Positions 1 through 42,144 of a stretch of 42,144 nucleotides of DNA are shown piece after piece. Origin of the DNA: a virus; the IMG/VR virus record IMGVR_UViG_3300036791_000945, positions 1-42,144 of that record; one strand, written 5' to 3'. The notes below the pieces were generated by a model. That model saw nothing but the letters and a program-made list of their open reading frames with translations, was not told the DNA's origin and ran no database searches. Every line of letters begins with the position of its first letter. The stretch's first letter is position 1. A program made the translations under genes and the position numbers.

Positions 1-149
1 TACGGCTTGTAGCATTTGGAGCCAAAAAAAAGCCCGGGCTGGAAGCCCGGGCCAAATCGACTCTGAGATTACGCGGCGCGAGTTAACAGCGGCGGCGCCT
101 TGGCAGCAAACCACCATGGCAATCGCGCCTCGAAACAATCGGGCTTGCG
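1..149. repeat. Terminal direct repeat, left copy
   Basis: Bases 1-149 are repeated at 41995-42144. The two copies differ visibly only in an A-run (8 A here, 9 A at the right end). The repeat runs from intergenic DNA into the 3' part of the clamp-like gene. The simplest reading is a circular or circularly permuted genome assembled with an overlap; a true short direct terminal repeat is the alternative. Confidence 0.93.
24..52 (-). terminator. Rho-independent terminator of the leftward clamp operon
   Basis: Read leftward, a 9-bp stem (GCCCGGGCT, 3-nt loop, AGCCCGGGC) is followed by a run of eight T. It lies about 17 bases past the stop codon of the clamp-like gene at 69, the right place to end the transcript that starts upstream of 2266. 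Confidence 0.92.
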
Positions 150-737
150 GAACGGCATGATCAATCCGAAAGCGTGCGACGCATGCGGGAAGGTTACCAG
201 GGCGGGCCCGCCGGTGGTGGCGCCAGTCACGACAACCAGGCCTTTGTCGCTGCTAAGCGCCGCTGCGACGTCGCACATTTTGCCAAGCACGGACTGTTCA
301 AAAGCGGGCGCGGTCTCTTTGCCGTCAGGCGCCGTCTGTGACGACGTCACGACGTTGCGCCATGCCGGAAAGGCACCGTCGACAAAACAGTCTGGCGACA
401 CAGCGACTTCCGTGAACGGCGGTTCGCCGCTTTCGAGCACCACAAACGCGCGCTTGTCATGGTCGCCAATCGACAGCATGCGCGTGACATAACTCAGATC
501 ACTCTTAGCCGGCTTGCAAGCCCGCAATGCGTCGGGCGACAGCTTGATGATAGCGGACTGGTCGCACACTGCGGTGTCATCATGAATGGACACTAGATAG
601 CGGCCGTCGGTTGCGGTCAACGTGGCGCCCATGCGTTCGTGCGGTTCCACGAACACGCCTTGCAGGTAATAGCGCGTCTTGTCGGACGACATGCACATAG
701 CGGCGATACGGAACAGATTAGCGTTTACGCGGATCAT
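69..737 (-). CDS. DNA polymerase III beta sliding clamp-like protein
   Basis: The 222-residue product resembles the beta-clamp fold: a TDGRYL segment (residues 43-48) matches the clamp signature 'TDGHRL', and the C-terminal part has 'LIMPFR' (192-197), like the MPMR near the end of bacterial DnaN. A full DnaN is about 370 residues with three domains, so this is a shortened, divergent version. The start at 737 was chosen because AGGGATACCAAAT precedes it at ribosome-binding distance; an upstream in-frame start at 806 lacks this. It is the last gene of a leftward operon with the DUF932 and KOW-like genes. Inference: it may tether or divert the host polymerase to phage DNA. Similarity is by motif only, so a structural prediction would matter. 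Confidence 0.7.
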   Translation of the reverse strand: MIRVNANLFRIAAMCMSSDKTRYYLQGVFVEPHERMGATLTATDGRYLVSIHDDTAVCDQSAIIKLSPDALRACKPAKSDLSYVTRMLSIGDHDKRAFVVLESGEPPFTEVAVSPDCFVDGAFPAWRNVVTSSQTAPDGKETAPAFEQSVLGKMCDVAAALSSDKGLVVVTGATTGGPALVTFPHASHAFGLIMPFRKPDCFEARLPWWFAAKAPPLLTRAA

Positions 738-815
738 GATTTGGTATCCCTGGTTGCGACAGTCGCGATTGGCTGTCGCCACTGGCGCGGGACAAGCCCG
801 CGCCAATAGCTTCAG

Positions 816-1883
816 TCAATTGAACTTGGAAGGCCGGAACGCCTGCTTGAGAATGCCGGCGACGTCGCTGTCGCTGGCCGTCTTGTCAGAGACGGCGCGG
901 AGCAAATCCTCATCGGTGAGGAACGCAACCGCCTTTTCCTTTAAGGCGACGCCGGGCCCAAAGTTAGCCGACGTGAACCGAGCGGTATCGGCCGGCGCGC
1001 CATTGCCGCGCACGTCGCGATCATGGTCGACCCAACGAGTAACCCCATTAAGTGCGCACCATGCGGTTCCAGGTTCCGTCTCGCGGCCAGTCTGCGCGTA
1101 AGCGTCCCACAGCGCTTTGTACTGGTTAACCTTGCGGGCAGAGACATCCTTGACGGGCGTGTCCCAAGGGATATCCAGGACGCTCTTGAACAGGCATTTC
1201 AGCTGCATTTCGTCGACGTGACGTGCGGCCATCGCGTCGCCCATCGCTTTGTAGGCCTCGAAGGTCTTGACCACCTCCGCCAGCTGCTTGCCGACACGGT
1301 CGGCGTCGAACTTGGTGTTGTGGCGCAGCTTGATCGAAGGCACGCCACGCAATGCCAGATTGGCGCGCATGGTGTTGTCGCACACGGTGCGGACAAACGA
1401 GGCTATGAACGTCGAGGCGAGTGTACCGTCGAACGCGGTGCATCCCAGCAAATAGACGCGGTGCTGGTCGCCTCCGATGGTCATATCCTCCGCGTAGCTG
1501 GCATTGGCCCAGATCCGCTTGCCGTGATCGATGGCGCCGGCAGTATCCATCGCGAACCGCGGATCGACCGACACGTACTGGAACATGAACTCGAGAAAGT
1601 CTTGCGGTTGATGCGTCTCGTATCGCTCCGAATGAATTCCAAGCGGGTAACGGGTGTCGGAGCGGATACCGGCAAACCATGGCGTTGCGATTTCGGTGCC
1701 ATCGGGCAAGCGGGCGAAAACCGGCGTCGACTCCGAATGCCATTTGAGACCGGCTGCCGTGGCCCACTGCTCAATCGACATACCGGGTTGCAGCTGAGTG
1801 CCTTCGCGGTGCCAGATGTCGTTGCGGTCGCCGGTGAACGCCATGTTGACGCGGCCGTTAGAGGTATCGAGATTAGCGGACAT
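816..1883 (-). CDS. DUF932 family phage/plasmid protein
   Basis: The 355-residue protein matches the DUF932 (phage/plasmid-like, TIGR03299-type) family by its early 'WHREGT' segment, a central 'GKRIWANASY' stretch, and the characteristic 'RTVCDNTMRANL' region. The family is frequent on phages and plasmids and its biochemical role is unknown. The start is supported by an excellent Shine-Dalgarno, AGGAGGG, six bases before the ATG. It lies between the KOW-like and clamp-like genes on the same strand, which suggests a role in DNA replication or in the early takeover of host DNA metabolism, but this is context only. Confidence 0.85.
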   Translation of the reverse strand: MSANLDTSNGRVNMAFTGDRNDIWHREGTQLQPGMSIEQWATAAGLKWHSESTPVFARLPDGTEIATPWFAGIRSDTRYPLGIHSERYETHQPQDFLEFMFQYVSVDPRFAMDTAGAIDHGKRIWANASYAEDMTIGGDQHRVYLLGCTAFDGTLASTFIASFVRTVCDNTMRANLALRGVPSIKLRHNTKFDADRVGKQLAEVVKTFEAYKAMGDAMAARHVDEMQLKCLFKSVLDIPWDTPVKDVSARKVNQYKALWDAYAQTGRETEPGTAWCALNGVTRWVDHDRDVRGNGAPADTARFTSANFGPGVALKEKAVAFLTDEDLLRAVSDKTASDSDVAGILKQAFRPSKFN

Positions 1884-1909
1884 AGTATCCCTCCTATTTG
1901 AGTTGTGAG

Positions 1910-2266
1910 TTACCAGGGAACGGAACCGTTGAGCTTGCGGGCAACCGGGCGCCGAACCGACGGCGCCGGCGGTTGCTTTGGCATGACGAGGCAGTGATCG
2001 GCGTTAGCGAATATGCGGGCGCCGATCGGGGTTTCGATGGTGGCGCAAAGGCCGTCGTTGAATTTGGACGGCCGCACGTCAATCACCTTGCCGCCTTTCC
2101 CCTTGTTATGGCCGCCGGTAATGGAAACGGTCTCGCCAACGAGTGAATGCGGCGTGTCGGCAGTGGCGTCGGCGCCGGCCAATTGGTTGCCGGCGAGTTG
2201 CTCGAGACGGTCGGCAATGGCGTGCATAGCGTCCACTATGGCGACAAGGTCAGTAGAGGTAATCAT
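1910..2266 (-). CDS. Small protein with KOW/SH3-like motif
   Basis: A 118-residue product, first gene of the leftward clamp operon. The N-terminal 30 residues look helical; residues about 43-64 read 'VGETVSITGG...KGKGGKVIDV', the pattern of a KOW motif as in ribosomal protein L24 and NusG, followed by more beta-strand-like sequence up to about residue 95. KOW modules bind RNA or protein. The leader AGGGATACCAAATAC precedes the ATG and is nearly identical to that of the clamp-like gene. Function is unknown; RNA or nucleic-acid binding is a guess from the motif. Confidence 0.65.
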   Translation of the reverse strand: MITSTDLVAIVDAMHAIADRLEQLAGNQLAGADATADTPHSLVGETVSITGGHNKGKGGKVIDVRPSKFNDGLCATIETPIGARIFANADHCLVMPKQPPAPSVRRPVARKLNGSVPW

Positions 2267-2313
2267 GTATTTGGTATCCCTGTTTGGTTGCGGGCACAGC
2301 TTCGCCCGTGAGT

Positions 2314-2351
2314 ATCCTACTGCAATCCTCTACATAGTGCAATCCCCTACA
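2314..2351. promoter_or_regulatory. Direct-repeat operator candidate upstream of the leftward operon
   Basis: Two 14-bp direct repeats, TGCAATCCTCTACA (2321-2334) and TGCAATCCCCTACA (2338-2351), sit 17 bp apart, with a related ATCCTAC at 2314-2320. Read leftward they are GTAGGAT-type half-sites, the same half-site that forms a perfect palindrome at 2911-2925. The position between the divergent KOW-like gene (2266) and HTH gene (2440) fits an operator. Confidence 0.55.
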
Positions 2352-2378
2352 AGTATTAATGTGCTACGCCATGCCTAA

Positions 2379-2407
2379 TTGACAGGATTCCAAGCTTCGG
2401 CTAACGC
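2379..2407 (+). promoter_or_regulatory. Weak sigma70-type promoter candidate for the HTH gene
   Basis: A perfect TTGACA (2379-2384) is followed after 17 bp by TAACGC (2402-2407), a poor -10 element. It would start transcription about 25 bases before the HTH gene at 2440. Only the -35 box is convincing. Confidence 0.3.
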
Positions 2408-2439
2408 TACGCGCGGGCAGCCATAAGGAATGCAACCCG

Positions 2440-2700
2440 ATGACGGGCCCAGAGGTACAGCGGGCGCTGCGGCTGCTCACAAGCCCCGAATATCGCCGCA
2501 AACATCACTTTCCGATCTCGGTGCTGGCCAACATGTCAGGCCTCTCCCGCGAAAGCATCTATCAGGCCCGCAACGGCAATATGCTGACACCGCGCGTGGT
2601 CACCGTGCTGGCGCCAATCCTCAAAGATATTTTTGCCGGCAAGCTGATCGCAAAGCGATCGCGCAGTTATACTGTAACCACACACACGGTTACACAGTAA
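2440..2700 (+). CDS. Helix-turn-helix DNA-binding regulator
   Basis: An 86-residue basic protein. Residues about 25-62 (ISVLANMSGLSRESIYQAR and the following segment) fit a helix-turn-helix of the phage repressor/Cro type: an 'LAxxxGLSRESIY' core and a following helix. An AAGGAA precedes the ATG by about 10 bases. Its last eleven codons coincide with two GGTTAC-type operator candidates, so the C-terminus 'TVTTHTVTQ' is written by the operator DNA itself. The gene faces away from the clamp operon and towards the packaging genes, which suggests control of one or both. Target and sign of regulation cannot be read from sequence. Confidence 0.7.
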   Translation: MTGPEVQRALRLLTSPEYRRKHHFPISVLANMSGLSRESIYQARNGNMLTPRVVTVLAPILKDIFAGKLIAKRSRSYTVTTHTVTQ

Positions 2701-2702
2701 CC
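2665..2702. promoter_or_regulatory. Paired GGTTAC-N3-GTAACC operator candidates
   Basis: Site A, AGTTATACTGTAACC (2665-2679), and site B, GGTTACACAGTAACC (2688-2702), lie 23 bp start to start, about two helical turns. Site B has perfect 6-bp arms. A third copy, GGTTATACTGTAACC, is at 41945-41959. The inner arms could also pair as TGTAACC/GGTTACA with an 8-nt loop, but there is no T-run, so a terminator is less likely. Confidence 0.6.
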
Positions 2703-3054
2703 GAAATATTTCCTTCGAGATGTCAGTCAAGCGGAGATGGAAGCCGTTCAGCGGTGCCGTGCTCCTAACTCAAGATCACGGTGCCCCGGGCCTGCCCGCA
2801 GACGCGCACCGCGGGTCCGACAGGGCCATGGTCCCAGCAGGCGAGCGGTTCGGGGCCGGCACTCCGTTCACCCCCCCAAAAAAGGATTGAGTGGAGGTAC
2901 ATGTGTGTCGGTAGGATAATCCTACAAGTGCCTGTGCTGCAGTGGTTTCTGAACGTTTGAGGTTAGTGGGCTTTCCCGTGGGATGGGTAGGGGTTGGGTT
3001 TTGGTGAGAGCTGTGCCAGAGTGTCAAGTGTCAAGCAAGAAACAGGGGATACTG
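2703..3054. other. Non-coding leader region before the rightward accessory/packaging operon
   Basis: No convincing gene is seen in this stretch of about 350 bases. It contains the palindrome at 2911-2925, G/T-rich sequence at about 2960-3010 and, just before the first gene, AGGGGATACTG as a ribosome-binding leader. A GATAAT (2915-2920) inside the palindrome could serve as a -10 box, but I see no matching -35. The rightward transcript must start here or upstream. Confidence 0.5.
2911..2925. promoter_or_regulatory. Perfect 15-bp palindrome, operator candidate
   Basis: GTAGGATAATCCTAC is a perfect inverted repeat with 7-bp arms around a central A. A 12/15 match (GTAGGACCATCCTGC) is at 41797-41811 and half-sites occur at 2314-2351. 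It lies 130 bp upstream of the first gene of the rightward operon, and its core contains a GATAAT that could be a -10 box. Confidence 0.6.
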
Positions 3055-3213
3055 ATGAGTGACTGGCGGCAGTGGACGCGTGAGGAATATGCGGCTTGGC
3101 GGCGGGCGTATATCAGGAGTGTGCGCACAAGGGGTTTAGCTGGACTTGCCTATCTGAGTTTCATTGGGTTTGCGATGATTGCTGGTTTCGGGAAATGGAT
3201 GGGGTATTGGTGA
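3055..3213 (+). CDS. Small single-pass membrane protein
   Basis: A 52-residue product with a charged N-terminal half and one hydrophobic segment near the C-terminus (about residues 28-46, 'GLAYLSFIGFAMIAGFG'). The ATG follows AGGGGATACTG, a strong ribosome-binding leader, which decides for this start over a longer frame from 2983. Its stop overlaps the next start by one base (TGATG). It opens a tightly packed series of small genes leading to the terminase. Function unknown; membrane localisation is inferred from the hydrophobic segment. Confidence 0.6.
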   Translation: MSDWRQWTREEYAAWRRAYIRSVRTRGLAGLAYLSFIGFAMIAGFGKWMGYW

Positions 3214-3458
3214 TGGCGCATCAGATGCAGGTGCAGATATGCGTGAGCTGCGGCAAGACACTGGATGCTGCAACATTACCGGAGGGGGAGGATGCGCCGT
3301 CGCCCGGCGATATCTCGCTGTGCCTCTACTGCGGGCACCTGATGGCCTATGCGGATGATCTGGAGCTGCGCAATCTCACCGATGAGGAGATGCACGAGGT
3401 GGCCGGCGATCCGCATATTCTGCGTATGCAGCGGGCACGAGGACGAATTGATGGGTGA
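3213..3458 (+). CDS. Small zinc-ribbon-like protein
   Basis: An 81-residue protein with two Cys pairs, C10-x2-C13 (ICVSCGK) and C37-x2-C40 (CLYCGH), spaced as in a zinc ribbon, followed by an acidic helical tail. The start at 3213 overlaps the previous stop (TGATG), indicating coupled translation; the longer frame upstream overlaps the preceding gene and is less likely. A structural zinc site is expected. No specific role is recognised. Confidence 0.65.
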   Translation: MAHQMQVQICVSCGKTLDAATLPEGEDAPSPGDISLCLYCGHLMAYADDLELRNLTDEEMHEVAGDPHILRMQRARGRIDG

Positions 3459-3768
3459 AGCAAAGCGCAGGCAGCTGGTGGAAGACGTCACCAAGAAGCT
3501 GGCAGATGATGGCAAGTTGCTGGAAGCCGGATGGAACGGCTTCCGTGCGTTGTATCTGCAGGGAGCACAGGAGGCGCAGGTCAATGATATGCGGATCGCC
3601 TTCTACGCCGGGGCTCAGCATATCTACGGATCGATGATGTCGTTCATGGAGGCGGGGGAACAGCCGACCGAGACCGACATGCGGCGGGTGGAGGCGCTCG
3701 ATCAGGAAGTCTCCGAGTTCATCGAGTGGTTCAAGCTGCATATAGAGCGCGTCGAGGGGAATGCATGA
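3451..3768 (+). CDS. Hypothetical helical protein (MGEAKRRQ start)
   Basis: A 105-residue, largely helical and acidic protein. It begins MGEAKRRQ, an N-terminus seen in several small phage/prophage proteins. The start overlaps the preceding gene by eight bases, with GAGGACG as ribosome-binding site. Residues 30-75 contain the best-conserved looking segment (GWNGFRALYLQGAQ, FYAGAQHIYG). No catalytic motif is visible and no function is assigned. Confidence 0.6.
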   Translation: MGEAKRRQLVEDVTKKLADDGKLLEAGWNGFRALYLQGAQEAQVNDMRIAFYAGAQHIYGSMMSFMEAGEQPTETDMRRVEALDQEVSEFIEWFKLHIERVEGNA

Positions 3769-4027
3769 GATGGATGACGTCTACCTCATCTGGTCAAACG
3801 AACACATGGGGTGGTGGGGCCCGGGCCGCCACGGCTACACGCGCGACCTGGTCGGCGCCGGCCACTACATGCGCGAAGAAGCCCTCGAAATATGCCGTAA
3901 AGCCGTATTGCAGGCCCCACACGTCGGTATGATCGCCGAACTGCCGGTACGGCTCGCCGATATCGCCGAGTTCCTCGAAGGGCAAAAGCTGCCCCGTGCT
4001 ATCGCCACCGGAGAATATCATCCATGA
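3761..4027 (+). CDS. Conserved hypothetical phage protein (WSNEHMGWWGPGRHGY)
   Basis: An 88-residue protein with the N-terminal pattern 'YLIWSNEHMGWWGPGRHGYT', then a helix 'GHYMREEALEICRKA' and a proline/valine segment 'ELPVRLADIAEFL'. I recognise the WSNEH...WWGP...GYT pattern as common in small proteins of proteobacterial phages; their role is unknown. Overlaps both neighbours by a few bases, as expected in a compact operon. Alternative start codons exist three codons downstream (MDDVYL). Confidence 0.65.
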   Translation: MHEMDDVYLIWSNEHMGWWGPGRHGYTRDLVGAGHYMREEALEICRKAVLQAPHVGMIAELPVRLADIAEFLEGQKLPRAIATGEYHP

Positions 4028-4290
4028 ACATGGATGAATTCGACAGACTGCCCAAGTCGGTGCGCGAGCGGTTGGCTAATGCGCTCGGTAACCGCGATCT
4101 CGCCGTGGTGCAGCGCTGGCGCGATGTCGGCATGCATGCACGTGATGTCGTCAAGCGCATCGAGGCGTGGGATCGCGCCGATAATGCCGGTATTGTAAGA
4201 GCAGGCCTGATGCCGCCGCTCACATCAAAGCAACCAGTTCAACTGGTGCCCAAGCGCAACCGGGCCAGACAGCGGAGATATCTGCCATGA
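4024..4290 (+). CDS. Hypothetical basic protein
   Basis: An 88-residue basic protein that starts at an ATGA overlap with the preceding stop and ends overlapping the next start. Residues 8-50 are predicted helical by eye (SVRERLANALGNRD..., DVVKRIEAWDRAD) and the C-terminus is Arg/Lys/Pro-rich. No motif I can name. The consistent 4-base overlaps on both sides make a real gene likely. Confidence 0.55.
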   Translation: MNMDEFDRLPKSVRERLANALGNRDLAVVQRWRDVGMHARDVVKRIEAWDRADNAGIVRAGLMPPLTSKQPVQLVPKRNRARQRRYLP

Positions 4291-4433
4291 CCGCCCTGCT
4301 GCTCATCTTCGTTGCGGCGCTGGTTGGCGGTGCGCTCGGCGGTTATGCGGGCGTGCTGGTCGCCTGGTGGCGGATCAAGGATGATGTCATGGTCCGGCTG
4401 GCGGCACGGCAAATGGGGACCACCGGGCTATGA
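4287..4433 (+). CDS. Small membrane protein, 48 aa
   Basis: A 48-residue frame starting at an ATGA overlap with the previous gene. Residues 3-27 form one hydrophobic, Ala/Gly-rich segment (LLLIFVAALVGGALGGYAG) followed by a tryptophan pair and a positively charged tail, the look of a single-pass protein with N-terminus outside. It ends at an ATGA overlap with the next gene. Could be a small phage membrane effector or spanin/holin-like element, but position among early small genes does not point to lysis. Confidence 0.5.
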   Translation: MTALLLIFVAALVGGALGGYAGVLVAWWRIKDDVMVRLAARQMGTTGL

Positions 4434-4984
4434 GCGAGGGACCTCGGGTGAGATTGGGGCTATCCGATCATGCTTTGATTGCCGATCTTGTGCAGAGGTT
4501 GCGTAGCTTCGACCTCCGGGATGTTGGTGCAATCTACGACACCGACAAATTGTCTTTGCTGATCGGCGAAGCCGCGGATGCTCTTGAATATTTAAACGAC
4601 GACGCGCGAGGGCACGCCTGCGGTCACACCGAACGCCTCGTCACCTGGCGGACGGTGATCGACTTGCGTGAGGCAGCCGAGGAAATCAAGCGACTGCGGG
4701 GCGATGTCGAGCTGCTACGCAAAGGCCTCGAGTTCGAAAAGAGAATCAATCCGAACAACAGGCCCGAAGTAGTGGTCGATCCCTGCATGCCGCCCGACCA
4801 GATGGATATAGTGGGCGCGCACGAGACCATAACGATTAGGGACATTGGCCATGAGACGATTACGCGAGCTTCAGATGATGGCCGGGATGCGAGCAACCCC
4901 GCAGGAACGGCGAGCGCAGCGTCAGCTGCGCCACTTCCGCAGGGAACGGACAATCCAGGAGCAGCAGATGCTGCTGATCGATAA
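4430..4984 (+). CDS. Hypothetical protein with coiled-coil segment
   Basis: A 184-residue protein. The N-terminal half is helical; residues about 75-105 (LREAAEEIKRLRGDVELLRKG) look like a short coiled coil. The C-terminal 45 residues are low-complexity Ala/Gly/Asp and overlap, in a different frame, the next gene from 4851. No catalytic motif. The start ATG overlaps the stop of the preceding membrane protein. Confidence 0.55.
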   Translation: MSEGPRVRLGLSDHALIADLVQRLRSFDLRDVGAIYDTDKLSLLIGEAADALEYLNDDARGHACGHTERLVTWRTVIDLREAAEEIKRLRGDVELLRKGLEFEKRINPNNRPEVVVDPCMPPDQMDIVGAHETITIRDIGHETITRASDDGRDASNPAGTASAASAAPLPQGTDNPGAADAADR

Positions 4985-5048
4985 GATCAGGGAACGCGAA
5001 GGTGGCAGCCAGGGAACCAAGCCGATGCCGTACAGTAGGAAGCCATGA
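4851..5048 (+). CDS. Small basic protein ending KPMPYSRKP
   Basis: A 65-residue Arg/Gln-rich protein (LRELQMMAGMRATPQERRAQ...). It overlaps the 3' 134 bases of the preceding gene in another frame, a long overlap that lowers confidence in its start; a TTG at 4845 is possible. Its last codons, KPMPYSRKP, and the downstream stop/start junction are repeated almost exactly at the end of the next gene, suggesting duplication of a gene end together with its ribosome-binding site (AGGAAGCC before ATG). Confidence 0.5.
   Translation: MRRLRELQMMAGMRATPQERRAQRQLRHFRRERTIQEQQMLLIDKIREREGGSQGTKPMPYSRKP
5017..5048 (+). repeat. Gene-end/ribosome-binding-site repeat, copy 1
   Basis: The 32-base segment starting CCAAGCCGATGCCGTAC and running through AGGAAGCCATGA is repeated at 5220-5251 with four differences. 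Each copy encodes KPMPY-x-RKP, contains an AGGAA ribosome-binding site and ends with an ATGA stop/start overlap. Confidence 0.8.
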
Positions 5049-5251
5049 CAGAGATTGAGTTGCTGCGTGCCATTTTGACCGATCTCGAGAAGCTGCGCTT
5101 GATGACTGCAGATCGGGAGTTCCGTGAGGCAATTGACGAAGCGGTCATCTGCCTCGAGTTTGGACCGACACGATATTATGGATATTGGGCCTATTCTGCG
5201 CGCTCCGAGAGGAACCATGCCAAGCCGATGCCGTACGCGAGGAAACCATGA
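5045..5251 (+). CDS. Small hypothetical protein ending KPMPYARKP
   Basis: A 68-residue protein, acidic and helical in its first 40 residues (LLRAILTDLEKLRLMTADREFREAIDE begins it), then a Tyr-rich stretch and the tail KPMPYARKP shared with the previous product. Start is at the ATGA overlap with an AGGAAGCC ribosome-binding site. It lies immediately before the terminase, where small terminase subunits are often found, but it lacks a recognisable HTH and is shorter than usual for that role. Confidence 0.55.
   Translation: MTEIELLRAILTDLEKLRLMTADREFREAIDEAVICLEFGPTRYYGYWAYSARSERNHAKPMPYARKP
5220..5251 (+). repeat. Gene-end/ribosome-binding-site repeat, copy 2
   Basis: Second copy of the repeat at 5017-5048, 28 of 32 bases identical, again ending in an ATGA stop/start overlap. 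Confidence 0.8.
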
Positions 5252-5295
5252 GCAAGAAGAAGAGGCAAAGAAGCGTAGCTGTCGCCCATGAATGA
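5248..5295 (+). CDS. Possible 15-aa basic leader peptide before terminase
   Basis: The frame MSKKKRQRSVAVAHE starts at an ATGA overlap with an AGGAAACC ribosome-binding site and ends eight bases inside the terminase gene. No separate ribosome-binding site is obvious directly before the terminase ATG at 5288, so the peptide could deliver ribosomes to it. Too short to judge from composition. Confidence 0.35.
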   Translation: MSKKKRQRSVAVAHE

Positions 5296-7132
5296 AGCCT
5301 TCGATCTGCGGGTTGTCAGCAAAGTCGCGCCGTTCCCGCGCCAGAAGTTCCTCAAATTCATCAGCAAGCTCAAGATACAGTCGAAAGACTACGGTCTGAC
5401 GCCGTTCAAGCTGCTGGGCTCGCAGCGCTACCTGCTGGATGAGCTGTGCCGGGCGAAGGATGACGGCATCACCGATATCCTCGTGCTCAAGAACCGCCAG
5501 TGCGGATGCACGACATTTTTCATAGCGCTGGACCTCTTCTGGGCGTTCGAGCACAAGGGACTGCTAGGCACGTTCATCTTGCACAAGGAGGAAGCGCGTG
5601 ACGACTGGCGCAACGCAATCGAAATCTTCTACGACGAAATCCCCCGTAAAGCTCGTATTGGCAGTCAACTTGTGCGCTTCAAGCCAGAGATCCTACATCA
5701 CAATCGAAATATTCTCGCGTTCAAAAACGGATCTCGTTTTCGATATCTCATCGCCGGAACTCAAGAAAATCGTCGAGGCGGTCTCGGCCGCTCTGGAGCA
5801 AGCAATTTCGTCCACATGACGGAGGCCGCGTTCTACGGAAATGATGAAGATGTTGCGGCGTTCGAAAGCAGCACATCATCAATCTATCCGCATCGGCTCA
5901 ATATCATGGAAACTACGGCCAACGGCTTCAACTGGTTCGAAGAAGTGTGGACCGAAGCGCTCCGCTCGAAAACAAAACGATGCATCTTCGTAGGATGGTG
6001 GCGCGATGAGAGGAACCAGTTCAGTGTCGATCATCCGTTCTACGCATATTTCATGCCGGACAGGGCAATTACCAAGCTGGAACGCGAGCGCGTGCGCGCG
6101 GTGAAGCAGGAATACGGGATCGATATCAGCCTACAGCAGATCGCCTGGTACCGCTGGCACCTGACGGAGAAGAAAGGGAACGACCAGTCGCTGATGGATC
6201 AGGAGAACCCCTGGACGGCAGATGATGCCTACCAGGCCACGGGCGCCAAGTACTTCCACTCCCTCGATCTCACCCTCGCCATCCGCCAGGCCAGATTGAT
6301 CAAGATCGAAGGCTATCGCTACCGAATGGGAAATAAGTGGGAAACGATTGAAGTCGTAAGCCATCCCTACCGGGACGCCGAGCTGCGCATCTGGCAGCAG
6401 GCCTCGAGATACGGGTACTATGTGCTGTCGTGCGATCCTGCCTATGGCAGCAGCGACACCGCCGACAAGAACGTCATACAGGTGTGGAGATGCTTCGCCG
6501 AAGGCATGGAGCAGGTCGCCGAGTTTGCCTCAAGCTCCTTGAGTATGTATCAAACCGCCTGGGTGCTCGCACACCTCGGTGGATTCTATGGAGCCAACGA
6601 ATCGCGCGTTATTCTGGAAATGAACGGGCCCGGCAAAGCCGTGTTCGCCGAGCTGCAGCAGGTCAAGCGGGATCTTGGCATGATGGCCCCGACCGCCGAT
6701 AATTACGAGCTACGCAATTGCCTCAACCGCATGCATCACTTCTTCTATCAGCGCGTCGATAACATCGGCTCAAAAGAGATGGTCTACCAATGGGTGACGA
6801 CGGAAGACCTCAAGGCGATGATCATGGCGCGCTTCAAGGACGCGTTTGAACTGGGCCGGCTCAAGATACGCAGCGTCCCCATGCTTGAGGAAATGCGCCG
6901 CGTAATCAATGATGCCGGCCATATCTCTGCTGAGGGGGCTGCAAAGGACGACCGCGTGATCGCCGGCGCGATGGCGCACGAGGCCTATAACCGTTGGATG
7001 CGCCAGCGGCTGATCGGCATGCGGATGACCAAAGAGCACTCGATTGATGTCGAGAAGAACCACGGTGAATCGCAGATACACCGCATCGTTACCGGCTTCT
7101 TGAAACGGCAGAATATCGGCATGAAGATATGA
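5288..7132 (+). CDS. terL: Terminase large subunit (DNA packaging ATPase/nuclease)
   Basis: The 614-residue protein has the layout of a phage large terminase. The ATPase half shows a Walker-A-like 'LKNRQCGCTT' (67-76), an acidic motif 'FVHMTEAAFY' (175-184, Walker B/catalytic Glu region) and 'METTANG' (207-213, coupling motif). The C-terminal RNase H-like nuclease half has Asp383 in 'LSCDPAYGSSD', Glu444 in 'VILEMNGPG', and Asp554/555 in 'AAKDDRVIAG', the expected metal-binding acids. It pumps DNA into the prohead through the portal encoded downstream and cuts the concatemer. Length is normal. The Walker A is of the degenerate Cys/Thr kind seen in this family. The small subunit is not identified. 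Confidence 0.95.
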   Translation: MNEAFDLRVVSKVAPFPRQKFLKFISKLKIQSKDYGLTPFKLLGSQRYLLDELCRAKDDGITDILVLKNRQCGCTTFFIALDLFWAFEHKGLLGTFILHKEEARDDWRNAIEIFYDEIPRKARIGSQLVRFKPEILHHNRNILAFKNGSRFRYLIAGTQENRRGGLGRSGASNFVHMTEAAFYGNDEDVAAFESSTSSIYPHRLNIMETTANGFNWFEEVWTEALRSKTKRCIFVGWWRDERNQFSVDHPFYAYFMPDRAITKLERERVRAVKQEYGIDISLQQIAWYRWHLTEKKGNDQSLMDQENPWTADDAYQATGAKYFHSLDLTLAIRQARLIKIEGYRYRMGNKWETIEVVSHPYRDAELRIWQQASRYGYYVLSCDPAYGSSDTADKNVIQVWRCFAEGMEQVAEFASSSLSMYQTAWVLAHLGGFYGANESRVILEMNGPGKAVFAELQQVKRDLGMMAPTADNYELRNCLNRMHHFFYQRVDNIGSKEMVYQWVTTEDLKAMIMARFKDAFELGRLKIRSVPMLEEMRRVINDAGHISAEGAAKDDRVIAGAMAHEAYNRWMRQRLIGMRMTKEHSIDVEKNHGESQIHRIVTGFLKRQNIGMKI

Positions 7133-7311
7133 GCAACCATTGTCACGATAGCTGGCCCGACCACCGGCTAGCAAACCGGGTCATCGACCTCGCCGACAGG
7201 ATGAAGGAACTGTTCGACCAGCATCGGCCGCTCAACATCACCGCAACGATGATCGACGATCTCTACCTCGCGGGCGCTACCATCATCCGCAATCTGGATT
7301 GCGACAAATAA
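7129..7311 (+). CDS. Hypothetical 60-aa protein
   Basis: A 60-residue, mostly helical protein starting at an ATGA overlap with the terminase stop. It has no recognisable motif. The reading frame ends four bases before a hairpin (7315-7338). Confidence 0.6.
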   Translation: MSNHCHDSWPDHRLANRVIDLADRMKELFDQHRPLNITATMIDDLYLAGATIIRNLDCDK

Positions 7312-7314
7312 AAA

Positions 7315-7338
7315 GGCCCTGGGGGGTTAACCAGGGCC
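7315..7338. other. Strong hairpin after the terminase pair
   Basis: GGCCCTGG, an 8-nt loop and CCAGGGCC form a perfect 8-bp stem. The T-run expected of a rho-independent terminator is present only when read leftward (TTTTTA after the stem); rightward the stem is followed by AAAAGTG and a GT repeat. It may pause transcription, protect an RNA end or stop antisense transcription. Confidence 0.6.
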
Positions 7339-7378
7339 AAAAGTGTGTGTGTGTAGGGATACCAAGAGGTGTCCTAGC

Positions 7379-7864
7379 ATGCTCAGCCGCAACTGGCAAT
7401 GCCTCAACGGGCGCTGCCGCAGCACCTTCCACAGCTACGCACACGGTAACCCGCCGTGCCCGCAGTGCGGCTGCATGCGCGTGACCTGGGTGCCGGGCGG
7501 CGGCCACGTCGGAACCGTGAAGGCGCTCGATGCCTCACTGAAGGCGCTCGCCAAGAACTACGGCATGACCGACATCAACTCGCCGTCGCCGTCACGGCTC
7601 AACCGGGCAATGCCGAAACACGACACGCCGGTCGCGGACGGCCCGACGTGGCGATACGCACCCGGATTCGTCGCCCCGTTCAGCCTGTCAGGCAACCCGA
7701 CATGCGAGCCCTCGAGGGAACGCGTCAACTTCAAGGTCACACAAGCCACCGGGAGGCCTGCCGCCGGCGCCACCCAGATGCGGAGCGGCCCCGCGATCAC
7801 TGCCGGCACTCCCATGGCAGCAGCAGCAATCGCCAGAGGCGGCAAAATGCCGGCCAAGCCATAA
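7379..7864 (+). CDS. Zinc-ribbon virion-region protein
   Basis: A 161-residue protein whose first 35 residues carry Cys8, Cys13, Cys27, Cys30 and Cys32 (WQCLNGRC and NPPCPQCGCMR), an arrangement typical of a short zinc ribbon. The remainder is Pro/Ala/Gly-rich. Similar zinc-ribbon proteins often sit between terminase and portal in proteobacterial podophages; their role is not established. The start at 7379 has GAGGT nine bases upstream and the recurrent AGGGATACCAA leader (7355-7365). Confidence 0.7.
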   Translation: MLSRNWQCLNGRCRSTFHSYAHGNPPCPQCGCMRVTWVPGGGHVGTVKALDASLKALAKNYGMTDINSPSPSRLNRAMPKHDTPVADGPTWRYAPGFVAPFSLSGNPTCEPSRERVNFKVTQATGRPAAGATQMRSGPAITAGTPMAAAAIARGGKMPAKP

Positions 7865-7873
7865 GGGGACAAT

Positions 7874-8152
7874 ATGAGCTTCAAGGAAGTGATTGCGCAG
7901 CTCAAGCGTTGGTTCGAAAAGCTCAACCTTGCGCTGTTCCTGCACGCTCGCGAGTTCGACGGCGGCCGGCGGGCACTGCTGTTCCGCGCCGCTGCCCTGG
8001 TTGCCGCTTCCGCGCTCGCCGAAGTGCCCGGCTATCGCACGCTGGCCCAGCTCGGCCGGGTGCGAGCGTTCATGCCGAGAATTTATGTGCAGTTGTGGAA
8101 ATCCACGCCGCTGATGAGGCAGCTCATTAGGAGTGCTAATGATATTTCCTGA
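7874..8152 (+). CDS. Small protein with capsid N-arm-like segment
   Basis: A 92-residue basic, helical protein just before the portal. Residues 65-81, AFMPRIYVQLWKSTPLM, are nearly identical to residues 26-42 of the major capsid protein (AFMPRVYVQLWKAAPLM), and the DNA is similar too (8066-8116 versus 12512-12562). The rest, including a hydrophobic Ala-rich stretch at about 36-50, does not resemble the capsid protein. Its ribosome-binding site is AAGGGGACAAT. The 3' end overlaps the portal start. It may be a capsid-assembly partner, or the result of a partial duplication. Confidence 0.7.
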   Translation: MSFKEVIAQLKRWFEKLNLALFLHAREFDGGRRALLFRAAALVAASALAEVPGYRTLAQLGRVRAFMPRIYVQLWKSTPLMRQLIRSANDIS

Positions 8153-9965
8153 AAACTGGGATGACCTCTGCGCCCGCGTCATGTGGCTGCTCGAGCGCTG
8201 TAATGAAACGCAGCGCGAGCGCACTCATGTCTACGACCGGCGCGAACGCTACTTCCTGTTCGGCACCGCCGGATCGAATCCGGTGCAATACAATCGTATC
8301 GAGAGCCACCTCGACTTGGTGTCCTCATTCCTCTATTCCCCCGATCACGCCTTCTATCAGATTGCCGCCCAGGCCAATGCGCAAGAGCAGGTCGTGCGCC
8401 AGGTGGTGGCGCTGCAGGACGAGTTCAACGAAGACTTCCTCGCCTGGGGCATCAACGACATGCTGATGGACGTCATCCAGTGGTCGCTGGTGTATGGCGC
8501 AATGCACGTTAAGCAGGGATGGAACGAGGTGGGGAAACAGGGCATCGCCACCATGGTGCCGCCCTATCAGTTCGGCGTGTTCCGCGAGGACATCGTTGAC
8601 CTCGACAGCCAGGAAGCGTTCGTCCACACCTATCCGCTCGAGTATTACGACGCCGTGCAACGAATGGTACGGGCCGGCCGTAGTAGCGACGTCAATCGCA
8701 TCGCCACCATCCAGGAAGCGCGGCCGATGCCGTACCCGGACATGCTCACCCGGCTGATCATCGCCGGCACCGGCGGCATGAACCTGGCCGGCAACATGAT
8801 CGGCAGCGTCAACCCGGATTACACGCCCACCGACAACTATCAGTCGCGCACCCAGCATCCGATGGTGCTGTTCAACGAGTTGTATTGCTGGGACAGCCAG
8901 TGCAACGACTATCGTGTGTTCCACATCATCGAGCCCGACATCGTCATCGGCGACTCCAAGCGCACCATCAAAGCCATGCTGGGCGTGCCGAAGATGAAGA
9001 AGCTACTCGAGGACAAGGCCAGGCGGATCCGCCGGCGCCGTCGACGGGCAGGTGACGGCGAGCTGGTCGCGATACTGGATACGGATGCCCCCGGGGATGA
9101 CGATTTCACGATCTCCCAGTGCAACCCCTTCCTGCCTGGCGATCATCCGTTCACAAAATTCACGCCATACCGCAAATTCAATTTCTACTGGGGGAAAGCT
9201 CATATCGATGCCCTCACCGGGTTGCAGGACTGGCTCAATGAAAGGTTCGAGCAGATCTCCGACATCCTCGACCGTCAAGCCTATCCGGCGCGTGTCGGCA
9301 CTGGTCTGGCTGGCATTTCCGATGAGAAATTTGCAGCCTTCGGCGAAGCCGATTCGTACATCCTCGAGCAGATGCCCAACGCCAAAGTCGAAGAGCTACA
9401 TCCGCAGATGCCCCCGGATTTGTTTGCCGAAGTCAATGAGATTGGGCAGTTCTTCCTCGAGGCCTCCGGGCTCACCGACATCATCATGGGCCAGGGAGCG
9501 GAAGGCGTTCGCTCTAAGTCACATGCGCAGCAGCAGGCGCGCTTCGGCAGTGGTCGCATCAAGAAGGCGGCGCTGGGGCTCGAGCAGCCGATCACCCGCA
9601 TCGGCGACGTCGGCTTGCGGCTGAAGATGAAGAACGACGATGAGCCGATCCTTCCCCAGGAAGCACCAGAGTTCCTGGCTGCACAGATCGCCGCCAAGTT
9701 CCGCATGAAGGTGTCAGCGCACGCGCACAGTCCGCTGTTTGTCGACGACGCACGAGAGATGGCAGGGGTTCTCGCCAAGGCCGGCGCCATCGACAAGGAA
9801 ATGCTGGTGCGGATGCTGCATCCGCCGAACCGCGACGCCATCCTGCACGGCCTGCGGATGCAGCAGAAGCAGCAGGCGCAGATGCTGCAATCGCTGCCGC
9901 CAGAGGAGCGCGTCAAGGTGCTGACCGGCGGCAAGGCGGGAGGACAGCAACGTGGCAGACGGTGA
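8139..9965 (+). CDS. Portal (head-tail connector) protein
   Basis: The roughly 608-residue protein follows the terminase and precedes the scaffold-like and capsid genes, the usual place for a portal, and its sequence reads like the portal proteins of podophages: an N-terminal 'YFLFGTAGSNPVQYNRIESHLD' type region, a central 'HPFTKFTPYRKFNFYWGKAHI' strand-rich part, a long helical region with 'DIIMGQGAEGVRSKSHAQQQ' and a C-terminal Gln-rich crown-like helix. Twelve copies would form the ring through which DNA is pumped. The ATG at 8139 with TAGGAG five bases upstream is preferred to the GTG at 8133. It overlaps its neighbours at both ends. Confidence 0.88.
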   Translation: MIFPENWDDLCARVMWLLERCNETQRERTHVYDRRERYFLFGTAGSNPVQYNRIESHLDLVSSFLYSPDHAFYQIAAQANAQEQVVRQVVALQDEFNEDFLAWGINDMLMDVIQWSLVYGAMHVKQGWNEVGKQGIATMVPPYQFGVFREDIVDLDSQEAFVHTYPLEYYDAVQRMVRAGRSSDVNRIATIQEARPMPYPDMLTRLIIAGTGGMNLAGNMIGSVNPDYTPTDNYQSRTQHPMVLFNELYCWDSQCNDYRVFHIIEPDIVIGDSKRTIKAMLGVPKMKKLLEDKARRIRRRRRRAGDGELVAILDTDAPGDDDFTISQCNPFLPGDHPFTKFTPYRKFNFYWGKAHIDALTGLQDWLNERFEQISDILDRQAYPARVGTGLAGISDEKFAAFGEADSYILEQMPNAKVEELHPQMPPDLFAEVNEIGQFFLEASGLTDIIMGQGAEGVRSKSHAQQQARFGSGRIKKAALGLEQPITRIGDVGLRLKMKNDDEPILPQEAPEFLAAQIAAKFRMKVSAHAHSPLFVDDAREMAGVLAKAGAIDKEMLVRMLHPPNRDAILHGLRMQQKQQAQMLQSLPPEERVKVLTGGKAGGQQRGRR

Positions 9966-10353
9966 TCCGCTGGCGCTGCACGATCCGCTTTCGCCTGGCG
10001 GTGTCCCGCTGCAATACCGCTTATCGCCGGGCCAGCCGTTGCCCGAGGACTGGTCGCCGCAGGAGCGCTATCTCTACAACCATCATCTCAACAATTTCCG
10101 CCAAGGCGGTGTGCGTCACGACGACGGCAGTATCTCGACCTATCTCGGCATCGGCGTCGATCTCAATGGCAGATATTATATGCTGCCAACCGTGTGGGAT
10201 AATCAGATAGTCGAGCCTGAAGAGGGCATTCGGCGTGCGATCGCTGGCGGCCTCGACAAGTTTCCGTCGTATCGCAACGAGGAAGAGGGCGAGCGGCGTT
10301 ACCAGGAGCTGCACGACCTGATGGAACGGGACATGATCAATGCCGACCGGTGA
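9952..10353 (+). CDS. Phage virion-associated conserved domain protein
   Basis: A 133-residue protein with a GTG start preceded by GGGAGGA, overlapping the end of the portal gene. Residues about 40-125 match a small domain widely present in phages, often fused to larger virion proteins: 'NNFRQGGVRHDDGSISTYLG', 'YYMLPTVWDNQIV', 'GLDKFPSY' and 'RYQELHDLMERDM'. Its function is unknown. Here it stands alone next to the portal, so a head or connector role is plausible. Confidence 0.75.
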   Translation: MADGDPLALHDPLSPGGVPLQYRLSPGQPLPEDWSPQERYLYNHHLNNFRQGGVRHDDGSISTYLGIGVDLNGRYYMLPTVWDNQIVEPEEGIRRAIAGGLDKFPSYRNEEEGERRYQELHDLMERDMINADR

Positions 10354-10370
10354 ACCGTTCGGAACCAGAC

Positions 10371-10451
10371 ATGACCGCAGACATGCTGTGTATCGCGCTC
10401 GCTGTTATCTGGATCGTGGCGGGCCTTGTCTATTGGCACAGCGATGAGTGA
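10371..10451 (+). CDS. Tiny membrane peptide, 26 aa
   Basis: The frame encodes 26 residues that are almost entirely one hydrophobic helix (about residues 5-22, MLCIALAVIWIVAGLVYW). The stop overlaps the next gene start (ATG at 10444). No strong Shine-Dalgarno. The sequence GTGAACCGTTCGGA occurs both just before this gene and at the start of the next one, a sign of local duplication. Real expression is uncertain. Confidence 0.45.
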   Translation: MTADMLCIALAVIWIVAGLVYWHSDE

Positions 10452-10752
10452 ACCGTTCGGACCGTTTCGGGCCGAATGCGACCCGGTCGAGCGCGTCGCC
10501 CAGCTGCGGGTGCTTCGGACCTTGGTACACGGTCATCTGTGGACGGTGGACGAGGGCCAGAGCATCGAGGAGGCGCTGCGCGCGGCCGAACAGGACAGCA
10601 GTGCTGTCGAAACCGCGATGTACCTGTTCGAGATGCTCCCCACCCTGGTGAAGCGCCGCATCCTCACAACTTTTGCTTACATCCACAAGCCGTTGTACAA
10701 TCGTCCTCGCGAGCAACCTAGGAAAGGAACCGCAAATGCTTCTATGGAATAA
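10444..10752 (+). CDS. Hypothetical helical protein
   Basis: A 102-residue protein, helical and with acidic N-terminal and basic C-terminal halves (EQPRKGTANASME end). The ATG at 10444 overlaps the tiny membrane peptide. No motif is recognised. Position after the portal suggests a late or assembly role only by context. Confidence 0.55.
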   Translation: MSEPFGPFRAECDPVERVAQLRVLRTLVHGHLWTVDEGQSIEEALRAAEQDSSAVETAMYLFEMLPTLVKRRILTTFAYIHKPLYNRPREQPRKGTANASME

Positions 10753-10810
10753 GCTATTCGCCAATTGCGACGAGAAGCGCGGCCGCCGGCGCCATCGGCG
10801 CGGCCGCTAA
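10736..10810 (+). CDS. Tiny very basic peptide, 24 aa
   Basis: The frame reads MLLWNKLFANCDEKRGRRRH and then four residues, RGR and a preceding R. It overlaps the previous gene by 17 bases and has AGGAAAGGA eight bases upstream of the ATG, a good ribosome-binding site. The Arg-rich tail could bind nucleic acid. It is the last frame before the terminator at 10834. Confidence 0.45.
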   Translation: MLLWNKLFANCDEKRGRRRHRRGR

Positions 10811-10833
10811 CCACATCCCCTCCTGACGACGAC

Positions 10834-10870
10834 AGCCGCCCAGGCCGCAGGCCTACGGGCGGCTTTTTCA
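10834..10870 (+). terminator. Rho-independent terminator of the packaging operon
   Basis: AGCCGCCC (10834-10841) pairs with GGGCGGCT (10857-10864), with an inner GGCC-GCA-GGCC helix, followed by TTTTTCATTT. It ends the rightward unit that begins at 3055. Confidence 0.93.
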
Positions 10871-10980
10871 TTTACTGACAGTGTCTTAAGTCGCGCAGCT
10901 AAACCCCCTATTTAGCTGCCTTCCCAAGCCGTTGTGTTCTTGATACGTTCCTTCCACCAGCAATTGCAGGGGCTTGTCTG
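10871..10980. promoter_or_regulatory. Intergenic region before the virion operon with perfect hairpin
   Basis: GCAGCTAAA (10895-10903) and TTTAGCTGC (10911-10919) form a perfect 9-bp stem with loop CCCCCTA. There is no T-run. A CTGACA (10875-10880) with GCTAAA 17 bp on is a weak promoter match that would overlap the hairpin. Because a strong terminator precedes it, a promoter for the 21-kb virion operon is expected here, but the sequence does not show a clear one. Confidence 0.4.
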
Positions 10981-11427
10981 GTGGCACTACGGCCAACACC
11001 AACGATGATGCGACCGCCCGGCTTCGGCGGACCACCGCAGTTGCCGGGCTCGCCAATCGGTGGGCCAGGCGGCCCCGGCGCAACCCAGATGCTGTCGCCC
11101 GGCAGCGGCGCCGGCGTGAAGGCTGCGGCCACCGAGCAAATCAAAGAGTGCATGAAAAACATCCAGGTTGCCGGTCTGTCGTTCGACCCCGGCAGCAAGG
11201 AATTCAATGCCGTGATGGGAGCGCTGCGCACGCTCAACGCCATCTTCGGCAAGCCCTCAGATCTTGGTCCCGCCGCGCGAGCCAGGATGGCGCAGCCGCC
11301 GCCGTCGCCGCTCGCCGGCATGGCGCCCGCCGGCATGGCCGGTGGCGGTGGCGCTCCCCAGCCGCAAGCGCCGCCTCCGGGCATGGGACCGGCCGAGCAA
11401 GGCGGCGGCAATCCCGCATTCGCATAA
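10981..11427 (+). CDS. Gly/Pro-rich protein preceding head genes
   Basis: A 148-residue protein with low-complexity Pro/Gly/Ala tails at both ends and an ordered middle (about residues 45-95, 'EQIKECMKNIQVAGL...FNAVMGALRTLNAIFG'). GTG start with GGGG about nine bases upstream; an ATG at 11005 is an alternative. First gene after the terminator and therefore first of the virion operon. Possibly a head assembly or minor scaffold component; that is context only. Confidence 0.55.
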   Translation: MALRPTPTMMRPPGFGGPPQLPGSPIGGPGGPGATQMLSPGSGAGVKAAATEQIKECMKNIQVAGLSFDPGSKEFNAVMGALRTLNAIFGKPSDLGPAARARMAQPPPSPLAGMAPAGMAGGGGAPQPQAPPPGMGPAEQGGGNPAFA

Positions 11428-11437
11428 GGAGGCACCC

Positions 11438-11638
11438 ATGGCCCAGGACTACCTCAAGCCGAAAGGCGTCAACACCGGCAACCTGCAGAAGCGAACCATG
11501 CAGGACGGTCAGTTCGCCAACCCGCCCACCTATAGCCAGCTCGGCGGCTTCAGCTCCGCCGACAAAGGCAAGTTCGACCGCAACAAGATGACGCTCGAGA
11601 AGGGCGGCCCGCAGGCCGTGAGAGGGAGGCCGATATGA
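11438..11638 (+). CDS. Hypothetical 66-aa protein
   Basis: A 66-residue basic protein starting after a near-perfect AAGGAGG. Sequence such as 'MAQDYLKPKGVNTGNLQKRT' and 'FSSADKGKFDRNKMTLEKGG' has no motif I can name. Located between the Gly/Pro-rich gene and the scaffold-like gene; a small head component is possible. Confidence 0.6.
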   Translation: MAQDYLKPKGVNTGNLQKRTMQDGQFANPPTYSQLGGFSSADKGKFDRNKMTLEKGGPQAVRGRPI

Positions 11639-11687
11639 GCGCAGCTCATAGACCGGGCTCTTTGAAAATCCAGAAAGGACTGCGTCC

Positions 11688-12245
11688 ATGACCCTTACGG
11701 TCGAACAGCAGGCCGACCTGTCGGCGCTCGCCTACGAGCTTGGCCACAACCCGCAGACCCGCGCCGGCCTCGCGCACCTGGTCAACAAGGTCGACCCGCA
11801 GCGCGCCCGCGCTTCGTTTCCCGACGTCGTGGCGCAGAGCCAGTTCAGCCAGCTCGAACAGCGCATCGAGGAACGCTTCCAGCGTGCTGAGGCCGAAAAG
11901 CAGAAGGCCAGACACGAGGAACAGCGCAACCGGCTCAGGGATCGCTACAGCGACGAGCAGATCGGCGAAATCCACAAGCAAATGACCTCTAACGGCATGA
12001 GCAACTGGGAAGACGCCGCAATCCTCTATGCCGCCAAGAACCCGGTCGCCGATCCGCGATATCAGCCGCCGGAACGCCCGCGCCCGGGCACCAAGTGGGA
12101 ATTCCCCACCGTCACCGGGCAGGACGGCAAACCGATGTCATTCAAGGAATTTGCTGCCGATCCTCGCACAGCATCGATGAATGCTGCCTATGCGGTGATC
12201 GATGAATTCAAGAGCGCGAATCTGTCGCGACCGTTCAGGAGATAA
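11688..12245 (+). CDS. Scaffold-like coiled-coil protein
   Basis: A 185-residue protein directly upstream of the capsid region. Residues about 52-95 are a strongly charged helix (QFSQLEQRIEERFQRAEAEK and beyond), typical of phage scaffolding proteins, which fold as extended helices and guide prohead assembly. The C-terminal half is more globular with 'PGTKWEFPTVTGQDGKPMSF'. Size and position fit scaffold; no protease gene is seen beside it. The leader AGAAAGGACTGCGTCC recurs at 25197-25212 before another gene. Confidence 0.6.
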   Translation: MTLTVEQQADLSALAYELGHNPQTRAGLAHLVNKVDPQRARASFPDVVAQSQFSQLEQRIEERFQRAEAEKQKARHEEQRNRLRDRYSDEQIGEIHKQMTSNGMSNWEDAAILYAAKNPVADPRYQPPERPRPGTKWEFPTVTGQDGKPMSFKEFAADPRTASMNAAYAVIDEFKSANLSRPFRR

Positions 12246-12247
12246 TT

Positions 12248-12418
12248 GTGAAAAGGGGAGCGGTGCATCACAAAAACGGACTTCGCCACGACAACAGACC
12301 CGAGAATCTCGAGCTGTGGTCGTCACGCCATGGTCGCGGGCAGAGAGTCGCCGACCACCCTCACATTCAAGCAATGGCAGCGGGCTTGTCTGCAGGTTTG
12401 CTTGCGTTTGGGTGTTAA
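12248..12418 (+). pseudogene. Truncated HNH endonuclease remnant
   Basis: A 56-codon GTG-start frame contains VHHKNGLRHDNRPENLELW followed by 'SSRHGRGQRVAD', the second half of the HNH motif found in phage homing-type nucleases ('VHHxNGxxxDNRPENLEL'). Typical members have 60-100 more residues upstream, including the DNA-recognition part; those are missing, and the C-terminus is a short unrelated hydrophobic stretch. It lies exactly between scaffold-like and capsid genes. It looks like the leftover of an invaded and deleted HNH gene, though a tiny expressed protein cannot be ruled out. Confidence 0.75.
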
Positions 12419-12436
12419 TAGTATGGAGGTATTATA

Positions 12437-13453
12437 GTGCCTCAGCTAGGTTCAGGCATCATCCCGGCGCAAGGCGCCATAGCAGCAGAACTCACGTCGG
12501 TCGTGCGCAGGGCATTTATGCCGAGAGTCTATGTGCAGCTGTGGAAGGCGGCGCCGCTGATGGCGTGCCTGATGTCAGCTGCACAAGTCGCATCAGGCGG
12601 CCTGTCGCCGATCACCACGCCGGTGCAAGGCGCGCCGATGGTCTCAGGCCAGTGGGTGGATTACTCAGGCAGTTTTGATCAGCCAGGCGTTATGCCCGGC
12701 ATTCAAAATGCTGAATTCAATTTGAAAGCGTTCTGTACGCCGATTCCATTCCTCGGAATGGAGGGTTTAGTACAGCTCGATTATAGTATTGTGCCGCTAA
12801 TCGATGCGCGCATGAACGACGCCACAAATGTCAGCATCGACACATTCGCGTTGACGCTGTTCAACAACGTCGCCAATACGGCGCAGCTGGTCGGCCTGCC
12901 GGCGGCGATCGATGACGGCACCTTCGCGCTGGCCTATGGCGGCATCAATCGATTACAGAATCAGTTCTGGAAATCGACGTATGTGCACAATGGCGGTGCC
13001 ACCACCCCGACCCGGAATCTGATGCTGCAGTATATCGCCCAGGTCACCAAGGTGACCGGCGAAATGCCGCAGATCGGCATCATGGGCTTCGGCACCTGGA
13101 CGCTGCTGGCGCAGGATTTCACCCCGCAGGAGCGCTACACCATCAACCCGGGGGACCGCCTTGATGCATCCGCTGACTTCGTGGGACATTCAAGTTTTCA
13201 GGCCCTGGATATTGCGGGCATTCCGTTCTACGCGGACCCATATTGTCCTGAAGGGACACTCTACATCATCAATACAAACTATTTGTCTTTGTTCTTGCAC
13301 GAACGGGCGGCATTTACGTTCACGGGATTCGAAAGCACTCTTCCAAATAATCAGTTCGGGTACATCAGCGCGATTCTTACGCTGCTCGAGCTGGTGAACG
13401 TCAAGCCCAAGTGCCACGCCAAGATCGATGGCCTGCAATTCCTGAACATCTGA
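12437..13453 (+). CDS. Major capsid protein
   Basis: A 338-residue protein with the character of an HK97-fold capsid protein: N-arm with 'AELTSVVRRAFMPRVYVQLW', central 'ITTPVQGAPMVSGQW', a long helix-containing region with 'DATNVSIDTFALTLFNNVAN', and a C-terminal strand-rich part ('ALDIAGIPFYADPY', 'FTGFESTLPNN'). GTG start with GGAGG upstream. No N-terminal prodomain long enough to suggest a cleaved delta domain. Position after a scaffold-like gene and before adaptor genes agrees. It would form the icosahedral shell. Residues 26-42 recur in the small protein before the portal. Confidence 0.85.
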   Translation: MPQLGSGIIPAQGAIAAELTSVVRRAFMPRVYVQLWKAAPLMACLMSAAQVASGGLSPITTPVQGAPMVSGQWVDYSGSFDQPGVMPGIQNAEFNLKAFCTPIPFLGMEGLVQLDYSIVPLIDARMNDATNVSIDTFALTLFNNVANTAQLVGLPAAIDDGTFALAYGGINRLQNQFWKSTYVHNGGATTPTRNLMLQYIAQVTKVTGEMPQIGIMGFGTWTLLAQDFTPQERYTINPGDRLDASADFVGHSSFQALDIAGIPFYADPYCPEGTLYIINTNYLSLFLHERAAFTFTGFESTLPNNQFGYISAILTLLELVNVKPKCHAKIDGLQFLNI

Positions 13454-13463
13454 GGAGCGCCCC

Positions 13464-14393
13464 ATGCCGCAAATCCGTGGCGTATTCCCGCTTCCGCAAA
13501 CCAGTCCCCAGATCGCAGGCGTGCCCGCCGCGCTCTCGCTGGTCTCAGGCGGCATGTACATCCTTCCCCCCGGCGACTTCTACATCGCTCCCGGTCCAAA
13601 CACCCTGTTGCAGTGGTGGGACCCGATCTTCACCATCTGGCGGCCGACCGTGGTGTCGCCGGGCTTTGTCGACGTCAACAGTGACGGCTCCAACTATCGG
13701 CTGTTCAATGCAACCGGCAGCGTGACCGGTGTGACGGTCGGCACCGCCGGCTCTGGCGGCACCAACGGCATCGGACCGCTCCAAACCGGCGCCAGCGTCG
13801 GCTTCGCGGCGGCTGCGGGCGGGCCGCCTTTCACGGCGCAGGGCTACGTGGTGGTCGGCGGCTCAGTGCCGGCCCCAACCGTGACGCAAGGCGGTTCGGG
13901 CTTCGTGGTGCCGCCTGTCGTGTGCTGCGATCCGCCACCGCCCGGCGGTGTGCAGGCGACATTCACCGCAATACTCTCGGCGGCCGGCGTCATCACCGGC
14001 GTTACCCAGGTCAACGCCGGCGCCGGTTACGTCTCGCCGCCGCAGTTCTATGTCATCCCCCAACCGATGTTCTATCAGGGCGCGGTCCGCTGGCCCGGCG
14101 ATACGCCGCAGACCTGGCCGGCGCCCGGGCTGATCAACCAGGCGAACATGTGGCCGGGCTCGATCTTCCAGCCCAACCTCAACAATCCCAACGGCGCACT
14201 GCTGACGTCCAATCCGCTGACCGGCTCGGGCAGCGTGACGGCGCTGGTGGTGACCTACGGCGGCGGCGGCTATACCACGGCTGCAGCGCCCGCCATCACC
14301 TTCGCGGGCGCCCCAGCGGGTGCCGCCGCGACCTCGACCGTGGCGGCAAACGGCTCGACAGACACCTCGTACATCCAGGCCAAGGTGAATTGA
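13464..14393 (+). CDS. Virion protein with Gly-rich beta repeats
   Basis: A 309-residue protein made largely of Gly/Val/Thr-rich strands. Three similar units end in patterns like 'GGSGFVVPPVV', 'AGAGYVSPPQFYV' and 'YGGGGYTTAAAPAITF'. The same module (PP-x2-GGVQA ... G-x2-Y-x3-P) is inserted into the head-tail adaptor encoded at 14925. Located immediately after the capsid gene, so it may decorate the head or form part of the neck; carbohydrate binding is a possibility for such exposed beta repeats. Start has GAGGAGCGCCCC upstream. Confidence 0.6.
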   Translation: MPQIRGVFPLPQTSPQIAGVPAALSLVSGGMYILPPGDFYIAPGPNTLLQWWDPIFTIWRPTVVSPGFVDVNSDGSNYRLFNATGSVTGVTVGTAGSGGTNGIGPLQTGASVGFAAAAGGPPFTAQGYVVVGGSVPAPTVTQGGSGFVVPPVVCCDPPPPGGVQATFTAILSAAGVITGVTQVNAGAGYVSPPQFYVIPQPMFYQGAVRWPGDTPQTWPAPGLINQANMWPGSIFQPNLNNPNGALLTSNPLTGSGSVTALVVTYGGGGYTTAAAPAITFAGAPAGAAATSTVAANGSTDTSYIQAKVN

Positions 14394-14394
14394 C

Positions 14395-14928
14395 GTGGGC
14401 GAGCACATCGAACGGGTGCGCGTCACCAATGGCAATCCGTTCCAGATCAACGATCGTTTCGACGGCGTGCCATATGAGTTTCCGGCCGGCAAAACCGTAG
14501 TCATTCCGCCAGAGGCCGCGCAGCACATCTTCGGCTTTCCCGGTGATGAGGCCGACATGCACGTGTACATGGCGCGGCGCTTCGGCTGGAACCGGCAAGA
14601 GCACATCAACCCGGATGAAAGCAAGGGACAACGGTCCTGGAAACAGCTGGCCAGCGCCATCAGGATTGCGACCGAGCACTACGAGGTGCGCCGCATTCAC
14701 CAGCCCGGGGCGCCGATCCCGGCTGCAGACGCCGATGATGCGCCGGATATGCTCGGCCTCAACATTGATCCGCCAGCTCCCAAGCGCAGCACTGTCGGCA
14801 CCAGGCGGGCGCGCGTCACCCGCACCCCACGCAAGAGGGTGCTGCGACCACGGACCCCGACACCTGCGAGCGATCGCGAATTTGCGGAAAATGAAGCGAC
14901 ATTAAGAGATATGACGGAACATGAATGA
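14395..14928 (+). CDS. Head completion-region protein, conserved in phages
   Basis: A 177-residue protein, GTG start one base after the previous stop. The N-terminal 90 residues are compact ('IERVRVTNGNPFQINDRFDG', 'GKTVVIPPEAAQHIFGFPGD', 'MARRFGWNRQ'), the C-terminal third is basic and probably disordered. I recognise the 'VTNGNPF...F-x-PGKTVxIPPEAAxHIFG' pattern from virion modules of podophages; the role is not established. Its stop overlaps the adaptor start (ATGA-type). Confidence 0.6.
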   Translation: MGEHIERVRVTNGNPFQINDRFDGVPYEFPAGKTVVIPPEAAQHIFGFPGDEADMHVYMARRFGWNRQEHINPDESKGQRSWKQLASAIRIATEHYEVRRIHQPGAPIPAADADDAPDMLGLNIDPPAPKRSTVGTRRARVTRTPRKRVLRPRTPTPASDREFAENEATLRDMTEHE

Positions 14929-15824
14929 CCGCGCTTACGCTCGGCACCTACCTGCGTCAGGTCCAGTCTCTGGTTCATGACTTCACCGAGAGCGCCTGGT
15001 CTCGGCGGGAGATGCTCGACCGTATCAACGACGCCCGCACCGATGTTTCCCTCGACATGCAGGTGGTGCGCACGCTGGTCACCGGCGTCCAGCTCATCAA
15101 AGGCCTCGAGGTCTACAACTTCGATGGTGCAGTCTGCGGTGCAACTGTCACCTTTGGCGGCACCAATTACTCGAACCCGATCGTCACCTTCGGCCCGCCG
15201 CAGGCAGGCGGCGTGCAGGCTGAAGGCTATGCCATCACCGCAAACGGCGCCGTCACCCAGATCATCATGACCCAGTGGGGTCAGTGGTACAGCCAGGTGC
15301 CGACTCTACATATCACCGACCTTGGTTCTGGGAGCGGCGCGACGGCGGTGCCGGTCACCATGCTCAACGCCATCAACGTGATCAGCTTGAGCAACCTGTG
15401 GAATACGATGCGATACTCATTATCGTATCGGCCGTTTTCGCTGTTTCAGGCGTGGGCGCGCTCGCTGCAGGCGCAAGGTTTTAAGGCATATCCCGGCATG
15501 TTCACCATTCGGCCAGGCGAGAACCTGGTGTATGTCGAGCCGGTGCCTGATCAGACCTATTTCTCCGAGTGGGACATCGTTAAGATCGCTAATCCGCTGG
15601 TTGCGCTGTCAGATATCGATCGCGAGATCAAAGACCCGTACGCGCAGGCTGTCCAATTCAAGGCCGCGCACTACTTGCTGATGAAGCATCAGAACTTCCA
15701 GCAGGCAGAGTATTTCAACGCCAAATATGACGCGCGGGTGCCGCGCATCATCGCCGGCGCCGGCGGCATCAGAATTGCCAATCCCTACAATCGCAGCGCA
15801 TTCGAGAAAATGCGGAGGGCGTAG
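14925..15824 (+). CDS. Head-to-tail adaptor protein with inserted beta module
   Basis: A 299-residue protein whose two ends resemble podophage head-tail adaptors: N-terminal helical 'LGTYLRQVQSLVHDF' and 'WSRREMLDRINDARTDVSL', C-terminal 'FTIRPGENLVYVEPVPDQTY', 'IKDPYAQAVQFKAAHYLL' and 'EYFNAKYDARVPRIIAG'. Residues about 65-150 are an insertion of the Gly-rich beta module seen in the 13464 gene. The protein would bind the portal and carry the tail nozzle. Fusion is confined to one loop, so the adaptor core appears intact. Confidence 0.65.
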   Translation: MTALTLGTYLRQVQSLVHDFTESAWSRREMLDRINDARTDVSLDMQVVRTLVTGVQLIKGLEVYNFDGAVCGATVTFGGTNYSNPIVTFGPPQAGGVQAEGYAITANGAVTQIIMTQWGQWYSQVPTLHITDLGSGSGATAVPVTMLNAINVISLSNLWNTMRYSLSYRPFSLFQAWARSLQAQGFKAYPGMFTIRPGENLVYVEPVPDQTYFSEWDIVKIANPLVALSDIDREIKDPYAQAVQFKAAHYLLMKHQNFQQAEYFNAKYDARVPRIIAGAGGIRIANPYNRSAFEKMRRA

Positions 15825-15828
15825 GGCC

Positions 15829-16161
15829 ATGCCCAGCTCCATGCTCACCAGCCTTGCCTTAAGCCGCGTCTACGCAATCAACAACCTGGGCGCCTCATTG
15901 ATCATGGTGGTGCCGGCCAACCCGTCACGCAACAGTCTCACCTTTCATAATCCGGGCCAGCAGAACGTCGCGGTGTTTCCGCAATATGTGCTCGTCAACG
16001 GACAGAACGTCCTGCTTACACCATCGCTGAGCGCGCTCGGCGGTGGCTTCGTGCTGCAATTCGCTGCGACCCTGTTCATCGGCGGCTCGAGCGCCAAGAT
16101 GCAATGGAACGCACTGGCTCTCGCCGGTTCCGGTAATCCGCTGACTGCGTCGGAAGAATGA
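15829..16161 (+). CDS. Small beta-rich virion protein
   Basis: A 110-residue protein of mostly beta character ('NNLGASLIMVVPANPSRNSLTFHNPG', cited in part, then 'NVAVFPQYVLV' and 'GGGFVLQFAATLFIGG'). The 'NPSRxSLTFHNPG' pattern is familiar from small structural proteins in the tail region of proteobacterial phages. Start chosen by spacing from the adaptor stop and GTAGGG upstream. Possibly a neck or tail decoration protein. Confidence 0.55.
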   Translation: MPSSMLTSLALSRVYAINNLGASLIMVVPANPSRNSLTFHNPGQQNVAVFPQYVLVNGQNVLLTPSLSALGGGFVLQFAATLFIGGSSAKMQWNALALAGSGNPLTASEE

Positions 16162-16164
16162 GAA

Positions 16165-18561
16165 ATGCCCTCCCTCCTCAGTCCTGGCGACAGCGGGCTA
16201 TCTGAGGCAACCATCATCAGCGGTGAGCCCACCGGGGGCGGCGGCGGCGGCTTGACGCCGATCGCCAACAACACGGTGCTCGGCAACGTATCAGGCTCGA
16301 CCGCGATACCGAGCGCTATCACTCCATCGCAGCTCACCGCACTGAACCCGCCAGGACCACCGCTGGGAACGCCACCAGCTAGTCCGGTGAATGGACAGTT
16401 GTTCTGGGACGACGTTGGCGGACAGCTCTACGTGGCTTATGGCGGGGTATGGGTTGCCGCATCATGTTGTGCTGGCGGCGGCAGCGGTGGCGGTGCCGTC
16501 AGTTCCGTGTTCGGGCGGACCGGCGCCGTTGTTTCGGCCAACGGTGACTACAGCTTCAGCCAGATATCGGGGGTCGCGGCGCCCGCCCAACTGCCGGTAT
16601 TCACCTCGACCGCCAACGGTGCGGTGCCGGCGCCGGGTGCGGCGACGCCGGCCACTTACGTGATGCAGGCCAACGGCGTTTGGGTTGCTCCCGCCACCGG
16701 AGGCGGGGTGACATCCGTCGCGATGACGGTCCCCTCGGGTCTCGCCGTTGCCGGCTCGCCGATTACATCGAGCGGTACCTTCGGCGTCACCTGGTCCGGC
16801 ACCATCCCGGCCAGCTCGCTGCCCGCGCCGACCACATCTACCCTCGGCGGCGTCAAGGCCGTAACGGCCGTGCCGCATCAGTGGGTGGCGTCCATCGATA
16901 CGACCGGCACCCCGCAGCTCAGCCAGCCGGGTTTTGCGGACCTCACGGGTAACATCGCCGTCGCCCAGATGAACAACGGGACCGGCGCCTCGGCTACTAC
17001 CTTCTGGTGCGGCAACAATACGTGGGCGACGCCGTCGGGCACCGGCGGCGGCACCGTCAATTCAGTAGCAATGACGGTCCCGAGTGGCCTCGCGGTTGCC
17101 GGGTCGCCCATCACCAACACCGGCACGCTCGCCGTGACGTGGTCGGGCACTATCCCGGCGACCTCACTGCCGAATCCAAGCGGCACGACGCTCGGTGGCG
17201 TGCAGAGCGCAACCGCGGCGGCCAACAACTTCATGACGGGCATCAGCACGCTGGGCGTGCCGACGTTCGCGCAGCCCTCGTTCGCTAACCTCTCGGGTAC
17301 CGCAACAGCAGCGCAGTTGCCCAATCCGACCACCAGCGCCAAGGGTGGCGTGCAGGCGGTCACCGCTGTTGCACATCAGTGGGTCAACTCGATCTCGACG
17401 TCGGGCGTGCCGACCCTGACGCAGCCGGCGTTCACCGATATCTCAGGCAGCGTCGCGGCCAGCCAGATGCCGGCGCTGACCGGCGATGTGACGTCGACGG
17501 CCGGTACCGTCGCCACCACCATTGCGGCAGGCGCGGTGACGCTCGGCAAGATGGCCAACCTCGCCGCCAATTCGGTGATCGGCAACAACACCGGCGCGGC
17601 GGCGACGCCGATCGCGCTCGGCCCGGCCCAACTCACCGCGCTCAATCCGCCCGGGCCGCCGGCAGGAACACCGCCCGCGTCACCCGTGGACGGGCAGCTC
17701 TATTGGGACAACGTCGGCGGCCAGCTCTACGTTGCCTATGGTGGCGTGTGGGTTGCCGCGACGTGCTGTGCCGGCGGTGGTGGCGGCGGCGGGGCTGTCA
17801 CCTCGGTGTTCGGGCGAACCGGCGCGGTGGTGTCGGCGAGCGGCGATTATTCGTTCTCGCAGATCAACGGTGTCGCAACATCCGCGCAATTGCCGGCGCC
17901 GACCACCGCGGCCATCGGCGGCGTCAAGGCTGTCACCGCGGTTGCCCATCAGTGGGTGGCGTCCATCGACACCACCGGCGCTCCCCAGTTGTCACAGCCG
18001 GCATTCACAGACATCAGCGGCACGGTAGCGGCGACCCAACTGCCGGCTCCCACGACTGCAGCGCTCGGTGGCGTCAGGGCAGTCACGGCGGTCGCGCATC
18101 AGTGGATCAACTCCATTGCCACGACCGGCATTCCGACCCTTACTCAGCCGGCATTCACCGACATTTCCGGTACCGCCGCCATCGCGCAGGTGCCGACCGC
18201 GACCTCGGCGCAGATACAGAGCAACACGGCCAGCCTGGTCCTCGATACGGATCAGACCTGGGGCGCGGTGGCGCCGGTCAGCACCGCTACCACCGGCGCC
18301 ATCACGCTCAACCTCTCGAATGGTATCCATTTCTCGCCCTCGGCCGCGCTCACCGGCAACGTCACGTTCAGCTTCTCGAACCTTAAGGCCGGCCAGTGCG
18401 GCATCATCGCTCTGCAGGCCGGCAGCTTCACGGTGTCGTGGAGCGGCACGCTGGTGTTGCCGCCGGCAGGTACGCCGGCCGCCAACACTTCCGGCTGGAC
18501 GTTGTATTTCTACTTCGTCATCAGCGCCACCGCCGGCGTCGCCATCAACAAGGTGCTGTGA
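16165..18561 (+). CDS. Large repetitive tail fibre-like protein
   Basis: A 798-residue Ala/Gly/Thr/Val-rich protein. About 100 residues occur twice (encoded near 16281-16580 and 17578-17880): 'PASPVNGQLFWDDVGGQLYV', 'GGVWVAASCCAGGG' and 'VFGRTGAVVSANGDYSFSQI'. The VFGRTGAVV-x-GDY motif is typical of phage tail fibres. A shorter unit with 'AHQWVASIDTTG' and 'QLSQPAFTDISG' appears four or more times. The C-terminus ends in an ordered beta domain ('SWSGTLVLPPAGTPAAN'). It is probably a trimeric fibre or appendage that contacts the host surface. The repeats may vary in number by recombination. Confidence 0.7.
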   Translation: MPSLLSPGDSGLSEATIISGEPTGGGGGGLTPIANNTVLGNVSGSTAIPSAITPSQLTALNPPGPPLGTPPASPVNGQLFWDDVGGQLYVAYGGVWVAASCCAGGGSGGGAVSSVFGRTGAVVSANGDYSFSQISGVAAPAQLPVFTSTANGAVPAPGAATPATYVMQANGVWVAPATGGGVTSVAMTVPSGLAVAGSPITSSGTFGVTWSGTIPASSLPAPTTSTLGGVKAVTAVPHQWVASIDTTGTPQLSQPGFADLTGNIAVAQMNNGTGASATTFWCGNNTWATPSGTGGGTVNSVAMTVPSGLAVAGSPITNTGTLAVTWSGTIPATSLPNPSGTTLGGVQSATAAANNFMTGISTLGVPTFAQPSFANLSGTATAAQLPNPTTSAKGGVQAVTAVAHQWVNSISTSGVPTLTQPAFTDISGSVAASQMPALTGDVTSTAGTVATTIAAGAVTLGKMANLAANSVIGNNTGAAATPIALGPAQLTALNPPGPPAGTPPASPVDGQLYWDNVGGQLYVAYGGVWVAATCCAGGGGGGGAVTSVFGRTGAVVSASGDYSFSQINGVATSAQLPAPTTAAIGGVKAVTAVAHQWVASIDTTGAPQLSQPAFTDISGTVAATQLPAPTTAALGGVRAVTAVAHQWINSIATTGIPTLTQPAFTDISGTAAIAQVPTATSAQIQSNTASLVLDTDQTWGAVAPVSTATTGAITLNLSNGIHFSPSAALTGNVTFSFSNLKAGQCGIIALQAGSFTVSWSGTLVLPPAGTPAANTSGWTLYFYFVISATAGVAINKVL

Positions 18562-19202
18562 TGCCGATGCCTCCATTCATCGTGCCGATAATGGCGGGGC
18601 TGGTCGGCACGCCTGGTTGGACGCTCAAAAGCAGCGCCTCCAACGGCGCTGCCGGCACCTCCGGGTCGTTCAATGTCGGGCCAATCAACACGACCGGCGC
18701 GGATCTCTTCGTCGCGTGCTACGGGGGCGGCGGCACCAACGTCACGCCGAGCGACAGCGCCAGCAACACCTGGTCGGTCGCGACACAGCAGCAAGCATCC
18801 GGCGTGTCGCAAATCCATTATGTCGCGCGTCCCACCACGAGTTCGTCTCACACCTTCACGTTTCCGCTTACGTATTACAACAGCGCTGTTGTGCTGGCCT
18901 ATTCAGGGTCACTCGCCACTCCCCTAGACCAAGCAGCATCCGGTGGCGGCGCGACACCACCCAGCATCACGCCGACGCAGGGCAACGAACTCGTTGTTGC
19001 GATGTACAGCCTGCAAAGTTCCAACCCGCCGTACACAATCAACCAGGGATTCACCGCCCGGCAAACGCTCGATTACTCAGCTGGTGTGTATTACGGCATC
19101 ATCGTCGGTGATTTGGTGCAAGCGGTCGCTGCTGCGCTCAACCCGTCGCTCAGCCCGTCTGCACCCGCCTACACCACCGCAATCGCGTCATTCAAGGTGT
19201 GA
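18561..19202 (+). CDS. Tail-region beta-sandwich protein
   Basis: A 213-residue Ser/Thr/Gly-rich protein starting at a TGATG overlap with the fibre gene. It contains 'STSGSFNVGPINTTGADLFV' like strands and 'PTQGNELVVAMYSLQ', patterns I associate with small fibre-associated proteins of alphaproteobacterial phages. No catalytic motif. Likely part of the receptor-binding apparatus. Confidence 0.55.
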   Translation: MPMPPFIVPIMAGLVGTPGWTLKSSASNGAAGTSGSFNVGPINTTGADLFVACYGGGGTNVTPSDSASNTWSVATQQQASGVSQIHYVARPTTSSSHTFTFPLTYYNSAVVLAYSGSLATPLDQAASGGGATPPSITPTQGNELVVAMYSLQSSNPPYTINQGFTARQTLDYSAGVYYGIIVGDLVQAVAAALNPSLSPSAPAYTTAIASFKV

Positions 19203-19205
19203 ATC

Positions 19206-19580
19206 ATGCTGGCCTACATCGATGACAACGGCGACCCGCAGCCATGGAATCCATCGATCCCGGTTGATGGCATTCATCATGGGGCGAGCATCGAGGACTA
19301 CTGGACCGACGACCAGTTGACCGCGGCGGGACTGTATCCGGTAATTCTGTTTGTTCCCCCGGCCGGACAGATGGTGGTGTCGGGGTCGACCGCAACGTAT
19401 GAACTTAACGGGCCGCCGAGAACCAGCGGAACCAAAGCGGTGCAAACCTATCCGACGCAAGCGATCCCGGCGCCGATACTGCCGGTGCAGGCCAGGAACG
19501 ACCACGACGCAGCGGCTGCCGGAGTCCCCGTCGGCGGCATCTACTGTAACGGTTCCCAGATGATGATGAGACAAAGCTGA
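19206..19580 (+). CDS. Hypothetical tail-region protein
   Basis: A 124-residue protein starting 'MLAYIDDNGDPQPWNPSIPV', with Pro/Val-rich middle and a C-terminus 'GVPVGGIYCNGSQMMMRQS'. The ending resembles short repeats of tail collar or fibre proteins. It overlaps the next gene by one base. Function unknown; fibre cluster by context. Confidence 0.5.
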   Translation: MLAYIDDNGDPQPWNPSIPVDGIHHGASIEDYWTDDQLTAAGLYPVILFVPPAGQMVVSGSTATYELNGPPRTSGTKAVQTYPTQAIPAPILPVQARNDHDAAAAGVPVGGIYCNGSQMMMRQS

Positions 19581-20134
19581 TGGCCCTCACGTTTCCCTCG
19601 TCGCCGACGCCCGGCCAGGTCTATCAGGAATGGACCTGGGACGGCCAGAAGTGGGTGTGCTCGGCCGCCACGCCGGTGGTCGGCCGCAACTATGTATGGG
19701 CTGATATGAACGGCAGCCCCCTCGGCGGTTTGGCAAACAACACTTTCAACAAGGTTCCGTTCAGCCGCAAACTCGCCGATCCCGATGGCGTATTCGATGC
19801 GGTTACCAACCATCGCTATCAGCCCAATGTCGCCGGCAAGTTTCTGATCTGCGGAAGCATTGGCATGGGTGCGGGTGGCGGCTCAACGCTCTACGAAGCG
19901 CAAGCGCAGATCTACAAAAACGGCAGCGCGATCGCTGGCGGCGCGGATGGCGAGCACAATGCCAACCCGGGTTACGACAATTGGATATCGTCCTACTCAG
20001 CGATTGTGCAGATGAACGGTACCACTGACTACATCGAGATGTACGCGTTTATAAATCAATTCGGTACCTTTACCAACAACATCAACGGCAGCGTTCTGAA
20101 CACGTTTTTCAACGCCGTTTGCTTTGCACCATGA
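19580..20134 (+). CDS. Tail protein with C1q/TNF-like C-terminus
   Basis: A 184-residue protein. The N-terminus 'FPSSPTPGQVYQEWTWDGQK' is the short beta motif common at the start of phage tail fibre domains. The remainder (about residues 40-184), with 'YQPNVAGKFLICGS', 'AQIYKNGSAIAGG' and 'GTTDYIEMYAFINQ', reads like a C1q-type jelly-roll: 'F-x-P-x2-G-x-Y', 'Ixx NG', and a terminal strand. Such domains form trimers and often bind receptors. Starts at a TGATG-type overlap. Confidence 0.6.
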   Translation: MALTFPSSPTPGQVYQEWTWDGQKWVCSAATPVVGRNYVWADMNGSPLGGLANNTFNKVPFSRKLADPDGVFDAVTNHRYQPNVAGKFLICGSIGMGAGGGSTLYEAQAQIYKNGSAIAGGADGEHNANPGYDNWISSYSAIVQMNGTTDYIEMYAFINQFGTFTNNINGSVLNTFFNAVCFAP

Positions 20135-20143
20135 GGCCTTCTG

Positions 20144-21781
20144 ATGGCGCGCCAGCCGCAACAGCGTCAGCAGCAGCAGCAGCCCGGGCCGCAGCAGTTC
20201 ATCATCATGGACAACCTGCCAAAGATGAACACGCGGCCGATGCGGCAGAACCTCAGCGAAAAAGAAGCCTACTGGCTCGAGAATCTGCAGCCGATCGCCG
20301 GCAACGACTTAAAGGTGGTGCCGGCGCCGCTGCCGGCGCTCACTACCGTCGCCGGCAAGACGGTGGCGCGGCAGTTCTCCACCTCACTGCTCAACAATCC
20401 AAGCGATCCGAATTCCGACTTGGTCGACCTGGACATCTTCTTCGCCACCGATGGATCGGCAACCGCTATCGCCGCAGACAACGGCGCTCAAACAGTGGTT
20501 GCTCCGGCCGGTACCTTCTCGACTACGCCGGACATGACGACATTCTCCAATGAGATGATTTTGATTGCCGATCCGCTTGCCGGCTATTGCACCTGGGACG
20601 GCTTTACCCTCACCACCGGCATCAACGGCATCAAGTGCAGCACCGTCGCGGTGTTCGCCGGCCGCGCCTGGCTCGCCTTCCGTCGTGTGCTGACCTGGAG
20701 CGGCACCACCGGCCCGACCGATTTCGCAGCCGCTAACGCCTCCGGCGACACCTCGCTCACCGACGCCGACCTGGTGCACGAGATCACCGCCCTGCGTGCG
20801 CTCAATAACTACCTCTACATTTTCGGCGATCAGAGCACGAAATTCATCGGCAACATCACCGTCGTCAATCCGCCGAGCGGCACCACCGGCGTCAGCACCA
20901 CCGAATTCGACATCGTCACGCTGGCGTCCGATATCGGCTGTCCGTCTCCGATGTCGATCCTCAGCTATAATCGTCTGGTGGTGTTCTCCAACTTTCACGG
21001 CGTCTATATGATCATCGGCGCCAGCGTGCAAAAGGTGAGCGACGATCTCGACGGCATCTTCAGCCGTATCGATTTCAGTCAGGAACCGTGTGCGGCGCTG
21101 TGCGACCTCAACAACATTCACCTGTATCTGCTGCTGGTGCGCTATCAGGATCCGTTCGACAGCGCCATATTCGGCGTGCAGCCGCAGGGCGTGTTCCTCG
21201 AGCGCTCCATAATCCTGGCGCTGCAGACCAAGGACTGGTTCGTCTTAAATCAGGGCATGAACCTGATTTCGATCGTATCGGTGCCGTTGTCGGAAACCGA
21301 CGAAATCTCTGTCTACGGCTCATCCGGCTCCGACTTCACGCCGCTGTTGGTCAATGACAACGGTCCCGTCACTTTCATTCTCAAGACAGCGCTCACCGCG
21401 CACGGCAACATCATTCGCAACAAACAGGCTATCAAGGCCGGGTTGGCGCTGAGCGCGGCGATCCCGCAGTCGATAACGTTTCTAATGGAGAGCGAGAACC
21501 AGGCCAATTCCTACACGCTGGAAGCAGCGCGGCCGATCATCTGGCGGGTCCCGCCCGGTCATATCATCACATGGACCAACAATACCGGCGCACATATCCA
21601 GTTCATGGTCGGCCCCGCATTCGCAGTGCCGTACTTGTCGGTCGATGCCTATGGCCATTTGCTCGGCGCGACCGCATTCTCGACCACCAGCAACATGGCA
21701 ATCAGCGCCGTCATGATTGAATACATCGATGCCGATCTGTGGAGCGAAGGCGGCGGTTCTTATAACTTCGGAGTAGGGTAA
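20144..21781 (+). CDS. Tail nozzle/stabilisation-like beta-propeller protein
   Basis: A 545-residue protein with a Gln-rich start ('ARQPQQRQQQQQPG') and a long strand-rich body: 'ALNNYLYIFGDQSTKFIGN', 'IGCPSPMSILSYNRLVVFSN', 'GVYMIIGASVQKVSDDLDGIF'. This 'gate/label' pattern of repeated short strands is typical of podophage tail nozzle or packaged-DNA-stabilising proteins (P22 gp10-type). It would cap the adaptor and hold DNA in the head. The family assignment is by pattern only. Confidence 0.6.
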   Translation: MARQPQQRQQQQQPGPQQFIIMDNLPKMNTRPMRQNLSEKEAYWLENLQPIAGNDLKVVPAPLPALTTVAGKTVARQFSTSLLNNPSDPNSDLVDLDIFFATDGSATAIAADNGAQTVVAPAGTFSTTPDMTTFSNEMILIADPLAGYCTWDGFTLTTGINGIKCSTVAVFAGRAWLAFRRVLTWSGTTGPTDFAAANASGDTSLTDADLVHEITALRALNNYLYIFGDQSTKFIGNITVVNPPSGTTGVSTTEFDIVTLASDIGCPSPMSILSYNRLVVFSNFHGVYMIIGASVQKVSDDLDGIFSRIDFSQEPCAALCDLNNIHLYLLLVRYQDPFDSAIFGVQPQGVFLERSIILALQTKDWFVLNQGMNLISIVSVPLSETDEISVYGSSGSDFTPLLVNDNGPVTFILKTALTAHGNIIRNKQAIKAGLALSAAIPQSITFLMESENQANSYTLEAARPIIWRVPPGHIITWTNNTGAHIQFMVGPAFAVPYLSVDAYGHLLGATAFSTTSNMAISAVMIEYIDADLWSEGGGSYNFGVG

Positions 21782-21785
21782 GCCC

Positions 21786-22169
21786 ATGGCCAATCTGTTC
21801 TTGCTGAATCTGGTCGCATACGGTGACCGCGTCGGGCTCGGTGCGTACGAGACAGGGCACTTTCTGCAGCATCTGCAATACCTCAACGCCCTTGCCGCCA
21901 AAGGCATCACCATGCCGGATTACGATATCCTGCGGCTTGGACCAGGCCCCGAAGCCGAGCCCGACCGCTTTCTGGGCGACAACGCCAACCACCTGTTATC
22001 CTGGCTCAATGATCATGAAGCGATCCATGAGATTCTGCGCCAGCAGGCCAATGCGTCGGGTACCAACCTGTCGCAGCTCGATCCCGATTCCGCGGAAAGC
22101 TGGGAGCTGTGGCAGGAAGCGCATCGCATCCAGCATGCGCAACTCGATGCGCATTTCGGAACGACGTGA
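21786..22169 (+). CDS. Hypothetical helical protein
   Basis: A 127-residue protein with helical segments ('ETGHFLQHLQYLNALAAKG', 'ANHLLSWLNDHEAIHEILRQ') and His-rich C-terminus ('AHRIQHAQLDAHFG'). Placed between the nozzle-like protein and the GNAT protein. No known family recognised; a neck or chaperone-type role is possible from position. Confidence 0.55.
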   Translation: MANLFLLNLVAYGDRVGLGAYETGHFLQHLQYLNALAAKGITMPDYDILRLGPGPEAEPDRFLGDNANHLLSWLNDHEAIHEILRQQANASGTNLSQLDPDSAESWELWQEAHRIQHAQLDAHFGTT

Positions 22170-22175
22170 GGGGAC

Positions 22176-22673
22176 ATGGATTTCCTGAGCGCAATGGCTA
22201 TCAGTGCCAACGATGAGATTGCCTACGGCAAGGAGAAGTTTGATCCAGCCGCTAGCGAATGGCGTATTATTCTCGCGATGCTCAACGCGCATGCGCGCGA
22301 GCTGCGCGGCATGGAAACGCGTCTCAATATTGGCACCTACGGAATACTGCAGACTGAAGGCCGGTTGTTGATTATCGGCGCGCGCCGCAAGGATAACGGT
22401 GCGCCCGTTGGTTACTCGATTCACATCTGGTACGACGACCTGCATTTCGGGTTGCGGCTTGCGCTTGATGACGCCTGGTTCGTGTTTCCGCAATACCGCA
22501 ATCGTGGCATCGGCCGAAGATTGCGCGAGATCGCACTCGAGGAACTCAGAAAAGTCGGCGTCAACATTGCGCTAGCGCGCATCAAGATCGACCATAACAA
22601 ACAGTTTCACAATCAGCCGCTGGAACAGCTCGGTTACCGGCCCTACGAGATCGTCTACCGCAAGGATCTGTAG
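22176..22673 (+). CDS. GNAT-family N-acetyltransferase
   Basis: A 165-residue protein with the GNAT acetyl-CoA motif A: residues 102-114, FVFPQYRNRGIGR, matching 'V-x-P-x-YRG-x-G-x-G/A', followed by a helix 'LREIALEELRKVG'. Upstream strands ('EGRLLIIGARR', 'GAPVGYSIHIWYD') fit the core sheet. Substrate unknown. Phages sometimes carry GNAT proteins in their virion gene block; they may modify virion or host proteins. Shadows of other frames do not disturb the call. Confidence 0.8.
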   Translation: MDFLSAMAISANDEIAYGKEKFDPAASEWRIILAMLNAHARELRGMETRLNIGTYGILQTEGRLLIIGARRKDNGAPVGYSIHIWYDDLHFGLRLALDDAWFVFPQYRNRGIGRRLREIALEELRKVGVNIALARIKIDHNKQFHNQPLEQLGYRPYEIVYRKDL

Positions 22674-22675
22674 CC

Positions 22676-24310
22676 ATGGCTATCGACGCAGTCGCGGGCG
22701 CATTGATCGGCGGTGTTGCTGATGCTGGCGCCGCTGACGCTGCCGTTGCCGTCGGTGCTGACGTCGGTGCCGGCGCCGCTGTCGACGCTGGCGCGGCCGC
22801 GGCCGATGTTGGTGCTGGGTTTGGTGCCGCCGGTCCAGCCCTTGCCGAAACTATCACGCCGGAAGTCGCGGGCGGAGCGGCTACCGGGCTCGAAGCAGCA
22901 AACGCGGAATTCGGCACCTTCAGTCCCGATCTGTTTGCGGCCAATACCGCCGACGTGGCTGCCGGCGGGCTCGGTACCGATGTGGGCGCGCTCGGCGCGG
23001 ATGTCGGAAGCGTAGCAGGGGCAGATGTCGGAGGGGTGGCGGGCGCGGATGCCGGCGGCTTTTTCGGCGGCGACCTCTCTGGAGGTGTCGGTGACTTCGG
23101 CGGTGGATTTAGCAGCGCGGATATTGGCGGCGTAGATGCGGCCGGCAATCCGATTGCTTCGGGGGTACAGGGCACGCAGGGAAGCTGGGCCGGCTATGCC
23201 CCCGGCGTGGGCGAGAACGTCCCGGGCGCGCAGGGATTCGGCGCCGCGACCGAGCAACAGACGCCGCTCTATTCAACCGATGCCGGCATTGTCGACCCCG
23301 GCCCGACATTGGAAAACACTATGGGGACACCGAGCGCGGTTACCCCGGGTGGCGGTGGTCTGCAGAACGCCTCGATCCAGGCCGGCGGCGTGCCTGATAT
23401 CTCGGGCCTCGATACCAGTTACCCGCAAGGCGTCATCAATTCGGATTTTTCCAATTTCCCGAATGCCGGCACCATCGCCAACCCGCCGTCCGAGCTCGGT
23501 CCGCAGTTCGCCAACCCGAGCGACCTGGCGATGACCGGCCCCACCACACCGAGCCAGCTGGCGACGATGCAGCAAGTCGGGGTGCCTGCGACAGCGGCAA
23601 CCGATCCGTTCGGGACCGGACCGGTGGCGGCCGATACCTCGACGTTGCCGAGCGAGACGGCTGTTGCAAACGCTTATCCCGGAGCGGCACCGACGTTACC
23701 GTCGGGACAGGAAGTCGGTCCCGGTGTCGTCGGCGCACCGGCACAGCCGCCCGCGGCAGCCTTGCCGCCGGGAACAACACCCGGGCCGGGCACGGTCGGC
23801 ACGCCGCCAGCAACGACAGCCGCAACGCCGGCATCGCCCGCAGCAGCGGCTGCAGGTGGTGGTACCGATGCGCTCACCGCGCTGCGCATGGGCGCCGCCG
23901 GGGCCAGCATTGTCTCGAGCGGCCTCAACATCGCCAACGCGCTCAATCAGCCGTCATACTCGGCATTGCAGCCGATCTACTATCCTGGCTCAACCGCGGC
24001 GACGACGCCGTTCAACCCGACCCCCAATGCGCAAGGCTTTCCGGTGGACAATACGGGTGGCGGCGGCATCGCCGGCGGCCTGGCGGCAACCCGGCTCACC
24101 AACGGCCTGCTGGCCGGACAGTCGGCGCAGCAGCTCGCCTTGGCGGGCCTCATCAGTCCTGCACGTGCAACGCGCCTGCAAAGCACGTACAGCGGAATTA
24201 CGGATCAGTATGCGCAGCAACTCGGTGTCGACCCGCGAACGCTCAGCCCCGGCGTCAAGCAGATGATCGCCGCACGAGCGCTGGCGGATAGCGGATTGGG
24301 AGGACGGTGA
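22676..24310 (+). CDS. Large Ala/Gly-rich internal virion-like protein
   Basis: A 544-residue protein with an N-terminal half almost wholly Ala/Gly/Asp/Val and repetitive ('GADVGAGAAVDAGAAAADVG'), a Pro/Thr-rich middle, and an ordered C-terminus (about residues 395-544) with 'AALRMGAAGASIVSSGLNIAN' like helix and 'LSPGVKQMIAARALADSGLGG'. It precedes other helical proteins that look like ejected internal proteins of podophages. The GNAT gene ends two bases before it. Possibly an ejection or lysis-adjacent protein; no enzymatic motif. Confidence 0.5.
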   Translation: MAIDAVAGALIGGVADAGAADAAVAVGADVGAGAAVDAGAAAADVGAGFGAAGPALAETITPEVAGGAATGLEAANAEFGTFSPDLFAANTADVAAGGLGTDVGALGADVGSVAGADVGGVAGADAGGFFGGDLSGGVGDFGGGFSSADIGGVDAAGNPIASGVQGTQGSWAGYAPGVGENVPGAQGFGAATEQQTPLYSTDAGIVDPGPTLENTMGTPSAVTPGGGGLQNASIQAGGVPDISGLDTSYPQGVINSDFSNFPNAGTIANPPSELGPQFANPSDLAMTGPTTPSQLATMQQVGVPATAATDPFGTGPVAADTSTLPSETAVANAYPGAAPTLPSGQEVGPGVVGAPAQPPAAALPPGTTPGPGTVGTPPATTAATPASPAAAAAGGGTDALTALRMGAAGASIVSSGLNIANALNQPSYSALQPIYYPGSTAATTPFNPTPNAQGFPVDNTGGGGIAGGLAATRLTNGLLAGQSAQQLALAGLISPARATRLQSTYSGITDQYAQQLGVDPRTLSPGVKQMIAARALADSGLGGR

Positions 24311-25161
24311 TGTGGTTTGATCCATACAAGTTGATAGCGAATGCCAACTTCCAGGACGAGCTGGCCATCGATGCGGGCGGCGGGCTCGGTATCGATCCGG
24401 TATCGTCACCGGTAGCCGGACCGGCTGCACCACAGATCGCGCCGCCTGTGGATGCGCTGAGCCAGGCCGCAGCGCCGGCCGGAATACCTGGCGGTGCTGC
24501 TGATCCATTCTCGGCTGCCGGCATGGTCGCCCCGGGGATGAGCCCGGCTGACCTGGGCGGCACTGGTGTGGGCGACGCCACCGGTACAGGCGGCGGTGGT
24601 GGTGGCAGTTGGGCGACCGCCGATCCCAGCACCTTCGGTGGCGGCGGCACCCCCGCAGGCTATGCGCCGACTGACGCGGAACTCTCTGGCGCTCCGACCG
24701 GAACCGCACCAGCCACCCCACCCACGACGCCAACCACACCAACCGCCGATAAGAGTTACAGCGATGAGGCTGCGAAGCTAACCGGGGCGACGCCGGGGTC
24801 TGGCGCGCTGACCCGCGAAGCTGCCGGTGTAGGTGGTGGTGCAGGTGGTGGTGCCGGCGCCAATGCGGCGTTCACGCAGCTCGCCAATGCGCTGCGAGGC
24901 GTCGCGACGGCCGCGCAGGGCGGCAATCCGCAGGCGCAGCAGCTGATGAACATGCTGCGCCAGATGATGCAGCAGCAAATGATGGGCGGCGGCGCCGGCT
25001 ACAATCCGTACATGAATCAGTTCTCAGATCCATTGGCCGCGCGCATGCGGATGGAGCGGATGCGCCGCGAGTTCATGGAGCGTCAGCGCCTGCGCAATCA
25101 ATTATACCCCGGCAGCGCCGCAGCTCGTCACGTTGGAGGAACTGAGGGAAGACGCAGATAG
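24310..25161 (+). CDS. Gly-rich internal virion-like protein
   Basis: A 283-residue protein, starting at a TGATG overlap (GTG at 24307 possible). N-terminal 150 residues are Gly/Pro/Ala/Thr-rich; the C-terminal part is helical and Gln/Met-rich ('NMLRQMMQQQMMGGGAGYNP', then 'RMRMERMRREFMERQRLRNQ'). The composition matches its neighbours. Role in the virion interior or neck is an inference from position. Confidence 0.5.
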   Translation: MWFDPYKLIANANFQDELAIDAGGGLGIDPVSSPVAGPAAPQIAPPVDALSQAAAPAGIPGGAADPFSAAGMVAPGMSPADLGGTGVGDATGTGGGGGGSWATADPSTFGGGGTPAGYAPTDAELSGAPTGTAPATPPTTPTTPTADKSYSDEAAKLTGATPGSGALTREAAGVGGGAGGGAGANAAFTQLANALRGVATAAQGGNPQAQQLMNMLRQMMQQQMMGGGAGYNPYMNQFSDPLAARMRMERMRREFMERQRLRNQLYPGSAAARHVGGTEGRRR

Positions 25162-25164
25162 GCC

Positions 25165-25212
25165 GCAGGCCTGTACCGGGATTTCCTGGAAATCCCAGAA
25201 AGGACTACGTCC
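25165..25212 (+). promoter_or_regulatory. Leader with hairpin and repeated AGAAAGGACT motif
   Basis: GGGATTT (25179-25185) and AAATCCC (25191-25197) form a 7-bp hairpin just upstream of AGAAAGGACTACGTCC and the ATG at 25213. The AGAAAGGACT-x-CGTCC leader is shared with the scaffold-like gene (11673-11687) and, less exactly, with the gene at 29890. Confidence 0.5.
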
Positions 25213-25860
25213 ATGCCTCCTGATGAAACAGCACCGCCGCCTGCGGCGGGCCCGCCTGCGCCTGCTGGCGATAACGATGTCGTCAATCAGGTCATGCAAT
25301 GGCTGAGATCCACTGCTGCGGGAGGTGGAGGCGGCGGAAGCTTTGGCGGCAGCAATCCGATGGCCCCGATGGACCCGCTCGGCCTCGGCATGGGCGGCAT
25401 GGGCGGCATGGGTGATCCGCTCGCCATGGCCGGGATGCTCAATCCGTCGATGGGCGGAATCGGTCTCAACCCCTATCAGGCTGCAGGCCTGCGGCTGCGA
25501 CGCAATAATGAGATGAACGCGCTGCGCCAGAGCATGGCGAATGCGCACCGCGGCGTCGGCCGCTTCGGCGGCCGTGACTTCTCACGCCATGTGCAGAACA
25601 TCGATGACGAGATGATGGCGCTGCAGGAGCAGAAAGTTCAGGACAACATCAAGACCGCGCTCGCCTACAACGACCAGCTCATGCGGTACGGTCAGCAGAA
25701 CCTCGCCAACAACCAGGCGCTGGGCAACAAGTTTGCGGAGGCGCTGGCCAATATGTTCCGCTACGGCGGGACTGCAGGCGCTGGCGGCTCTCCCGGCACT
25801 TTCTCAGGCGCTGAAGGAGGCGATCAGGGCGGCGCTGATACACAAGGGACACTGCCGTAA
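25213..25860 (+). CDS. Gly/Met-rich internal virion-like protein
   Basis: A 215-residue protein with a low-complexity middle ('MGGMGGMGDPLAMAGM') between a Pro-rich N-terminus and a helical part (about residues 100-175, 'NNEMNALRQSMANAHRGVGR', 'HVQNIDDEMMALQEQKVQDN'). Its stop overlaps the next start by one base. Resembles its upstream neighbour in composition, suggesting related origin. No specific function seen. Confidence 0.5.
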   Translation: MPPDETAPPPAAGPPAPAGDNDVVNQVMQWLRSTAAGGGGGGSFGGSNPMAPMDPLGLGMGGMGGMGDPLAMAGMLNPSMGGIGLNPYQAAGLRLRRNNEMNALRQSMANAHRGVGRFGGRDFSRHVQNIDDEMMALQEQKVQDNIKTALAYNDQLMRYGQQNLANNQALGNKFAEALANMFRYGGTAGAGGSPGTFSGAEGGDQGGADTQGTLP

Positions 25861-27581
25861 TGGCGGACGATGTTGATATCCTCGATCGTGGCGTAGTACC
25901 GGAGAGCGGCCGCGCACCAGCGGATCTGTTCACCAAGCCTGTTGATCCGCCCACGACGGTGCCGGGGCCGACCTCCACCGCCGAGCCGGTAACGACCAAG
26001 CCGGCCGACCTCGAGCCCCCCAAGAGTGTCAGTCCGAGACCTCCGACCGCTACGGAAACGATGTACCCGCGGTTCATGGAGGAAACCGAGCGGCAGATCG
26101 AGGAAACAAAAAAGGCGCGAGCGGACCTGGAGGCAAGTCAGAAACGATATTACGAAGCGGCAACCCATAAGCTTGAAGCGACGCGGCCGGAGCGCGAGGC
26201 TGAACTCAAGGGGATCGATGAGGACATACGGTTCCTGCGCGAGCATCCGCGCCAGCCGCCGGCTGAGCTGCCGGAGCGCCCCAAGCTTCGTTATAACCTC
26301 GGCGAATTGTTCGGTCCTAACGGGCAGGGCGTACAGGTGATGAACGCCATCTCGGTGTTCGCGTCACTCAGCGGCCGCACTACCCAGGAGCGCCTGATGT
26401 TCGCGCTCACCGCCTTCAACGGCATGGTGGAAGGTTGGGCGAAAGGCAAGACCGACGACTTCAATCAGCGCTACAAGGAATGGCAAGACCAGGTCGAGGT
26501 CATTCGCGATAGCGAAACGCGCAAGCGGCAGTACATCAACGACGTTCTTAACGATCGCAAGATCACCAGCGAGCTGCGAAACGAAAAGCTGAAGGCGCTG
26601 GCGGTGGAGGACCAGGACAGGATGGCGCTCGAGCTGCTCAATCAGCAGAACATCATTCAATACGACAAGTTTGGTGAGGAGCAATACAAGCTGTTTCAGG
26701 GCGCGCTGAAGGCCGCTGAGGACTTCGATAAACACGTCAATACCGCACAAAACGATGCGGTTTGGGACACTAAAGCTGCCCTGGCCTTCAAGGGTAATGC
26801 GCGCGATGCCATGCGCGGTGTCAGCTCCCGTAATATCGAAAAATACACCGACGCCATTAATCGCTACGGCGCCACCCATGGCATGTCGCAAGAGCAGATT
26901 GCGACCGCGCTCACGGACGCAGAGAACAAGATCGACGCGCAGCGTATCGGCATCAGACGCCTTGCAGCAGCGGGCCCCGCCGCGATCGCCCAAATACAGC
27001 GGGACGTCGCCATGACGCGCGTTGCTGTCGATGCCTATGAGCGGCTGGCGCGCAAGCAGATCGACACCTGGATTGCGACTGGCTTAAAGGTCGATGACTT
27101 CGGTAGCACCGTTGTCAATCGCTGGGAACGCTGGCTGAAGAAAGAGTTTGCCGGTGATGCTGATGTGTTTGCGTTCGATCTGATGTCACAGTCTGTCCGC
27201 AATGAGGTGCAGCGGGTGCTGACGACGACGAGGATGAGCGCAATCCTCACCGTCAATGCGCAGCGCGAGGGCAAGGAGTGGATGGACACCGGTATGCCCA
27301 AGGCCGCGATGTTCCGGGTGGCATCTCAGATCAAACAGGAATTCGACAATCGTATTTCATCGATGGATGAGGAGCAGATGATCGTCAATCAGGCTCAGGA
27401 CATCATGAGCCAGCAGCTCGGTGTAACGACAGTGACGCCGACATTCCCCAGCCCGAGCTCGGCACCCGGCGCCGGCGTCACTCATGAATATGATCCGGCA
27501 ACTGGCAGTGTATCGACGGTTGGGCCGGCGCGCTCTGCGCCAACACTCGAGTTTGACCCGGCAACCGGGACATTGAGGTAG
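25860..27581 (+). CDS. Long coiled-coil internal (ejection-type) virion protein
   Basis: A 573-residue protein. After a Pro/Thr-rich start, residues about 75-130 form a charged coiled coil ('ETERQIEETKKARADLEASQ'), followed by long helical regions ('EWQDQVEVIRDSETRKRQYI', 'IGIRRLAAAGPAAIAQIQRD'). No tape-measure hydrophobic repeats. Such helical proteins in podophages are carried in the head and ejected into the cell wall. No lysozyme motif is visible, so peptidoglycan cleavage during entry is not shown. Confidence 0.55.
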   Translation: MADDVDILDRGVVPESGRAPADLFTKPVDPPTTVPGPTSTAEPVTTKPADLEPPKSVSPRPPTATETMYPRFMEETERQIEETKKARADLEASQKRYYEAATHKLEATRPEREAELKGIDEDIRFLREHPRQPPAELPERPKLRYNLGELFGPNGQGVQVMNAISVFASLSGRTTQERLMFALTAFNGMVEGWAKGKTDDFNQRYKEWQDQVEVIRDSETRKRQYINDVLNDRKITSELRNEKLKALAVEDQDRMALELLNQQNIIQYDKFGEEQYKLFQGALKAAEDFDKHVNTAQNDAVWDTKAALAFKGNARDAMRGVSSRNIEKYTDAINRYGATHGMSQEQIATALTDAENKIDAQRIGIRRLAAAGPAAIAQIQRDVAMTRVAVDAYERLARKQIDTWIATGLKVDDFGSTVVNRWERWLKKEFAGDADVFAFDLMSQSVRNEVQRVLTTTRMSAILTVNAQREGKEWMDTGMPKAAMFRVASQIKQEFDNRISSMDEEQMIVNQAQDIMSQQLGVTTVTPTFPSPSSAPGAGVTHEYDPATGSVSTVGPARSAPTLEFDPATGTLR

Positions 27582-27583
27582 TC

Positions 27584-28717
27584 ATGGCCGATATCATGGT
27601 GAAAAACAAAGCGACCGGTGAGCTGGTCCCGTTTCCAGAGGGGACATCACCGGAAGCAATTGCCAATGAGATGCGGCGTCGCTTTCCCGCTGGCGTATCA
27701 GAGCCGCGCCCGCGTCGCGCGACTGCCCCGCCGGAAGAGGAACTTGGACCGGTTGAGAGCTTCATGGAAGGTGCGGCTGATCCATTCCAGGAGATGTCGC
27801 ATATGGCGCACGGGTTCAGTCCATCGACGGACCGTGAGATTCAGCAAAGAGAAGAGCGGCTACAGCGCCGCCATATCAGTGGGCCGGCGCGCTTTCTTGG
27901 CTCGGCCGCAACCACGACCGGGCTCGGAGCATTGACAGCCGGCAGTGTGGGCGCGGCAGTTCCTGCTGCCGGCAGGATGCTGGGCAGTGCTGTCGGGCAG
28001 GGCGCCATCGGTGGTGCGCTGCAGCCGACCACAAGCAATCATCCGGTCATCGAGAAAGTTATGCAGACTGCGCTGGGAGCAGGCGGCGGCAAGCTGCTGG
28101 GTGGCATAGCTGAATATTCGGCCGGTCGGATAGCGCCAAAAACGCCTGACGAACTGAGCGAGCTGGGGAAGCAGCTGCAACGCGAGGTGATCACGGACCT
28201 CGGTGGTGATCCCGCCAGGCAGCTCTCGAGACAGGGTCAATACAGTCTGAATGGGAGACAAGCCAACGACCCGCGCTTCAGAGGTGCAGTTGAAAGGAAA
28301 TGGAACCAGGGTATTGAGGCGCAGCGGGCGGCATGGGAAGCCAACCAGAAGCTTGTCGCGGCTGCGCAGTCCGGCGTGCCGGACGTCAGCACCTTGAAGG
28401 CGATCATCGCCACCATCGGTCATTTTACGCATACCAAAGGCGGCACTATCGCAAGCACCGGGCTCAACGCTGCGCTCGATCATTACTTTGATCAGTCGGC
28501 ACCGGCGGCGCTGCGGCAAGAAGCGGCCGATATCATCAGACGAGCCGGCATCACCCGCGACCGTAATGGAACATGGTTCATGAAGAACCTCGATGTGTTT
28601 GCGCCGCAGCTCGGTACGCTCGCCGGCGAAACGGTTGACTATCCAGTCGCGCCCGACCCGCTGCGGCCGAATCCATCCAGCCCCATTGATGATGGCTTAC
28701 GACCAGGCGCACGATGA
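27584..28717 (+). CDS. Internal virion protein, putative membrane-interacting
   Basis: A 377-residue protein. The N-terminal 35 residues ('TGELVPFPEGTSPEAIANEM') resemble a short domain common at the start of phage internal proteins. Residues about 100-145 are Ala/Gly-rich and hydrophobic ('ATTTGLGALTAGSVGAAVPA'), with glycine-zipper character that could insert in a membrane during ejection. The C-terminal half is mixed helical. Follows the coiled-coil protein by two bases. Confidence 0.55.
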   Translation: MADIMVKNKATGELVPFPEGTSPEAIANEMRRRFPAGVSEPRPRRATAPPEEELGPVESFMEGAADPFQEMSHMAHGFSPSTDREIQQREERLQRRHISGPARFLGSAATTTGLGALTAGSVGAAVPAAGRMLGSAVGQGAIGGALQPTTSNHPVIEKVMQTALGAGGGKLLGGIAEYSAGRIAPKTPDELSELGKQLQREVITDLGGDPARQLSRQGQYSLNGRQANDPRFRGAVERKWNQGIEAQRAAWEANQKLVAAAQSGVPDVSTLKAIIATIGHFTHTKGGTIASTGLNAALDHYFDQSAPAALRQEAADIIRRAGITRDRNGTWFMKNLDVFAPQLGTLAGETVDYPVAPDPLRPNPSSPIDDGLRPGAR

Positions 28718-28905
28718 GGAAGAAACCGAATGCAGAGAATGATTGGGATGCGTTCCTCGAGGAGCTGAAGCAAGCGACGCGCGAGGTAATCCACGACAAG
28801 AACACATCGAAACGGGATAAGAATGTGGCGATCGCCAACGGTGCCAAGCTGACCCAGATCAAGCATAAGATAGCGCCCGGTGATGAGGGCGATTTTTTCA
28901 ATTAG
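28714..28905 (+). CDS. Small charged helical protein
   Basis: A 63-residue Lys/Glu/Asp-rich protein, one helical block ('WDAFLEELKQATREVIHDKN') and a basic middle ('TSKRDKNVAIANGAKLTQ'). ATG overlaps the previous stop. Looks like a small assembly or DNA-contacting protein; function unknown. Confidence 0.55.
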   Translation: MRKKPNAENDWDAFLEELKQATREVIHDKNTSKRDKNVAIANGAKLTQIKHKIAPGDEGDFFN

Positions 28906-28937
28906 TTCCCACCATAAAATTCAATGGCGGAGGTAAA

Positions 28938-29339
28938 ATGGTAGAACAAGGCGGATTCGAGTTCGATCCGGTCGCGCATCGGCAACCGCCGCCGGTGGTG
29001 CCGATCAGGGAGGGCATCGCAACAGCGCCGCAGCTGGTTGGTTCGGCATCAAACATATTGCCGTCGGCTGCGCCGCGCCCGGCGCCGCCATCGCAGCCGG
29101 GACAACAGCGGCTATTCTCCGAGCCGGTGCAGCAGGTAACGCCGGCCTATGTCGCCACCGCTAAGGTGGTGGCGCAGATCCTGGCAACGCGCGTGCTGCT
29201 GATGATCGCCGTCATAACCGCCAGCGGCGTGTGGGCATACACGATCTACGATCCGCTGCAGCTGCGCATCATCGCCGCCAGCTCGTTCTCTGTGTTGGGC
29301 GTAGCGCCGCTGATCTGGTTGTATGTCAAGAAGGGATGA
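28938..29339 (+). CDS. Two-helix membrane protein, holin candidate
   Basis: A 133-residue protein: 65 residues of Pro/Gln-rich soluble sequence, then two hydrophobic segments, about 84-104 ('LLMIAVITASGVWAYTIYD') and 110-130 ('LRIIAASSFSVLGVAPLIWL'), and a lysine-rich end ('YVKKG'). GGAGG precedes the ATG. Two helices and a basic tail are compatible with a class II holin, but the long N-terminus is unusual and no endolysin is recognised nearby. A minor virion membrane-interacting protein is the alternative. Confidence 0.5.
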   Translation: MVEQGGFEFDPVAHRQPPPVVPIREGIATAPQLVGSASNILPSAAPRPAPPSQPGQQRLFSEPVQQVTPAYVATAKVVAQILATRVLLMIAVITASGVWAYTIYDPLQLRIIAASSFSVLGVAPLIWLYVKKG

Positions 29340-29342
29340 GCC

Positions 29343-29516
29343 ATGCCGAAGAGAATCCGCAATCGTGAGCTGGAGCTGCTGCGAAAGGGCAGCAGAGGCC
29401 CGCGCGGGCGCGATGACGCTCGCGAGCTGCCGCCGTTCCATTCGCCGCGCGCCGGTAAGCACAGCCGGATCGCAGGTCGCGGCAAGCATAAAGCCAAGAG
29501 GGGATACGGCGGATGA
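29343..29516 (+). CDS. Small highly basic protein, 57 aa
   Basis: The frame starts at ATG 29343 two bases after the stop of the membrane protein, with AAGGGATGAGCC upstream, and ends in an ATGA overlap with the next gene. It is Arg/Lys/Gly-rich ('MPKRIRNRELELLRKGSRGP', 'GKHSRIAGRGKHKAKRGYGG'), expected to bind nucleic acid or acidic surfaces. The tight fit between neighbours is the main support. Confidence 0.6.
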   Translation: MPKRIRNRELELLRKGSRGPRGRDDARELPPFHSPRAGKHSRIAGRGKHKAKRGYGG

Positions 29517-29860
29517 GCCTGCGTCCACGATCCGAAGCGCTGCACGCATTCAATGCGGCGCCGGGAGCGGCCTCCCCAATCACGGTGGTGGCGGCGCTGC
29601 CGGGGGCGATCATCAAGGTCTACCGCTTCATCATCACCGTCGGCGCCGTCACCACGCCACCCGCGCTCGCCCAGTTCACCGGGTCAGTGTCGGGTCCGCT
29701 CTCGCAGCAGTTTCAGCTCGCTGCAGAAGGACAGCTGAATTGCGACGATGGCAACGCCAATCTCGACCCGATGTTGTGGACGGCGGCCGGCGAGGCGCTG
29801 CAGCTGACCTTTTCGGGCGGCAACCTGTCCTATGACGTGTGGTATCTGCAGGGACCGTAG
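29513..29860 (+). CDS. Small beta-sandwich virion protein
   Basis: A 115-residue protein of beta character ('ITVVAALPGAIIKVYRFIIT', 'LSQQFQLAAEGQLNCDDG', 'GGNLSYDVWYLQG'). Start overlaps the basic gene. It resembles small decoration proteins of tail or head; no assignment is firm. Confidence 0.5.
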   Translation: MSLRPRSEALHAFNAAPGAASPITVVAALPGAIIKVYRFIITVGAVTTPPALAQFTGSVSGPLSQQFQLAAEGQLNCDDGNANLDPMLWTAAGEALQLTFSGGNLSYDVWYLQGP

Positions 29861-29889
29861 CCGTAGGATTTCAGAAAGGCCAAGAGCCC

Positions 29890-31035
29890 ATGCCGCTGCC
29901 GGTCGTATTCGCGTCGCTGCCGCAGGGCGACAATCCAGCCAGTTTGCTGGACACCCAGTTCAATGCGGTCGCCGGCTTCACCACAATCCCTTGCCAGGCG
30001 ACGGTCGGCGGCAGCGCCAACCAGCTCGAGCTGCAGCCGTTCGAGGACGCGCCGACCGTTACGGTAATGAGTGACCTGGCGCCAGCGTTTACCTTCGTGG
30101 CGCCGGTCGGCAGCACCGGCAACGTCACCGCCAATGTCGCCGGACTGGGCGAATTCCCGGTCTACAAGGATAACGGGGCAGTGCTCGTCACCGGTGGTGA
30201 CCTTGTGGCCGGTGGCATCTACACCATGACGTTCTCCAGCACGCTCGATGGGGGAGCCGGTGGATTCTCCATCGACGTGCTCGGGCTTACAGGCGCCGGT
30301 CCGCTCGAACTCTACGGCCCCCTGTCGGTCAACGAAACGCTGCCGGCCGATGCGGCGCACGCGCAGATCTTCACCAACACCTACGTCACCGATATTACCG
30401 GCCGCTTTAGCTGGAACGTCTACGAAAGCCCCGGCACCATCCTGCGCTATTGGCAGACTGGCCCCGGCGGTTTCCTGTCGGTGATGCCGGACGGCAGTCT
30501 GGAATATCAGGTGGTGCCGTCTGGCGCTGCCGATGCGCCGGTCCCCACTCCCACCACCCTGGTGACGGTGTTTGCGAGCGGTCAGACGCGGTTTTACGGC
30601 CCGGTGTCGGCCAACGAGACGATGCCGGCGAACGCCTCGCACGCCGAGTTCTTTGCCAGCAATTACGTCGCCTCGGGCAATCTCGCGTTCAACATCTATA
30701 CGGCGGCCGGGATCGTCCCATCCTATTGGAACAACGGGCCGGGCGGCGAGCTGTCGATGATGTCGGACGGCGGCCTGCAATACAGCGTTGTGCCGTCTGG
30801 CACCGCAGGAGCGGCCACTCCCGCCGCAACCCCTGTGCTGTCGGTCAGTGCCAAAGGGGTGACGAAGACGTCGCCCGGCACTGTCGGGGCGCTGCCTACC
30901 GCGGCGAGTGCCGGCGTCGGCTCGCGGGCGTTCGTGACCGACGCCACCTCGACGGCATTCGGGGCTGCGGCAACGGGTGGCGGCGGCAACGCAGTGCCGG
31001 TGTTTTCCAATGGCTCGGCGTGGCTGATCGGATGA
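29890..31035 (+). CDS. Second tail fibre/spike-like protein with tandem repeats
   Basis: A 381-residue protein. Two repeat units of about 72 residues occur: the first with 'YGPLSVNETLPADAAHAQIF', the second with 'YGPVSANETMPANASHAEFF', both ending 'SVMPDGSLEYQVVPSG' or 'SMMSDGGLQYSVVPSG'. The C-terminus 'AGVGSRAFVTDATSTAFGAA' followed by 'NAVPVFSNGSAWLIG' is a recognised phage fibre tail motif. The ATG at 29890, after AGAAAGGCCAAGAG, is chosen over an upstream start at 29839. Probably a receptor-binding or tail decoration component. Confidence 0.65.
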   Translation: MPLPVVFASLPQGDNPASLLDTQFNAVAGFTTIPCQATVGGSANQLELQPFEDAPTVTVMSDLAPAFTFVAPVGSTGNVTANVAGLGEFPVYKDNGAVLVTGGDLVAGGIYTMTFSSTLDGGAGGFSIDVLGLTGAGPLELYGPLSVNETLPADAAHAQIFTNTYVTDITGRFSWNVYESPGTILRYWQTGPGGFLSVMPDGSLEYQVVPSGAADAPVPTPTTLVTVFASGQTRFYGPVSANETMPANASHAEFFASNYVASGNLAFNIYTAAGIVPSYWNNGPGGELSMMSDGGLQYSVVPSGTAGAATPAATPVLSVSAKGVTKTSPGTVGALPTAASAGVGSRAFVTDATSTAFGAAATGGGGNAVPVFSNGSAWLIG

Positions 31036-31259
31036 CGTACCCCCAGCCATACCGGCTGACCCCATACGGGGCGCCGCGGCTCGGTCGACGCGCGGTCACT
31101 CCTGCGGAAAAGCTGAAAGCGCTGCAGCTGCTCGAGGCCTACATTCACGCTGTCACACATGACGGGCAGTATTACCCGGTGCGCGGACGCTATATTCCGA
31201 GCGGCGTTGCCGCACCGTCTGGCGGTCGGCCCGCAATTGATCCCGGCTCGGCAATTTAG
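31032..31259 (+). CDS. Hypothetical 75-aa protein
   Basis: A 75-residue basic protein starting at an ATGA overlap. 'YRLTPYGAPRLGRRAVTPAE' and 'LQLLEAYIHAVTHDGQYYPV' show no known motif. Located behind the fibre-like gene near the end of the virion operon. Confidence 0.5.
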   Translation: MTYPQPYRLTPYGAPRLGRRAVTPAEKLKALQLLEAYIHAVTHDGQYYPVRGRYIPSGVAAPSGGRPAIDPGSAI

Positions 31260-31269
31260 GAGCTAGCAA

Positions 31270-31512
31270 ATGGCGTCAGAACACAAGAACATAGGGCCTG
31301 TCCATCATCGGAAGATCACCCAGATTGTTGCAATCCCCACCGGTACCGGCGGCCTGGTTGCGCTTTGCGACGACGGAACGTTGTGGGAGCGCAGCGATCT
31401 CACCGGCATGTGGGCTCAGGTCGATATCTCGATGATTGAGAAAGCGGTGCCGCTGCCGGTCATTCCGGCGACGTCGGGCGCTGTCGGCGCCGCAACACCG
31501 CATCCGCATTAA
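31270..31512 (+). CDS. Hypothetical 80-aa protein
   Basis: An 80-residue protein with a 'ITQIVAIPTGTGGLVALCDD' and 'GTLWERSDLTGMW' stretch that looks like one blade or repeat of a beta-propeller ('L-x-AL-x-DDGTLWxR'), then a Pro/Ala tail. GGAGC upstream. May be a small virion or regulator protein; not identified. Confidence 0.5.
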   Translation: MASEHKNIGPVHHRKITQIVAIPTGTGGLVALCDDGTLWERSDLTGMWAQVDISMIEKAVPLPVIPATSGAVGAATPHPH

Positions 31513-31530
31513 AACAGGAGGAGGAGAAGT

Positions 31531-31977
31531 ATGGCGGCTATTCCGGTAACGATTGTTGGAACGATGACATATGCAGGCTTGGAGATCGGCGGTGGGCCGA
31601 TTGTCGGACCGCCTGGCGGGTCACCTGGTTATCCGGCTCATCCGATAGCACCTGGTGGTCCGCCGCCCGGAATTTGGCCCGGTCCGGGTTATCCGGCCCA
31701 CCCGATTGCGCCTGGTGGTCCGCCACCGGGCATTTGGGGACCGCCCGGACCATGGCCGACCCCGCCGATCTTCATCCCGCCGGGTGGAGGAGGCGGATCG
31801 CCGCCGCTTGGCATATGGGGGCCGACTGACCCGCGTCCGACCCCGCCGATTTACATCACCGTCGGCGATGGCGAGAACCAGAAAAAGTATGAGATGAAGG
31901 CGGTCTACCATCCGACCGCAGGCTGGATCACCGTTTGGGTGCCGGCCGAAGACACGACCGCGCCGACGCCGAGCTGA
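31531..31977 (+). CDS. Pro/Gly-rich repeat protein
   Basis: A 148-residue protein with a low-complexity Pro/Gly middle containing two copies of PGYPAHPIAPGGPPPGIW and variants with 'GIWGP'. N-terminus (AIPVTIVGTMTYAGLEIGG) and C-terminus (about 108-148, 'KYEMKAVYHPTAGWITVWVP') are ordered. AGGAGGAGAAGT upstream of ATG. Similar Pro/Gly repeat proteins close virion operons of alphaproteobacterial phages. Role unknown; maybe surface-exposed. Last gene before the terminator. Confidence 0.6.
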   Translation: MAAIPVTIVGTMTYAGLEIGGGPIVGPPGGSPGYPAHPIAPGGPPPGIWPGPGYPAHPIAPGGPPPGIWGPPGPWPTPPIFIPPGGGGGSPPLGIWGPTDPRPTPPIYITVGDGENQKKYEMKAVYHPTAGWITVWVPAEDTTAPTPS

Positions 31978-32020
31978 CCGACGGGATGTGTTCAAAAAGT
32001 GTGTTTTTGAATTAAATAGG
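31978..32020. other. AT-rich hairpin after the virion operon
   Basis: TTCAAAAA (31991-31998) and TTTTTGAA (32004-32011) form an 8-bp AT-rich hairpin just before the stronger terminator; it may contribute to ending the transcript. Confidence 0.35.
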
Positions 32021-32066
32021 CCAACCCAGAATGTGCCATTTTGCACTGTTCTGGGTTGGTTCTTTT
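32021..32066 (+). terminator. Rho-independent terminator of the virion operon
   Basis: CCAACCCAGAA (32021-32031) pairs with TTCTGGGTTGG (32049-32059), an 11-bp stem with an inner GTGC/GCAC helix, followed by TTCTTTT. Ends the rightward unit that begins at 10981. Confidence 0.93.
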
Positions 32067-32076
32067 CTGGATTGTT

Positions 32077-32133
32077 CAATGATTTCAACGATCTAGCGTT
32101 CCGGTCGAAGATCACGTTGCGTTGAAATCATTG
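32077..32133. other. 14-bp perfect inverted repeat beside integrase, attP-region candidate
   Basis: CAATGATTTCAACG (32077-32090) and CGTTGAAATCATTG (32120-32133) are exact inverted copies separated by 29 bases. The region lies between the virion terminator and the 3' end of the integrase gene, where attP is usually found. No T-run suits a terminator. Whether these are integrase arm sites or an RNA hairpin cannot be told from sequence. Confidence 0.5.
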
Positions 32134-32192
32134 GCACATTAGCAATTTTTGTGCATTGCAATATCTGGCTCTGTTTACCACCCGTTCACGCC

Positions 32193-33101
32193 CTAGTCCT
32201 CTGAAGCGATTGCAGTGAAGCGGGTCGGTACATAGGGCTCGCCGTCGAGCCGGAACACCGCCGCCAGCGCATTCTCCTCCTGCTCCGAAAACCGGGTGTA
32301 GCGCGCCACCATCACCTCGCTCATGCCGACCATCGATGAGATCTCTGGTACTTCCGCCCCCGCCCGCTTGAGCCGCACGCAGGCCGTGGCGCGCAGCCCA
32401 TGCATCACCAGGCCGGCGAGCGGCGGGTGGTGCGCACGCTCACGCGCCCAGCGGTCGGTGAGCTGCGCCCGGTTGCTGAACGGCAGCCCGTCAGGCTTGC
32501 GCAGGATCGGACCGGGGCTCCGTTCCCAGCTCGCCATCGTTGTCATCAGGGTACGGGTGAACGGCACCCAGATCTTGAGCCCGGTCTTGAGCTGGGTCAC
32601 CTTGATCCCCAGCCGCCCCCGTTTGTCGACAATATGGTTCCAGCACATGCGAATCAGATCGGAGCCGCGTTGGCCGGTATTGGCGCCCAAAGTGATGGCC
32701 TTCGCCAGGTAGGGGCTCACCGCAGATTGGGCATATTCCACCTGCTCGTCGGTCCATGGTGTGTGGCCTCCTTTGGAGCCGGGCGCTTTGGTGCCGATGG
32801 TGATCGGGATCGGCAGCAGCTCGCGAACGATCGCAAAGTTCTCGACTTGCTTGAGCACGGCGCGGGCTTTCTGCTTGGCCGCCTGCTTGTTGCGAAAGCC
32901 GTCGAGGAAGCCCTGCACCAGCGCCGGCCGCATGTCTTCACACGGCGTGCCGCCGAGTCCTTTCAAGATTGAGGCTACTCTGAGAACGCGCAGGTAGCTG
33001 CGTTTGCTGTTGGGGCGGAGGTTTTGAAACTCCTCCGAGTCGATATACTGATCAATGACGTTTGCGAATATCAGTCCTGTCCATTTCGTCGATTGTGGCA
33101 T
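32193..33101 (-). CDS. int: Tyrosine recombinase, phage integrase
   Basis: A 302-residue integrase. Catalytic residues are visible: Arg145 in 'ANTGQRGSDLIRM', Lys172 in 'QLKTGLKIWVPF', His234 and Arg237 in 'MHGLRATACVRL', and the nucleophile Tyr268 in 'VMVARYTRF'. The second His/Trp position is Met260 ('VGMSE'), an unusual substitution. The N-terminal half has a core-binding helical domain. The ATG at 33101 with GAGGAG upstream is preferred to a longer frame beginning at 33290, which would overlap the excisionase-like gene more. It integrates the phage into, and helps excise it from, the host chromosome. Confidence 0.92.
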   Translation of the reverse strand: MPQSTKWTGLIFANVIDQYIDSEEFQNLRPNSKRSYLRVLRVASILKGLGGTPCEDMRPALVQGFLDGFRNKQAAKQKARAVLKQVENFAIVRELLPIPITIGTKAPGSKGGHTPWTDEQVEYAQSAVSPYLAKAITLGANTGQRGSDLIRMCWNHIVDKRGRLGIKVTQLKTGLKIWVPFTRTLMTTMASWERSPGPILRKPDGLPFSNRAQLTDRWARERAHHPPLAGLVMHGLRATACVRLKRAGAEVPEISSMVGMSEVMVARYTRFSEQEENALAAVFRLDGEPYVPTRFTAIASED

Positions 33102-33345
33102 CCCTAATTCTCCTCGCTTCATCAGCTTGTTTGTCAGCGCAATGAGGATCCGCTTCTTTGCTGCACTGTTCGATGTACGCTTCGACCTCCTTCCACAACC
33201 AGCGCCGCATTCCACGTGGCCCCATCCTTTTCGGCGCCGGGAATTGCCGCGCCTTGATCCAAGCCTCAAGACTTGACTCTGAGATGTCAAGTTCGAATGC
33301 TAATTCGCTCAGTGACATGTATTTCGGTATCCGTTTTTCGCTCAT
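33052..33345 (-). CDS. Excisionase-like MerR/AlpA-type HTH protein
   Basis: A 97-residue protein with an N-terminal winged helix: 'MSLSELAFELDISESSLEAW' and 'KRMGPRGMRRWLWKEVEAYI' match the excisionase/AlpA pattern (HTH, then 'R-x-W-x3-EVExYI'). Its 3' end overlaps the integrase start by 50 bases in another frame, so the two are made together. It probably directs excision or represses int; AlpA-like transcription control is the alternative. Start at 33345 has GAGGGATGCC upstream. Confidence 0.75.
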   Translation of the reverse strand: MSEKRIPKYMSLSELAFELDISESSLEAWIKARQFPAPKRMGPRGMRRWLWKEVEAYIEQCSKEADPHCADKQADEARRIRDATIDEMDRTDIRKRH

Positions 33346-33412
33346 GGCATCCCTCAACCAGTTGCGCGGAGGCGGCGTTGGTTTCATGTATCCCCCATGT
33401 CAGATCACACCT

Positions 33413-34183
33413 TCAGCGGGTTCGCTCCCCCATCTCTTGCCCGATCTTGCGGCCCTCATCGATTGCCTTCGCTCGCTGCAGGTAGAAATTGACGCGCGGC
33501 TGCAGCTTGGTGTGCATGTGGCCGGGGAAGGTCTTCCACACCTCCCGCATCTTGGCGGAACCGCCGCTATCGATCGCCGCAACCAGCTGTGAATCGTAAG
33601 CCTCGAATTCCTCATCGACCTCGCCGGTCTGCGGATCGTGCGGCGGCATCACGTTGGGGGCCGGCTCGCGCGGTTTGCGCGTCTGCGGGCCGCGCGCCTG
33701 GCTGGTGGGCTGGATGGTGGCAGCATTGGCATCGGCTCCATTGCCGTCGTCATCATCCTCGGCCGCGAGCCCGAGCAGCAGCGACAACCCCTGTCGCTTG
33801 GCGTAGGTGACGCCGCCGGCAAACCCCTGCGCTGACTCCTTGCTGTAGATCACCGGATAATCGCCGCTGATCCACTCGCCAGATGAATGCCACAGCACGG
33901 TGCGCAGCCAGTAGACGCCATCCGGGCCGCGGAACAGGTATTGCTGCCGCGACAGTCCGTTCTCGGCCAGTCCATCCTTGATAGCCTTAACCACCTCCTC
34001 GAGCGGCGCATAGTCGAAGGTGTAACCCTGCCCGCCGTCACGCGGTTTTACCGTTGCGGTCTTGCTGCGCTTGGGGTTATCGAACTTGGCCTGCGCGGTC
34101 GCCAAGGCGGCGCACACCTGAGCCGTATTGGACGACGCGGACGGCAGAGCGATCGGCGGAATGACGGTGACCTCGTTTGTCAT
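33413..34183 (-). CDS. erf: ERF-family single-strand annealing protein
   Basis: A 256-residue protein of the ERF superfamily (phage P22 Erf-type recombinases): 'YTFDYAPLEEVVKAI' (54-68), 'WLRTVLWHSSGEWISGDYPV', 'QGFAGGVTYAKRQGLSLLLG' (119-138) and 'EDDDDGN' (142-148). It binds single-stranded DNA and pairs homologous strands, often to circularise the genome. C-terminal part is Pro/Arg-rich then helical. ATG at 34183 has GGGAGA; an upstream in-frame ATG at 34342 would overlap its neighbour by 160 bases. It works with the YqaJ nuclease and RusA. Confidence 0.9.
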   Translation of the reverse strand: MTNEVTVIPPIALPSASSNTAQVCAALATAQAKFDNPKRSKTATVKPRDGGQGYTFDYAPLEEVVKAIKDGLAENGLSRQQYLFRGPDGVYWLRTVLWHSSGEWISGDYPVIYSKESAQGFAGGVTYAKRQGLSLLLGLAAEDDDDGNGADANAATIQPTSQARGPQTRKPREPAPNVMPPHDPQTGEVDEEFEAYDSQLVAAIDSGGSAKMREVWKTFPGHMHTKLQPRVNFYLQRAKAIDEGRKIGQEMGERTR

Positions 34184-34383
34184 GCTTCTGTCTCCCTGAT
34201 GAAGACGGCGGAATAGCGCAGGACGCGCGCGCCTTCCTTGGTGGTGAAGCGCTGCCGCTTGAGCTTGGCAGCGATCGCCTCCGCCACGTCCAGCGATGCC
34301 ACCTTGAGGATCGGCGCCGGTGGCTCGGCGTTGTTGCTCCACGCATGCACCGCGAACACTTCAAAGCAGCTGGAATTGGCCAT
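34180..34383 (-). CDS. Hypothetical 67-aa protein
   Basis: A 67-residue protein starting 'MANSSCFEVFAVHAWSNNAE', with a helical, basic C-terminal half ('AEAIAAKLKRQRFTTKEGAR'). Overlaps erf by an ATGA junction and the previous gene by 23 bases. Not recognised. Confidence 0.55.
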   Translation of the reverse strand: MANSSCFEVFAVHAWSNNAEPPAPILKVASLDVAEAIAAKLKRQRFTTKEGARVLRYSAVFIRETEA

Positions 34384-34675
34384 TGTCGTCTGTACCCCAT
34401 TTGTTCTCTGGCGGCTTTGGTGGCGGCTGTTGGCGCACGAACTGATAAAGCGATTGCCGGCGGCTCAACACGATGTAGTCCAATGTGCCGTGCTGGCGCA
34501 GATCACGCAGGACACGATCAGCGCTGGCCGGTGCGACATGTACTTCCTCAATCACAAAACTGCGCAGATCATCAGCGTGAAAAGCTGCCTCGTAACCTTG
34601 CCGCGCGTGGAATTCGAGAATCCTTGTGGTGATGCGCAGCCGCACCCGATCAAGGTGGTCGCGGTGCTCGCTCAT
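34361..34675 (-). CDS. Possible winged-helix protein
   Basis: A 104-residue protein. Residues about 8-70 ('RLRITTRILEFHARQGYEAA', 'SADRVLRDLRQHGTLDYIVL') look like a winged helix: an HTH-like helix pair followed by 'TLDYIVLSRRQSLYQF'. C-terminal tail is Pro/Gln/Asn-rich. ATG at 34675 is an ATGA overlap with the upstream gene. Role unknown, perhaps regulation in the recombination operon. Confidence 0.5.
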   Translation of the reverse strand: MSEHRDHLDRVRLRITTRILEFHARQGYEAAFHADDLRSFVIEEVHVAPASADRVLRDLRQHGTLDYIVLSRRQSLYQFVRQQPPPKPPENKWGTDDNGQFQLL

Positions 34676-35064
34676 GTCAGCGTGCCTATTTCCTTGACGC
34701 CGACCAGCTCTGCCGGCGGCGTCGGGAAATCCTTGTGCCGCCACAGATGGAGGCAGCGTGAGTGATTGTTGACGTACTCAGATTTCGGCGGATGGAATTG
34801 AACCACCCACTCGTCATCACCCCAGAACAGTTCCTTTACGAAACACATCTCCTGCCAGTTCGGCGGCCGGCGGCGTTGTATCGACACCGACACGTGTTCC
34901 CAGCCTTCGGAATATTCATTGGCTGCGTTGGCGATGATGTTGAGCTGTTCACCGCACGGACCTTGAATGTCGAAGGCGCCGGTGGCGCCATAGCTCGGAT
35001 CGCTGCCCAAACGGCCGCTACGAACCCGGCCAGCCTCGAGCCGTTCAGCTAGCTGCTCTCTCAT
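34672..35064 (-). CDS. DUF7694-like conserved phage protein
   Basis: A 130-residue protein with the pattern 'WEHVSVSIQRRRPPNWQEMC', 'FWGDDEWVVQFHPPKSEYVN' and 'CLHLWRHKDFPTPP'. I recognise this as a common phage domain (DUF7694-type), function unknown. Overlaps both neighbours by four bases, indicating coupled translation with the YqaJ gene. Confidence 0.75.
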   Translation of the reverse strand: MREQLAERLEAGRVRSGRLGSDPSYGATGAFDIQGPCGEQLNIIANAANEYSEGWEHVSVSIQRRRPPNWQEMCFVKELFWGDDEWVVQFHPPKSEYVNNHSRCLHLWRHKDFPTPPAELVGVKEIGTLT

Positions 35065-35846
35065 TCGTCTGTCCTCAGTGATAGCCGGCCGGCGCGATCG
35101 CGGGTGACGCGTACGCCGTCACCGAAGCATTTCCTGGCATTGTCCGGCACCAGGCTCTTGAGCACCTTGGAGGCCTCCTCGGCCGACTTGGCGGCGCCTT
35201 GGGTTTGCAGCCACTGTTGGGCGTAGCGCCGCCAGTTGTCGTTGCCGGTCATATTGTAGTCGATGAATTTGGACACCGGCGGCGGCACTGCCGGCAGGAT
35301 CACCGGCGGCATCTTGCGCTTGACGAACTCCATGAATTGGAAGCCGCGGCGCATCAGCTCGTCGGCATAGTCATAGTTCAGCTCGATCTCTTCGATGATC
35401 GGCTCCGCGCGGCCGCGGATGATGCTGAGCGCGCATTGGTTGGTGTTGGTGCAGCACATCTGGAAATGCAGCTGCGGCTGGTAGCGCTCGATCACCACCT
35501 CGACCGGCTCGCGGTCACCGGTGTGCTTGCATTCGATCGGCCGGCCGGGTTCCTCGATCCAGCCGTCGAGGGTTGCGGCAAAGCAATCGTGGAGGGGATG
35601 CACGACAACTTCGCCGCGCCGCGTCACGGCCACTCGGTTCCGCTCCTCGAACCAATCAAGCTGCAGCTGTTCGGTGACCTCACCGAGCCGCACTTCCCAG
35701 ATGTGCGACTTGTCTTCCTCCTGCTCCAGGCCGGTCAGCTCATGCCACAGTCGCATGATTTTATCGACCTCGCCGCGCATCAGGCAGGCGCAACGGCTGG
35801 CCGTCAGTTTGCCGGCTCTCGCTTCGAGCTGCGCTGCGGTGAGCAT
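35061..35846 (-). CDS. YqaJ-type phage recombinase nuclease
   Basis: A 261-residue protein with the YqaJ/lambda-exonuclease-like core: Asp94 in 'AATLDGWIEE' and Glu105-x-Lys107 in 'RPIECKHTG', the D...ExK active site of this superfamily, followed by 'YQPQLHFQMCC'. It would resect 5' ends of double-stranded DNA and hand the single strand to the ERF protein. A fragment of this gene's start and of residues about 38-45 reappears upstream at 36294-36335. Confidence 0.85.
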   Translation of the reverse strand: MLTAAQLEARAGKLTASRCACLMRGEVDKIMRLWHELTGLEQEEDKSHIWEVRLGEVTEQLQLDWFEERNRVAVTRRGEVVVHPLHDCFAATLDGWIEEPGRPIECKHTGDREPVEVVIERYQPQLHFQMCCTNTNQCALSIIRGRAEPIIEEIELNYDYADELMRRGFQFMEFVKRKMPPVILPAVPPPVSKFIDYNMTGNDNWRRYAQQWLQTQGAAKSAEEASKVLKSLVPDNARKCFGDGVRVTRDRAGRLSLRTDE

Positions 35847-35853
35847 CAGTCCC

Positions 35854-36297
35854 TCATTGTTTTGTACTTAACAAGTTTGAGAAACGTCCGAAGGCGGCGT
35901 CTATTCGTTTCGGCGGTTTGAGGGTTACGGCGCCGCTTGAACGGTCGATCTCGTGCATTAGGCTTTGCTTTTCGCCGTTGCGATCCTCGCCGCTGACGAA
36001 GATGCACTCCTGGCGATCAGGCCGTTTTGACGGCAGCGGTGCCTCTTGGCTGTCAAGCGCGAACCACGCTTCCATCGCGAAGGCGTAACGAACAGCCTTC
36101 TTCTCCTTCAACAGCATACGCATCGCCACTGCGATCATGTCCCTGTCGGTGTCTTGATCGATTGGCGTCGTTATTGCGATAAGCTCATCGGCGTCTGTTT
36201 CCAACAACCACACCGGGACACGAACCCCGCCGTCCTCAGCGACGCTGTTGAATACGTTCTCGGTAAGCGTGGCGATCACAGTGTCGAGTGCGGTCAT
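35854..36297 (-). CDS. Hypothetical 147-aa protein
   Basis: A 147-residue protein. 'GVRVPVWLLETDADELIAIT' and 'RYAFAMEAWFALDSQEAPLP' are the best-ordered parts, mixed alpha/beta. Strong AGGAGGAAGAA before ATG, and the ATG overlaps the stop of the remnant frame at 36294. Conserved-looking but not identified. Confidence 0.6.
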   Translation of the reverse strand: MTALDTVIATLTENVFNSVAEDGGVRVPVWLLETDADELIAITTPIDQDTDRDMIAVAMRMLLKEKKAVRYAFAMEAWFALDSQEAPLPSKRPDRQECIFVSGEDRNGEKQSLMHEIDRSSGAVTLKPPKRIDAAFGRFSNLLSTKQ

Positions 36298-36335
36298 TTC
36301 TTCCTCCTGCTCCAGGCCGGTGCCGCGGTGAGCAT
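36294..36335 (-). pseudogene. Short remnant of the YqaJ gene acting as leader frame
   Basis: The 13-codon frame MLTAAPAWSRRKK begins with the same codons as the YqaJ gene (MLTAA) and continues with sequence matching YqaJ codons 38-45 (DNA GGCCTGGAGCAGGAGGAAGA), joined by a deletion and now in another frame. Its stop overlaps the ATG of the next gene, and it carries the AGGAGGAAGAA that serves as that gene's ribosome-binding site. It looks like a leftover of a deleted YqaJ copy that has become a leader. Confidence 0.6.
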
Positions 36336-36336
36336 C

Positions 36337-36834
36337 TTAGGAGGCCCTCACCTGGCCGTTCTGCTCACGGAACCGTCGGATCACTTCCTGCTTGTAGGCT
36401 TCGCCCCAGCAGCCACAGGCGCCAAGAAAGCCGATCCCGCCGTGGGCGAGCTTCACCTTTACATCGTCAGGCGAATTGAGGCCGGCGAACCTGGCCCAGC
36501 GCCGCACATAACGGGCGGCCTCCTCGTGCTCCCAGATTTCGCGAGGATCAGCGTCATAGCCCATCAGGTTCAGATAGAACTCGGCATCGGGATAGCGTTC
36601 GCGCGCATTGCAGAAACCGAGCGCTGCCATCATCGCGTTTTTCTTTGACAACTCGTGCCGCACGCCCATCACCACATGAATGAACGTCGCGTCGTAACCG
36701 GCATTATTGGGGAGCGGTCCCATCTCGGCCGACCAGTATTTGTACTCGACGTTCGGGTGTTGGCGCTGGAACGCGATATGCCGGTCCAGCTCGTTGCTCA
36801 CCATCTGCTTGGCGATTTTTAGATCATCTTTCAT
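36337..36834 (-). CDS. Hypothetical 165-aa protein, first gene of leftward operon
   Basis: A 165-residue protein. 'ELDRHIAFQRQHPNVEYKYW', 'HVVMGVRHELSKKNAMMAAL' and 'KVKLAHGGIGFLGACGCWGE' are the notable segments; the pattern is not one I can name. It is the first gene after the leftward promoter at 36953-36982, about 110 bases downstream, so it heads the operon that ends with int. Confidence 0.55.
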   Translation of the reverse strand: MKDDLKIAKQMVSNELDRHIAFQRQHPNVEYKYWSAEMGPLPNNAGYDATFIHVVMGVRHELSKKNAMMAALGFCNARERYPDAEFYLNLMGYDADPREIWEHEEAARYVRRWARFAGLNSPDDVKVKLAHGGIGFLGACGCWGEAYKQEVIRRFREQNGQVRAS

Positions 36835-36902
36835 GACATTATCTCAGCAATGGGTGTGGGACCGACGCCGCTGCGTCTCGCGATCAGCGGCGCCGATCCC
36901 GG

Positions 36903-36945
36903 TTTGGCATGCCGGAAAGTGGCTGAGGGGACCCGGCACGCCAAA
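36903..36945 (-). promoter_or_regulatory. Leader hairpin at the start of the leftward transcript
   Basis: TTTGGCATGCCGG (36903-36915) and CCGGCACGCCAAA (36933-36945) pair over 13 positions, one a G-U wobble in RNA, with a 17-nt loop. The stem begins at about the predicted transcription start, so it would form the 5' end of the leftward mRNA. It could stabilise the RNA or control elongation. Confidence 0.5.
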
Positions 36946-36952
36946 GCGTTCC

Positions 36953-36982
36953 ATCATAATTCGTGAGTGAATGGACCGTCAA
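36953..36982 (-). promoter_or_regulatory. Leftward sigma70-type promoter of the recombination/integrase operon
   Basis: Read leftward, TTGACG (36982-36977) and TATGAT (36958-36953) are separated by 18 bp; each is 5/6 of consensus. It lies 28 bases beyond the stop codon at 37011 and about 120 bases before the first gene of the leftward operon (36834). Confidence 0.65.
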
Positions 36983-37010
36983 TAAAAATGCATCTCTGAA
37001 TGGTTCAACT

Positions 37011-37310
37011 TTAGCGCCGTCGCGACGGCGGAACGTTTTTCAAAATGCGATCAACGATTTCGTGGATGTCGTCTTGAATGCCTTGATCGTACGGCGCGAT
37101 CTTGGCGTCGATCGAATGACGCCAGCCCTTCAATTCAGAATACAGGCTGTAAATGCGGTCCCATTGCGCTTTGGTCGGCTCATGCTTGCCGGTGAGCCAC
37201 CGCGAAATGCTGCCCTGCGAGGTGCCGAGCCGTTTGGCGAGCTTGTGCTGCGGCAAGTCTGTCAGTTCGAGAAGTTCTTTAATGACGCTGGGAAGGTGCA
37301 TGGAGGGCAT
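37011..37310 (-). CDS. HTH repressor-like protein (XRE/Cro type)
   Basis: A 99-residue protein with a clear N-terminal XRE helix-turn-helix: 'LPQHKLAKRLGTSQGSISRW' (residues about 19-38) followed by 'LTGKHEPTKAQWDRIYSLYS'. The C-terminal 40 residues are helical ('YDQGIQDDIHEIVDRILKNV') and may dimerise. It is transcribed divergently from the small HTH gene at 37385, the arrangement of a lysogeny switch. Whether it is the CI- or Cro-like member is not known. Confidence 0.75.
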   Translation of the reverse strand: MPSMHLPSVIKELLELTDLPQHKLAKRLGTSQGSISRWLTGKHEPTKAQWDRIYSLYSELKGWRHSIDAKIAPYDQGIQDDIHEIVDRILKNVPPSRRR

Positions 37311-37348
37311 GACCTGTAAGGTAGATCATTACCCAATTCGTTTTTGCT

Positions 37349-37378
37349 TTGACAGTCAATGCACCATCGCATTACAAT
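37349..37378 (+). promoter_or_regulatory. Sigma70-type promoter for a leaderless HTH gene
   Basis: TTGACA (37349-37354) and TACAAT (37373-37378) are 18 bp apart; the match is 6/6 and 5/6. The first base of transcription is expected at about 37385, which is the A of an ATG in frame with the HTH gene. The -35 box lies inside the palindrome TTGACAGTCAA, which could be an operator. Confidence 0.75.
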
Positions 37379-37384
37379 TCACAG

Positions 37385-37591
37385 ATGAATTCGATGTTCC
37401 ACATCCGCGTCAACGTGTTCAAAGTCAGCCAGCACGAGATGGCGGCGCTTGCCGGCGTTACACAGGCGACAGTCTCGAAGTGGGAGGCCGGAACGCATGT
37501 GCCGCTGAGTACGGCATTGAGGAATATCCGCCAGGCGGCCATCCGACGCGCGATTCCATGGGATGACCGCTGGTTTTTCGAACAGGCGTAA
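37385..37591 (+). CDS. Small HTH regulator, probable leaderless mRNA
   Basis: A 68-residue protein with an XRE HTH: 'VSQHEMAALAGVTQATVSKW' (residues about 13-32), then 'EAGTHVPLSTALRNIRQAAI' and a short tail ending 'PWDDRWFFEQA'. The ATG at 37385 is about seven bases past the -10 box, so the mRNA probably starts at the ATG, as for lambda cI from its maintenance promoter; the next ATG at 37394 is the alternative start. A longer frame from 37349 would begin inside the promoter and is rejected. It is the likely partner of the divergent gene at 37011. Confidence 0.75.
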   Translation: MNSMFHIRVNVFKVSQHEMAALAGVTQATVSKWEAGTHVPLSTALRNIRQAAIRRAIPWDDRWFFEQA

Positions 37592-37598
37592 CCCGATG

Positions 37599-37859
37599 TC
37601 ATTCAATAAGCTGGCGCCGCAACATCTCACGCGCCGCTACCGCGATGTCGGTATTGGCGCCGACCAGCGAATCGTACGGATGGACCGTAAGCAGCACCTC
37701 ATCGTAGACAACAAGGCCTCTGGCGTTGATGCGCGAAGAGCCCCATCCCATCTCGACGTGGCCCGGCATCTTACTCGATCGCAACCAAAGTGGTCCGGTG
37801 ACGCGGAGGAGGGGAAGGCGCGCATTGCGCCGTACATTGTGCGTCTGAAAGTCGATCAT
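37599..37859 (-). CDS. Hypothetical 86-aa protein between switch genes and RusA
   Basis: An 86-residue leftward protein that ends eight bases from the HTH gene stop (convergent). GGAGC precedes the ATG by about nine bases and the promoter candidate in 37919-37947 reads into it. 'GLVVYDEVLLTVHPYDSLVG' and 'NTDIAVAAREMLRRQLIE' look like genuine coding. No family recognised. Opposite-strand frames here are less convincing. Confidence 0.55.
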   Translation of the reverse strand: MIDFQTHNVRRNARLPLLRVTGPLWLRSSKMPGHVEMGWGSSRINARGLVVYDEVLLTVHPYDSLVGANTDIAVAAREMLRRQLIE

Positions 37860-37897
37860 TTTGAGTGCTCCGTATACTCAGCAGTTCTCCCCTAAAC

Positions 37898-37947
37898 ATT
37901 ACCGCCATTAGTAATGACACTATTCCGCGCGGAATATAACGTGTCAA
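37898..37947. promoter_or_regulatory. Divergent promoter/operator region with 16-bp palindrome
   Basis: A perfect palindrome TATTCCGCGCGGAATA (37921-37936) lies within a good leftward promoter: TTGACA (37947-37942), 17 bp, AATAGT (37924-37919). A second inverted repeat, CATTAC-N8-GTAATG, is at 37898-37917. Rightward, TATAAC (37935-37940) may be a -10 for the RusA operon but has only a poor -35 (ATGACA, 15 bp). A regulator bound here would control both directions. Confidence 0.6.
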
Positions 37948-37988
37948 TGAAATTGACCGCTGTTTGTTCTCTTGAAAGGAGTATCGGA

Positions 37989-38462
37989 ATGAGGGGGGAT
38001 GAAAAGGGGCCGTTCGGCATAATTGAAATTGCTGCGAACTTTCGAAAGTCAGAGGATACTGAAATTCCGCTGCTGAAACAAAACTTGATCGTGCTCGATC
38101 TGCCGGCCCCGCCTTCCATCAATCGCGCCGGCGCTCAATGGCGGCTCGGCAACAAGGCGTCGAAGGTAATGCGGTGGCGCCGCGCCGCCGATGCGCATCT
38201 GATCTACACGCGGCAGCACACTCTGCTACGCCAGCCGATTGTTGGTTATTTCGCCTGCGACGTGTTGTGGGATCGCCGCCTGGCCGACGAGCTGCACTCC
38301 GACATCGACAACCGCATCAAGTATTTGCTCGATTACCTGGAGCATCTGCGGCTGTTCGAGAACGATCAGAATTGCCGGTCGCTTACTGTCAACTACGGCA
38401 ATATTCCCGACGGCTGCCGGGTGCGGCTGCGGGCATATGATTGGCAATCGCAAAGAGAATAG
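37989..38462 (+). CDS. rusA: RusA-family Holliday junction resolvase
   Basis: A 157-residue protein. Residues 37-46 ('DLPAPPSINR') and 'HSDIDNRIKYLLDYLEHLRL' (103-122) followed by 'FENDQ' (123-127) match RusA, whose DxDN catalytic acids correspond to Asp105, Asp107 and Asn108, with Lys111, Asp115 and Asp126. It cuts four-way junctions, finishing the recombination begun by YqaJ and ERF. ATG at 37989 with GAAAGGAG eight bases upstream is preferred to an in-frame ATG at 37914, which lies in the promoter region. Confidence 0.88.
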   Translation: MRGDEKGPFGIIEIAANFRKSEDTEIPLLKQNLIVLDLPAPPSINRAGAQWRLGNKASKVMRWRRAADAHLIYTRQHTLLRQPIVGYFACDVLWDRRLADELHSDIDNRIKYLLDYLEHLRLFENDQNCRSLTVNYGNIPDGCRVRLRAYDWQSQRE

Positions 38463-38466
38463 GCAG

Positions 38467-38501
38467 GGCATTTTTTTTGTCCTCGGGAGGAACAAAATGC
38501 C
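38467..38501 (+). promoter_or_regulatory. Hairpin enclosing the start codon and Shine-Dalgarno
   Basis: GGCATTTTTTTTGT (38467-38480) can pair with ACAAAATGCC (38492-38501) with a small bulge, and CCT/AGG inside can pair as well, leaving CGGG as the loop. The ATG of the next gene is in the right arm and its GGGAGGA is in or beside the loop, so translation start would be masked. This resembles a start-occluding or thermosensor-like hairpin; it is inferred from complementarity only. Confidence 0.45.
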
Positions 38502-38683
38502 AACCAAGTTAGACGGGTTTCAACAAAAGTTGCACGCTCTATGGCGCACTTCACCGCGCCGGTAAGCCCTACCACGACTGTGCCGACTATCTCGCTGTAG
38601 CCGCTGACCTCGCCGGCATCCCCTTCCAAGTCGCCGCGCCACTGATCGCGGAGGCGCTGCGTGACTGCACAGAGCACGATTGA
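38497..38683 (+). pseudogene. Frameshifted small phage gene
   Basis: The ATG at 38497 has an excellent GGGAGGA six bases upstream but its frame stops after 22 codons (38565). From about 38521 the +1 frame stays open to 38683 and encodes coherent sequence ('YGALHRAGKPYHDCADYLAV', 'AADLAGIPFQVAAPLIAEAL'). Joining the first frame up to about codon 14 with the +1 frame would give a natural-looking protein of about 62 residues. A one-base insertion, sequencing or assembly error, or programmed +1 shift would explain it. Function unknown. Confidence 0.6.
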
Positions 38684-38885
38684 GGCGCTGATGTACGAGC
38701 TGCGCGACGGTCTCGGTGCGCTCGCAGAAGACGGGGCACGCGGCCGGCTCGCCAGCTGCGACCGAACTGCGGTGAAGCACGTGATGAGGCGATTGCGGGC
38801 GGGTCACCGGTTCGATCCCAAGTGGAGTGAGGCAGATGTTCAAACGCTGATGCTGGAATGGAAAAGCCTGACAGGGAGGCGATGA
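38661..38885 (+). CDS. Hypothetical 74-aa helical protein
   Basis: A GTG start preceded by GGAGG seven bases upstream; ATG at 38691 is an alternative. 'MTAQSTIEALMYELRDGLGA' and 'AVKHVMRRLRAGHRFDPKWS' are helical, the end is 'SEADVQTLMLEWKSLTGRR'. It overlaps the frameshifted gene by 23 bases and ends directly before the helicase ATG. Not recognised. Confidence 0.6.
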   Translation: MTAQSTIEALMYELRDGLGALAEDGARGRLASCDRTAVKHVMRRLRAGHRFDPKWSEADVQTLMLEWKSLTGRR

Positions 38886-40034
38886 ATGGAACAGTGGTGG
38901 GATGAATTGCCGCCGTTACCGCCGGAGTGGGAGAAGTTCATTGATGATCATGATTGCTGCAATGATCCGCCACGCAGCCGTAATGGCAACGGCATATATC
39001 AAGGCCGCGATGGCTTGCGCGAACGCAAGCGCCCGCCGGATTTGGGGTGGTGGCGCGAACGCCTAAGCGGCGATGGTTTGTGCGATCGGAGGTTTGATCC
39101 CTTGAAATATATCGTTCCGTACCTGCTGCCTGAAGGCGTCACGCTTCTGGTCGGCCGCCCGAAAATCGGCAAATCGTGGTTGCTGCAGCAGATCGCCGGC
39201 ACGATCGCCAAGGGCGATGTTACTTTGGTTGCTCCCAACGGCAATCCGCCGGCCAGCGGCGATGTGCTCTATCTGGCGCTCGAGGATAATTGGCGGCGCC
39301 TACAGCGGCGCATGACCAAGCACTATGGCGGGCTGAAGGACAACTGGCCCAAGCGCCTTGAGTTTGCGATCGAGTGGCTGCGGCTTGATGAGGGCGGGCT
39401 CGACGGCATTGGTGAGTGGTGCGCGGACAGGCCGGAACCGCGCCTGGTCGTCATCGATACGCTGGCGCGGGTGCGTGCCCCCAAGCGCGCCGGGCAGACC
39501 GATTACGAGGCGGATATGGAGGCCGCCGAGGGGCTGGTGCGGCTCTGCCGTGTGCACAGTGGCCTGTCCGTCATCGTGGCGCACCATGACCGCAAGCAAG
39601 AGGCCGGCGACGTCTACGACACTGTATCCGGCACGCTCGGCCTGCAGGGCGGCGTCGACACCATTGCGCTGCTTAAGCGGACCGGCGCCGGCACGACGCT
39701 TTATGTGCGCGGCCGTGACCTCGAGGAGGAGATCGAGAAAGCGGTCAACTTCGACCGCGACACCGCCCGCTGGCACATCCTCGGCGAGGCGACGGAGGTT
39801 TACCGGTCGAATTCGCGCAAAGCGATCCTGGACCTTCTCAAGGAGTGTGGGAGTCTTACGCCGCGCCAGCTGGCCGACCAGCTGGAAGGGATGAGCCACG
39901 CCAACGCCAAGCAGGCTCTAAATCGGTTGGCGAAGGATGGTGTGCTCGAGAATCACGGTGGGGCGTATCGCCTGCCCGGTGACACCCTGAATCCAGTGTC
40001 ACCGGCTGTCACCGGTCCTGTGTCACCGGATTAA
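38886..40034 (+). CDS. RepA-like hexameric replicative helicase/ATPase (AAA_25)
   Basis: A 382-residue protein of the RecA-fold AAA_25 group. Visible are Walker A 'GRPKIGKS' (90-97), 'YLALEDN' (129-135), Walker B 'LVVID' (187-191) and 'VAHHDRKQEAG' (231-241) as sensor. An N-terminal extension of about 75 residues and a C-terminal winged helix ('GSLTPRQLADQLEGMSHANA') flank the ATPase. It probably unwinds or loads helicase at the phage origin. The last codons ('NPVSPAVTGPVSPD') are encoded by the CGGTGACA repeats of the putative origin. No primase or polymerase domain is attached. Confidence 0.85.
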   Translation: MEQWWDELPPLPPEWEKFIDDHDCCNDPPRSRNGNGIYQGRDGLRERKRPPDLGWWRERLSGDGLCDRRFDPLKYIVPYLLPEGVTLLVGRPKIGKSWLLQQIAGTIAKGDVTLVAPNGNPPASGDVLYLALEDNWRRLQRRMTKHYGGLKDNWPKRLEFAIEWLRLDEGGLDGIGEWCADRPEPRLVVIDTLARVRAPKRAGQTDYEADMEAAEGLVRLCRVHSGLSVIVAHHDRKQEAGDVYDTVSGTLGLQGGVDTIALLKRTGAGTTLYVRGRDLEEEIEKAVNFDRDTARWHILGEATEVYRSNSRKAILDLLKECGSLTPRQLADQLEGMSHANAKQALNRLAKDGVLENHGGAYRLPGDTLNPVSPAVTGPVSPD

Positions 40035-40111
40035 CAGTTTGATTAAATTGATTTTTTTGCCGGTGACAAGTCGCGGTGACACGCGGTGACAGTGATTCCG
40101 TAGTGTCACCG
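39977..40111. other. Putative replication origin: eight mirror-arranged CGGTGACA iterons
   Basis: Motif starts (+ means CGGTGACA, - means TGTCACCG): +39977, -39997, -40007, -40021, then an AT-rich core 40029-40060, then +40061, +40074, +40084, -40104. Spacings are 20, 10, 14 | 40 | 13, 10, 20, so the right half is the reverse complement arrangement of the left half. The left half lies in the 3' end of the helicase gene, the right half in the following non-coding gap. The core contains runs such as ATTTTTTTG. This is the form of an iteron origin with an unwinding element; function is inference. Confidence 0.7.
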
Positions 40112-40144
40112 CTGCGCAATAATATTACGGAGGGGAGGTATTAG
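40112..40144 (+). promoter_or_regulatory. Short gap with strong ribosome-binding site
   Basis: CTGCGCAATAATATTACGGAG and the GGAGGGGAGG that follows lead to the ATG at 40145, giving strong translation of the next gene. No promoter is clear. Confidence 0.45.
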
Positions 40145-40360
40145 ATGACGCGCGTCAGCGATGTCCTGACCGTCTTACACCAGATCGACAGCCTGCGCGG
40201 GAAGGTCTGCGCGACCTGCAATCACTGGCAGCGGCGGGGGACCGACCCCAACGGCGAGCGCATCGGCCACTGCCTGAAGGACTATCATCCGCTCGGCGCC
40301 GATGACGGCTGCGATGATTGGCAGCCGATCCCAAGCGGTTGTACAAAGGTCCTAAAATAG
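40145..40360 (+). CDS. Small Cys-rich zinc-binding-like phage protein
   Basis: A 71-residue protein with Cys22, Cys25 (CATCNHW), Cys43 (GHC) and Cys56 (GC-DDW). The 'C-x2-C-x-W ... G-x-C ... C-x2-W' pattern is common in small proteins of proteobacterial phages and probably binds zinc. Strong GGAGGGGAGG upstream. Its neighbour at 40370 has the same pattern, so the two may be diverged duplicates. Confidence 0.65.
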   Translation: MTRVSDVLTVLHQIDSLRGKVCATCNHWQRRGTDPNGERIGHCLKDYHPLGADDGCDDWQPIPSGCTKVLK

Positions 40361-40369
40361 GTGTTTCGC

Positions 40370-40642
40370 ATGGGAACGAACATCGAACAGCCGCGCTGCG
40401 GGTCATGTCTTTGGTACGAGGCCGGCGCCGGCAATTCAGCTCACGGCCTGTGCATGCACGCGCCGCCGATGATTCAGGTGATCCTGCCGCCGCCCAATGC
40501 GGTCACCGGCAAACCGCAGCCGCCGATGGTGCAGGGGCTGCGGCCGCCGACCGCACAGAACGACCGCTGTCATCACCACACACATCACCACACACTTGCG
40601 CAAGCCGACGATAGACGTGTCGCAGGCGTCATGAAGTTTTAA
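40370..40642 (+). CDS. Small Cys/His-rich protein, paralogue-like
   Basis: A 90-residue protein with Cys10, Cys13 (CGSCLWY), Cys28 (GLCMH) and Cys67 followed by His runs ('DRCHHHTHHHTLAQADD'). Start at ATG 40370 is chosen over GTG 40361. Pro-rich middle. Metal binding is likely from the Cys/His set. It resembles the preceding gene in pattern and is convergent with the next gene; their stop codons share TTAA (40639-40642). Confidence 0.6.
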   Translation: MGTNIEQPRCGSCLWYEAGAGNSAHGLCMHAPPMIQVILPPPNAVTGKPQPPMVQGLRPPTAQNDRCHHHTHHHTLAQADDRRVAGVMKF

Positions 40643-40857
40643 CGAAATCCCAGAATGTAACGGCGGGCCGCTTCGGCATCGTTGTCGCGTATCGTCATCA
40701 TGCCGAGCATGGCCAGATACTCATTGGCCAGCTTTGTTTCGGGGTGCTTGGCGATATCAGACAGCATCGATGTGACGGCATGCTCGACCTCACCGCGATC
40801 GAGGTATTGCAGCGCGCGCTGTTTGCACCACTCAAGGTGCTCCTCCCTGGTGGTCAT
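40639..40857 (-). CDS. Conserved small phage protein (EEHLEWCKQRALQYLD)
   Basis: A 72-residue helical protein. The sequence 'EEHLEWCKQRALQYLDRGEV', 'SMLSDIAKHPETK' and 'LGMM' is a conserved small family seen in many proteobacterial prophages; the function is unknown. Its start overlaps the upstream HTH gene stop (ATGA). Confidence 0.75.
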   Translation of the reverse strand: MTTREEHLEWCKQRALQYLDRGEVEHAVTSMLSDIAKHPETKLANEYLAMLGMMTIRDNDAEAARRYILGFR

Positions 40858-41069
40858 TTGCCCATATCCCGTTTCATCGTCCAGTTCTCATCCAGCGCCT
40901 TGATCAGCAGCCCGATGGTCTGTGACATCGGGTAAGTGCCGGCGATGTAGAAGTAGATCATCCGCGGCGAGGTGCCGAGATAGTCGGCGGCCTGCCGCTT
41001 GCTGAGCCCCCATTTGCGGATGAACCGTTCCAAAGCGCCGCCGCTTACCTTAGTCTTGTGCCGCTTCAT
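40854..41069 (-). CDS. Small HTH protein
   Basis: A 71-residue basic protein with an HTH: 'FIRKWGLSKRQAADYLGTSP' then 'RMIYFYIAGTYPMSQTIGLL'. The 'S-K-RQAADYLGxSPRMIYxYxAG' pattern is a small family of phage/prophage regulators. Start at 41069 with GGAGAG upstream; a longer frame from 41135 lacks this. It may regulate this leftward operon or the adjacent origin genes. Confidence 0.7.
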   Translation of the reverse strand: MKRHKTKVSGGALERFIRKWGLSKRQAADYLGTSPRMIYFYIAGTYPMSQTIGLLIKALDENWTMKRDMGK

Positions 41070-41144
41070 GGTGTGGCTCTCCACGCAGCATGCCGTGAGG
41101 CAGGCCCCGCGGTTTCTGGTCCGCGGGGCCCCCATGTAGTAGCT

Positions 41145-41768
41145 TCAGAGAGCCGGGGTCAACTCAGCCTGTGGACGGACCTTTGGCTTACGCTTGGGCG
41201 GCACCGAGCGGCTGGCGAACTCATCCATGCGCTCGCGGATGCGCTCGCTCTCCCGCGCCATCTCCAGTTCCTCGATGTGGGCCTTGAGCTGGACGTTCTC
41301 TTTCTCCAGCACCGTTACCCGCTCGAGCGCCTTGGCGAGTTCGGCCTGCGTCTTCTGGTGCGGGGTGAGCTTGCCGGTGTCGCGGGCCGGGATCTTGGTC
41401 TCGCGCTCGAACCGGCGCAGCACCGCGGTCGGATGGTTCAGGCTCAACCGGATATTGAGCGGCAGGGTGGCGTAGAACTTCTCGATCGCCTCGCGGTTCT
41501 CCATCACCTTGATCAGCTTGGTGCGGTCCGAGCGATCGATCTCGTCGAGCCGGTACTGCTTGAGGTAGCGGCCCATGGCGGCGTTATAGGCGGCGCCGGC
41601 GGGCTGCTCGTTGGAGCCGGCCGGGAACCCGGCCTCGCACATCGCGGCTTTGCGGAAGACAACCAGGGCTTCGCCGACCTCCAGCCATTTCGACCAGGTG
41701 CGGCCCTTCTTGAGTTCCTGCCAGGCGGCGCTGGCGCGCTTGCCGAGCGCATCGAGTTGCTTGTTCAT
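41145..41768 (-). CDS. Conserved phage protein with C-terminal coiled coil
   Basis: A 207-residue protein: residues about 1-105 with 'WQELKKGRTWSKWLEVGEAL', 'YNAAMGRYLKQYRLDEIDRS' and 'VMENREAIEKFYATLPLNIR', then a coiled coil (about 135-180, 'ELAKALERVTVLEKENVQLK') and a basic end. I recognise the 'W-x-KW-x2-VGEAL ... LNHPTAVLRRF' type as widespread in Rhizobiales prophages; function unknown, possibly DNA binding. Start at 41768 is preceded by AGGGATACCAA, shared with the clamp and KOW-like genes. Confidence 0.65.
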   Translation of the reverse strand: MNKQLDALGKRASAAWQELKKGRTWSKWLEVGEALVVFRKAAMCEAGFPAGSNEQPAGAAYNAAMGRYLKQYRLDEIDRSDRTKLIKVMENREAIEKFYATLPLNIRLSLNHPTAVLRRFERETKIPARDTGKLTPHQKTQAELAKALERVTVLEKENVQLKAHIEELEMARESERIRERMDEFASRSVPPKRKPKVRPQAELTPAL

Positions 41769-41796
41769 TTGGTATCCCTTTTTTATCTGCTTCTCG

Positions 41797-41811
41797 GTAG
41801 GACCATCCTGC
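41797..41811. promoter_or_regulatory. GTAGGAT-type operator candidate
   Basis: GTAGGACCATCCTGC matches the perfect palindrome at 2911-2925 in 12 of 15 positions and lies about 30 bases before the start codon of the leftward gene (41768). Confidence 0.5.
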
Positions 41812-41944
41812 TTTGAAGCAGCTTCATAGTGTAATAGCTTCATACATAATATCAAGCGGAGTTTAGAGCAAAATATTTTTTTTCTTGGCCAGAAAGTAAT
41901 TTTTTATTTTTTTGCGGCGCCGGCGCCGGGCCGGGTTGACGCCA

Positions 41945-41959
41945 GGTTATACTGTAACC
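41945..41959. promoter_or_regulatory. GGTTAC-type operator candidate
   Basis: GGTTATACTGTAACC differs from site A at 2665-2679 only in its first base and shares the GTAACC arm of site B at 2688-2702. It contains TATACT, a -10-like sequence, though no matching -35 is seen. Confidence 0.6.
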
Positions 41960-42017
41960 AACTGCGCACATGCGTAGCGCTTATAGGACAACACTACGGC
42001 TTGTAGCATTTGGAGCC

Positions 42018-42047
42018 AAAAAAAAAGCCCGGGCTGGAAGCCCGGGC
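42018..42047 (-). terminator. Right-end copy of the clamp operon terminator
   Basis: Same hairpin as 24-52, with nine A on the plus strand (T-run leftward). It is the same genomic element seen twice because the sequence wraps. Confidence 0.9.
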
Positions 42048-42063
42048 CAAATCGACTCTGAGA

Positions 42064-42144
42064 TTACGCGGCGCGAGTTAACAGCGGCGGCGCCTTGGCA
42101 GCAAACCACCATGGCAATCGCGCCTCGAAACAATCGGGCTTGCG
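42064..42144 (-). CDS. Partial duplicate of the sliding-clamp-like gene 3' end
   Basis: The window end re-enters the clamp-like gene. Only the last 27 codons, including the stop, are present here. It is the same gene as at 69-737, cut by the end of the window. Confidence 0.9.
   Translation of the reverse strand, partial: RKPDCFEARLPWWFAAKAPPLLTRAA

Follow-up and report, generated by a model that had tools for sequence, protein, structure and literature searches.

Is the array of short repeats at the 3' end of a helicase gene in this virus the origin of its replication, and which protein reads it? The window, that is, the whole stretch of 42,144 nucleotides analysed here, is a virus record of its own in IMG/VR; it has matches to the terminase, the portal and the major head protein, to a tyrosine integrase, and to ERF and YqaJ recombination genes. 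Comparison of the locus with its relatives leads us to read the array, with a probability of about 0.85, as a phage replication origin that is recognised by the winged helix (wHTH) of the RepA-like helicase itself and on which two opposed rings load.

A mirror-symmetric array where the helicase gene ends

An exact motif search on both strands found eight copies of CGGTGACA at 39977-40111, with start-to-start spacings of 20, 10, 14, 40, 13, 10 and 20. The features of the locus are as follows.

38886-40034, plus strand: gene of the putative initiator-helicase, 382 aa, AAA_25/RSF1010-RepA-like with a C-terminal winged helix (Pfam, AlphaFold2, PDB fold match)
39084-39602, plus strand: AAA_25 match, residues 67-239 (Pfam)
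39810-39971, plus strand: winged-helix codons, residues 309-362, proposed iteron-binding domain (model helices H1-H3)
39897-39935, plus strand: recognition helix codons, residues 338-350 (H338..AKQ343..; covariation with iteron sequence)
39977-39984, plus strand: CGGTGACA site 1, outer left, exact match
39997-40004, minus strand: CGGTGACA site 2, left block, exact match
40007-40014, minus strand: CGGTGACA site 3, left block, exact match
40021-40028, minus strand: CGGTGACA site 4, left block, exact match
40029-40060, no strand: AT-rich core, proposed unwinding element, holding the helicase stop codon, 78% A+T
40061-40068, plus strand: CGGTGACA site 5, right block, exact match
40074-40081, plus strand: CGGTGACA site 6, right block, exact match
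40084-40091, plus strand: CGGTGACA site 7, right block, exact match
40104-40111, minus strand: CGGTGACA site 8, outer right, exact match

The mirror centre of the array lies at 40044. The distances of the sites from it pair as 63.5/63.5, 43.5/43.5, 33.5/33.5 and 19.5/20.5, paired sites are always on opposite strands, and the symmetry holds to within one base. The original prediction had described eight exact motifs, mirror-symmetric in order and spacing, that overlap the end of the helicase gene, and we confirmed every copy, strand and spacing. The overlap was also as described: the array begins immediately 3' of the wHTH codons, its left half still belongs to the helicase coding sequence, at the 3' end, and the stop codon (40032-40034) falls inside the AT-rich core. 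The inner six sites, three on the minus strand followed by three on the plus strand, have the arrangement common to the relatives, and the outermost plus and minus pair is extra.

Outside the array, only one further exact copy of CGGTGACA occurs in the 42 kb, at 17931, and dinucleotide shuffles of the whole window contained 1.7 copies on average and 5 at most. Elsewhere in the window no 8-mer exceeded 4 copies per 135 bp, and in 20 simulated windows the maximum was 5. The A+T content of the core is equalled by only 0.045% of the 32-bp windows in the record. GC skew, which had been proposed as a check, did not switch at the array and was uninformative. Rfam gave only sub-threshold matches, and no intrinsic terminator was found near the array.

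That the gene encodes a RepA-like helicase, as had been claimed, was borne out by a profile match to RSF1010 RepA (1g8y, E 1.1e-14) and by a PDB fold search in which RSF1010 RepA came first (1olo, 1nlf) and DnaB next. Pfam matched AAA_25 (3.8e-22) and, for the winged helix, HTH_24 as the best match (3.2e-5); it gave no match to a Toprim-type primase in the 382-aa protein. The AlphaFold2 model, made with 72 relatives, has a pLDDT of 86 and a RecA fold, with wHTH helices H1 at 309-321, H2 at 326-332 and H3 at 338-350, whereas the tail (residues 365-382) is of low confidence.

Arrays in the same place in relatives

Relatives were chosen by protein, not by motif. The 80 viral and 80 genome loci were the best 80 in each collection, and the query (A3) was an alignment of the window helicase with four distant homologues. 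This five-sequence alignment was needed, as locus searches with the helicase as a single sequence found no relatives. In the 400 bp after the wHTH we looked for a repeated 7-mer, judging its significance by 100 simulations of each region under a first-order Markov model, and an iteron consensus was built automatically for each locus. Among these best 80 loci per collection, 104 of 158, window included, had a significant array after the wHTH, whereas of the two controls the ATPase region gave 4/158 and a downstream region 5/138. With redundancy removed (<70% identity), the best 80 per collection gave 71/110 loci with a significant array, again including the window, and the controls 2/110 and 3/93, respectively. 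About a third of the non-redundant relatives had no significant array, and some of these had 3 copies of a plausible iteron. By record title, the hosts with significant arrays include, among others, Alphaproteobacteria, Actinomycetota, Bacillota, Chloroflexi, Synergistales, Thermodesulfobacterium and Gemmatimonadaceae. Most of the nearest relatives among the genomes are Alphaproteobacteria.

The iteron of a relative is usually unlike that of the window; examples are GATAACC, CCGGACA, CGTTACA, GGTTACA, TGGGACA, AACGGACA, GCTAACAC and GGTTGCA. Thus, when the motif was sought in relatives, as had been suggested, CGGTGACA itself was missing in most of them and another array stood in its place. Because another array replaces it, the loss of the motif beside the same helicase does not count against an origin. 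Many of the iterons among the 79 non-redundant arrays (L169-L328) end in ACA. In the Caldicellulosiruptor bescii plasmid pATHE01 (L123:1728-1910), in-frame ATTCACTCT repeats (IHSIHSIHS...) and inverted copies of them directly follow the wHTH codons of a helicase relative, and this array is a probable plasmid origin.

The geometry of the arrays was also compared. In the 79 non-redundant arrays, 180 of 292 same-strand neighbours were 8-10 bp apart and 119 exactly 9 bp, and in 41 arrays, against 15.4 expected, the sites fell without exception into two blocks of opposite orientation. The gap between the blocks in relatives was A+T-richer (0.47) than the gene (0.38). Four loci (L193, L197, L207 and L253) have minus sites on the left and plus sites on the right, like the window, and others are asymmetric (e.g. 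L214, --++++++, and L223, ---+++++++). Three further loci (L205, L230 and L243) carry 12-16 iterons, partly in several blocks, and their surplus suggests extra control sites.

The arrays lay at a median of 28 bp downstream of the wHTH codons. Relative to the stop codon, 26 of the 79 spanned it, 22 were wholly inside the ORF and 31 wholly after it. The overlap with the coding tail is therefore incidental: the position of the array is tied to the wHTH codons and not to the stop codon. The idea that such a layout forces the protein tail and the origin to co-evolve found no support in this comparison: besides the 31 arrays wholly 3' of the stop codon, the tail is the low-confidence part of the model, and it is the wHTH, not the tail, that covaries with the array. 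For the same reasons we rejected the notion that the array fixes the protein tail.

The iteron follows the recognition helix

Between loci, iteron similarity was hardly correlated with ATPase-domain identity (Spearman 0.07) and more so with recognition-helix identity (Spearman 0.23). In a partial Mantel test over 80 loci, with both the ATPase domain and the remainder of the wHTH controlled, r was 0.21 against a maximum of 0.127 in 1000 permutations, a modest effect in which phylogeny is controlled only approximately, solely via ATPase-domain identity. When a 12-residue window was slid along the helicase, the eight best of 141 positions all overlapped helix 338-350. High-scoring single columns included Q343, K342, A344, A339 and R347, along with a few in the ATPase domain.

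The loci with GGTGACA iterons have the recognition helices DHDLAKQ (L193), DHATAKQ (L197), EHDAAKQ (L207), DYDLVKQ (L217) and TIDNTKQ (L253). The counterpart in the window is SHANAKQ, so that -KQ- is common to the window and these relatives, and the ATPase domains of L193, L197, L207 and L217 are only 39-44% identical to that of the window. Other candidate helix-iteron pairs, beside -KQ- with GGTGACA, are NNVKQ with GATAACC, NNVDQ with GATAAGA, and NNVRF/Y with GCTAAC. These comparisons indicate that the iterons covary with the recognition helix in the wHTH of their own helicase and not with the ATPase domain. From the presence, position and covariation of the arrays, we infer that the wHTH binds the iterons and sets the specificity. 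The proposal that an origin is written into the end of its own initiator/helicase gene thus gains strong comparative support, from same-place arrays in most relatives and from the covariation.

A model for initiation and its alternatives

In the mechanism that we propose, the C-terminal winged helix would bind the CGGTGACA iterons through helix 338-350, a contact that the covariation supports. The AT-rich core is flanked by iteron blocks that point in opposite directions, so two helicase rings could assemble on them in opposite orientations; this double loading is suggested by the symmetry of the array and by analogy with SaPI Rep, which apparently binds its iterons as two hexamers (PMC7581432). 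The rings would then melt the core at 40029-40060, and replication would proceed bidirectionally without a separate initiator or loader. Priming and synthesis would presumably be left to host enzymes, because no primase was recognised among the early genes scanned.

The same array could instead be an operator, bound by the helicase wHTH or another phage regulator to control the helicase or the gene at 40145, with no function as an origin. Its right block does lie about 30 bp upstream of that small ORF, which has a Shine-Dalgarno-like GGAGGGGAGG, and Pfam identifies HTH regulators encoded near the array; however, no sigma-70-like promoter was found within 39800-40400. Across the family the helicase gene has the array at its 3' end, as two blocks around an A+T-richer gap, and the fusion of a DNA-binding domain to a replicative helicase points to loading and not to repression, so that we regard a pure operator as improbable. 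We consider it similarly unlikely that a separate initiator or host factor recognises the array and recruits the helicase secondarily. This is how RSF1010 works, whose RepA the ATPase domain resembles and which uses a separate RepC (PMC4234260), but the helicases of this family have a wHTH of their own, encoded immediately before the array, the iterons covary with the recognition helix of that domain, and no DnaA box was found anywhere in the 42-kb window.

The 135-bp inverted repeat might also act as a DNA hairpin or cruciform, as in the origin of pRN1, where a stem-loop lies 3' of the replication gene (PMC4234260). The single strand folds at -38.9 kcal/mol against -17.1 in shuffles (z -9.2), but such a fold arises automatically from oppositely oriented blocks, and many relatives have unequal blocks or spacings in which no matching stem is possible, L214 and L223 being examples. 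That the iterons track the recognition helix speaks for a protein reading the DNA, and a hairpin function is very improbable indeed.

Comparison with known replication systems

The origin reading places the locus closest in plan to the pri-rep-ori modules of PICI and SaPI elements (EcCICFT073, SaPIbov1), in which plasmid maintenance depends on rep and ori (PMC6092414); its authors state that the plan is common to no other known bacterial replicon. There the origin is immediately 3' of the initiator-helicase gene, as would be the case in the window (array 39977-40111, gene end 40034). Two iteron sets flank an AT-rich region, in the window and family-wide as well, and the helicase C-terminal domain recognises the origin (PMC6092414; PMC7581432), as we propose for the wHTH of the window. 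In contrast, the Rep proteins of PICI and SaPI are of DUF927 and D5/primase-C-terminal types, whereas the window has the AAA_25/RepA fold only, and those elements are satellites lacking phage structural genes, whereas terminase, portal and major head protein all have matches in the window. The window is not classed as a PICI, because the helicases differ and it is a phage and not a satellite.

RSF1010 RepA is the helicase in the PDB nearest to that of the window by fold and by sequence. In RSF1010, RepA only unwinds and RepC binds the iterons (PMC4234260), whereas the window helicase has a fused wHTH, and the sites, each 8 bp long, stand in two opposed blocks. Lambda O-type initiators resemble the window in that a wHTH protein binds iterons lying beside and partly inside its own gene, but they are not helicases, their wHTH is N-terminal and their iterons are mid-gene. 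The iteron of P4 is GGTGAACAG and is not identical to CGGTGACA. P4 alpha also contains a bacterial-type (Toprim) primase, and none was recognised in the window protein. Like the window protein, alpha joins a helicase and a C-terminal winged helix, which binds iterons, in one polypeptide, according to the passage of PMC4234260 that cites Yeo 2002. The origin of AICE RepAM elements was considered as an equivalent and left unconfirmed; in PMC3218068, DUF3631 is what defines RepAM, and the predicted mode of replication is rolling-circle.

The literature searched, whose coverage was partial, contained no replication or binding assay for this helicase family, no description of its origin, although an earlier account is possible, and nothing relevant on GGTGACA or TGTCACC as a phage origin motif.

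The wider occurrence of GGTGACA and the helicase class

In a set selected by motif, GGTGACA arrays of the searched form occurred in at least 120 viral contigs (L002-L121, IMG/VR) against 38 for a permuted motif; the strict three-site CGGTGACA pattern had no match in the viral collection. Among the matches listed, GGTGACA arrays lay either in the middle of the genes of HTH_36-type initiators, which made up 55 of the 78 overlapping ORFs, or beside D5/VapE/Prim-Pol primase-helicases. This wider occurrence supports the iteron nature of the motif, and several different kinds of initiator may have arrived at a single iteron by convergence. We did not adopt GGTGACA as a universal phage iteron, the scan being motif-selected and the motif varying within the helicase family.

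Whether winged-helix-fused RepA-like helicases form a large, cross-phylum class of self-loading initiators, each with a mirror-symmetric origin of its own next to its gene, and with a readable helix-iteron correspondence is, in our judgement, evenly balanced. If so, origins and incompatibility groups could be predicted from protein sequence alone, through the correspondence between recognition helix and 7-8-bp iteron, and about 80 natural protein-site pairs are on offer for testing such a specificity code. The organisation known from PICI and SaPI recurs here on a helicase of another superfamily, both in phage contigs and in genomes from many phyla of bacteria, which suggests that a fused DNA-binding domain can self-load DnaB/RepA-type rings at an origin. 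The array layout would also offer a route to origins in uncultured phages.

Other genes of the record

Directly 3' of the array are two small ORFs (40145-40642, plus strand), neither with a Pfam or PHROG match, and the first has a cysteine-rich pattern. The product of 72-806 (minus strand) matched the PHROG family RusA-like resolvase (6e-19); its PDB matches, beta sliding clamps, are weak (E 0.07), and the PHROG name may be wrong.
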